DNA from: Kiloniellales bacterium
GTDB lineage: Bacteria > Pseudomonadota > Alphaproteobacteria > Kiloniellales > JAKSBE01
Direction of reading: 5' to 3'
NCBI GenBank assembly: GCA_022361275.1
Contig: JAKSBE010000274.1
Location: 1-38,228 of the forward strand
Length of the DNA: 38,228 nucleotides
Shown here: positions 1 to 38,228 of the stretch, one piece after another
Numbering within the stretch: position 1 is the first letter of the stretch
Layout: each line of letters begins with the position of its first letter
Position numbers and translations under genes: made by a program
Notes under the pieces: generated by a model
Seen by the model: only the letters and a program-made list of their open reading frames with translations
Told to the model about the DNA's origin: nothing
Database searches by the model: none

Positions 1-17
1 TCCCCCCCGGGCGACCC

Positions 18-686
18 TCAGCCCGGGCTCGGCGCCTGGGCTCTGCGATAGGCAACCAGATCCTCGATCGTCACCACCGGCATCGCCCGCGCCTCGGCGA
101 AGCGCAGGATCTCCGGCAGGCGCGCCATGGAGCCATCCGGGTTGGCCAACTCGCAAAGCACCCCGGCCGGCCTGCGACCGGCCAGCCGCGCGAGGTCGAT
201 CGCCGCCTCGGTATGGCCGCGGCGGGCCAGCACCCCGCCGGGCTCTGCCCGCAGGGGGAAGACATGGCCGGGTCTGGCGAGGTCCCGCGGCCGGCAGTCT
301 TCCGCGACCGCGGTCCTGACCGTGGTCACCCGGTCGACGGCTGAGACCCCGGTCGTGACACCCTCGCGCGCTTCGATCGAGACCGTGTAGGCCGTGCCCA
401 GGCGCGAGGTGTTGTCGGTGACCATCTGCGGCAGGTCCAGGCGCCGCAGCTTGTCTTCGGTCATGCAAAGGCAGACGATGCCGCTGCCCTCGCGGATCAG
501 AAGGGCCATCTGCTCCACGGTCAGGGTCTCGGCGGCGAAGATTATGTCACCCTCGTTTTCCCGATCCTCGTCGTCGACGACGAGAACGCCCTCACCGCCG
601 CGCAGCTGGGCGACCGCCCGCTCCACGCGCCGGATGGGATCTCCGAAGGCGGCAAGCGGCGAAGTCTTGTCTGTGATCTGATTCAT
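18..686 (-). CDS. ribB: 3,4-dihydroxy-2-butanone 4-phosphate synthase
   Basis: Converts ribulose 5-phosphate to formate and 3,4-dihydroxy-2-butanone 4-phosphate, the four-carbon precursor of riboflavin, in the cytoplasm. The 222-residue protein carries the acidic loop [10 protein letters not shown] (residues 38-47) and the [13 protein letters not shown] motif (158-170), both typical of RibB. The length fits a stand-alone RibB; there is no GTP cyclohydrolase II (RibA) domain. The ORF track starts at 794, but I choose the ATG at 686 because GAGAGGTGA sits just upstream and the extra 36 residues look like leader, not protein. An FMN riboswitch lies upstream on the same strand, so expression should fall when FMN is plentiful. 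No other riboflavin gene is adjacent. The identification is secure. Confidence 0.95.
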
Positions 687-810
687 GGCCGTCACCTCTC
701 GTCTCAAGCGGCGAAGCAGAATCAGGGCGTTGTCGGGAAGCGCGCAGGGCCGGCGGCCGCCACGCGAAGCTCGACCGCAAGGCGCAGCGGCCACCGCGGT
801 TCGAGCAACT

Positions 811-958
811 CATCCTCTCCCATCCGGACTGTTACCGTCGGCTCCGGCCTCTCACCGGATCTGCTGACCCCGCCGATGAACTCGGCGGGCGCTCGCGGGC
901 TGCCCTCTCTGGTGTCGAGGGATACCGCCGGCCGGGAATTTCACCCTGCCCTGAGAAC
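811..958 (-). promoter_or_regulatory. FMN riboswitch (RFN element)
   Basis: Read on the minus strand, this stretch holds the conserved RFN blocks in order: AGGGCAGGGTGAAATTCCC, then CCGGCGGTA, GCCCGCGAGCG, GGTCAGCAGATCCGGTGAGA and GCCGACGGTAACAGTCCGGA, ending in TGGGAGAGGATGAG. This is the six-stem FMN aptamer found upstream of ribB-type genes. About 125 nt separate it from the ribB start. I did not resolve the expression platform; in proteobacteria it is usually a terminator or a ribosome-site sequestering stem. Confidence 0.95.
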
Positions 959-1059
959 AAGCGCCTTTGGTTTCAAAACGTCTCCACAGGAGACCGGAAA
1001 AACCTATCCGTAGAGCGTCCCGGCGGCAAGGCCGTGCCGGACGCGGCCGAAGGGTCCCA

Positions 1060-1096
1060 CAAAAGCACCGCGCCCCGCCCGGGGGAGCGGGGCGCG
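1060..1096 (-). terminator. Rho-independent terminator of the DUF465 gene
   Basis: A perfect 10-bp stem CGCGCCCCGC / GCGGGGCGCG (1069-1078 and 1087-1096) encloses an 8-nt loop. On the minus strand it is followed by GTGCTTTTGTG, a short T tract. It lies 45 bp past the stop of the minus-strand DUF465 gene and before the ribB riboswitch, so it separates the two transcription units. Confidence 0.8.
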
Positions 1097-1140
1097 GAAG
1101 GCGCCGGCTTAATGTCCGGAGCCGCGGCTCCGGGCAGGGG

Positions 1141-1470
1141 TCAAGCCGCCGGCACCCGTTCTGGTACGTTTCCCGACCGAGCCTCGCCACCGGCGGGGAG
1201 CGGAAGCGGGATAATCTCAGCGGCCTCGCCGACCAGCACCGTCTCGGCATTGATCGCCTCGAGCAGCCGTTCGATGCTGGCCATCTCGTCCTTGATCAGA
1301 AGCTTGCGCTTCTTGATCCGCCGGATCAGCTGATCGTCCGCGGCCGGCCGGCTGGTCTCGGCCTCCAGCTTCTCCTCCAGGCTCTGATGCGTCTGGGCCA
1401 GAGCCCGGTACCGATTGAAGATGCTCGCGCTCGGGGCCCTGGTGGAAACCCTGCGCAAATGTTCGGTCAT
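1141..1470 (-). CDS. DUF465 (YdcH-like) small coiled-coil protein
   Basis: A 109-residue protein whose middle (about residues 20-70) has the DUF465/YdcH pattern: a short helical hairpin with YRALAQTHQSLEEKLEAE, then a basic IRRIKKRKLLIKDEM helix. The family is common in alphaproteobacteria, usually 60-80 residues, and its function is not established. This copy is longer because of an N-terminal extension (TEHLRRVSTRAPSAS) and a Pro/Ala-rich tail of about 30 residues without clear motifs. AAGGAG stands 9 nt before the ATG. It is followed by its own terminator and is divergent from the downstream LysR gene, whose operator-like palindrome lies about 280 bp away. Confidence 0.85.
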   Translation of the reverse strand: MTEHLRRVSTRAPSASIFNRYRALAQTHQSLEEKLEAETSRPAADDQLIRRIKKRKLLIKDEMASIERLLEAINAETVLVGEAAEIIPLPLPAGGEARSGNVPERVPAA

Positions 1471-1740
1471 GGCTGCACTCCTTGTCCTTTTTCGGTCGCG
1501 ACGACCGTTCCGCTTCGGCCTGGGACGTCAGATGCCGCTGTCTGCTGTGCAAGACTTGGGACGAAGGGCAACCAGCCACCAATCGTAATCGCCGGGCTGC
1601 CTGATCGGCGTTTCGGATCAAGGCCGCGGACCGCTCCGATCCGACGGTTTGGAAGCACGAAGGACGCCCGTAAAGGCGCGCCGAAGGCCTTCCGTCGGAG
1701 GATGGGAAGCCCTGAAGCCATTAACTAATCGCATAATCGC

Positions 1741-1767
1741 CTATCTTTGATAGTAATTTTCTATCAA
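1741..1767. promoter_or_regulatory. OxyR/LysR-type operator upstream of lysR (site 1)
   Basis: TTGATAG-N7-CTATCAA (1747-1767) is a perfect inverted repeat with 7-bp arms and contains the T-N11-A core expected for LysR-type regulators. A third half-site, CTATC at 1741-1745, forms an overlapping CTATC-TTT-GATAG palindrome. The core ATAG-N7-CTAT is the half-operator known for OxyR. The site is 122 bp upstream of the lysR start and recurs, slightly diverged, upstream of mrpA and between usp and the F0 trio. Binding by the adjacent LysR protein is inference. Confidence 0.65.
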
Positions 1768-1888
1768 CATGTTTGCCGCCTCCCTTGGTCCCACGACGCC
1801 TTGAAAGCGGCCCGAGGCTTCCCGATTTGACTGGAAGTCGTCCCCAGAATCCTAGCCGCTCTCCGGCGGCGCCTTATCGGGAACATTC

Positions 1889-2809
1889 GTGCCCACCCTG
1901 AAACAGCTTCGCTACCTGGTCGCGGTCGCTGAGACCCTGCACTTTCGGCGAGCCGCCGAGATGAGCCACGTCAGCCAGCCCACGCTCAGCGGCCAGCTAC
2001 GCGAGCTCGAAGACCGTCTCGGCGTACAGCTCGTCGAGCGCAGCCGCAGCAAGGTCGTCCTCACGCCGCTCGGTCGCGAGATCGCGGCCAGGGCGAAGAC
2101 CGTCTTGCGCGACGTCCAGGATGTGGTCGAGCTCGCCAAGCAGGGGCAGGCGCCGCTGGGCGGAACCATTCGGGTCGGCGTGCTGCCGTCGCTCGGGCCT
2201 TACTTCCTGCCGCACATCCTGCCCGAACTTCACGACCGCTATCCGGAGCTCAAGCTCTACGTCCGGGAGGGCCTGCCCGACGTTCTGCTCGAGGGGCTCG
2301 ACGACGGCAAACTCGATCTGCTGTTCTTTCCCCTGCCGGTCAAAGGTGCCGACCTGCAGAGCGTCAGGCTGTTCCGCGAGCCGCTCTGGGTCGTGGTCCC
2401 CGGCGAGCATCGCCTGGTGTGCCGGGAGAAGATCCAGAGGTCGGACCTTGAGGGCGAGACCTTCCTGACCCTGGAGCGCGGCCACCGGCTGCACGATCAG
2501 GTCCGGGAGCTCTGCGAGCAGTACGGCGCCGAGCTCTCGCTCGACTACGAGGGCACCAGCCTCGACACTCTGCGCCAGATGGTGGCCATGGGCATGGGCT
2601 TGTCCCTCCTGCCCGCGCTCTACGTTCGCTCCGAGGTGCTGCACGACCGCCAGGTGGTCGCGCGGGAGATGAAGTCTCGGGCGCCCTACCGCATGGTCGG
2701 GATGATCTGGCGGCGGCAGTCGGCGCGGCAGGAGGAATACGAGACCCTCGCCGACCAGATCCGCAGCATCCTGAAGAACCGGGGCCTGCAGATCACCGTG
2801 ATGTCCTGA
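1889..2809 (+). CDS. OxyR-like LysR-family regulator lacking the peroxidatic cysteine
   Basis: A 306-residue LysR-type transcription factor. The N-terminal winged helix-turn-helix (residues 1-60, HFRRAAEMSHVSQPTLSGQL) and the effector domain (from about 92) resemble OxyR throughout, including VGVLPSLGPYFLPHILP and GTSLDTLRQMVAMGMGLSLLPAL. In OxyR, Cys199 in GHCLRDQ is oxidised by peroxide and pairs with Cys208. Here the motif reads GHRLHDQVRELC: the first cysteine is Arg200 while the second (Cys209) remains. It therefore should not sense peroxide by the classical disulfide. A canonical oxyR lies 17 kb away in the same window. Translation starts at GTG 1889. A strong palindrome upstream suggests autoregulation, and related palindromes suggest it controls mrp, usp and the F0 pair. 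Family is certain; role is inferred. Confidence 0.85.
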   Translation: MPTLKQLRYLVAVAETLHFRRAAEMSHVSQPTLSGQLRELEDRLGVQLVERSRSKVVLTPLGREIAARAKTVLRDVQDVVELAKQGQAPLGGTIRVGVLPSLGPYFLPHILPELHDRYPELKLYVREGLPDVLLEGLDDGKLDLLFFPLPVKGADLQSVRLFREPLWVVVPGEHRLVCREKIQRSDLEGETFLTLERGHRLHDQVRELCEQYGAELSLDYEGTSLDTLRQMVAMGMGLSLLPALYVRSEVLHDRQVVAREMKSRAPYRMVGMIWRRQSARQEEYETLADQIRSILKNRGLQITVMS

Positions 2810-2854
2810 TGATGCGACGCGGACGCGCAGAGCGCTCCTTCTGCGGATAAAACT

Positions 2855-2950
2855 CCAACCGTCATGCCCGGCCCCGATCCGGGCAGCCATCGTTCAACGG
2901 CACCATGGATTGCCGGGGGATTGCCGAGGGATTGCCGGATCGCGCGAAGC
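2855..2950. repeat. Intergenic palindromic repeat region
   Basis: Between lysR and mrpG (2810-3061) there is no convincing gene. GTCATGCCCGGCCCCGATCCGGGCA is a hairpin of the type scattered through alphaproteobacterial intergenic regions. It is followed by three near-tandem copies of GGATTGCCG around 2907-2940. It may act as the shared 3' boundary of the convergent lysR and mrp transcripts. Confidence 0.5.
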
Positions 2951-3061
2951 GGTGCGAAGCACTGGGCTACGGCCCCCTACGCGCCTCGGCAGCGCGCGCC
3001 CCGGCAAAGACAGATTGCGGGGCTCGACACCGAGGCCTTGAGCATCGTCGAGTGAGCGCCG

Positions 3062-3445
3062 TCAAGTCCGTCGCTCCTCCGCCTCCGGGGCCGTCGCCCG
3101 CTCGTCCTCCATCCCGCCGGCCGGAGGTCTCCGGCCGAGCTCGTCGGTCACCATTCCCTTCCACAGCGGGACGCCGGTCCGATAGGCCGCCCGGCCGATC
3201 ATGTGGGCGGCGACCGGCGCGGTCAGCAGCAGGAACAGGATCGCGGCCAGGGCACGGGCGACGATCCCGGTCTCGCCGAAGTGGGTCGCCACGGCGAGCA
3301 GGATCAAGCCGCAACCCAGCGTCCCCGCCTTGGTCGAGGCGTGCATCCGGATCAGGACGTCCGGCAGGCGCAGGACGCCGAGCGCCGCGGCGAAGGCGAA
3401 GAAGCCGCCGGAGACGACGAGGAAGGACGTCAGGATCTCGGTCAT
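3062..3445 (-). CDS. mrpG: Mrp antiporter subunit G
   Basis: The last gene of the mrp operon, 127 residues. MrpG (MnhG/PhaG) is a small three-helix subunit of the multi-subunit cation/proton antiporter in the inner membrane. The family core is seen in FFAFAAALGVLRLPDVLIRMHASTKAGTLG, followed by hydrophobic segments at about residues 45-60 and 65-85. A charged C-terminal tail (GGMEDERATAPEAEERRT) extends beyond the usual core. Its ATG overlaps the mrpF stop by 4 bp, so translation is probably coupled. Confidence 0.93.
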   Translation of the reverse strand: MTEILTSFLVVSGGFFAFAAALGVLRLPDVLIRMHASTKAGTLGCGLILLAVATHFGETGIVARALAAILFLLLTAPVAAHMIGRAAYRTGVPLWKGMVTDELGRRPPAGGMEDERATAPEAEERRT

Positions 3446-3777
3446 CGCGGGTCCTCCCCCCCTTCACCCTCCTCCGGCGCGCCGCCTTCGCGGTACGTCT
3501 GCCGCCGCTCGGCGAAGCGGGCGAAGGCGACGGTGGCCAGGAAGGCGACCAGCGCCAGGGCGATGGCGACGTCGAGGAAGGCCGGCTCCTCGGCGGCGAT
3601 CGCGAAGAGCGCCGAAAAGGCCACGGTGAGCACGGTCAGAAGATCCAGGGCGACGACCCGGTCGGGCAGGCTCGGCCCACGGGCCAGACGCAGCACCGAC
3701 AGGGCCATGGCCGCCAGAAGCAGCGCGAAGGCGATGTCCACTGCCCAGGGCAGGATGGTTCCGGCTGTATCCATCAC
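3442..3777 (-). CDS. mrpF: Mrp antiporter subunit F
   Basis: A 111-residue membrane subunit with three predicted helices and the family motif RGPSLPDRVVALDLLTV near residues 33-49. MrpF is needed for assembly and activity of the Mrp complex and is homologous to MnhF/PhaF. The C-terminus is acidic and glycine-rich (EGGAPEEGEGGEDPR). It overlaps mrpE upstream and mrpG downstream by 4 bp each. Confidence 0.93.
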   Translation of the reverse strand: MMDTAGTILPWAVDIAFALLLAAMALSVLRLARGPSLPDRVVALDLLTVLTVAFSALFAIAAEEPAFLDVAIALALVAFLATVAFARFAERRQTYREGGAPEEGEGGEDPR

Positions 3778-4247
3778 TCCAGTGCCTCGATGACGCGACG
3801 TTCGATTCCCTGCTTCAGATCGCGGCGCAGCTCCTCAGGGTCCTCGACGAACATGGCGTGGACGTAGAGGGTCCGGCGGTCGGCGGAGACATCCAGACTG
3901 AGGCTGCCGGGGGTCAGCGAGATCAGATTCGCGACCAGCAGGATGCCGCCCTCGCCTTCGACCTCCAGGGGCAGGGCGATGATCCCGGGCCGGCTGAGAT
4001 GGGCCGGTGTCACCACGTCCCAGACCACGCGGAAGCTGGAGACCACCAGCTCGTAGACGAAGAGGCCGGCCAGCCGCAGAACCCGGAAAACCCGCCCGAA
4101 GTAGGCGCTGTCCTCGAACAGCGGCCGGGCGGCCCAGAGGGCGAGGTAGCCGAGCCCGAAGCCGAGGGCCAGGCTCGGCAGCGTGAAGCTGCCGACCAGG
4201 GCGGCCCAGGCCGCCGCCAGAAGCATGTTCACGACCAGGGGGTTCAT
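3774..4247 (-). CDS. mrpE: Mrp antiporter subunit E
   Basis: A 157-residue subunit. It has N-terminal hydrophobic helices (about residues 5-40), a further helix at about 55-75, and a cytoplasmic domain with the MrpE signature ANLISLTPGSLSLDVS and the terminal HAMFVEDPEELRRDLKQ. MrpE is a peripheral part of the Mrp complex that influences its stability and activity in other bacteria. It overlaps mrpD and mrpF by 4 bp. Confidence 0.93.
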   Translation of the reverse strand: MNPLVVNMLLAAAWAALVGSFTLPSLALGFGLGYLALWAARPLFEDSAYFGRVFRVLRLAGLFVYELVVSSFRVVWDVVTPAHLSRPGIIALPLEVEGEGGILLVANLISLTPGSLSLDVSADRRTLYVHAMFVEDPEELRRDLKQGIERRVIEALE

Positions 4248-5746
4248 GGCGCACCTGCCAGCACGCCCCGGACGTAGGGCGTCGGATCCAGAAGCTGGTC
4301 GGCCGCGCGTTCGGCGAGGGCCAGGAAGGGCTCGGGCGCCAGACCGATGGTCACGGTCAGCGCGGCCAGAGCCAGAACCGGGCCCAGCAGCGCCAGAAGC
4401 TCGCGCCGCTCCAGCACGGCGAGCCGCGGCGCGACGCCGGCCGGGTGCGGCTTCCAGAAGGCCTCGGCCCAGATCTTGGTCATCGAGAAGACGGTCAGCA
4501 GACCGACCGCCAGGGCGACCGCGGCGGCGACGTAGGCGCCGGTCTCCAGGCTCGCCTTGATCAGCAGGAACTTCGCCCAGAAGCCGGAGAGCGGCGGAAA
4601 GCCGGCCAGCGAGAAGGCCGGCACCAGGAACAACGCGGCGAGCAGGGGACTGGACTTGTAGAGCCCGCCGATCGCGCCGAGCTCGAAGGACCCGGTCAGG
4701 CGCCTGGCGACGCCGCTGATCAGGAAGAGGTTCGCCTTCACGATGATGTGGTGGACCAGGTAGAAGACGGCGCCCAGCAGCGCCAGCGGCGTGTACAGCG
4801 CGAGCCCCAGCACCATGTAGCCGATCTGGCTGACGATGTGGAAGGAGAGCACCTTGCGGAACTCGCTCTGCGCCGCCGCGCCCAGAACGCCGGTGATCAT
4901 GGTCAGGGCGGCGACGACCAGCAGCAGGCCGTGGGTGAAGGCCAGGTCCTGGGTGAAGACCAGGGTGAACATGCGGATCAGGGCGTAGACCCCGACCTTG
5001 GTCAGCAGGCCGGCGAAGACCGCCGAGATCGCCACGGCCGGCGTATGATAGGAAGCCGGCAGCCAGAAGAACAGCGGAAAGAGCGCGGCCTTGATCCCGA
5101 AGGCGACGATGAAGAGGACCGCGATCACGCTCAGCAGGCCCTGGTTCTCGGCCACGGCCACGGCGAGGTGCAGGTCGGCGAGGTTCAGCGTGCCGGTCAG
5201 GCCGTAGAGCAGCCCGATCCCGGTCAGGAGCATCACGGTCGAGACCAGGTTGAGGGCGACGTACTTGATGCCGCCGTCGAGCTGCGCCTTGCTCTGCCCC
5301 AGGACCAGGAGGCCGAAGGAGGCGATCAACATGACCTCGAACCAGACGTAGAGGTTGAAGAGGTCGCCGGTCAGGAAGGCGCCGCAGACTCCCGCGAGCA
5401 GCACGTGAAAGAGCGCGTGATAGCCCAGCGCCTCCTGACGCGCGTCGATGTCGGCCAGGGCGTAGACCGCCACCGCCAGGCCGGTGATCGCGGTGATCAG
5501 GACCATGATCGCGCTCAGCAGGTCGGCGACCAGGGTGATGCCGAAGGGCGCCGGCCAGGCGCCCATCTGGGCCGCCAGCAGGCCCTGGTCCCAGACCTCG
5601 GCCAGCAGCCAGAGCGCGGCGCCGAGCAGGGCCAGGCAGCCGCCGATGCTGATCCAGCGCGAGGCCGTGCGCTGCTTGCGCAGCAGGCAGGTCAGGATCG
5701 CGGCCCCGAGGGGCAGGAGGATCGGCAGGGAGAGGAGCCAGCTCAC
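4244..5746 (-). CDS. mrpD: Mrp antiporter subunit D (NuoM/N-like)
   Basis: A 500-residue, roughly 14-helix proton-translocating subunit related to complex I NuoM/NuoN. Visible family motifs are FNLYVWFEVMLIASFGLLVLG, with the conserved membrane Glu, FFWLPASYHTPAVAISAVFAGLLTKVGVYAL, with the key Lys, and YLVHHIIVKANLFLISG. MrpD and MrpA are the two antiporter-like subunits thought to move Na+ and H+ across the inner membrane. The length is normal. It overlaps mrpC (5743-5746) and mrpE (4244-4247) by 4 bp, part of the tight operon. Confidence 0.95.
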   Translation of the reverse strand: MSWLLSLPILLPLGAAILTCLLRKQRTASRWISIGGCLALLGAALWLLAEVWDQGLLAAQMGAWPAPFGITLVADLLSAIMVLITAITGLAVAVYALADIDARQEALGYHALFHVLLAGVCGAFLTGDLFNLYVWFEVMLIASFGLLVLGQSKAQLDGGIKYVALNLVSTVMLLTGIGLLYGLTGTLNLADLHLAVAVAENQGLLSVIAVLFIVAFGIKAALFPLFFWLPASYHTPAVAISAVFAGLLTKVGVYALIRMFTLVFTQDLAFTHGLLLVVAALTMITGVLGAAAQSEFRKVLSFHIVSQIGYMVLGLALYTPLALLGAVFYLVHHIIVKANLFLISGVARRLTGSFELGAIGGLYKSSPLLAALFLVPAFSLAGFPPLSGFWAKFLLIKASLETGAYVAAAVALAVGLLTVFSMTKIWAEAFWKPHPAGVAPRLAVLERRELLALLGPVLALAALTVTIGLAPEPFLALAERAADQLLDPTPYVRGVLAGAP

Positions 5747-6129
5747 GCCTCAGGCCCTCCCTCGCCTTTCGGCGTCTCGCCGATCGGCTCCGCTTCGCGC
5801 ATCGCGTGGCTGTCCAGCGTGCCCAGCACGTGGTAGCCGCGATAGACCAGGACCAGGGCGAAGGCGAGCAACCCGAAGCCGATCACGATCGCGGTCAGGA
5901 CCAGGGCCTGCGGCAAGGCGTTGGCGACGACGCCGGCCGGGCCGTCCAGGCCCTCGGGAATCAGCGGCGGCGCCGCGCGGACCAGCCGGCCGGCGGTGAA
6001 GATGGTCAGGTTGGCGGCGTTGCTGAGCAGCACCAGGCCGATCAGGAACTTCAGCACGTTGCGGGCGAGCATCAGGTAGACGCTCGTCGCCACCAGGATG
6101 CCGACCAGGACCGCGAGGGCCGCCTCCAC
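5743..6129 (-). CDS. mrpC: Mrp antiporter subunit C (NuoK-like)
   Basis: A 128-residue, three-helix subunit homologous to NuoK, with the typical LMLARNVLKFLIGLVLLSNAANLTIF segment and PQALVLTAIVIGFGLLAFALVLVYR. It starts with GTG at 6129, only 3 bp after the mrpB stop, and overlaps mrpD by 4 bp. It is the one junction in the operon without an ATGA-type overlap. Confidence 0.94.
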   Translation of the reverse strand: MEAALAVLVGILVATSVYLMLARNVLKFLIGLVLLSNAANLTIFTAGRLVRAAPPLIPEGLDGPAGVVANALPQALVLTAIVIGFGLLAFALVLVYRGYHVLGTLDSHAMREAEPIGETPKGEGGPEA

Positions 6130-6132
6130 GGT

Positions 6133-6552
6133 TCAGACCTCCTCTTCCAGGGCGAAGACCAGGGTCAGGACCGCGCCGACGACGACCAGGTAGACGCCGA
6201 CATCGAAGACCAGAACGCTGCTCAGCGGCAGGCCCTTGCTGTCCTCGGTGGCGCCAAGGAACCACCACTGCCCGGTGAAGAGCGGATCCCCGAAGGGCCC
6301 CGCCGAGAGGCCGGCCAGCAGCGCCAGCGCGAGGCCGATTATGCCGAGGTCCCTTGGATCGATCCGCAAGGCGGCGCGGGCCGCCGCGGTGCCCTGCGCG
6401 ATCGCGTAGAGCGCGAAGCCGATCGCCGCGATCAGGCCGCCGATGAAGCCGCCGCCGGGCTCGTTGTGGCCACGCAGCAGCATGTAGACCGAGAACAGCA
6501 GCATCAGCGCCACCAGGACCCGGGTCGCGGCGCTGAGGATCAGGGAGTTCAT
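6133..6552 (-). CDS. mrpB: Mrp antiporter subunit B
   Basis: A 139-residue membrane subunit. [24 protein letters not shown] is the MnhB/MrpB signature, and the C-terminus carries [26 protein letters not shown]. The ORF track runs this frame up to 7386, but that extension is a shadow of mrpA; the true start is ATG 6552, overlapping the mrpA stop by 4 bp. MrpB is a separate gene here, so the operon is the seven-gene group 1 arrangement and not the fused PhaAB form. Confidence 0.95.
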
Positions 6553-8870
6553 CTCGACACCTCCCGGCCGGCCCCGCCGCGAAGCAGCGCGAAGGCGGCG
6601 AGGGCGGCGACGATGACCACGGCGATCTCGCCGAAGGTGTCGAGGGCGCGGAAGTCGACCAGGATGACGTTGACGATGTTCCGGCCGTAGGCTTCGGGCA
6701 GACTGGCGGACTCGAAGTAGGCGGTGATCTCGCGGTCGAGCGGTGTCTCGACCACCGCAATCAGGACGGCGGCGACCGCCGTGCCCAGGGCCAGCGCCAC
6801 CACCGCATCCCGGCGGCGGCCCCAGGTCCCGCCGCTGCGGACCGCGCGGAAGCCCGGCAGGCGGACCATCAGCACGGCCAGCAGGATCACGACCAGGGTC
6901 TCGACCAGCAACTGGGTAATGGCGAGGTCCGGTGCGCCGAAGCTGACGAAGAGCACGGCGATGCCGACCCCGACGACGCCCAGGGCCGAGATCGCCGCCA
7001 AGCGGGAGTCGGTCGCGGCGGCCAGGAAGGCGCCGGCCGCGACCAGACCGAGCAGGCCCCATTCCCTGGCAAGGAGGGCCGGCGGCGCCTCGGGCAGGCG
7101 CAACGCGTCGGTGACGAGAAAGCTGGCGGAGAGCGCAAGGGTCAGGGTTGCGAAGACGACCAGCAGATAGGTGGTGAGCCGGCCGTTCTGGAGCACGCGG
7201 GTCTGGACCGCGGCGACCGCCTTGAGACCGTCGAGCAGGCGATCCCAGGCCCGATCGGCGGTGGTCGGCAGCCGGGCTTCGGCCGCGGCCAGGGCCACGC
7301 GCAGCCGCTGGTGGCCGGCGTAGACCGCCAGGCCCAGGCCGAAAGTGAGCAGGCTGAGCATCAGCGGCAGGTTGATGCCGTGCCAAAGCGCCAGTTTCAC
7401 GCTCTCCGGCCGGCCGAGGATCGCGGTCACCGCCGGCTGCACGAAGACGTCGGCGATCAGCGAGGGGGCCAGGCCGAAGCTCAGACCGAGGACGGCCAGG
7501 AGCAGCGGGCCGGCCAGCATCCGAAAGGGGGCTTCGTAGGGCGCCTTCGGCGTCGCCGGGCTCGGGCCGTAGAAGGGCCGCACCGCGACGATCGCCGCCA
7601 CCGCGACCATCAAGGCGTTGGCCAGCACCGCCGCGGAGGCGACCAGCAGCGGCTCGGACGCGATGGCCAGGGCGCCCTCGTACTTCAGCTCCTTGCCGAT
7701 GAAGCCGAGGAAGGGCGGAAAGCCGGCCATGGAGAGCGCGGCCAGGGCGGCGGCGGCGGCCGTCACCGGCATCGCACGGGCCAGGCCGTGCAGTCGCGCC
7801 ACCTCCCGCGTACCGCTGGCATGGTCGACGATGCCGACGATCAGGAACAGTGCCGCCTTGTAGAAGGAATGGACGATCAGGAAGGTCATCGCGGCGGCGA
7901 CCGCCACCGTCGCCTCCGCGCCCAGGAACATGGTCAAGGTGCCCAGCGCCATGACCGTGGTATAGGCGAGCACGAGCTTGAGATCGGTCTGCCGCAGGGC
8001 CAGGATCGAGGCCCAGACCGCGGTGATCGCGCCGAAGATCGTGAGGCTCCAGATCCAGGCCTCGGTCCCGCTCAAGGCCGGATGCAGACGCGCCAGCAGG
8101 TAGATGCCGGCCTTGACCATGGTCGCCGAATGCAGATAGGCGCTGACCGGGGTCGGCGCGGCCATGGCGTTGGGCAGCCAGAAGTGAAAGGGCACCTGCG
8201 CCGACTTGGTAAAGGCGCCGAGGAGCACCAGGACCAGGATCGGCGTGTAGAGCGCATGATCCTGGAGCAGCTCGCCCGAGGCGACGATCTGCGAGACCTC
8301 GAAACTGCCTGCCGCCGTCCCGAGCAGGATCAGCCCCGCCAGGAGCGCCAGGCCGCCGGCGCCGGTGACCAGAAGGGCCTGAAGGGCCGCCCGCCGCGCC
8401 TTGGCCGAGCCGTGGTCGAAGCCGACCAGGAGGTAGGAGGTGACGGTCGTCAGTTCCCAGAACACGAAAAGCGTGATCAGGTTGTCGGCCAGGACCAAGC
8501 CGAGCATCGCGGCCATGAAGGACAAGAGGTAGAGATAGTAGCGCCCGAGATGGGGATGGCCGCCGAGATAGGCGCCGGAATAGAGCAGCACCAGAGTGCC
8601 GATCCCGCTGATCAGCAGCGCGAAGGTCAGGCTTAGGCCATCGATGAGGAATGACAGGCTGACACCCAGGCTCGGCACCCAGTCGGTGCTCAGCCGGACG
8701 ACCCCGCCACCTGCGACCGCGGGAACCTGGGCCGCGAAGAACAGGGCCAGGGCAGCCGGAAGCGCGGCCAGAAGCCAGCCGGCCCAGACCGATCGCGCGT
8801 CGCGCGTTTCCCCCGGACCCACTGCAATGTCTTGTCCCTCACCCGACCCCTGCGACCCCTGATCCCGCAT
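6549..8870 (-). CDS. mrpA: Mrp antiporter subunit A (NuoL-like)
   Basis: A 773-residue large subunit and first gene of the mrpABCDEFG operon. The N-terminal two thirds is NuoL-like: [20 protein letters not shown] with the membrane Glu, [19 protein letters not shown] with the Lys, and [15 protein letters not shown]. The C-terminal third has the MrpA-specific extension ([22 protein letters not shown] and [16 protein letters not shown]), corresponding to the NuoJ-like DUF4040 and MbhE-like segments. The Mrp complex exports Na+ (sometimes K+ or Li+) in exchange for protons and supports growth at high pH or high salt. The first 25-30 residues are polar and poorly conserved, and the ribosome site is weak, so the start could be slightly internal. 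An operator-like palindrome lies 88 bp upstream. Confidence 0.95.
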
Positions 8871-8957
8871 GACCCCGTGTTGCTTTCGTCTCCGGCACGA
8901 TTAGGCCGGAATATGGTCCTGAGAGCCTGATGGCAGCAATCGAAGCTACTCGGATTT

Positions 8958-8978
8958 TTGATAGGAATTATCCATCAA
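8958..8978. promoter_or_regulatory. OxyR/LysR-type operator upstream of mrpA (site 2)
   Basis: TTGATAG-N7-CCATCAA differs from site 1 by one base in the arms and keeps the AT-rich spacer (GAATTAT versus TAATTTT). It lies between the usp stop and the mrpA start, where no gene is present, and so marks a probable internal promoter for the mrp operon. Confidence 0.6.
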
Positions 8979-9000
8979 CCGCAGCCCCGCCTTGCGGTTG
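8976..9000 (-). terminator. Hairpin after usp, abutting the mrpA operator
   Basis: CAACCGCA / TGCGGTTG forms an 8-bp stem with a 9-nt loop, 29 bp past the usp stop. It has no T run on the minus strand, so it may be a weak terminator, an RNA-stabilising hairpin or part of the operator region that it touches. Confidence 0.35.
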
Positions 9001-9029
9001 CTATGATCCGCGGGCTCTTTTTGAAAACT

Positions 9030-9992
9030 TCACCCCTCCAGGCACACGGGAGTCTGGAAGCCGGGCGGCTTGACCGCGAGTACCGAACAGTTGACCTGAC
9101 CGAGGATCGCTTCGGCGGTGTTTCCGATGAAGAAGCCGCTGATCCCGGTTCGGCCGACCGTCCCCATGACGATCAGGTCGACCCTGGTGTTCCGGGCCAG
9201 CTCGGGGATCAGCGAGCCCGCTTCGCCCTTGAGCAGGTGAACACGCTTTCCCCGATCGGCGATCGGGTAGCCTTCGAGCACCGTGTCAAGACGGCTTCGG
9301 TGCCGCCCTTCCTCCTCCTCGAGCAGCCGTTCGATCTCTGCCTCGCTCGCGCGCAGAAAGGCACTGTAACGGAAGGAATCCTCGCCGACCAGCCGCCAGG
9401 CGTGGACGACGTGGAGCTCGCTGTCGTCCATCTTGGAAAGCGAGGTCGCGAGGTCGAGGATGAGGCTGTCCAGCGCCGACTTCTCCTCGTCTATCGGGTC
9501 CGGGTCGACCGCCGCGAGAACCCGCGCGTAGCCGGGCACCGTCCCTTTCTTCATGATCCAGACGGGGCAAGGACACTTGCGCAGAAGATGAAGGTCGGTG
9601 CTGCCGAAGAGCTGCGGCCAGCCCGCCCTATCCCCCTCTGCGCCCTTCATCACCAGATCGTGGCCGCTGCGGAGAACCTCGCGGATGATCTCGAGGAAGA
9701 CGACTCCCTGGGGCACAAGGGTCCGCACCTCGACGCCCTGGGCCGTGACCGTGGCCCCGATCGCGGAAAGCCGGGCGCGATGAAAGTTCAGGAGCTCCTG
9801 CTCCACCTCTTGGCCGTGGGTGCCTGGAAGAGCGGCAAAGATGGCAGAGAGTTCGCCCGGCTCCGAAGACACCGGATCGATCAAGGTAATCCGGGCGCCG
9901 TTGGATTTCGCCAGCGAGATCGCACGCGCCAGCAGCTCGTCATGTTCGCTTTCGCGATCGCAGACGAGCAGGATCTTCTTGAACCTCTTCAT
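9030..9992 (-). CDS. Tandem-domain universal stress protein (UspE-like)
   Basis: A 320-residue cytoplasmic protein made of two Usp domains (about residues 1-150 and 155-310). The second ends in GTVGRTGISGFFIGNTAEAIL, matching the nucleotide-binding G-2x-G-9x-G pattern. The first begins with FKKILLVCDRESEHDELLARA but lacks a full glycine loop. UspE-type proteins bind ATP/AMP and aid survival under oxidative, energy or envelope stress. The ORF track extends to 10679, but the region beyond 9992 is non-coding; ATG 9992 follows GGGAG and begins the typical MKRFKKILL. It is transcribed toward mrpA and divergently from the exported-protein/F0 genes, with a shared operator-like palindrome between. 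The context suggests control together with mrp and the F0 pair. Confidence 0.92.
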   Translation of the reverse strand: MKRFKKILLVCDRESEHDELLARAISLAKSNGARITLIDPVSSEPGELSAIFAALPGTHGQEVEQELLNFHRARLSAIGATVTAQGVEVRTLVPQGVVFLEIIREVLRSGHDLVMKGAEGDRAGWPQLFGSTDLHLLRKCPCPVWIMKKGTVPGYARVLAAVDPDPIDEEKSALDSLILDLATSLSKMDDSELHVVHAWRLVGEDSFRYSAFLRASEAEIERLLEEEEGRHRSRLDTVLEGYPIADRGKRVHLLKGEAGSLIPELARNTRVDLIVMGTVGRTGISGFFIGNTAEAILGQVNCSVLAVKPPGFQTPVCLEG

Positions 9993-10192
9993 TGTCGCTC
10001 CCCGGGTCTTGCCGTGGGGCCTCGCCGCGGAAGGAGGGCTCTCCGGCCCTGTCCCCCCGGCGGCAGCTATGCTGCCGCCACGGTTTGACCGAATCTGAGG
10101 CCTTGCCGGTCGCCGCGCCAATCGAAGCCGGACCGCGCAGTGATCGTTTTTACCTCTCACACGCGCCGCCCCGCGCGAAGGACGCGATTCGA

Positions 10193-10213
10193 TTAATAGA
10201 AAAGACCTATCAG
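10193..10213. promoter_or_regulatory. OxyR/LysR-type operator between usp and the F0 trio (site 3)
   Basis: TTAATAG-N7-CTATCAG keeps the ATAG-N7-CTAT core and T-N11-A geometry of sites 1 and 2. It sits in the divergent gap between usp (start 9992) and the exported-protein gene (start 10319). The rest of this 326-bp gap has no gene that I can support. Confidence 0.55.
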
Positions 10214-10318
10214 GAGTGATCCTCTTCCCGAATGGCCTCCGTTCGGCGGACGGCCATATGAGCATTCGATCGCGGCGCGCCGTTCGCCGCGCAACGATGC
10301 TGTGGAGGAACATAACCC

Positions 10319-10627
10319 ATGACGCGGTCCTCAACGCGCGCACTGCCGACGATCGCCGTGATCGCGATCGGCCTCGGCGCAGCGCTGCCGATCGCGGCGC
10401 CGGCCTCGGCCCGCGAGGCCGGCGGCACTCAGCACTGCCTTGGCGAAGTGGGCTACCAGCTTCCCGGGACTTGGCATATAGAGGATTCACAGATAGAGGA
10501 TACGCAGATCGACGACGGAAGGACGTTCGAGGCGACCGGCGGCAACACGGGGCCAGGCAACACGGGGCCAAGCCGCGAGGGCGCTTCCGACGAGCAGAGC
10601 CTGCAGAGCGATTGTGCCCTGGTGTGA
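10319..10627 (+). CDS. Small exported acidic protein with short tandem repeats
   Basis: A 102-residue protein of unknown family. Residues 1-32 are a clear signal peptide (LPTIAVIAIGLGAALPIAAPASA) with likely cleavage after ASA. The mature part is acidic, has two cysteines (in QHC and SDC, which could pair), and contains two sets of 15-bp repeats in the DNA: IEDSQ-IEDTQ-IDDGR (from 10478) and a perfect duplication of GGCAACACGGGGCCA (10541-10570) giving GNTGPGNTGP. GTGGAGGAA precedes the ATG by about 8 nt. It is the first gene of an apparent operon with the F0 a and c genes (50-bp and 52-bp gaps), replacing atpI, which usually stands in this position. I do not recognise its function. Confidence 0.7.
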   Translation: MTRSSTRALPTIAVIAIGLGAALPIAAPASAREAGGTQHCLGEVGYQLPGTWHIEDSQIEDTQIDDGRTFEATGGNTGPGNTGPSREGASDEQSLQSDCALV

Positions 10628-10677
10628 CGCGCGCCAAGCCGGACCGGGGGAGAAAGGTTTGAGAGGGGAAAGCGCGC

Positions 10678-11445
10678 ATGGCCAGTTACGACCCGGAAGG
10701 GCCTTATGCGATCAGGCAGTTCGAGCTGGACGTCCTGATTCCGATCGAGGCCTTCGGGCTGGACCTGTCCTTCACCACGTCGGCGCAGGCGATGGTGACC
10801 ACCGTCATACTGGTGGTCGCCTTCCTGGCCTACAGCGCCCGCAAGCGGACCATGGTCCCGGGCCGCATGCAGGCCGCCGCCGAGGCGATCTACGCCTTCG
10901 TCGCGAACACCGTGCTCAAGACCGCCGGGCCGGAGGCCCGGCCGGCGATCCCCTTCGTCTTCTCGCTCTTCGTCTTCATCCTCTTCGGCAGCCTCTTCGG
11001 GCTCACGCCGGTCAAGTTCACCTTCACCAGCCACCTCGTCGTCACGCTCACCCTGGCGTTTGTGGTCTTCACCTACGTCAACGTCCTGGCGCTGCAGACC
11101 CAGGGCCTGGGATTCTTCCGGCTCTTCCTGCCGGCCGGAACGCCGGTATACATCGCGCCGGTCCTGCTGACCGTGGAGGTGATCTCCTACCTCTTCCGGC
11201 CGATCACCCTAGGCGTCCGCATCTTCGCGAACATCCTGGCGGGGCATATCATGATCAAGCTCTTCGCCGACTTCTGCGTGATGATGATCGACGCCCTCGG
11301 CGGGGTGGGAATCGGCCTGTCGCTGTTCCCGGTCATGATGATGGTCATCCTCTACGGCTTCGAGATCCTGATCTTCCTGATCCAGTCCTACATCTTCATG
11401 CTGATCACCTCGATCTACATCCGGGACTCGCTGCACGCGCATTGA
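10678..11445 (+). CDS. atpB: F0 ATP synthase subunit a homolog (orphan a/c pair)
   Basis: A 255-residue membrane protein homologous along its whole length to F0 subunit a, the stator half-channel subunit. The N-terminus QFELDVLIPIEAFGLDLSFT is typical of alphaproteobacteria. The essential Arg is present in GVRIFANILAGH, and the last helices keep the polar FLIQSYIFMLITSIYI segment with its Gln. All residues I know to matter for proton passage are therefore intact. It is followed by a c subunit, but neither b/b' nor F1 genes are here; the next gene is an unrelated M24 protein. It could be the organism's only F0 a/c, separated from atpF, or a second specialised copy near Mrp. Gene family is secure; its place in a working ATP synthase is open. 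Confidence 0.93.
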   Translation: MASYDPEGPYAIRQFELDVLIPIEAFGLDLSFTTSAQAMVTTVILVVAFLAYSARKRTMVPGRMQAAAEAIYAFVANTVLKTAGPEARPAIPFVFSLFVFILFGSLFGLTPVKFTFTSHLVVTLTLAFVVFTYVNVLALQTQGLGFFRLFLPAGTPVYIAPVLLTVEVISYLFRPITLGVRIFANILAGHIMIKLFADFCVMMIDALGGVGIGLSLFPVMMMVILYGFEILIFLIQSYIFMLITSIYIRDSLHAH

Positions 11446-11497
11446 TCCCGAGAACCTCACACGAAAACCTCGCACATTGATGAAAGGAGACCTTGAG

Positions 11498-11725
11498 ATG
11501 ACTGACGAGAGCATCAGGCTCTTGGCCGCGGCCATCGCCCTGCTTCCGCTGTTCGGCGTCGCCCTCGCCCTGGGTAAAATCTTCGGCGACTGGATATCCT
11601 CGGTGGCCCGCAACCCCGTCGCCGGCGAGACCGTCCAACCCGTCGGCCTGATGGGCTTCGCCTTGACCGAGGCCATCGCGCTCTTCGCCCTGATCGTATC
11701 CTTCATCATCCTCTTCGTCGGGTGA
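11498..11725 (+). CDS. atpE: F0 ATP synthase subunit c homolog
   Basis: A 75-residue two-helix hairpin, the rotor-ring subunit of F0. The ion-binding Glu lies in GFALTEAIALFAL and the polar loop reads VARNP, as in alphaproteobacterial c subunits. The ATG at 11498 follows AAAGGAG by 10 nt; the upstream TTG/ATG in the ORF track would put the ribosome site inside the gene. The first helix is unusual: the usual GxGxGxG packing motif appears as GVALALG, with the two central glycines replaced by alanine. No Na+-type Gln/Ser-Thr signature is evident, so proton binding is the simplest reading. The adjacent hairpins likely end the transcript. Confidence 0.93.
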   Translation: MTDESIRLLAAAIALLPLFGVALALGKIFGDWISSVARNPVAGETVQPVGLMGFALTEAIALFALIVSFIILFVG

Positions 11726-11750
11726 TACCCTCCCCAGGCCCAGCGGCCGG

Positions 11751-11795
11751 ACCCTCACAGGTCCGCGCCGCGGTGCGCGGCCTTCTTCTGTCCTG
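11751..11795 (+). terminator. Probable terminator of the F0 a/c operon
   Basis: Two short stems follow the atpE stop: GGACC-CTCACA-GGTCC, and GCCGCG-GTG-CGCGGC at 11767-11772/11776-11781, the latter followed by the pyrimidine tract CTTCTTCTG. The T run is weak, so termination efficiency is uncertain. Confidence 0.45.
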
Positions 11796-11850
11796 ACTTC
11801 GTCTCTGCTAGCCTTACACCTTCCCGGCGTCGACCGAGGGAGCGCGATCC

Positions 11851-13047
11851 ATGGCCTTCCTGAGCAAGGCTGTCCAAGAGACGCGGCACGCCGCCATGCG
11901 GATCCTGATGACGGAGCAGGGTCTGGACGGCCTGGTCTTCACCCAGGCGGACTTCTTCCAGTTCGCCAGCAACTTCAACCTGGACGTCCAGACCTGGGAA
12001 CGGCCGGTCGCGCTGGTGCTGCCGAAGGAGGGCGCCCCCTTCGCCCTGCTCAACGAGCTCTCGACCCATCACTGGCAGATGGCCGGCGAACGCGGCCAGC
12101 TCTGGGTCGAGGAGGCGACCTTCTACGATGAGCACATCGGCCGCGCCAACGCCGAGCGCCTGATCACGGCCTGGGGCGCGATCCTGGCCGAGGCGCTCCG
12201 CGCGCGCGGCCTCGCCGCGGGCCGCCTGGCGGCCGATACCGTCACCGCCGTGCTCGCCGGCGTCGCCGAGCACCTCCCCGAGCTCACCATCGAGGCTCGG
12301 ACCGCCGAGCTGCGGGCCCTGCGCTGGCGCAAGCACCCGGAGGAGCTGGAGCTGATGCGCGCCGCGGCCGCACTCTCCGACTGGTCGCAGGACCGCTACC
12401 GGGAGGAGATCCGGCCCGGCCGCCTGGTCCAGGAACTCGACGCCGCCATGCACGCCGCGATCTTCGAGGAGGCGGCGAAGCGCTTTCCCGGCGAGCACCT
12501 CGAGGTCCGCGGCTACACCCTGACCGGCCCGGCCTCGGCCTCGCCCCACGGCAACGGTGCCCTGACCGGCCTGCGCATCGAGGAAGGCCACGGACTGGTC
12601 AACATCGTGATCCCGCGCCTCAACGGCCTGGTGATCGAGAACGAGCGGACCTACTTCTGCGGCCCGCCCGACGACGAGCAGATCCGGCTCTACGCGGCCG
12701 CTCTGGCCGCCAACGAGGCCGCGATCGCCCAAATGGTCAAGGGCAATCCGGTGCGGGCCATCGAGGACGCCGCCCGCGGCGTCATCGAGGAGGCCGGCTA
12801 CGGCCGCCACATCCGGCACCGCACCGGCCACGGCATCGGCCTGATCGGCCACGAATATCCCGAGGACATGGCCTTCAACGAGCGGCCGCTCATGGCGGGC
12901 GAGGTCTACTCCGCCGAGCCCGGCATCTACGTCTACGGCCTGGGCGGCTTCCGGGTCGACGACACGGTGATCGTCGGCGAGACGCCGGAAGTGATCACGC
13001 AGTCGCCCAAAGACCTGGCCAGCATCACCTTGCCGGTCTCGCTCTGA
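11851..13047 (+). CDS. M24-family (pita-bread fold) protein with altered metal ligands
   Basis: A 398-residue protein with the two-domain plan of Xaa-Pro peptidases, creatinase and related hydrolases: a variable N-terminal domain (about 1-150) and a catalytic-fold domain (160-390). HRTGHGIGLIGHEYP (His327) and AEPGIYVYG (Glu356) are conserved. The first Asp of the dinuclear metal site, normally in a D-x-G strand, falls on a hydrophobic residue (about Ile252 in NIVIPRLNG). The second is Glu263 in IENERTYF, and the last Glu is Asp370 in FRVDDTV. Such changes are seen in non-metallo members such as creatinase, so peptidase activity is doubtful. GAGGGAG precedes the ATG. It stands alone between the F0 pair and a repeat-bearing gap. 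Substrate unknown. Confidence 0.8.
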   Translation: MAFLSKAVQETRHAAMRILMTEQGLDGLVFTQADFFQFASNFNLDVQTWERPVALVLPKEGAPFALLNELSTHHWQMAGERGQLWVEEATFYDEHIGRANAERLITAWGAILAEALRARGLAAGRLAADTVTAVLAGVAEHLPELTIEARTAELRALRWRKHPEELELMRAAAALSDWSQDRYREEIRPGRLVQELDAAMHAAIFEEAAKRFPGEHLEVRGYTLTGPASASPHGNGALTGLRIEEGHGLVNIVIPRLNGLVIENERTYFCGPPDDEQIRLYAAALAANEAAIAQMVKGNPVRAIEDAARGVIEEAGYGRHIRHRTGHGIGLIGHEYPEDMAFNERPLMAGEVYSAEPGIYVYGLGGFRVDDTVIVGETPEVITQSPKDLASITLPVSL

Positions 13048-13049
13048 CT

Positions 13050-13122
13050 TGCGGGTTTCAGAGAGGCCCCCACCGCGCGCAGCGGCGCGCGGGCCGGGGT
13101 GACACGCCGATCTGCGCAAATC
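13050..13122 (+). repeat. Post-gene repeat, family 2, copy 1
   Basis: Immediately after the M24 stop: TTCAGAGAGGCCCCC, a hairpin CCGCGCGC-AGCG-GCGCGCGG (13073-13092), then GGGGTGACACGCCGATCT. A matching element with the same beginning and end but a different central hairpin follows the TRAP permease at 28958-29046. It probably serves as a 3' hairpin. The rest of the gap to 13772 has no gene that I can support; TTTACT-N17-TATGCT (about 13190-13218) is a possible sigma70-type promoter, and GGTGTC/GACACC arms at 13636-13665 form another palindrome. Confidence 0.5.
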
Positions 13123-13772
13123 GTAACTGATACCAAGGAAACGGCCGCCCCGGGACCGACGAGTGCCTATACGCCGCCGACGCAACCTTTACTCGCATTT
13201 TAATCACGATTATGCTACCCTGCGTTAAGAGTGGGAAGTGGCATCCGGGGAACCTCGGTCAAGACCGGCGCTTGGATCCTGCCCCCTGCACGTCGCGCTT
13301 CCAGTGACGCAGCTTGAAGTGCCGAGAGCACTGTCCGAGCAGGTCTTGAGCCGCATCTCCCGAGTGGCGCCGCTGTGCGACACGGGACCGCGATGACGAT
13401 GGGCTCAAGCCTCATCCTCAGCCCGAGTGGACCTGGGCCTCTGGGTCCGGTCACCGCCGAGTTTCCTCGACGGGGCGTCCCGGTGGTGCTCAGGGCGCCC
13501 GGGACGCCGACATCCCCTCAACGACTCCAACGCGCGATGACCTGAGTGAAGGGGAGCCCGAGACGATTGGGCGGCTCTCAAGGAACAAGCTCGCAGACGA
13601 ACGAAGGTCGCTTGCCAGCAAGCGGCGAGGCTTCGGTGTCACCCGGCCGCGGGCCGGGGCGACACCGGCGGGATGGCGGCGTGCGCCCGGGCCTGAGGAC
13701 TGAGGGCCGGCAGCGGCGCCATCGATCGGACCGGACCTTTCCGGCCGGTCCCACCAAAGGGAGGAGATACCC

Positions 13773-15698
13773 ATGCATGATTCTGAGACGGGAGTGCAGA
13801 CCTGCGGCAAACGGTCTGTCGCAAGACTCATATTTCCCATCGTGACCCTAGGCGCCTTGGGTCTCGGTCAAAGCGCCTCGGCCGTCGACGATGCGATCGT
13901 ACCGATTTCCGGCCTCAGCCCCTATCCACCAGGGGTTGACTGCAACGTGACTCCGCAGACGGGGACGGTTTGGCGCAACAACGAGACGGAGCCCTATATG
14001 GACGTGGACTTCGGCCGGCCCGACCGCATGGCCGCCATCGTCCATCAAGACCGCTGGAGCAACGGATCGGCGCAAAGCACCGCCACCTTCTATTCGGACG
14101 ACGGTGGCGAGACTTGGAACCTGGCCGACACGCCCATCACCCGTTGTTCGGACGGCCTGCAGAGTGGCCCCGAGTCTTTTGATCGCGCCTCCGACCCCTG
14201 GCTGACGGTGACTCCCGGAGAACTCGACGGGGATGACGACGACGATGCCGACAGCGGCGCCATCTTTCACCAGATGAACCTGATGACCGACAGGCTGCCC
14301 CCCTTCACCGGCGAACTGCGGAGTGCCTATTCCATGCTGCGCTCCACCGACGGCGGCAAGACCTGGTCGGATGCCATCGTGGTGAGCAATCGCACGGAGT
14401 TCGAGCCGGGCGCCCCCTTCAACGACAAGAACACCATGACCGCGGATCCCATCAAAAAGCGCTTCGTCTACGGGACCTGGCAGCTCTTGAGAGACGTCCT
14501 GCCCGACGACGACAGCGCCATCCCCATACAGCTCTTCTTCAGCGACACCTTCTTCATACGCTCGAGCGACAAGGGGCGGAGCTGGGAGCCGGCGCGCGCC
14601 ATCTACAAGATCCGCAACGACGTGGACCTGCTGGCCGCTGCCGGGATCGATCCCGAGGTGACCCCCGTCCTCGGCGCCCAGAACATCGGCCACCAGATCG
14701 TCGTGCTGCCCGACGGCCGGCTGGTGAACGTGTCCCGGGCGAGCTTTCTCACGACCGGACCGAACTTCTTCGAGCGCGTCATCATACGGTCGTTCGACAA
14801 CGGGAAGACCTGGGAGCAGAAGGCCAAGATCATTCCCTCGACCACCGTCGGCGGCTTCGTCGCCCTGGATGGCGAGCTGCAGGCCGCGACCGGAGGCGCC
14901 ATCAGCAACACCACCAGGTCCGCGGGCAGCATCCCCGATATCGCCGTCAATCGGACCAACGGCCATATGTACGTGGTCTGGCAGGACGTCGATCCGACCT
15001 TGTCCTTCATCGGCGTGTTCATGTCGGTGTCCAAGGATGGCGGCGATACCTGGAGCCCCCAGATCACCGTGGGCGGCGGTGGCCCCTCGGCCGACGGCGG
15101 CATAAGCTTCGCGCAGCTGCCGGCGGTTCACGTCGCGGACGACGGGACGGTCGGCGTGATCTTCTTCGATGATCGCAACGATGTCGCCTGCCCGGATCTG
15201 AGCCTCACGAACGAAGAGAATCCGGAGTGCTTCACCCTGCTGCCGGACGGCAGCGTGAAAGCGGGCCCCTTCGACCATGACTGGTTCTTCAAGACCTTCG
15301 ATGCCGACCTCAACCTGCTGTCGGAGGAGCGCGTGACATTGGAATCCTTCGACCTGCGTCAGGCGCCGATCGCCAGGGGCTACTTCCCGGGCGACTACGT
15401 CAACTGCAGCTCGACGGACAACGACTTCGTCTGCGCCTTCACTCGCACCAACAACAACGGCCTGCCCGTGCGGGGCAACCCGCCGGACGATGTCCTGGGT
15501 TTCGAGGAAGACAACCGCCAGGACATGGTCTTCACCCGCTTCCCCGGCGAATCGGTCTGCAACTTCAGACACACGCTCAAAAGCTTCGCGTCACAGTTGG
15601 CCGATGCGGAGATACGGATACCGAGGAGAGAGAAGAAACGGCGCCTGAACTTCCTCAGAGCAAGATTTGGAGTCGCTTGCCATGACGATGACGATTGA
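13773..15698 (+). CDS. Exported Asp-box (sialidase/BNR-fold) protein
   Basis: A 641-residue secreted or periplasmic beta-propeller protein. A signal peptide spans residues 1-37 (LIFPIVTLGALGLGQSASA, cleavage after ASA). Five Asp boxes of the SxDxGxxW type are visible: SDDGGETW (108), STDGGKTW (191), SSDKGRSW (264), SFDNGKTW (340) and SKDGGDTW (420), as in sialidases and related glycosidases. There is an acidic insert (DGDDDDDADS, about 152-161), and the end is basic then acidic (RREKKRRL...HDDDD). I could not see the full sialidase arginine triad, so the enzymatic role is unproven; many such proteins are annotated only as sialidase-like. AGGGAGGAG precedes the ATG. A small exported protein follows 88 bp downstream on the same strand. 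Confidence 0.85.
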   Translation: MHDSETGVQTCGKRSVARLIFPIVTLGALGLGQSASAVDDAIVPISGLSPYPPGVDCNVTPQTGTVWRNNETEPYMDVDFGRPDRMAAIVHQDRWSNGSAQSTATFYSDDGGETWNLADTPITRCSDGLQSGPESFDRASDPWLTVTPGELDGDDDDDADSGAIFHQMNLMTDRLPPFTGELRSAYSMLRSTDGGKTWSDAIVVSNRTEFEPGAPFNDKNTMTADPIKKRFVYGTWQLLRDVLPDDDSAIPIQLFFSDTFFIRSSDKGRSWEPARAIYKIRNDVDLLAAAGIDPEVTPVLGAQNIGHQIVVLPDGRLVNVSRASFLTTGPNFFERVIIRSFDNGKTWEQKAKIIPSTTVGGFVALDGELQAATGGAISNTTRSAGSIPDIAVNRTNGHMYVVWQDVDPTLSFIGVFMSVSKDGGDTWSPQITVGGGGPSADGGISFAQLPAVHVADDGTVGVIFFDDRNDVACPDLSLTNEENPECFTLLPDGSVKAGPFDHDWFFKTFDADLNLLSEERVTLESFDLRQAPIARGYFPGDYVNCSSTDNDFVCAFTRTNNNGLPVRGNPPDDVLGFEEDNRQDMVFTRFPGESVCNFRHTLKSFASQLADAEIRIPRREKKRRLNFLRARFGVACHDDDD

Positions 15699-15786
15699 GA
15701 TGGCGATGGCGAATTCAGGGGCACCTGCGGGTGCCAGATGTCGTTCGGACTCTCACCGTCCCATATGGAATCCTGGGAGAACCAAG

Positions 15787-16083
15787 ATGTCGATGAAACA
15801 CTGGAATCTCGTACCAAGATCGCTTGCCGTCTTGGGGTTGCTGTTCGGCGTGTCCCTGGCGGCTCCCTCGGCGTCCCTTGCCGGGCAGGAAGCCGTGAAA
15901 CTGCATCCGGCGGAGGACAGAGACGTGCCGGAAGGGTCCCAGATCCCGGCACATAGGATCCAGGCGACCGAAGAGAAGGCGCAGGAATACAAGGCGCGGC
16001 TGAAGGCCAAGCAGTTGCAACAGCAGCAGCAGGAAAGCCTGCCAGAAAAGGAATCGTCCAAGCCTGAAGGCGAACCGCAGTAG
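15787..16083 (+). CDS. Small exported hydrophilic protein, Gln/Glu-rich
   Basis: A 98-residue protein of unknown family. Residues 1-31 form a signal peptide (LAVLGLLFGVSLAAPSASLAG), and the mature part is charged and probably helical, with the run KQLQQQQQESLPEKESSK near the C-terminus. The ORF track starts at 15667, but ATG 15787 is preceded by GGGAGA and starts a proper signal sequence. It probably shares a transcript with the Asp-box protein and is followed by a strong hairpin. Confidence 0.65.
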   Translation: MSMKHWNLVPRSLAVLGLLFGVSLAAPSASLAGQEAVKLHPAEDRDVPEGSQIPAHRIQATEEKAQEYKARLKAKQLQQQQQESLPEKESSKPEGEPQ

Positions 16084-16104
16084 CCTTCGGATCGCCATCC
16101 GGTC

Positions 16105-16140
16105 GCTGGGGAGGGACAGAGGGGCCGTTCCCTCCCCAGC
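16105..16140 (+). terminator. Strong hairpin downstream of the exported-protein pair
   Basis: GCTGGGGAGGGA / TCCCTCCCCAGC is a perfect 12-bp stem with a 12-nt loop, 21 bp past the stop. There is no T run on the plus strand, so it may be a Rho-assisted end or RNA-stabilising hairpin. The rest of the gap to 16320 shows nothing further. Confidence 0.5.
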
Positions 16141-16320
16141 GGCAGCGGCGAGCAAAAAGCCGCGGCTCGCTGAAGGAGGACCCAGGGGCACAAGCTGGCG
16201 CCCGCAAGGCGTGTCGAGCCTGAGCCCGGCCCTGTTCGATCGCCCCCTTCCCAGTCCCGAAGGACGCCACCCGTGCTCCCCGCCGCCGGACCGCGGACAG
16301 GGATAGCGCCGCGCCAGACC

Positions 16321-16740
16321 TCAGCCCGCGTCCATCGGCGGCATCTTCTCGAACTTGGTCACGGCCGGGTCCATGACGTCCCAGGGCTGAGCGCTCGAGG
16401 TGTAGATGTCGATCGCCGGCTTGAACCACGACGGGTCGTCCAGGGTCGTGGCGTGGACGAAGAGCACGCCGCCGGCCTCGGGCCGGCCGAAGAGGCTGCT
16501 GCCGCAGATCGGACAGAAAGCGCGCTCCGAGCGCCGGCCGCTGTCCGCCGTGGTCGCGTACCAGGCGACCTCGCCGGTCGTGCTGAAGGCCCGCGCCGGC
16601 ACGACGAAGCCCGCGATGTAGGGGCCGCCGGAGGTTCGCTGGCAATCCCGGCAGTGGCAGTTCACCGTCGCGACCGGCTCGTCGCTGCAGCTGTAGCGGA
16701 CCGCGCCGCAAAGGCAGCCGCCTTCGTATTTCGGGGTCAT
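16321..16740 (-). CDS. GFA/CENP-V-domain zinc protein
   Basis: A 139-residue protein of the family named after glutathione-dependent formaldehyde-activating enzyme. Zinc ligands are visible as GGCLCGAVRY (Cys9, Cys11), NCHCRDC (Cys28, 30, 33) and FCPICGSS (Cys76, 79). The family binds two zincs; most members lack a proven enzymatic role, so the formaldehyde function should not be assumed. It is the last gene of an arsR-DUF899-GFA set, 19 bp after the DUF899 stop. Confidence 0.9.
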   Translation of the reverse strand: MTPKYEGGCLCGAVRYSCSDEPVATVNCHCRDCQRTSGGPYIAGFVVPARAFSTTGEVAWYATTADSGRRSERAFCPICGSSLFGRPEAGGVLFVHATTLDDPSWFKPAIDIYTSSAQPWDVMDPAVTKFEKMPPMDAG

Positions 16741-16759
16741 GGCTAGGCATCCCTTCCGA

Positions 16760-17458
16760 TCAGTCGTAGTCGTAGCGCGGATACCAGTCGGTGCCGCGCC
16801 CTTCCGGCGTCAGGTCGAGCAGGTTCCACAGCGGCCAGAGGTTGTCGATGTGGCGCGGGTTCTGGCCCGGTTCCGACGGCAGGAAGAAGAGTTCCGAGGC
16901 ATAGCGATGGCAGATGCCGTCCTCGGCCTTCTGGAACACGTTGACGATCGGCAGCTGCTCACCCTCCGGCGTCTCGGCCAGGTAATCGCTGTTGTAGCTG
17001 CAGCCGCCGGAGGACAGGAGCCTCAGGTTGTGCCAGCCGCGTCCGCGCGCCCAGTCGCGGATCTGGCCGATCGGCGCCTTGGCGACCACGGCCAGGTTCG
17101 TCCGCTGGGCGATGTGCACCGCATTGCCGTCGAGGCCGTCGAGGAAGGCGCTGCACATCGGGCAAGGCTTACCGTCCGGCGCATACATGAAGCCGTAGAC
17201 GACCAGGCTGTCCTTGCCGGGGGCGAAGAGCTCCGAAAGGCAGGTCCGGGTCACCGTGGTGCTGTCCGAAAGGTCGCGGCCGCCCTCCTCGAAGACATAG
17301 TCCTCCTTCAAAAGGCCGCCGCGCGGCAATTTCCGGCGCAGCGCGGCGACCTTCTCGACCTGCACCCGCAGGTCCTTCTCGGCCGCGAGCAGACGGTCGC
17401 GGGCCGCCCGGTAGTCTTCGGTCTCGTTCGGCAGGTGCTGCCGATGGAACTGTCCCAT
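16760..17458 (-). CDS. DUF899 thioredoxin-like protein
   Basis: A 232-residue member of DUF899, a thioredoxin-fold family of unknown reaction. The middle contains LVVYGFMYAPDGKPCPMCSAFLDGLDG with the CPMC pair, followed by AQRTNLAVVAKAPIGQIRDWARGRGW and a C-terminal HIDNLWPLWNLLDLTPEGRG, all family hallmarks. The CxxC position suggests thiol redox chemistry, but that is inference. It lies 33 bp after arsR and 19 bp before the GFA gene, an arrangement common in proteobacteria. Confidence 0.9.
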   Translation of the reverse strand: MGQFHRQHLPNETEDYRAARDRLLAAEKDLRVQVEKVAALRRKLPRGGLLKEDYVFEEGGRDLSDSTTVTRTCLSELFAPGKDSLVVYGFMYAPDGKPCPMCSAFLDGLDGNAVHIAQRTNLAVVAKAPIGQIRDWARGRGWHNLRLLSSGGCSYNSDYLAETPEGEQLPIVNVFQKAEDGICHRYASELFFLPSEPGQNPRHIDNLWPLWNLLDLTPEGRGTDWYPRYDYD

Positions 17459-17491
17459 CGTCTTGTCCTCACTCCTGCATCGGACCTCGGG

Positions 17492-17845
17492 TCAGCCGTC
17501 CCCATCCGGGCGATCCGGGTCCAGGCGGTCCAGATAGCCGGCCAGGGCGTCGAGCTGCGCCTCCCAGAAGCGCCGGTACTCGGCGATCCAGGCGGCGGCG
17601 TCGCGCAGCGGCGCGGCGTCCAGGCGGCAGCGGACGACCCGGCCGTCCTTCTCCTTGCGGACGAGCCCCGCCGTCTCCAGCACCCGGAGGTGCTTGGAGA
17701 CGGCCGGCAGCGACATCTCGTGGGGCGCGGCCAGGTCGCCGACGCTGGCCTCCCCCAGCGCCAGACGCGCGAGGATCGCCCGGCGGGTCGGGTCGCCCAG
17801 GGCGGAAAACACGGCGTCGAGGTCTTGCGATTGATATTTAACCAT
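17492..17845 (-). CDS. ArsR-family transcriptional repressor
   Basis: A 117-residue winged-helix regulator. DAVFSALGDPTRRAILARL (10-28), the recognition region MSLPAVSKHLRVLETAGLVRKEK, and RVVRCRLDAAPL are typical of the SdpR-like ArsR branch. No ArsR metal-binding CxC motif is present, so it probably does not sense metals through the classical site. It heads the arsR-DUF899-GFA operon, and an AT-rich palindrome overlaps its start codon, consistent with autorepression. Confidence 0.9.
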   Translation of the reverse strand: MVKYQSQDLDAVFSALGDPTRRAILARLALGEASVGDLAAPHEMSLPAVSKHLRVLETAGLVRKEKDGRVVRCRLDAAPLRDAAAWIAEYRRFWEAQLDALAGYLDRLDPDRPDGDG

Positions 17846-17853
17846 TTAGTTTA
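17838..17853. promoter_or_regulatory. Candidate ArsR operator over the start codon
   Basis: TTAAC-N6-GTTTA is an imperfect inverted repeat in an unusually AT-rich stretch (about 17830-17860) for this GC-rich region. It covers the arsR ATG (17843-17845). Autoregulation is inferred from position only. Confidence 0.35.
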
Positions 17854-17898
17854 TTATTGACCCGCCGGCAAGGCATGTCAAGCCGCGCCCTGCCCCTG

Positions 17899-17924
17899 GA
17901 TAGTTAGAGCAGCCCCCGTTCGAG
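17899..17924 (+). repeat. Fragment of dual-hairpin repeat family 1 (copy D)
   Basis: GATAGTTAGAGCAGC followed by CCCCGTTCGA matches the left half of hairpin 2 of the repeat seen complete at 22037-22144. The rest is missing, so this is a decayed or partial copy. Confidence 0.5.
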
Positions 17925-18056
17925 AGATACTGTGCTGTATCCTGATCGCCGGAGTGATGGCGCTCGGCCTCGGCCTACTGCGCGGCCTCACCGGCAGGTC
18001 GCAGGACGCCGCGACGGCCTGGCGTCCGGACGGCAAGCGGGAGGAGGACTAGGACC

Positions 18057-18431
18057 TTGGCAGGCTTCAGCTTCAGGGAGCGCGCGGGCCGCTTCCGGCA
18101 CGCCTTCAGCGGCCTCGGCTTCATGCTGCGGACCCAGCACAACGCCTGGCTTCACGCGGTCGCGACGCTTCTCGCGGTCGCCTTGGGGGTCGCGCTGGAC
18201 CTCGCCGCCGCCGACTGGAAGTGGCTGGTCCTGACCATCGTCATGGTCTGGGTCGCCGAGGCCACGAACACGGCCTTCGAGCATCTCTGCGACGCGGTCT
18301 CGCCGGACGACAACGCCTCGGTCAAGGTCGCCAAGGACGTCGCCGCCGGCGCGGTCCTGATCTGCGCTATCGGCGCGGTCTCCATGGCCTGGCTGATCTT
18401 CGGCCCTTACCTCTTCACCTTCACCGGCTAG
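18057..18431 (+). CDS. dgkA: Diacylglycerol kinase (DgkA family)
   Basis: A 124-residue inner-membrane lipid kinase with three helices. It phosphorylates diacylglycerol, or undecaprenol in some members, using ATP, and recycles lipids by-produced in envelope synthesis. The active-site block EATNTAFEHLCD (68-79) and the VKVAKDVAAGAVL segment (Lys93, Asp94) are clearly visible. It starts with TTG; GGAGGA lies 9-10 nt upstream and no better start is available. Codon use and length match the family. Confidence 0.9.
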   Translation: MAGFSFRERAGRFRHAFSGLGFMLRTQHNAWLHAVATLLAVALGVALDLAAADWKWLVLTIVMVWVAEATNTAFEHLCDAVSPDDNASVKVAKDVAAGAVLICAIGAVSMAWLIFGPYLFTFTG

Positions 18432-18532
18432 TGTGATTCGCCGTAGCGAGCGCGGGCCGCTGGGCGTAGTCTCCGCTTGGCCGCCCGCCGCCGATCGAGC
18501 GGGCCGGGTTGGCACCTGACCGGGAGAGCAGC

Positions 18533-19051
18533 ATGGATGACGGCACCGCAGCGACCATGAAGTACATCCTGATGTTCGCGGCGATCTATGTCGCGTTGCT
18601 GCTGACGGTCGGCACTCTTGCCGTGATCACGAGTTTCGAGCCGAACAACGGAGTCAGGATCGGCATCTTCGTCGTCGCGATCATCCCGCCGGCCCACAAG
18701 TTCGCGCAGGCTTACGGGCGGCTCCCTTCGAAGGGTGAGCGCGCGCGCTTCGCGCTCGGCTGCCTGATCGTCAGCATCGCATCCGACGTGGCCATGCTGA
18801 CCGTCCTGCCCATAATCGAGGCGGGCCAGGACGCCGGTTCCGCGATCCTGGAACTGGTCGCCATCCTCTTCGGCGAACTTGGCCATGTCTTCCTGGCCAT
18901 AATGCTGGGCGTTCTCGGCCTCTATTTCCTGGTGGCCTACTTCGGCTTCCGCTGGTTCGCCAAGAGCGGGCTCAAGCCCCCTGCGCAAGGAGGCGCGGCC
19001 TCGAGCCCCGGCGGCGGCTCGGATCCGGACCTGCCCCGGCCTCCGGCGTAG
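18533..19051 (+). CDS. Four-helix membrane protein (ABZJ_00895-like)
   Basis: A 172-residue inner-membrane protein with about four hydrophobic helices (about residues 8-30, 38-55, 78-100 and 108-140), with NNGVRIGIFVVAIIPPAHKFAQAYGRLPSKGE between the second and third. The pattern resembles the ABZJ_00895 family of unknown function. A Pro/Gly-rich tail ends the protein. ATG 18533 has GGGAGAG upstream and is preferred to the TTG at 18509. It is not obviously linked to its neighbours. Confidence 0.65.
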   Translation: MDDGTAATMKYILMFAAIYVALLLTVGTLAVITSFEPNNGVRIGIFVVAIIPPAHKFAQAYGRLPSKGERARFALGCLIVSIASDVAMLTVLPIIEAGQDAGSAILELVAILFGELGHVFLAIMLGVLGLYFLVAYFGFRWFAKSGLKPPAQGGAASSPGGGSDPDLPRPPA

Positions 19052-19121
19052 CGTCACCTGCAGCCCGACCGCCCGGCGTGCTCAGGCGCCCGCGGCACCG
19101 CCGGGGCCGCGTCGGCACGGG

Positions 19122-20054
19122 TCAGGACAGCGGACGGACCACGTCGGGCAGCTTGCCCCGGATCAGCTCGGCGAGCTGCTGCAGGGATCCGCTGCGCGGG
19201 AAGGTCTTGCGGTAGACCAGGGCGATGCGGCGCAGGGCCTTGGCCGCGTCGATCGGCTTGGCGTCCAGCGGCGCCCGCCGGCTGCGGCGGCCGTGCAGCG
19301 CCAGGGCCGGCACCAGGGTGCAGCCGTAGCCGGCGGCCACCATCTGGCGCAGGGTCTCCAGGCTGGTGGCCTGGAGGTTGCCCAGGCCGTGCAGCTTGCC
19401 GCGCCCTGCCCGGCCTCGCGGCGCCTGTCCGCAGACGGACAGGGCCTGGTCGCGCAGGCAGTGCCCCTCGGCCAGGAGCAACAGGTCTTCCCTCACGAGG
19501 TCCTGCTCGGAGATCCGGGCCCGCTTGGCGAAGGGATGCTCCGGCGGATGGACGACCCAGAAGGGCTCGTCGAAAAGCGGCAGGACGGCCAGCTCGGCGC
19601 CCTCGACCGGCAGCGCCACCAGGGCCGCGTCGAGCTCGTGCGCCTTGAGCAGGTCCAGGAGCTGATCGGTCAGATCCTCCCGCAGGACCAATTCCAGCGC
19701 CGGAAAGGCCCGGCCGATGGGCGCCAGGATCCAAGGCAGGAGATAGGGCCCCAAGGTCGGGATGATGCCCAAGGTCAGGGGCCCGGCCATGGGATCGCGG
19801 TTGGCCGCGGCGATCTCCAGGATGGCGTCGGCCTGCTCCAGGGCCTGGCGCGCCCGCGCGACCACGGCCTCGCCCAGGGGCGTCACGACCACCGACTTGT
19901 TGCTGCGCTCCAAGAGCTGCAGGCCGAGGTAGGCCTCCAGCTTCTTGAGCTGGGAGCTGAGCGTCGGCTGGCTCACGTTGCAGGCCGCCGCGGCGCGGCC
20001 GAAGTGCCGCTCCTCGGCGACCGCGACCAGGTACCTGAGATCCCTGAGGTTCAT
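19122..20054 (-). CDS. oxyR: Hydrogen peroxide sensor OxyR
   Basis: A 310-residue LysR-type regulator of the peroxide response. With the start at ATG 20054 (MNLRDLRYLVAVAEERHFGRAA), the two redox cysteines in GHCLRDQALSVC fall at residues 199 and 208, exactly the E. coli numbering. The motif ATSLETLRQMVAAGYGCTLVPALAL is conserved. There is a small basic insert (PRGRAGRGKLHGLGN) after Cys208. The ORF track start at 20093 adds 13 residues unlike the family. It is divergent from a putative manganese exporter, with an Irr-like box between, and a catalase remnant lies beyond; catalase is a usual OxyR target. Confidence 0.95.
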   Translation of the reverse strand: MNLRDLRYLVAVAEERHFGRAAAACNVSQPTLSSQLKKLEAYLGLQLLERSNKSVVVTPLGEAVVARARQALEQADAILEIAAANRDPMAGPLTLGIIPTLGPYLLPWILAPIGRAFPALELVLREDLTDQLLDLLKAHELDAALVALPVEGAELAVLPLFDEPFWVVHPPEHPFAKRARISEQDLVREDLLLLAEGHCLRDQALSVCGQAPRGRAGRGKLHGLGNLQATSLETLRQMVAAGYGCTLVPALALHGRRSRRAPLDAKPIDAAKALRRIALVYRKTFPRSGSLQQLAELIRGKLPDVVRPLS

Positions 20055-20130
20055 CCCCCACCCCGATAGATGGCGTAAATCGCTGTCATTCAAACAATCG
20101 AATTCTCGGCTACGGATTTCAAGCCTAAAT

Positions 20131-20146
20131 TTATAATTATTCTAAT
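20131..20146. promoter_or_regulatory. Irr-like iron box between oxyR and the metal exporter
   Basis: TTATAATTATTCTAAT matches the box upstream of the catalase remnant at 15 of 16 positions when that box is read on the other strand. It fits the iron control element pattern TTTAGAA-N3-TTCTAAA known for the alphaproteobacterial regulator Irr, with one weak arm. It lies between the divergent starts at 20054 and 20209. Confidence 0.5.
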
Positions 20147-20208
20147 TCCAAGTCTGGAAGCCGGCCGAGACCGAACCTCGCCGAAGAGCGAAAAGAGCCA
20201 ACCCAGCC

Positions 20209-21393
20209 ATGTCCAGCCTGGTCGCAGTCCTGCATCAAAAGACGCCCGGCGCCGGCGGCCTGCGGGACCGCCTGCGCTGGCGCTCCCTGGTCCTCGTCCT
20301 GCTGGCGGCGCTGGCGCTGACCTCCGCCGAAACTCTGCGGATCGTGATGGAAGCCCTCAGCGAGGCCTATCTGGCGGTCACGGTCTTCGTCGCCGGCACC
20401 CTCGCGCTGGTCTACGGCCTGGAGCGCGCCTTCAAGGGCGACTTCGGCACCCTCCTGGCGCGCGTCGGACGCTGGCAGGTCCCCGCCGGCGCCGTGATGG
20501 GTGCCTTTCCGGGCTGCGGCGGCGCCATCGTCATGGTCACGCAGTTCACCAAGGGCCACGCCAGCTTCGGCACCCTGGTCGCCACCCTGACCGCGACCAT
20601 GGGCGACGCCATGTTCCTCCTGCTGGCGAAGGAGCCGGGGACCGCGCTCGGCATCATCGCTCTGAGCGTGGTGGTGGGCTCGCTCTCGGGCCTGGCGGTC
20701 GACGCCCTGCACGGCCGCGGCTTCCTGCAGCCGCGCCGGCCGGCGCAGGCGGCGGAGGCCCCGGCGACCGCCGCAGGCGCCGACGCCGCTGCGCCGGCCT
20801 CCCTGCGGCTGCTGTGGTTCGTCCTGCTGGTCCCCGGCTTGGCCCTGGGCGTGATGGGAGCCTTCCAGGTCGAGCTCGCCAGCCTCGTCCCGCTGCCGGC
20901 CGGGACCGAGCCCGAGCTCTGGCTGGGCGTGGCCGGCGCGGTGCTCGCGCTGATCCTCTGGGCCGGCTGGAGCCATGCGCAGGAGGTGCCGGCGAGCGCC
21001 GGCTGCAGCCGCGAGGACCTCGGCGCGCGCATCATGACCGACACCAACTTCATCACCGCCTGGGTGGTCTTCGCCTTCCTGGTCTACGAGCTGGGCTTGC
21101 ACTTCAGCGGCGTCGACCTCGCGGCGGCCTTCGCGCTCTGGGCGCCCCTGGTGCCCCTGGCCGCGATCCTGGTCGGGTTCCTGCCCGGCTGCGGACCGCC
21201 GATCGTGGTCACGACCCTTTACCTGACCGGCAGCCTGCCGCTCTCGGCGCAGATCGGCAACGCGATCAGCAACGACGGCGACGCGCTCTTCCCGGCGCTG
21301 GCGCTGGCGCCCAAGGCGGCCATGGTGGCCACGCTCTACAGCGCGCTGCCGGCGCTGCTGGTCGCCTACGGCTGTTTCCTGATCTGGGAGTGA
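20209..21393 (+). CDS. Putative manganese/heavy-metal exporter (10-TM, PF11449-like)
   Basis: A 394-residue inner-membrane protein with about ten helices. Two halves carry matching motifs: GAFPGCGGAIVMVTQFTKG...TMGDAMFLLLA in the first and GFLPGCGPPIVVTTLYLTG...SNDGDALFPALA in the second, showing an internal duplication with a PGCG and a GDA element in each half. The family is annotated as putative 10-TM heavy-metal or manganese transporter; export of Mn2+ is an inference from family naming. A variable Ala/Pro-rich linker (about residues 180-200) joins the halves. It is divergent from oxyR and sits upstream of the catalase remnant, a setting that links manganese and peroxide handling. Confidence 0.8.
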   Translation: MSSLVAVLHQKTPGAGGLRDRLRWRSLVLVLLAALALTSAETLRIVMEALSEAYLAVTVFVAGTLALVYGLERAFKGDFGTLLARVGRWQVPAGAVMGAFPGCGGAIVMVTQFTKGHASFGTLVATLTATMGDAMFLLLAKEPGTALGIIALSVVVGSLSGLAVDALHGRGFLQPRRPAQAAEAPATAAGADAAAPASLRLLWFVLLVPGLALGVMGAFQVELASLVPLPAGTEPELWLGVAGAVLALILWAGWSHAQEVPASAGCSREDLGARIMTDTNFITAWVVFAFLVYELGLHFSGVDLAAAFALWAPLVPLAAILVGFLPGCGPPIVVTTLYLTGSLPLSAQIGNAISNDGDALFPALALAPKAAMVATLYSALPALLVAYGCFLIWE

Positions 21394-21462
21394 CCGCCAT
21401 GCGCATTGACAAGGGTTATCAACGCCATCCGATCAATCGATTGGAGCCGAGCCCTCGCGAAT

Positions 21463-21480
21463 ATTAGAATAATTCTAAAT
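21463..21480. promoter_or_regulatory. Irr-type iron control element upstream of katA remnant
   Basis: TTAGAA-TAA-TTCTAA (21464-21478) is a perfect 6+3+6 palindrome, extended as ATTAGAATAATTCTAAAT. It agrees with the Irr ICE consensus and lies 95 bp before the catalase start in an otherwise GC-rich region. Confidence 0.65.
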
Positions 21481-21574
21481 ATAGCCGTCGCGCGCTGCGG
21501 CACCACGGTTCTCGGCGGGAGTCAGCCCCGGCGGGACCCGGTTTAGACGGGAACCTCACGACCAGGAGACGGAA

Positions 21575-21924
21575 ATGTCCGAACGGAAAACCCTCACCAC
21601 CTCGGCCGGCGCCCCGATCGCCGACAACCAGAATTCGGCCACGGCCGGCGTCCGCGGTCCGATCCTGATGCAGGACTACCAGCTGATCGAGAAACTGGCG
21701 CATCAGAACCGCGAGCGGATCCCGGAGCGTACCGTCCATGCCAAGGGCTGGGGCGCCTACGGCAACTTCACCGTCACCCAAGACGTCACCAAGTACACCC
21801 GCGCCAAGGTCTTCTCCGAGGTCGGCAAGCGGCTTCTCGGTCAAGTTCTATACCGAGGAGGGCAACTGGCGAAGGCGTCGCCAAGGCGCTGGGACTGGAG
21901 GTGAAACTCGACGCGGCCGAATAG
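21575..21924 (+). pseudogene. katA: Catalase remnant with two internal deletions
   Basis: The first 85 codons ([20 protein letters not shown] to [14 protein letters not shown]) are a normal clade 3 catalase N-terminus, including the catalytic His in VHAKG. The sequence then jumps, in a second frame, to [13 protein letters not shown], a segment that normally lies about 25 residues further on. It jumps again, in a third frame, to [17 protein letters not shown] followed by TAG, which looks like a catalase C-terminus. Some 350-400 codons are missing, with the haem-ligand Tyr region among them, so no active catalase can be made. The in-frame ORF (21575-21904) would give 109 residues ending in unrelated sequence. 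GAGACGG precedes the ATG, and promoter, Irr box and terminator all remain. Assembly error must be excluded. Confidence 0.9.
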
Positions 21925-21969
21925 ACCGTAACCGATCAGGGTGCTCCCCCGCGCATCCTGTCCCCGAGG

Positions 21970-22020
21970 CGGGCCGTCGTCGGTTTCAGTTCCCTCGGCC
22001 GGCGGCGGCCCGCACCTTTT
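21970..22020 (+). terminator. Terminator of the katA remnant
   Basis: CGGGCCGTCGTCGG (21970-21983) pairs with CCGGCGGCGGCCCG (21999-22012), a 14-bp stem with two G-U pairs, followed by CACCTTTTCTTTCTT. A closely similar hairpin follows the NTF2-like gene at 23075-23114. Confidence 0.8.
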
Positions 22021-22036
22021 CTTTCTTCCAACTGTC

Positions 22037-22144
22037 CTAGATCAAACTGCGTTTAATTGGACTCAATTAAACGCAGATAATTTGATCTATTCCATAGAGT
22101 TAGAGCAGCTTATCCGCGTTCGAATGAACGCGGGCTGCTCTAGC
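22037..22144 (+). repeat. Dual-hairpin repeat family 1, copy A
   Basis: Two hairpins in a row. Hairpin 1 (22038-22089): TAGATCAAA + CTGCGTTTAATTG, loop GACT, CAATTAAACGCAG, extra ATAA, TTTGATCTA. Spacer TTCCATAGAGT. Hairpin 2 (22101-22142): TAGAGCAGC, extra TTAT, CCGCGTTC, loop GAAT, GAACGCGG, GCTGCTCTA. The two unpaired 4-nt insertions, ATAA and TTAT, are complementary to each other. Copy B at 23145-23243, in opposite orientation, matches it except for one base and these two insertions. The remaining gap 22145-22475 has no gene that I can support. Confidence 0.9.
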
Positions 22145-22475
22145 GCCCGATGCCCGGGATCGCCCCGACCCCGGACAAGGCGGGCCAAAGGCGGTCATGC
22201 AGGCGGTTCCGGCCATCGACCCGAGGTAACGTCGCCAAGAGCCGGAGGGCCGGAGGCGTTGCGCCCCCGCCTGTTCGCCCCGGGGTCGATTTCGTTGCCA
22301 AACCGTCGGGAAGCTTTCGTCGTCCAGGGCCACGCCCGCTCTGCCGCAGCCGCCATAGGGATTTCCGATCAAAGCCCGGCGCTACGGTCGGTTGGCATGA
22401 CGCCCTCCGTCCCCATTTGACGGATACCCGCAGCACACCCACTCCATTGGAAACGAAGAGAGAGGCTGGATCACC

Positions 22476-23066
22476 ATGAAGAAGACGGCTTTGGTCGCTT
22501 TGATGACGGTCACGATGGCGTCCTATGCCCAGGCGGCGGCGATCACGAAGGACGAGGTCATCGCCGCGCAGGAAGCCTGGGCCAAGGGCATCATCGGCAT
22601 CGGACAGGCCTACCTGGACGAGGGCGACTATCGGGCGGCGGCGTCCAAGCACCTCCAGAACCTCTACGCCTACGAGCAGGGCTATGTCCTGTTCAAGCCG
22701 ACCCTGGCGTACGACGACCAGTTCCGGGAGACCTTCGACCAGGCGCTGTCCTACTTCGTCGGCGGCAGTATCGAGGAAGACACCGGCTTCGCGACTCGCC
22801 CCTGGCGGCAGGTGCGCTTCGGCGAGCGGCAGATCGTGATCAACGGCACCACGGCCGCGGTGATGGGCAACTACTACTTCACGCCCGTCGATTCGGAGGA
22901 GGAAACCAAGGTCGAATACACCTTCGGCTACGTCCGGGACGACGAGGGCCGGCTTCGGATCAACGTCCACCACTCCTCCTTGCCGTTCCATAACCAGGAG
23001 CGGCACAGCACGCCCCCGGGACCGACGAATGCATCGACCGAGGGCTTGCCGCCGAATAGGTCGTAA
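22476..23066 (+). CDS. Exported NTF2-like (SnoaL-fold) protein
   Basis: A 196-residue protein with a signal peptide (MKKTALVALMTVTMASYAQA, cleavage near residue 20). The mature part has the pattern of a periplasmic NTF2-like family: EVIAAQEAWAKGIIGIGQAY, LYAYEQGYVLFKPTLA, YFVGGSIEEDTGFATRPW, AVMGNYYFT, and KVEYTFGYVRDDEGRLRINVHHSSLPF. Relatives are sometimes labelled phosphoribosyl-AMP cyclohydrolase, which is unsupported by any catalytic motif. The last 20 residues are low-complexity. The gene is alone on a 1-kb segment flanked by inverted copies of repeat family 1. GAGAGAGGC lies upstream of the ATG. Confidence 0.75.
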   Translation: MKKTALVALMTVTMASYAQAAAITKDEVIAAQEAWAKGIIGIGQAYLDEGDYRAAASKHLQNLYAYEQGYVLFKPTLAYDDQFRETFDQALSYFVGGSIEEDTGFATRPWRQVRFGERQIVINGTTAAVMGNYYFTPVDSEEETKVEYTFGYVRDDEGRLRINVHHSSLPFHNQERHSTPPGPTNASTEGLPPNRS

Positions 23067-23074
23067 CAGGAGAC

Positions 23075-23114
23075 GGGCCGCCGTCGGTTTCGGTCTCCTC
23101 ACCGGCGGCGGCCC
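23075..23114 (+). terminator. Terminator of the NTF2-like gene
   Basis: GGGCCGCCGTCGG pairs with CCGGCGGCGGCCC over 13 bp, loop TTTCGGTCTCCTCA. AGGAGAC just upstream (23068-23074) could instead pair with GTCTCCT in the loop. The stem and loop resemble the katA terminator closely. There is only a short pyrimidine-poor tail, so termination may be imperfect. Confidence 0.6.
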
Positions 23115-23144
23115 TGCTTGGCCGGTATACTGCGCACATGAGCG

Positions 23145-23243
23145 CTAGAGCAGCCCGCGTTCATTCGAACGCGGGCTGCTCTAGCTCTATGGAATAGATC
23201 AAACTGCGTTTAATTGAGTCCAATTAAACGCAGTTTGATCTAG
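23145..23243 (-). repeat. Dual-hairpin repeat family 1, copy B (inverted, perfect arms)
   Basis: Reverse orientation of copy A. Both hairpins are fully paired because the ATAA and TTAT insertions are absent: CTAGAGCAGCCCGCGTTC...GAACGCGGGCTGCTCTAG, then TAGATCAAACTGCGTTTAATTG...TTTGATCTA. Hairpin 1 has a GANTC sequence at its apex, as do copies A and C. Its outer CTAG provides the TAG stop codon of the rhodanese gene. Confidence 0.9.
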
Positions 23244-24850
23244 GCAGGGAACTCCGGAAACCGCAGCGTCCCGTCGCGCTCGATCTGCCCGGCCAGGGCG
23301 ACTTCCCAGTCGAGGTAGGCCTGCATCGCGGTCTCGACCCCGGTCTCCCGGTCGTAGGGACGGTGGTAGACGTCCTCCTCCGGGTGCAGGGCGGTTTCCA
23401 TGCCCGGCACCAGCGGCAGGCCGGCTGCCGCCCAGGCCGCGGTGCCGCCTTCCAGGGCGGCGAGGCTGCGGTCCGGCCAGCGCGCCGCGCAGTCGGCCGC
23501 GGCGAGCTTTGCCAGGCGGCCGTCCTCGCTGGTGAAGACCAGCTTCGGCTGGTCGCTCGGAACATCGGCTGCCTGCGCGAGCCGGGCACGGATCGCCCAG
23601 GCCGCGCCGGGAACATGGCCGGCGCGGTGGGCCAGGCTGTCGCCCAGGTCGACGACGAAGGCCTCTTCGGCTTGCGCCTGCAAGGCCGCCGGCGTGACGG
23701 TCGCGACCGCCGCGGCGGCCAGCTCCGGCACCTCGGCGCCGCCGGGACCGCTCTCCAGCGTCCCGCCCTCCAGACCTTCGGCGAGGACCGCGACGCCGGG
23801 AAAACCCATCTGGTTGAGCCAGCTGGCGGTCATGGTCGCGCGCACCGCGCTGTCGTCGACCAGGACGATGCGCGCCGCGCGCACCGCCACCCAGCGATCG
23901 GTGGCCTGCACCAGCTGGCCGCCGGGCGCCGAGAGCGCGCCGGGCAGATGGCCCGCGGCGTATTCCTTAGGATCGCGCACGTCGAGCAGGTAGAGCGTGC
24001 GGTCCTCGGCCTCGGCCTGCCAGGCGCCCAGGTCCTCGGGCTCGATCCATTTGACGCCGAAGCGCGCGCCGACCTGGGCCGCGGCCGTCCGGGCCCAGGA
24101 GCGCGCCGCGCCGCCGACCGGGCCGTAGCGCCGCCCGGCGCCGCGCTCCAGCTCGAAGCCGGCCAGGTGCCAGCCCATGGTGCCGTTGCGCAACGCGACC
24201 ACGGGATTGGGCACGCCGGCGTTGATCAGGGACTGGGCGCCGATGATCGAACGGGTCCGACCCGCGCAGTTGACCACGACCAGCGTCTCGGGATCGGGCA
24301 CCAGGTCTCGGACGCGGTAGACCAGCTCGGCCCCGGGCGTGTCGATGCCGCCGGGGATGCTCATCGCCCGGTATTCCTCGAAGGGCCGGCTGTCGAGGAT
24401 CACCAGGTTCTCCCCGGCGTCGAGCTTGGCCTTCAGGTCCTCGGCGCCGATGTTGGGCGTGTCGTGGCGCTGCTCGACCACTTCGCCGAAGGCCTTGGAG
24501 GGCACGTTGACGCCCGAGAAGAGCTCGAAGCCCGCCGCGCCCCAGGCCGCGACGCCGCCGTCCAGGACCCGGACGTCGCCGTAGCCCGCCGCCGCCAGCT
24601 TCGGCGCCGCCCGGGCGGCCAAGCCCTCGCCCCCGCCCTCGTCGCCCCCGTCGCAGAGCACGACCGGCGTGGTCCGGCGCGGCACGAGGTCGCGCAGCCG
24701 CAGCTCCAGGCGGCTGAGCGGCAGGTTGGTCGCCAGCAGGATGTGGCTCCGTCCGAAGACGCCCTGCTCCCGGACGTCCAGCAGGGCGAGTTCGCCGCCC
24801 GCGCGGAGCGCCGCGTGCAGCGCCGCCGGCGTGATCGGCGCGCCGGTCAT
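23240..24850 (-). CDS. Four-domain rhodanese-like protein
   Basis: A 536-residue cytoplasmic protein built of four rhodanese domains (about 5-110, 133-235, 268-365 and 385-475). Domain 1 has Cys66 in VVLCDGGDEGG and domain 2 has Cys195 in VVNCAGRTRSI, a well-formed active loop; domains 3 (LVDDSAVRAT) and 4 (VFTSEDGRLA) have lost the cysteine. Rhodaneses move sulfane sulfur between carriers. Its ATG overlaps the stop of the cysteine-dioxygenase-type gene by 4 bp, so the two are probably made together for thiol or cysteine-sulfur metabolism. The stop codon lies in repeat copy B, and the C-terminal 60 residues (HPEEDVYHRPYDRETG...FPEFPA) are outside the rhodanese folds. Start by overlap is convincing. 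Confidence 0.9.
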   Translation of the reverse strand: MTGAPITPAALHAALRAGGELALLDVREQGVFGRSHILLATNLPLSRLELRLRDLVPRRTTPVVLCDGGDEGGGEGLAARAAPKLAAAGYGDVRVLDGGVAAWGAAGFELFSGVNVPSKAFGEVVEQRHDTPNIGAEDLKAKLDAGENLVILDSRPFEEYRAMSIPGGIDTPGAELVYRVRDLVPDPETLVVVNCAGRTRSIIGAQSLINAGVPNPVVALRNGTMGWHLAGFELERGAGRRYGPVGGAARSWARTAAAQVGARFGVKWIEPEDLGAWQAEAEDRTLYLLDVRDPKEYAAGHLPGALSAPGGQLVQATDRWVAVRAARIVLVDDSAVRATMTASWLNQMGFPGVAVLAEGLEGGTLESGPGGAEVPELAAAAVATVTPAALQAQAEEAFVVDLGDSLAHRAGHVPGAAWAIRARLAQAADVPSDQPKLVFTSEDGRLAKLAAADCAARWPDRSLAALEGGTAAWAAAGLPLVPGMETALHPEEDVYHRPYDRETGVETAMQAYLDWEVALAGQIERDGTLRFPEFPA

Positions 24851-25422
24851 CTGGTGTCCGGGTGCGGCGGGTAGAATTCCCCTCGACCGGTTTCCGGATC
24901 GTAGTGCACCCGCTCCGTCATCTCGCTGATCGCCTTGCCGTACATGTGCAGATGCAGCTTGGGATCCTCGCCGCGCATGTGGATCGAATGGATGTCGTCG
25001 GGCAGCAGGCAGACCCCCGTGCCGGGCTTGACGGTGATCTCCTCGGCGACCGCCATCGGGCCCGCCGCATCGCCGGCCGGCCGGCGGTAGATCTTGTTGT
25101 GCTCTTCCCCGGCGACGCCGACCACCACCGCCCAGGTCGTGTGGTTGTGCGGCGGCGTGTCCTTCCGGGCGCTGCCGCGATTCAGATAGAGCGCGAAGCG
25201 CTTGTCCGGGTCGATCGACAGAGCGTAGAGCCGGTTTTCCTTGCCGTCCGCGGGTGAGGGGAAGTCCTCCGGCGGGAAGAGCTCGCTACGCGCCGCCAGG
25301 GCCAGCAGCTCGGCGCGGATCGCCATCAGCGCCTCCCGGGTGACGCCCTGCTCGCCTTCGATGCGGCGCACGGCGGCCACGGTCTCGGCGACCATCCGCT
25401 CACGTTCCTGGGCCCGGTCCAT
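24847..25422 (-). CDS. Cysteine dioxygenase-family cupin (thiol dioxygenase)
   Basis: A 191-residue non-haem iron dioxygenase. Iron ligands fit H92 and H94 in TPPHNHTTW and H145 in PDDIHSIH. The family adds two oxygens to the sulfur of cysteine or 3-mercaptopropionate, giving a sulfinate. The TPPHNHTTWAVVVGV context looks nearer to bacterial 3-mercaptopropionate-type enzymes than to mammalian cysteine dioxygenase, and the Cys of the Cys-Tyr crosslink is not evident. Substrate preference is therefore open. It is first in a two-gene unit with the rhodanese gene. Confidence 0.85.
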   Translation of the reverse strand: MDRAQERERMVAETVAAVRRIEGEQGVTREALMAIRAELLALAARSELFPPEDFPSPADGKENRLYALSIDPDKRFALYLNRGSARKDTPPHNHTTWAVVVGVAGEEHNKIYRRPAGDAAGPMAVAEEITVKPGTGVCLLPDDIHSIHMRGEDPKLHLHMYGKAISEMTERVHYDPETGRGEFYPPHPDTR

Positions 25423-25460
25423 GGCCTCCTCCCCTGATCACTCCTGTGTAAGGTTCCATC

Positions 25461-25534
25461 CTAGATCAAACCGCGCTCGATTGGAATCAATCAGGCGCAG
25501 ATAGTTTGATCTATTTCATAGAGTTAGAGCAGCC
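25461..25534 (+). repeat. Dual-hairpin repeat family 1, copy C (partial)
   Basis: CTAGATCAAACCGCGCTCGATTG, loop GAAT, CAATCAGGCGCAG, extra ATAG, TTTGATCTA, then TTCATAGAGTTAGAGCAGC; hairpin 2 stops after its left arm. The arms have diverged, but the 4-nt extra and the apical GANTC (GAATC) are kept. It occupies the 360-bp gap between the divergent thiol dioxygenase and TRAP genes. I see no gene in the rest of the gap. Confidence 0.8.
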
Positions 25535-25782
25535 GACCCGGGCCGCGACGAAAACGGCTCATCGGAGATGCCGGTCCCGCGTGCGGCGGCGGCAAAGGCC
25601 TACCTGGCGAGGGCGCAGACATGGTCCGGGCGAAGGATGCGGTTGGGCACGATCCAGGACACGCCCCGGGCGCTCTTGTCGCTCGAAGGAGAAGAAACTA
25701 GCCTCGGGGCGGAGCGCGCGTGGCAACGCGCCGATCAAGAGATGCCGGGCAAGAGCATCGAACCAGCAAGGGAGGACGGCCC

Positions 25783-26931
25783 ATGAGACCCATGAGAGCG
25801 GCGCTGCTGGGCGCCGCGACCGCAATCCTCGCCGCCGACGGCGCGGTCGCGGCCGACATCGAGCTGCCCCGGCAGCTCGCCTGGACCGCCTACGGCACCG
25901 GCACGGCCGGCTACAACCAGGCGGTCGCCATCGGCGGCGCGCTCAAGAACGAGCTGGGCATCGACCTCAGGGTGCTGCCGGGCAAGAACGACGTGTCGCG
26001 CACCGAGCCCCTGCGCCAGCGCAAGGTGCAGTTCTCGGCGACCGGCGTCGGCGCCAGCTTCATGGCCCAGGAGGGCGCCTTCGAGTTCGGCAAGAAGCGC
26101 TGGGGCCCGCAGCGGGTCCGCATGCTGATGGCCAACAACGGCAACATCAACCTGGCCGTCGCGGTCGCCGGCGATGCCGGGGTCAAGGCCTACACGGACC
26201 TGAAGGGCAAGCGGGTGGCCTGGGTCAAGGGCGCGCCGGCGCTGAACGTCAACGTCACCGCCTACCTGGCCTTCGCCGGACTGACCTGGGACGACGTCGA
26301 GAAGGTCGAGTTCGGCGGTTTCGGCGACTCCTGGAAGGGCATGGTCAACGGCCAGGTCGACGCCGCCTTCGCCTCGACCAACTCGGGCAAGGCCTACGAG
26401 CTGGAGGCCTCGCCGCGCGGCATCGTCTGGCCGCCGCTGCCCGCGGGCGACGCCGAGGGCTGGTCGCGGCTCAACAAGATCGCGCCCTTCTTCCAGCCGA
26501 ACAAGGCGACGGTGGGCGCCGGGATCAGCGACGCCGAGCCCTACGAAGGCGGCGCCTATCCCTACCCGGTCCTGATCGCCTACGAGGACCAGAAGGCGGA
26601 CCTGGTCTTCAGCATGACCAAGGCGATGTACGACCTCTTCCCGGCCTACGAGGGCAAGGCGCCGGGGATCGGCGGCTGGGCGCTGGAGCGCCAGAACTTC
26701 AAGTGGGTGGTGCCCTTCCACCCCGGCGCCATCGCCTACTACAAGGAGGCCGGGGTCTGGAGCGACGAGCTGCAGGCCCACAACGACGACCTGATCCGCA
26801 GGCAGGACGTCCTCGCCGAGGCCTGGTCGGCCCTGGAAGCCAGGGACGCCGAAGGCACGGCCTGGGAGACGGAATGGTCCGCCGCCCGGCGCGCGGCCCT
26901 GGAGGCGGCCGGCTTCGACCCGGTGTTCTGA
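25783..26931 (+). CDS. TAXI-family TRAP transporter substrate-binding protein
   Basis: A 382-residue periplasmic solute receptor. A signal peptide covers about residues 1-24 (RAALLGAATAILAADGAVAAD). Features of the TAXI branch are visible: WTAYGTGTAGYNQAVAIGGAL, VLPGKNDVSRTEPLR, YTDLKGKRVAWVKGAPALNVN, and the C-terminal FHPGAIAYYKEAGVW. The ligand is unknown; known TAXI proteins bind small carboxylates. The start at ATG 25783 follows GGGAGG; the ORF-track start adds 21 residues without sense. The permease gene follows after 62 bp, forming a two-gene transporter operon divergent from the thiol dioxygenase/rhodanese pair. Confidence 0.9.
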   Translation: MRPMRAALLGAATAILAADGAVAADIELPRQLAWTAYGTGTAGYNQAVAIGGALKNELGIDLRVLPGKNDVSRTEPLRQRKVQFSATGVGASFMAQEGAFEFGKKRWGPQRVRMLMANNGNINLAVAVAGDAGVKAYTDLKGKRVAWVKGAPALNVNVTAYLAFAGLTWDDVEKVEFGGFGDSWKGMVNGQVDAAFASTNSGKAYELEASPRGIVWPPLPAGDAEGWSRLNKIAPFFQPNKATVGAGISDAEPYEGGAYPYPVLIAYEDQKADLVFSMTKAMYDLFPAYEGKAPGIGGWALERQNFKWVVPFHPGAIAYYKEAGVWSDELQAHNDDLIRRQDVLAEAWSALEARDAEGTAWETEWSAARRAALEAAGFDPVF

Positions 26932-26993
26932 CGCAGACGGCAGGGGCGACCGATGGCCGCCCCGCTTCGCCGCGCCGGAAAAGGGGCCGGGCC

Positions 26994-28952
26994 ATGACCG
27001 AGACCAGGGAGGCGCCGGAGGGCGCCCGGAGCAACGTCCTGACGGGCCCGCTGCGCCTGGTCTTCGTGGCCGCGACCCTGGCCGCCGTCGCCCTCTCGGT
27101 GAACCAGCTCTTCAATCTTCGGCTCTTCGGCATCGTCGTCCTCGAGGGCCGCTACCTCTTCCTGCTGGCCGGGATCTTCCTCGCCCTCGCCTTCCTGGTC
27201 TTTCCGCCCTTCCGCGGCGCCGGCCGGAAGAGCCTCCGGCTCGACGGCGCGCTCGCGGTCCTGGCGCTGGCGGTCAGCGGCTATTTCGTCTGGACCGCCG
27301 AGCTGAGCCTCGAGGAGGGCTGGGAGTACGCGCCGCCCGAGGCCGCCCGCTGGGCCTCGCTCGCCCTCTGGCTGCTGATCCTGGAGGCGACCCGGCGCGC
27401 GGGCGGACCGGTGATCTTCGTCATCGTCGTCTTCTTCTCGCTCTACCCGGTCTTCGCCGACCGCCTGCCGGGGCCGATCTCCGGCTTCTCCCAGCCCTTC
27501 TGGGACGCCATCCCCTATCACATCCTCTCCTCCGAGAGCTCCTTCGGGATCCCGATGCGGGCCTTCGGCAACCTGGTGATCGGCTTCATCGTCTTCGGCG
27601 CGGCGCTGCAGCACACCGGCGGCGGCGCCTTCTTCAACGACCTGGCGCTGGCCCTGGTCGGCCACCTGCGCGGCGGCCCGGCCAAGGTCGCGATCTTCGC
27701 CAGCGGCCTGATGGGCTCGATGTCGGGCAGCGTGATCTCCAACGTCCTGACCACCGGCGCGGTCTCGATCCCGGCCATGAAGCGCAGCGGCTTCCCGGCG
27801 CGCTACGCCGCCGGGACCGAGGCCTGCGCCTCGACCGGCGGGGTGCTCATGCCGCCGGTCATGGGCACCACCGCCTTCGTCATGGCCTCCTTCCTCGGCC
27901 GGCCCTACATCGAGATCGCGATCGCGGCGGCCATCCCCTCGGCGCTCTACTACTTCGGGCTCTTCGTGCAGATCGACGCCTACGCCGCCCGCCACGACCT
28001 CAAGGGGCTGGCCCGCGCCGAGCTGCCGTCGCTGCGCCGGACCCTCAAGGAAGGCTGGTACTACCTCTTCGTCTTCGCCCTGCTGATCGTCCTGATGCTG
28101 GTCCTGCGGCGCGAGACCTGGGCGCCCTTCTACGCGACCGCGCTGCTGCTGGCGATCAACCAGCTCTCGCCCAGGCACCGCTTCTCGCTCGACGGCTTCC
28201 TCGGGCTGATCTACGCGGTCGGCCGGGCGCTGGCGGAGCTGGTCGCGGTGCTGCTCGGCATCGGGCTGATCGTCGGCGCCTTCTCGGCGACCGGGCTGGC
28301 CGGGACCCTGGTCAACGACCTGATCTTCCTGGCCGGCGGCTCCACGGTCATGCTGCTGGTCATGGGGGCGGTCACCGCCTTCGTCTTCGGCATGGGGATG
28401 ACCGTCACCGCCTGCTACATCTTCCTGGCGGTGGTCCTGGCCCCGGCGCTGGTCGAGGCCGGGCTGAACGTCCTGGCGGTCCACCTCTTCATCCTCTACT
28501 GGGGCATGGTCTCCTACATCACCCCGCCGGTCGCGCTGGGCGCCTTCGCCGCCGCCTCCCTGGCCGGCACCCGCGCGCTGAGTGCCGGGCTCGAGGCCAT
28601 GCGCCTGGGCAGCATCATCTACTTCGTCCCCTTCTTCTTCGTCCTGAACCCGGCCCTGATCGGCGAGGGCCCGCCCCTGGACATGGTCCTGACCCTGGCC
28701 GGCGCCGTGGCCGGGATCTGGCTGGTCGGCAGCGGCCTGCAAGGCTACGCCGCCGGCTTCGGCCGCTGCCGCGAAGGCCCGGCCTGGATCGCCCCGCGCG
28801 CCCTGCTGGTCGCCGGCGGTCTGTTCCTGGCCGCCCCCGGCGGGGTGCTGCCCGGCCTCGGCCACCTCGCCATGGCCGGCATCGGCCTCGCCCTGGCCCT
28901 GCCGGGACTGCTGGTCGTCCGGGCCAAAGCCTCCCGGCCGCAGGTCGCCTGA
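26994..28952 (+). CDS. TAXI-TRAP fused permease (DctQM-like)
   Basis: A 652-residue inner-membrane protein combining the small four-helix DctQ-like part (about 15-130) and the large DctM part. Family motifs include VIGFIVFGAALQHTGGGAFFNDLALALVG, GLMGSMSGSVISNVLTTGAVSIPAMKRSGF, ACASTGGVLMPPVMGTTAFVMA, and YWGMVSYITPPVALGAFAAASLAG. It moves the bound solute inward using the Na+ gradient, which the Mrp system elsewhere in this window could help maintain. The ORF track fuses this frame to 25506; the true start is ATG 26994 (MTETREAPEG), and the upstream part is a shadow of the binding-protein gene. The C-terminal 90 residues are an extra hydrophobic region. Confidence 0.93.
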   Translation: MTETREAPEGARSNVLTGPLRLVFVAATLAAVALSVNQLFNLRLFGIVVLEGRYLFLLAGIFLALAFLVFPPFRGAGRKSLRLDGALAVLALAVSGYFVWTAELSLEEGWEYAPPEAARWASLALWLLILEATRRAGGPVIFVIVVFFSLYPVFADRLPGPISGFSQPFWDAIPYHILSSESSFGIPMRAFGNLVIGFIVFGAALQHTGGGAFFNDLALALVGHLRGGPAKVAIFASGLMGSMSGSVISNVLTTGAVSIPAMKRSGFPARYAAGTEACASTGGVLMPPVMGTTAFVMASFLGRPYIEIAIAAAIPSALYYFGLFVQIDAYAARHDLKGLARAELPSLRRTLKEGWYYLFVFALLIVLMLVLRRETWAPFYATALLLAINQLSPRHRFSLDGFLGLIYAVGRALAELVAVLLGIGLIVGAFSATGLAGTLVNDLIFLAGGSTVMLLVMGAVTAFVFGMGMTVTACYIFLAVVLAPALVEAGLNVLAVHLFILYWGMVSYITPPVALGAFAAASLAGTRALSAGLEAMRLGSIIYFVPFFFVLNPALIGEGPPLDMVLTLAGAVAGIWLVGSGLQGYAAGFGRCREGPAWIAPRALLVAGGLFLAAPGGVLPGLGHLAMAGIGLALALPGLLVVRAKASRPQVA

Positions 28953-28957
28953 TGCGA

Positions 28958-29046
28958 TTGGCAGGCTTCGGAGAGCCCCCCTCCCAACCCTTCCCCTTGA
29001 CGGGGGAGGGCCGGGGTGGGGGTGACACGCCGATCTTTGCAGGTCG
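28958..29046 (+). repeat. Post-gene repeat, family 2, copy 2
   Basis: GGCTTCGGAGAGCCCCC, a hairpin-forming CCCTCCC...GGGGGAGGG region, then GGGGTGGGGGTGACACGCCGATCT. Beginning and end match copy 1 at 13050-13122. It lies between the TRAP permease stop and the convergent acyl-CoA synthetase stop and may end both transcripts. Confidence 0.5.
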
Positions 29047-29049
29047 TCG

Positions 29050-30633
29050 CTAAAGAAGGTCGCGCAGCTTGTGCTTGAGCAGCTTGCCGGTGGCGCTGGC
29101 CGGCAGCTCGGCCAGGACGACGTAGTCCGAGGGCCGCTTGTAGGGGGCGAGGCGCGGCGCGACGAAGGCCCGCAGTGCCGCCAGGTCGATCGCGCCGCCG
29201 GGCGGCGGCTGGACGAAGGCCACGACCTCCTCGTTGCCCGGGACCTTGCGGCCGAGAACCGCGGCCAGCGCGACCTGGGGATGGCTTGCGACCACCGCCT
29301 CGACCTCCGGCGGGTAGACGTTGAAGCCGGAGCGGATGATCAGCTCCTTGAGGCGGCCGACGACGTAGAGCTCGCCCCCGGCGGTCAACCGGCCGAGGTC
29401 GCCGGTCCGGAACCAGCCCTCGGGGGTCACCGCCGCGGCGGTCTGGGCAGGGTCGCGGTAGTAGCCCTTCATCACCAGCCGGCCGCGGACCCAGATCTCG
29501 CCGACCGCTTCGGCCGGCAGGGCCTCGCCCGCGGGCCCGGCGATCCGCACCTCCACGTCGGGCAGCGGCGGCCCGGTGCTCTCGTCGACGGCCGGCCGCC
29601 CGGGCTCGGTGGTCGAGACCGTCGGCGAGGTCTCGGTCAGGCCGTAGCCGTTGTGCAGCGGCAGGGACCAGAGCGCCTCGACCCGGGCCTTGAGGTCCGG
29701 CTCCAGCGGCGCGCCGCCGGCCGAGATATAGCGCAGCTTCGGCGCCGGCAGGGTGGCGCCCCTGCCCACCCCGGCGATCAGCCGTGCGTACATCTGCGGC
29801 ACGCCCTGAAAGACCGTGACCCCGTCCTCGGCCAGGGCACGGGCGACCGCTTTGGGCTCGAAGCGGGGCACGAGGTCGAGCCGCGCGCCCTGGTAGAGCG
29901 AGCCGAGCAGGACCGACGACAGACCGAAGACGTGGCTCATCGGCAGCACGTCGTAGACCCGGTCGGCGGCGGTCACGCCGCGCTGCTGCGACGACCGACC
30001 GGCGATGAACATCAGGTTGTCGTGGGTCAGCATCACGCCCTTGGGCGCGGCGGTGGTGCCGGTGGTGTAGATCAGCGCAGCGACCTGCATGGCCGGCCCC
30101 TCGGCGGCCGGCTCGGGCGCAGCTTCCCCGCCCACCGCCAACACCGCGCCCAGGGGCTCGAGCGCGGGGCGAGTTCCGGCCCCGTGGCGCGCGGCGTGCG
30201 CCGCGGCCTCGGGCGAGACGCCGGCGGTGTAGAGCGAGACCCGGGGCCGGCAGTGCGCCCGGATGGCGTCGACCTCGCGCGCCGAGAGCCGGGCGTTGAG
30301 CGGCACCGCCCAGGCCCGGAGCCGCCCCGCGGCCAGGATCGCCGCCGCCCCGGCGAGGCAGTTCTCGAGCAGGATCAGGACCCGGTCGCCGGCCCCGACC
30401 CTCTCCGCGCGGAACAGCGCCGCCAGGGCCTCGACCTCGGCTTGCAGGCCGGCGTAGCTGCGAACCGCCAGCGGGTCGGCGGCGGCGGTCCGCTCCGGCG
30501 CCGCCGCGGCCCAGTGGTCCAGCGGATCGGTGATCCAGCGGAAGCGGTCCGGCGGCAGGGCCGGCGCCGCGTCGGCGGGGGCGGGGGCGGGGGCGGGGGC
30601 GGGGGCGGCCTGCGGACCGGCGCCGGAGCTCAT
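29050..30633 (-). CDS. AMP-dependent acyl-CoA synthetase/ligase
   Basis: A 527-residue class I adenylate-forming enzyme that activates a carboxylic acid with ATP and joins it to CoA. Signature motifs: the P-loop-like IYTTGTTAAPKGVMLTH, GYGLTETSPTVS, and WFRTGDLGRLTAGGELYVVGRLKELIIRSGFNVYPPEVE, with the terminal catalytic Lys in SATGKLLKHKLRDLL. The first 30 residues are an Ala-Pro linker encoded by a hexanucleotide repeat. The ORF track reads on to 31803 through the dehydrogenase gene in another frame; the proper ATG at 30633 overlaps the dehydrogenase stop by 4 bp. Substrate chain length cannot be told from sequence, but pairing with an acyl-CoA dehydrogenase points to fatty or other acyl degradation. 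Confidence 0.92.
   Translation of the reverse strand: MSSGAGPQAAPAPAPAPAPADAAPALPPDRFRWITDPLDHWAAAAPERTAAADPLAVRSYAGLQAEVEALAALFRAERVGAGDRVLILLENCLAGAAAILAAGRLRAWAVPLNARLSAREVDAIRAHCRPRVSLYTAGVSPEAAAHAARHGAGTRPALEPLGAVLAVGGEAAPEPAAEGPAMQVAALIYTTGTTAAPKGVMLTHDNLMFIAGRSSQQRGVTAADRVYDVLPMSHVFGLSSVLLGSLYQGARLDLVPRFEPKAVARALAEDGVTVFQGVPQMYARLIAGVGRGATLPAPKLRYISAGGAPLEPDLKARVEALWSLPLHNGYGLTETSPTVSTTEPGRPAVDESTGPPLPDVEVRIAGPAGEALPAEAVGEIWVRGRLVMKGYYRDPAQTAAAVTPEGWFRTGDLGRLTAGGELYVVGRLKELIIRSGFNVYPPEVEAVVASHPQVALAAVLGRKVPGNEEVVAFVQPPPGGAIDLAALRAFVAPRLAPYKRPSDYVVLAELPASATGKLLKHKLRDLL
30577..30605 (+). repeat. GGGGGC hexamer repeat, G-quadruplex-type
   Basis: Five consecutive runs of five G separated by single C on the plus strand. 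In the minus-strand synthetase gene it codes for alternating Ala-Pro at residues 10-20. Six-base units keep the reading frame, so copy-number change would only lengthen or shorten the linker. Confidence 0.9.
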
Positions 30634-31781
30634 CCGGCCTCCTTCAGCATCTCCCGCGCGATGATGAGCTGCTGGATCTGCGAGGTGCCCTCGTAGATGC
30701 GGAAGAGGCGCACGTCGCGGTAGAAGCGCTCCACGGGGTAGTCGGAGATGTAGCCGGCGCCGCCGTGGATCTGCACCGCCCGGTCGGCGACCCGGCCGAC
30801 CATCTCGGAGGCGAAGTACTTGCACATCGCCGCGGCCTTGGTGATGCCTTGGCCGGCGTCGCGCCGCCGGGCGGCGTCGAGCACCAGGGCCTCGGCCGCC
30901 GCCGCCTCGGTCTCGCTGTCGGCCAGCATGGCCTGGACCAGCTGGAAGCCGGCGATGGCCTGGCCGAACTGCTTGCGCTCCCGGGCGTAGGCCAGGCTCT
31001 CCTCGATCAGCCGCCGGGCGGTCCCGACGCAGACCGCGGCGATGTGCAGCCGGCCGCGGTCCAGGACCTTCATGGCGGTCTTGAATCCCTGGCCCTCGAC
31101 CTCGCCGATCAGCGCGTCGCCGGGGACCCTGCAGTCCTCGAAGATCACGTCGCAGACGTGGGCGCCCTTCTGGCCCATCTTCTTCTCCGGCTTGCCGAGC
31201 CGGATCCCCGGCGTGCCGGCCTCGACGATGAAGGCCGAGACTCCGCGTGCGCCGGGCGTGTCGGGATCGCTGCGCGCCATCACGGTGAAGACGTCGGCGC
31301 GCGGCGCGTTGGTGATGTAGCGCTTGGTGCCGTTGAGGACGTAGCCCTTGCCGTCGCGCAGCGCCGTGGTGCGCAGCGCCGCGGCGTCGGAGCCGGAGTC
31401 CGGCTCGGTCAGGCAGAAGGAGCCGATGATCTCGCCCGAGGCCATGCCCGGCAGATAGCGCCGCTTCTGCGCCTCGGTGCCGTCGACCACAAGGCCCTGG
31501 CTGCCGATGCCGATGTTGGTGCCGAAGACCGAGCGGAAGGCCGGCGAACTGCGGCCCAGCAACATGGCGACCCGGACCTCCTCGCCCGCCTCCAGGCCCA
31601 GGCCGCCGTAGGCCTCGGGAATGGTCAGGCCGAAGAGCCCGAGGCGCTTCATCTCGGCGACGATGGCATCGGGGACCCGGTCCTCGGCGTCGACCTCCGC
31701 CTCCGCCGGCCGCAGCCGCGCCTCGACGAAGCGGCCCAAGGTGTCCAGAAGCCGGTCGAAGGTCTCCGCGTCGATCGCCAT
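30630..31781 (-). CDS. Acyl-CoA dehydrogenase
   Basis: A 383-residue flavoprotein that introduces the alpha-beta double bond into acyl-CoA. Family features: FCLTEPDSGSDAAALRTTA, KRYITNAPRADVFTVMARSD, AYARERKQFGQAIAGFQLVQAMLAD, VQIHGGAGYISDYPVERFYRD, and the catalytic Glu in RIYEGTSQIQQL. ATG 31781 (MAIDAETFDRLLD) is preceded by AGGGATGGGA, and the ORF-track extension to 31865 looks non-coding. It overlaps the following acyl-CoA synthetase gene by 4 bp, so the two form a catabolic operon. The acyl substrate is not determined by what can be seen. Confidence 0.94.
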   Translation of the reverse strand: MAIDAETFDRLLDTLGRFVEARLRPAEAEVDAEDRVPDAIVAEMKRLGLFGLTIPEAYGGLGLEAGEEVRVAMLLGRSSPAFRSVFGTNIGIGSQGLVVDGTEAQKRRYLPGMASGEIIGSFCLTEPDSGSDAAALRTTALRDGKGYVLNGTKRYITNAPRADVFTVMARSDPDTPGARGVSAFIVEAGTPGIRLGKPEKKMGQKGAHVCDVIFEDCRVPGDALIGEVEGQGFKTAMKVLDRGRLHIAAVCVGTARRLIEESLAYARERKQFGQAIAGFQLVQAMLADSETEAAAAEALVLDAARRRDAGQGITKAAAMCKYFASEMVGRVADRAVQIHGGAGYISDYPVERFYRDVRLFRIYEGTSQIQQLIIAREMLKEAG

Positions 31782-31830
31782 GGTCCCATCCCTGCCTGTC
31801 CACCCGGAAGTATAGGCAGGGACGCGGCCG

Positions 31831-31932
31831 TTATGAACCGCCGTAGGCTTGGAGAGCTTCGGCACGTTCGGCGATCTGCGTCTCGGCGAAGACGGCGATC
31901 CCCTCGGCGGAGAGCAGCTTCAGCTTCCTTGC
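31831..31932 (-). pseudogene. Possible short gene remnant (C-terminal fragment)
   Basis: A start-less open frame of 34 codons reads ARKLKLLSAEGIAVFAETQ and continues IAERAEALQAYGGS before TAA. The helical, protein-like composition suggests the tail of a lost gene. I cannot assign a family. It lies between the transglycosylase stop and the dehydrogenase start and might equally be chance. Confidence 0.25.
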
Positions 31933-31968
31933 TCAGGGCCGGGTGGACAAGCCATCGAGAGATCACAC

Positions 31969-33936
31969 CTAGTTGATCGACTTGGCCTTCGGCGAGAGCA
32001 GGTCGCTGCGGCGGGTCGAGCCGTCCAGGAGACGGTAGACCTCGATGGTCTCGATGATGCGATGGACGTAGTTGCGGGTCTCGGCGAAGGGGATGCTCTC
32101 GATCCAGTCGATCGTCTCGGCTTCGCTGGGGCCCGGAGCGCCGAAGCGCTCGATCCAGCGCGACACGTTGCGGGGTCCGCCGTTGTAGGCCGCCAGGGCC
32201 AAGGGCAGCGAACCATCGAAACGCTCGAGCATCTGGGTCAGATAGGCGGTGCCGAGCCGCATGTTGTAGCCCGGCTGGCTGGTCAGCTTGCTGCGTGCGA
32301 AGGACAGCCCCTCGCGCCGCGCGGTCTGCCGCGCGGTGGCCGGCATCAGCTGCATCAGGCCGCGGGCGCCGGCGTGGCTGACCGCCTTGGTGTAAAAGCC
32401 GCTCTCCTGGCGGATCACGGCGTGCACCAGGTCCGGATCGAGCCGATGGCGGATCTTGGGCAGGCCGCCGCCGCGGGGAAACAGCCGGTCGGTCAGAACC
32501 ACGCCCTTGTTGCGCAGCCGCCGCGCGATCTGCAGCGCCAGGTCGGGCCGGCCGATCGAGCGGGCGAGGTCGGCGACCAGGAGCTTGTCCTCCACGGTCT
32601 CGGCCTGCCGCTCGAGAGCGGCGACGAAGGCCCGCGCCAGCCCGAGCCGGCCGGCGCCGGCCAGAAGGCGCGCCGCCCGGACCAGCTCGCGCCGTTCGAA
32701 GGCCGCGGTCCGAACCGGCGAAGGCCGGGTCGCCGCACGCCCCAGCTCGGGCACGCGGCCGAGCTGCCGGGCCGCAAGCTGGCCGTAGAAGGTCGTGCCA
32801 TGGCGCGCGGCGGCCCGGTAGAAGACCTCGGCTTCCGGGGCCCGGCCGGCGGACGCGGCGGCGCGTGCCGACCAGTAGGCGCCGCGCGCCGCACTGACCG
32901 GCGTCGAGACCTTGGCCGACATGCGCCGGAAATGCTCCAGCGCCACCTGCGGCTTGCCCAGCGATCTCAGCGCGATCCAGCCGGCCAGCCATTCGGCCTC
33001 GGCGAAGCCGCGCCCGTCCTCCTGGCCGTGGGCGAGCAGGAGCCGATAGGCCTTGTCCGGGGCATCCTCCTCGAAGAGCCGGCGTGCCGTCCAGTGGCGC
33101 AGCCGCCACCAGCGCTTGGAAAGCGGGATCGCGGCGGCGCTGTGGTCGAGCAGCGCGAAGACCGCCCAGGGCCGCCTCTCCCGCCGCAGATAGCGTGCCG
33201 CCTCGTAGCGCAGCGCGGGGGCGTTCTTGAAGGCCGAGGGCACCTGCGCGACCGCCCTGTCCAGGTCGATCTGCCCGGCGGCCAGCCGGTTCAGGGCCAG
33301 GACGAAAGCCGGATAGCCGCCGCCCAGGCGGTTGGCCTGGCGGGTCGCGTCGCTCCAGCGCCGGGCCTGGACCAGACGTTCGAAACGCGCCGTCTCGTCG
33401 ACCGGGCGCAGATAGCGGCCGAAGCGCTGCAGGAAGGGGCCCTGCTGAACGTAGGGCAGGTCGTCGTCGATCCAGAGCCGGCGCACCGCCGCCGCCAGCT
33501 CCTCCTCACGGCCCTGGGTGTAGAGCGTCCTCACCCGCCGCAGCTTGCCCTCGTGGGTCACCGGCGGATGGCGTTCGAGCCAGGCCAGAACCTGCGCCTC
33601 GCTCCAGGCCGAGGGCAGGCTCCGCTCCGCAGCGGCCTGCACCGACCCGCGGCTCGGCCAGCCCGGGTTGTCCTTCAGGAAGCGATCCGCCAGGACAAAG
33701 GGCCCTTCCGCATCCTCGCGGGTCAGGAAGCGCCAGGTGACCAGCTTCCGGGCCAGCGGATCGCCCAGCTTGGCGACCAGGAGATTGGCCGTCACCTCGT
33801 CGCCGCGGGTCGCGGCCGAAAGAGCGAGCGCCAAGGGATGCTCGGGCCGGGGGGCGGTCTTCGCCCCGGCGGACCCGGTCATCGCCAGAGCCGTGATCAG
33901 GACCGCGGCGAGCGGCCGCATCATGCTTCCGGACAT
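31969..33936 (-). CDS. Soluble lytic transglycosylase (Slt-type)
   Basis: A 655-residue periplasmic enzyme that cleaves the glycan strand of peptidoglycan to 1,6-anhydro ends. A signal peptide covers about residues 1-25 (PLAAVLITALAMTGSAGA). A long alpha-superhelical region with repeated Trp/Leu-rich helices (about 30-470) is followed by the SLT domain, with the catalytic Glu near residue 511 in IRQESGFYTKAVSHAGARGLMQLMP, and AAYNGGPRNVSRWIERFG and ETRNYVHRIIETIEVYRLL. Order and length match E. coli Slt70. ATG 33936 follows AGGGA; the ORF-track extension to 34296 is not coding. It stands alone and is divergent from the GntR gene. Confidence 0.93.
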   Translation of the reverse strand: MSGSMMRPLAAVLITALAMTGSAGAKTAPRPEHPLALALSAATRGDEVTANLLVAKLGDPLARKLVTWRFLTREDAEGPFVLADRFLKDNPGWPSRGSVQAAAERSLPSAWSEAQVLAWLERHPPVTHEGKLRRVRTLYTQGREEELAAAVRRLWIDDDLPYVQQGPFLQRFGRYLRPVDETARFERLVQARRWSDATRQANRLGGGYPAFVLALNRLAAGQIDLDRAVAQVPSAFKNAPALRYEAARYLRRERRPWAVFALLDHSAAAIPLSKRWWRLRHWTARRLFEEDAPDKAYRLLLAHGQEDGRGFAEAEWLAGWIALRSLGKPQVALEHFRRMSAKVSTPVSAARGAYWSARAAASAGRAPEAEVFYRAAARHGTTFYGQLAARQLGRVPELGRAATRPSPVRTAAFERRELVRAARLLAGAGRLGLARAFVAALERQAETVEDKLLVADLARSIGRPDLALQIARRLRNKGVVLTDRLFPRGGGLPKIRHRLDPDLVHAVIRQESGFYTKAVSHAGARGLMQLMPATARQTARREGLSFARSKLTSQPGYNMRLGTAYLTQMLERFDGSLPLALAAYNGGPRNVSRWIERFGAPGPSEAETIDWIESIPFAETRNYVHRIIETIEVYRLLDGSTRRSDLLSPKAKSIN

Positions 33937-34179
33937 TCGATCCCTGCCATTCGACACGCCACGTCCCGCCCTTCGCCAGCCCTTTGGATAATAGGTGCTG
34001 ACGGCCCGGAAACAAAGCGCGGCGGCAAGCCAAGGCCCTAGCTTCCGACCTTTTTCGAGGCTCGCCTCCGGACAACCCGCCGGCCGGCGGCGGCATGGTG
34101 GCGGATCCCTGTCAGCATGATGCCCGCGCATGCCGGATTCCCGGTCGAAGCGCTGCCTGACGGGTCGAGACGGTGTTAG

Positions 34180-34200
34180 ACTGGCATACAATAGCCCAAC
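34180..34200 (+). promoter_or_regulatory. Probable promoter/operator of the GntR gene
   Basis: TGGCATACAATAG contains a good -10 hexamer (TACAAT, 34187-34192) overlapping a partly symmetric sequence like the TNGTATACNA sites of FCD GntR proteins. Transcription from here would start after the ORF-track start at 34130, supporting the ATG at 34256. Confidence 0.4.
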
Positions 34201-34255
34201 CGCGCTGGCGCTGAACCAAGTTGATCGGTCGCTGGGGACCAGGCAGGTAGCGAAG

Positions 34256-34975
34256 ATGGTCGTCACCCCTCTGGCAGAACTCGAGACTCGCGGCAACGAA
34301 GCCTACGAAGCGCTGAGGCGGGCGCTGATCAGCGGGCGGTTCGTACCGGGACAGAAGCTGACGCTGCGCGCCCTTGCCGGCGCGCTCGGCATGAGCGTGA
34401 CCCCGGTCCGGGAAGCGATCCACCGGCTGACCGCCGAGCGGGCCCTGGAAGCCTCGGCCAATCGCTCGGTGCGGATCCCGCCGATGACCCGGGCGAAGAT
34501 TCTCGAGCTGCGCGACATCCGCATCACGAACGAAGGGCTGGCGGCGGCCAGGGCCGCGAAGAACGCGACGACGGACGAGATCCGGCAGCTCCGGCAACTC
34601 GCCCTCGAGATTGTCGCGGCACGTGCGCGCGAGGACGTCGCCGCGGACATCGCCAAGCTGGCGGACTTTCACTTCGCTGTCTACAGGCTGTCCCACATGC
34701 CCCAACTGGTGCAGTTGATCGAGTCGCTCTGGCTGCAGACGGGTTCCTGTCTGCACCTGCTGTTCCCCGACTATATGGGGGCCCTCAAGCATGATCGGTG
34801 CGGCCAGATCATACGGGCGATCGAGGCGGGGGACGCGGAAGGCGCCCGGCGTGCCGTGGCAAGCGATATCGGCGCCGCGCTCACCTACATCGCCGACTTG
34901 GCGGACCAGAACGGAATCGTCCACCCCAGGCCCAGGCCCGGCAGGCGGCGGGAAGGCGCCTCGAGCCTGGAGTGA
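34256..34975 (+). CDS. GntR-family (FCD) transcriptional regulator
   Basis: A 239-residue regulator. The N-terminal winged helix (about residues 12-75) shows AYEALRRALISGRFVPGQKLTLRALAGALGMSVTPVREAIHRL, typical of GntR. The C-terminal helical FCD domain (80-220) contains FHFAVYRLSHMPQLVQLIESLW and IIRAIEAGDAEGARRAVASDI. FCD regulators usually respond to small organic acids and often control adjacent catabolic genes, but no such gene is adjacent here (Slt divergent, panC convergent), so the target is unknown. Start chosen at MVVTPLAELE. Confidence 0.9.
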   Translation: MVVTPLAELETRGNEAYEALRRALISGRFVPGQKLTLRALAGALGMSVTPVREAIHRLTAERALEASANRSVRIPPMTRAKILELRDIRITNEGLAAARAAKNATTDEIRQLRQLALEIVAARAREDVAADIAKLADFHFAVYRLSHMPQLVQLIESLWLQTGSCLHLLFPDYMGALKHDRCGQIIRAIEAGDAEGARRAVASDIGAALTYIADLADQNGIVHPRPRPGRRREGASSLE

Positions 34976-35061
34976 CTGGGGGCCGTCGAGAAGGTATGAC
35001 GGCGCGCAGCTCGCGCGCCTCGCAAGGGCCACCCCATGAGCCGACAGGGGGCTCCTTGGTA

Positions 35062-35970
35062 TCAGGCCGGAGGATGCCGGGAGGCGCCGGAGTTCGCGAT
35101 CTCGAGGTTGTCGATCAGGCGGACCGCACCGAGCCACGCGGCGACGAACAGCCGGGCTGGCCGTTCGGCGCGGTCGAGGGGCTCCAGGCTCTCGGCACCG
35201 CGCAGCTCCAGGTAGTCGATCGGCTCGAAGCCGGCCGCGGCAAGCTCCGCGCGGCCCTGCTCCAGGACATCCTGAGCCGGGACCGCGCCGCCTTCGAGGC
35301 GCGCCGCCAGCGCCTGGAGCACCCGGAAGAGCGCCGGCGCCTGGGTGCGCTGCGCCGACGTCAGCAGGAGGTTGCGCGACGACAAAGCGAGGCCGTCCGC
35401 CTCGCGCACCGTCGCGACCGCCTCGATCCGCACCGGAATGTCGAGGTCGCGCACCATGCGCCGCACCACCAGGAGCTGCTGGTAGTCCTTCTCGCCGAAG
35501 TAGGCCCGGTCCGGCAGGGACTGCAGCAGCAGCTTCGCGACCACGGTCGCGACCCCCTCCATATGCCCGGGCCGGACGGCGCCGCAGAGGCAGTCGGACA
35601 GCCCGGGAACCGAGACCCGGGTCTGGTAGCCCTCGGGATAGACCTCCTCCACCGGCGGCGCGAAGAGCAGGTCGACGCTCAGCGCGGCCAGCTTGGCGGC
35701 GTCGCGGGCCTCGTCGCGAGGATAGGCCGAGAGGTCGTCCGGCCGGTTGAACTGGATCGGATTGACGAAGATCGTGGTGACGACCCGGTCACAATGGTCA
35801 CGGGCCCGGCGCACCAGCGCCAGGTGTCCCTCGTGCAGGGCGCCCATGGTCGGGACGATGCCGACGCTCTCGCCCGCCCGCCGCCAGCCGGCGACCGCTT
35901 CCCGCAGCTCGGCGATCCGGCGCAAGGTGAGAAGCGGCGCCGCGGGGCCCTCGGACGCGGAGGCTGTCAT
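35062..35970 (-). CDS. panC: Pantothenate synthetase (pantoate-beta-alanine ligase)
   Basis: Joins D-pantoate and beta-alanine using ATP to make pantothenate, the vitamin B5 precursor of CoA. The 302-residue protein has the nucleotidyltransferase motif [14 protein letters not shown] (40-53), [55 protein letters not shown], and the SSRNLLLT loop near residue 190. Slightly longer than average because of a short N-terminal extension. panB and panD are not adjacent. The identification is secure. Confidence 0.96.
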
Positions 35971-36112
35971 CCCGCTCTCCTTCGAAAGGTCAGAACACGA
36001 CTCGGGTATGAGGCCGATGAGACCTCATATCATCGCGCTCCAGCGGCCGACAATCTTCACGCGCGCGCGTCCGCGGCTCCCGCCGCCGGTTCTCGGGCGC
36101 GGCGGAGCCTGT

Positions 36113-36841
36113 TTAGAGCCAGCCCCGCGCGCGGTAGGCGTCCTCGACGATCTTGGTGATCTCCTCGGCCGTGCGCAGGGACGCGCCCTCGATGCTCTCC
36201 GGGCCGACCTCCTTGACCACGTTCGCCGTGCCGGAGATGGCGGCGCTGGTCGCCGCCCGCCCGGCCGCGGCGCCGATGCCGACCGGGGCCAGGATTCCCG
36301 GCATCTTGCCGCCGCCGGCCTCGATCTCCGCCGAGCCGAGGGGATGGAGGCCGGTTTCCCGCAACTGATAGCCTTCCACGACGGTGTTGAGCTCGGCCGC
36401 CCCGGCGCCGAAGCCGATGACCATCCGCTTCAGCCGGCTGCCTTCGTCGAGCGAGACGAAGGTGCCCTTGATCACCCCGTCGCCGAGCTGCGGGACGGCG
36501 CCGTCCGCGGCGCGCTCGGCGACGATGCCCAAGGCGCTGAGGTTCTCGACCAGCCGTTTCGCCACCCTTGCGCCGAGGTCGCGCCCGAGCGCGACCTCCT
36601 CCTCGCTTTGCGGCGTCTCGCGCTGGGCGAACCGACCGGCCAGGACGGAGTCGGCCGGCACGTCCTGGGGCGTCGCCGAGAAATCGTAGACGACGACACG
36701 CGCCGGCTTGGCGATCTCGCCCTCGTAGCTGCGGCGCGACGTGACGTCGCTGGAGGCGCAGCCGGCAAGCAGCCCCAGCGCCAGGAGCAGCGGCGGGACG
36801 TACCGGAGCGAAGACCGTGTTGAGCAGTGTATGCCAGACAT
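36113..36841 (-). CDS. DUF4410-type lipoprotein
   Basis: A 242-residue envelope lipoprotein. The lipobox is LLAGCASS, with the Cys about 28 residues in. The mature part has ARVVVYDFSATPQDVP near the start and a Gly/Ala-rich C-terminal third (GILAPVGIGAAAGRAATSAAISGTANVV), matching DUF4410 proteins of unknown function. I prefer ATG 36841, preceded by AAGGAC, to 36862, as it gives a normal signal length; both are possible. It follows, on the same strand, an exported-protein gene 119 bp upstream. Confidence 0.75.
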   Translation of the reverse strand: MSGIHCSTRSSLRYVPPLLLALGLLAGCASSDVTSRRSYEGEIAKPARVVVYDFSATPQDVPADSVLAGRFAQRETPQSEEEVALGRDLGARVAKRLVENLSALGIVAERAADGAVPQLGDGVIKGTFVSLDEGSRLKRMVIGFGAGAAELNTVVEGYQLRETGLHPLGSAEIEAGGGKMPGILAPVGIGAAAGRAATSAAISGTANVVKEVGPESIEGASLRTAEEITKIVEDAYRARGWL

Positions 36842-36960
36842 CTGGTTTCGTCCTTGTTCCATTTCAAAGGCGGTTTCTGACCGCGGCGCGCGGCCAAACC
36901 CTGTCGAGGCCGCGGTCCCGAAGCACTCCGAAGGGCTTGGCCGTCAGCGCCTTGCGCCGA

Positions 36961-37476
36961 CTATTGCGCCCGCGCCTCCGCCAGGCGGCCGGCGATCGCG
37001 TCGAGCTGCTCGAGCACGCTTTGCGACGCACGGTCGGTGATCTTGCCGCTGGCCGGCATCATGTACTGCCGCACCACGAGGGACGAGCCGGTCCAGACCG
37101 TGATCGGCAGAACCTCGAGGCGCTGCATGGCCGCATTGATCACGGGATCCTCGGTGGCGATGTTGTCCTTGCCGAGCGCGCCGTTGAAGCGGACCAGCGT
37201 GTGAATCGCGCAGAGCGCCGTGTTCGGAATGGTCTGCGCCGCCACGTCGATCTTCACGCGGCCCAGGCGATTGGCGTTCTCCTTTATGCCGATCTGCCCG
37301 AGCTTCCCGCGCAGATGGTCCTGAAAGAGCTTGGCATCGGTGATGCCGCAGTCCGCGGTCTTGTCCAGCAGGACGACGTCGATCGCCTTGAAGTACCGTA
37401 GTTCCTTGGCGACGGGATCGGCCGAGGCCGGCGCCGCCATAAAGACCGCCGAGACGACGGCGAATGCTCTCCACAT
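36961..37476 (-). CDS. Exported protein of unknown function
   Basis: A 171-residue protein with a signal peptide (MWRAFAVVSAVFMAAPASA, cleavage near residue 19). The mature part has two Cys (DKTADCGITDAKLF and NTALCAIHTLVRF) that may form a disulfide, and a helical C-terminus (SVLEQLDAIAGRLAEARAQ). I do not recognise the family. GGGAGG stands before the ATG, so translation is well supported. It may be cotranscribed with the DUF4410 lipoprotein gene downstream. The 516-bp gap beyond (37477-37992) has no gene that I can support; CTTAG-CAG-CTAAG at 37855-37867 with TTTTT after 37897 could be a hairpin terminator or chance. Confidence 0.7.
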   Translation of the reverse strand: MWRAFAVVSAVFMAAPASADPVAKELRYFKAIDVVLLDKTADCGITDAKLFQDHLRGKLGQIGIKENANRLGRVKIDVAAQTIPNTALCAIHTLVRFNGALGKDNIATEDPVINAAMQRLEVLPITVWTGSSLVVRQYMMPASGKITDRASQSVLEQLDAIAGRLAEARAQ

Positions 37477-37992
37477 TTTTCATCCTCCCTCGTGTTCTGG
37501 GCCACGCGCATCGCAGAGAACGCGCGGGCCACGTCGTTGACGTCCCGTCCGGTTCGAGATCGAAGCCGGTCGCGACGCTTGGCAATGGGCTTGCGCTGCG
37601 CTGACCTTCGACACGCGAAGGCAACCCGGCATGACCGACAAGCCGCAGGCATCCTCCCCCGAGACAAGGCGCACGGTGGCGTCCGGCGATCCAATGACCT
37701 GACGGCCGCGTGTCTTGGCCAGTGGCAATCGGAGAAACAACGGGGAACAGAACGCAGGCAACAGGGCTCGCCGGTCCAGCGAATCCTGCCCGCCCTGCGC
37801 GCCCATCCAAGGCATTCTTCCCCCCAAGCCGCCGGTCCTGGTCTGCACTTACGGCTTAGCAGCTAAGTCTTACTACCTTAGACAGCCTGCGCTTGCTTTT
37901 TCAACAGCGATACGGTCTCGGCGTCTCATGATTCGGGAGCGGCGGGAGGTCGCGCTGTGCCTTGGTTCAGCGGCTCCGGATCCTCCGGCGGA

Positions 37993-38196
37993 TCAGTCCC
38001 CGCCGGAATGCGGCCGTAACGCCGGCCTCAGCCTCACGATCCGATAGCCTGCCAGCTCGACCTCCTTCTCGAAGGTCCTGACGAAGACGCCGTAGGCCTC
38101 GCCCCCCTCGCCGCGGCCTCGCCCCTTCGGCAGGAAACGGCTCGCCTTCCAGGCGGCGAAGGTCAGGCTGAATCTACGCTCTTCGACCTCATCCAT
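37993..38196 (-). CDS. Small hypothetical protein
   Basis: A 67-residue ORF near the window edge: MDEVEERRFSLTFAAWKASRFLPKG..., basic and with an AYGVFVRTFEKEVELAGYRIVRLRP stretch of protein-like character. No recognised family and no strong ribosome site (GCGTCCTGAC before ATG). An AT-rich region upstream (TTGTTCTTATTG) could be its promoter. Confidence 0.4.
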   Translation of the reverse strand: MDEVEERRFSLTFAAWKASRFLPKGRGRGEGGEAYGVFVRTFEKEVELAGYRIVRLRPALRPHSGGD

Positions 38197-38228
38197 GTCA
38201 GGACGCTACAATAAGAACAAAAGAAGAA

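Follow-up and report, generated by a model that had tools for sequence, protein, structure and literature searches.

A conserved second pair of F0 subunit a and c genes beside an Mrp antiporter, a candidate alternative ATP synthase cassette in Alphaproteobacteria

The window analysed here, a contig of 38,228 nucleotides from a Kiloniellales bacterium (GenBank assembly GCA_022361275.1, contig JAKSBE010000274.1), carries a second pair of genes for the F0 subunits a and c of ATP synthase, which we call a2 and c2. The pair is conserved, selected, intact and linked to an Mrp antiporter, and the genome holds no b or F1 genes dedicated to it; the packing motif of c2 is changed, while its F1-docking loop is kept. 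Judging from these sequence features, it is somewhat probable that the cell uses a2/c2 conditionally, as an alternative a/c cassette for its resident ATP synthase.

The a2/c2 pair is intact and under purifying selection

The a2 gene (10678..11445, + strand) encodes 255 amino acids with the PF00119 fold and catalytic Arg of an F-type subunit a (PF00119, 180 bits; NF004482 above cut-off), and c2 (11498..11725, + strand) encodes 75 amino acids with the hairpin, helix-2 carboxylate and R-N/Q-P loop of an F-type subunit c (PF00137, 41 bits). Arg181, Asn185, His190, Glu229 and Gln236 are kept in a2, and c2 shows the inner-helix motif GxAxAxG, Lys27/Asp31, an RNP loop and Glu58. The original prediction had described the catalytic Arg and the last-helix Gln of a, and the Glu of c, as intact; none of Arg181, Gln236 and Glu58 varies among the 12 a2/c2 sequences. 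AF2 predicts c2 with confidence to be a helical hairpin (pLDDT 93.5) with a helix break before Pro17, and the best structural matches of this model are F-type c-rings. The a2 model, of moderate confidence (pLDDT 75), matches solved a subunits. On the evidence of the aligned genes, both are under purifying selection, with NG86 dN/dS of about 0.15 for a2 and 0.04–0.13 for c2.

b, b' and F1 genes lie away from the pair

The source genome (5.95 Mb in 615 contigs, 99.7% complete, 9.3% contamination; the window is its contig C108) was searched with profiles. No match to PF00430 (b) or PF00006 was found on the window contig; PF00430 matches were confined to contig C128 and PF00006 matches to contigs other than the window's, so the b, b' and F1 genes are truly missing at the window, which bears out the first description of a and c genes standing alone. 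A PF00119 search returned two a genes, and there is one F1 gamma gene. The genome check suggested at the outset, for a second atpB/atpE and for atpF/atpF', led to a complete, ordinary atpI-a-c-b'-b operon on C128. The pair is thus not the only atpB/atpE of its genome, nor does b lie nearby in an unsplit relative: c2 follows a2 in all 12 a2 loci examined and b adjoins in none. The window pair is a second a/c pair, not a split operon.

Eight of the nine a2-bearing genomes searched carry both a types; the ninth, G244 (a 90% complete assembly), yielded a2 only, with no ordinary a and no above-cut-off b. Throughout these nine, above-cut-off b/b' genes adjoin ordinary a only. The a2-bearing genomes searched have at most one F1 gamma gene each, and none was found in G002 (81% complete). 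A second full ATP synthase, including an N-ATPase, whose operons are complete, is ruled out, as b is found only beside ordinary a and gamma does not exceed one per genome. MAG contamination is an unlikely source of the pair, since the same-genus genomes G001 and G002 also carry it and the tetranucleotide composition of the window resembles that of C128 (r 0.98) and of G001 (r 0.996). V/A-type ATPase genes are also present in the window genome (L008, G000:C247:36000-52000); they include A/B-like and D genes as well as an ORF carrying two ATP-synt_C hairpins.

Orthologues of a2 are 55–91% identical and patchily distributed across Alphaproteobacteria. Those at 71–91% come from the genus and the order of the window genome and from alphaproteobacteria beyond these, among them Pelagibius, Minwuiaceae and Hyphomicrobiales records, and G374 carries a distant orthologue at 55%. 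Most genomes in the comparison are MAGs. a2 is present in 7 of 63 genomes of the order; two orthologues besides the window's (G244 and G374) were accepted among 385 genomes of the class, and none besides the window's was found among 399 genomes of the phylum. As it is missing from most relatives, a2 is not needed generally. Matches of 48% identity in G112, G330 and G235 belong to ordinary operons and were ruled out as orthologues. Phylogenetic analysis placed the 12 a2 sequences in one clade against 33 ordinary a (support 100/100), in a tree whose root is unknown and in which G374 forms a long branch. In G058, there are two a2 copies (G058:C119 and G058:C129), the second being cut by a contig end.

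The pair is linked to Mrp and Usp genes

The Mrp antiporter noted beside the pair was confirmed, with a full set of subunits A–G in the window and linkage in 10 of 11 close loci, where Mrp genes lie within about 8 kb of the pair; the exception, L051, is a 6.6-kb contig, and L050 is also covered as L070, with more Mrp genes. In the window, all seven genes are on the − strand: MrpA with MbhD/MbhE C-terminal domains (6549..8822, start uncertain, ORF to 8870; PF00361, PF13244, PF20501), MrpB (6133..6552; PF04039), MrpC (5743..6129; PF00420), MrpD (4244..5746; PF00361), MrpE (3774..4247; PF01899), MrpF (3442..3774; PF04066) and MrpG (3062..3445; PF03334). At the distant G374 locus (L069, 8039-9822), TerC and an ion-transport channel gene (PF00520) precede a2/c2, and no Mrp was found within 16 kb. 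All 11 close loci have a Usp gene in the vicinity; that of the window encodes a tandem, UspE-like universal stress protein (9030..9992, − strand; PF00582, NF008380).

A LysR-type OxyR-like regulator (1889..2809, + strand; PF00126, PF03466; GHRLHDQ...C motif) is encoded beyond MrpG in the window, and in several loci such a gene stands between Usp or Mrp and a2. The window copy has Arg at the peroxidatic Cys position of GHCLRDQ, and the context reads GHRL or GYRL, with this Cys replaced, in every locus where the motif was found. Redox OxyR control of a2/c2 is therefore not supported. A second LysR gene in the window (19122-20054) has the canonical GHCLRDQ.

Directly upstream of a2 lies a gene (10319..10627, + strand) for a small protein that is predicted to be secreted; it has two conserved cysteines (C40 and C99), LPGT[LW] and DCA[LW][VA] at the C-terminus, and no match in Pfam or NCBIfam. 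The secreted repeat protein first described in the place of atpI is thus real, and is conserved as a short two-cysteine protein: in at least eight loci, a2 is preceded by this gene, and in L051, L054, L055, L063 and L069 no such gene was seen ahead of a2. A search of 100 relatives returned it from the seven a2-bearing genomes and from no others, apart from one weak match with in-frame stops; as the search profile was itself derived from members of this set, the informative part of this result is the absence of the gene from the other relatives. The M24 gene after the pair (11851-13047) is likewise real but is not a conserved partner. It adjoins the pair only in the window, L049 and L058, that is, only within this genus, and so was ruled out as a member of the conserved unit. 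Downstream of it, positions 13773-15698 encode a predicted BNR/Asp-box repeat protein.

c2 has an altered helix-packing motif

To compare the rotor subunits, the columns of 28 distinct ordinary c and 12 c2 sequences were lined up on the loop Arg. All ordinary c sequences (28/28) have Gly at offsets -28, -26, -18, -16, -14 and -12, whereas c2 has, in the same order, Ala (12), Ala (10) or Ser (2), Gly (10) or Ala (2), Ala (12), Ala (11) or Gly (1), and Gly (12). Four of the six inner-helix Gly columns are therefore mostly Ala in c2 (12/12, 10/12, 12/12 and 11/12), and the substitutions are in register with the alkaliphile AxAxAxA motif. Pro17, Lys/Arg27 with Asp/Glu31, the RNP loop and Glu58 are found in 12/12 c2 sequences, and the outer helix and loop are near those of ordinary c (GFAL.EAIALFAL, RNP).

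In Bacillus pseudofirmus OF4, AxAxAxA in place of GxGxGxG relaxes helix packing, and the ring is a c13 ring (PMC2914638); the A16G/A20G change shrinks the ring from c13 to c12, and low PMF is said to favour larger rings (PMC4453477). Mrp is a further system on which alkaliphiles depend (PMC2914638, PMC4453477). As c2 resembles OF4 in having Ala for Gly at helix-packing positions, in the same inner-helix register, its ring is predicted to be probably wider than the ordinary c ring, although ring size is not reliably readable from sequence here, because c2 has only GxAxAxG and the solved c subunits closest to it in sequence and in fold include those of the yeast c10 and bovine c8 rings. Unlike an alkaliphile-type c, defined by AxAxAxA and PxxExxP, c2 matches the first motif in part (GxAxAxG, with AxAxAxG at two loci) and has no PxxExxP. 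Also, the OF4 motif is in the c subunit of its ATP synthase, whereas c2 belongs to a pair that is carried on top of ordinary a and c. The residues of a Na+ site, a helix-1 Gln and a Ser/Thr after the carboxylate, are absent from c2, which has Leu25 and Ala59-Ile60 at the positions that we take, by the register of the Ilyobacter c sequence, to be equivalent. Protons would thus be more likely than Na+ as the ion carried by c2.

A proposed role with the resident ATP synthase

Among the meanings first put forward for the pair, alternative parts swapped in under stress is the one that we favour, its assembly and its regulation being the steps that we infer. Stress, presumably alkali, Na+ or low proton-motive force in view of the Mrp, Usp and regulator neighbours, would lead the cell to make the a2 subunit and a c-ring of c2. 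Together with the resident b/b' and the one resident F1, they would form an ATP synthase whose rotor differs from the ordinary one. A wider c2 ring would take more protons per ATP and so allow synthesis at a lower driving force. The wider ring and the stress induction are less certain than the alternative-cassette reading itself, and the full version, in which an inducible a/c cassette swaps in a wider rotor and alters H+/ATP under alkali, sodium or low-energy stress, is put forward tentatively. Each species is normally taken to have a fixed H+/ATP ratio, set by its single c-ring; with a conserved extra a/c pair that has an altered packing motif and lies beside Mrp, a change of this ratio in bacteria becomes directly testable.

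Alternatively, c2, and a2 with it, might mix with the ordinary subunits, either in heteromeric rings or to modulate assembly. Heteromeric c-rings exist in Acetobacterium woodii, whose c-ring structure (4bem) is among the c2 matches, and the closeness of the c2 outer helix and loop to ordinary c would fit such mixing. However, the inner-helix packing columns differ systematically between the two kinds of c, which should disfavour mixed packing, and a2 is always accompanied by c2, which suggests a matched pair. We therefore regard mixing as unlikely. We give little credence to the stand-alone ion leak proposed at the outset; such a leak, of protons or of sodium, would dissipate gradients or balance them beside Mrp. 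The linkage to ion transporters and the lack of adjoining b and F1 genes agree with it, yet the F1-docking RNP loop, for which a free ring would have no use, is invariant in c2 (12/12), the full set of a catalytic residues is kept, resident b/b' and F1 are available, and Na+ ligands are absent at the expected c2 positions. That the pair has survived by chance from a second ATP synthase since lost would agree with its patchy distribution but is very improbable, given the purifying selection, the intact ORFs with their conserved residues and a neighbourhood conserved across several families. A split housekeeping F0 operon, with b and F1 located elsewhere, is refuted for the window by the complete ordinary operon in the same genome and by the presence of both a types in seven other a2-bearing genomes, where atpI-a-c-b'-b is likewise complete, and is practically out of the question for all but G244, the one genome where it could hold.

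The alternative-cassette reading was compared with known systems. The ordinary alphaproteobacterial F0 operon (atpI-atpB-atpE-atpF'-atpF) has homologous a and c genes in the same a–c order and with the same catalytic residues, whereas a2/c2 is without I, b' and b and has the changed c packing motif; a2 is 43–48% identical to ordinary a in the alignments made, with a stretch near 201–208 that is 7–8 residues longer. The Podospora anserina Atp9-5 and Atp9-7 genes encode c subunits that serve as alternatives in one ATP synthase, depending on conditions (PMC4956034), as is proposed here for c2, but they are eukaryotic, concern c alone, and have neither a companion a nor Mrp linkage. Photobacterium profundum SS9 has more than one ATP synthase gene set, and these are regulated by conditions; they are described as two ATPase sets (PMC10054830), whereas the window genome has only an extra a and c. 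No earlier report of such an a/c pair was found in the literature covered, with most subscription journals outside its scope.

Ordinary a and c appear to have been exchanged within the operon

The ordinary operons provide indirect support for a and c working with resident b/b' and F1. In a tree of I, b' and b, the window genome (G000) groups with G002 and G001, all of the same genus (100/100), whereas in a tree of ordinary a and c, G001 groups with genera of family f7 (100/100) and G000/G002 with G043, G057 and G058 (97/89). Between G000 and G001, identities are 60% for I, 64% for a, 64% for c, 65% for b' and 65% for b; between G000 and G043, they are 53%, 78%, 95%, 48% and 56%, respectively. 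Thus, ordinary a and c were apparently swapped within the operon while I, b' and b stayed (L007, G000:C128, versus L078, G001:C3), which suggests that a and c together form a natural module.
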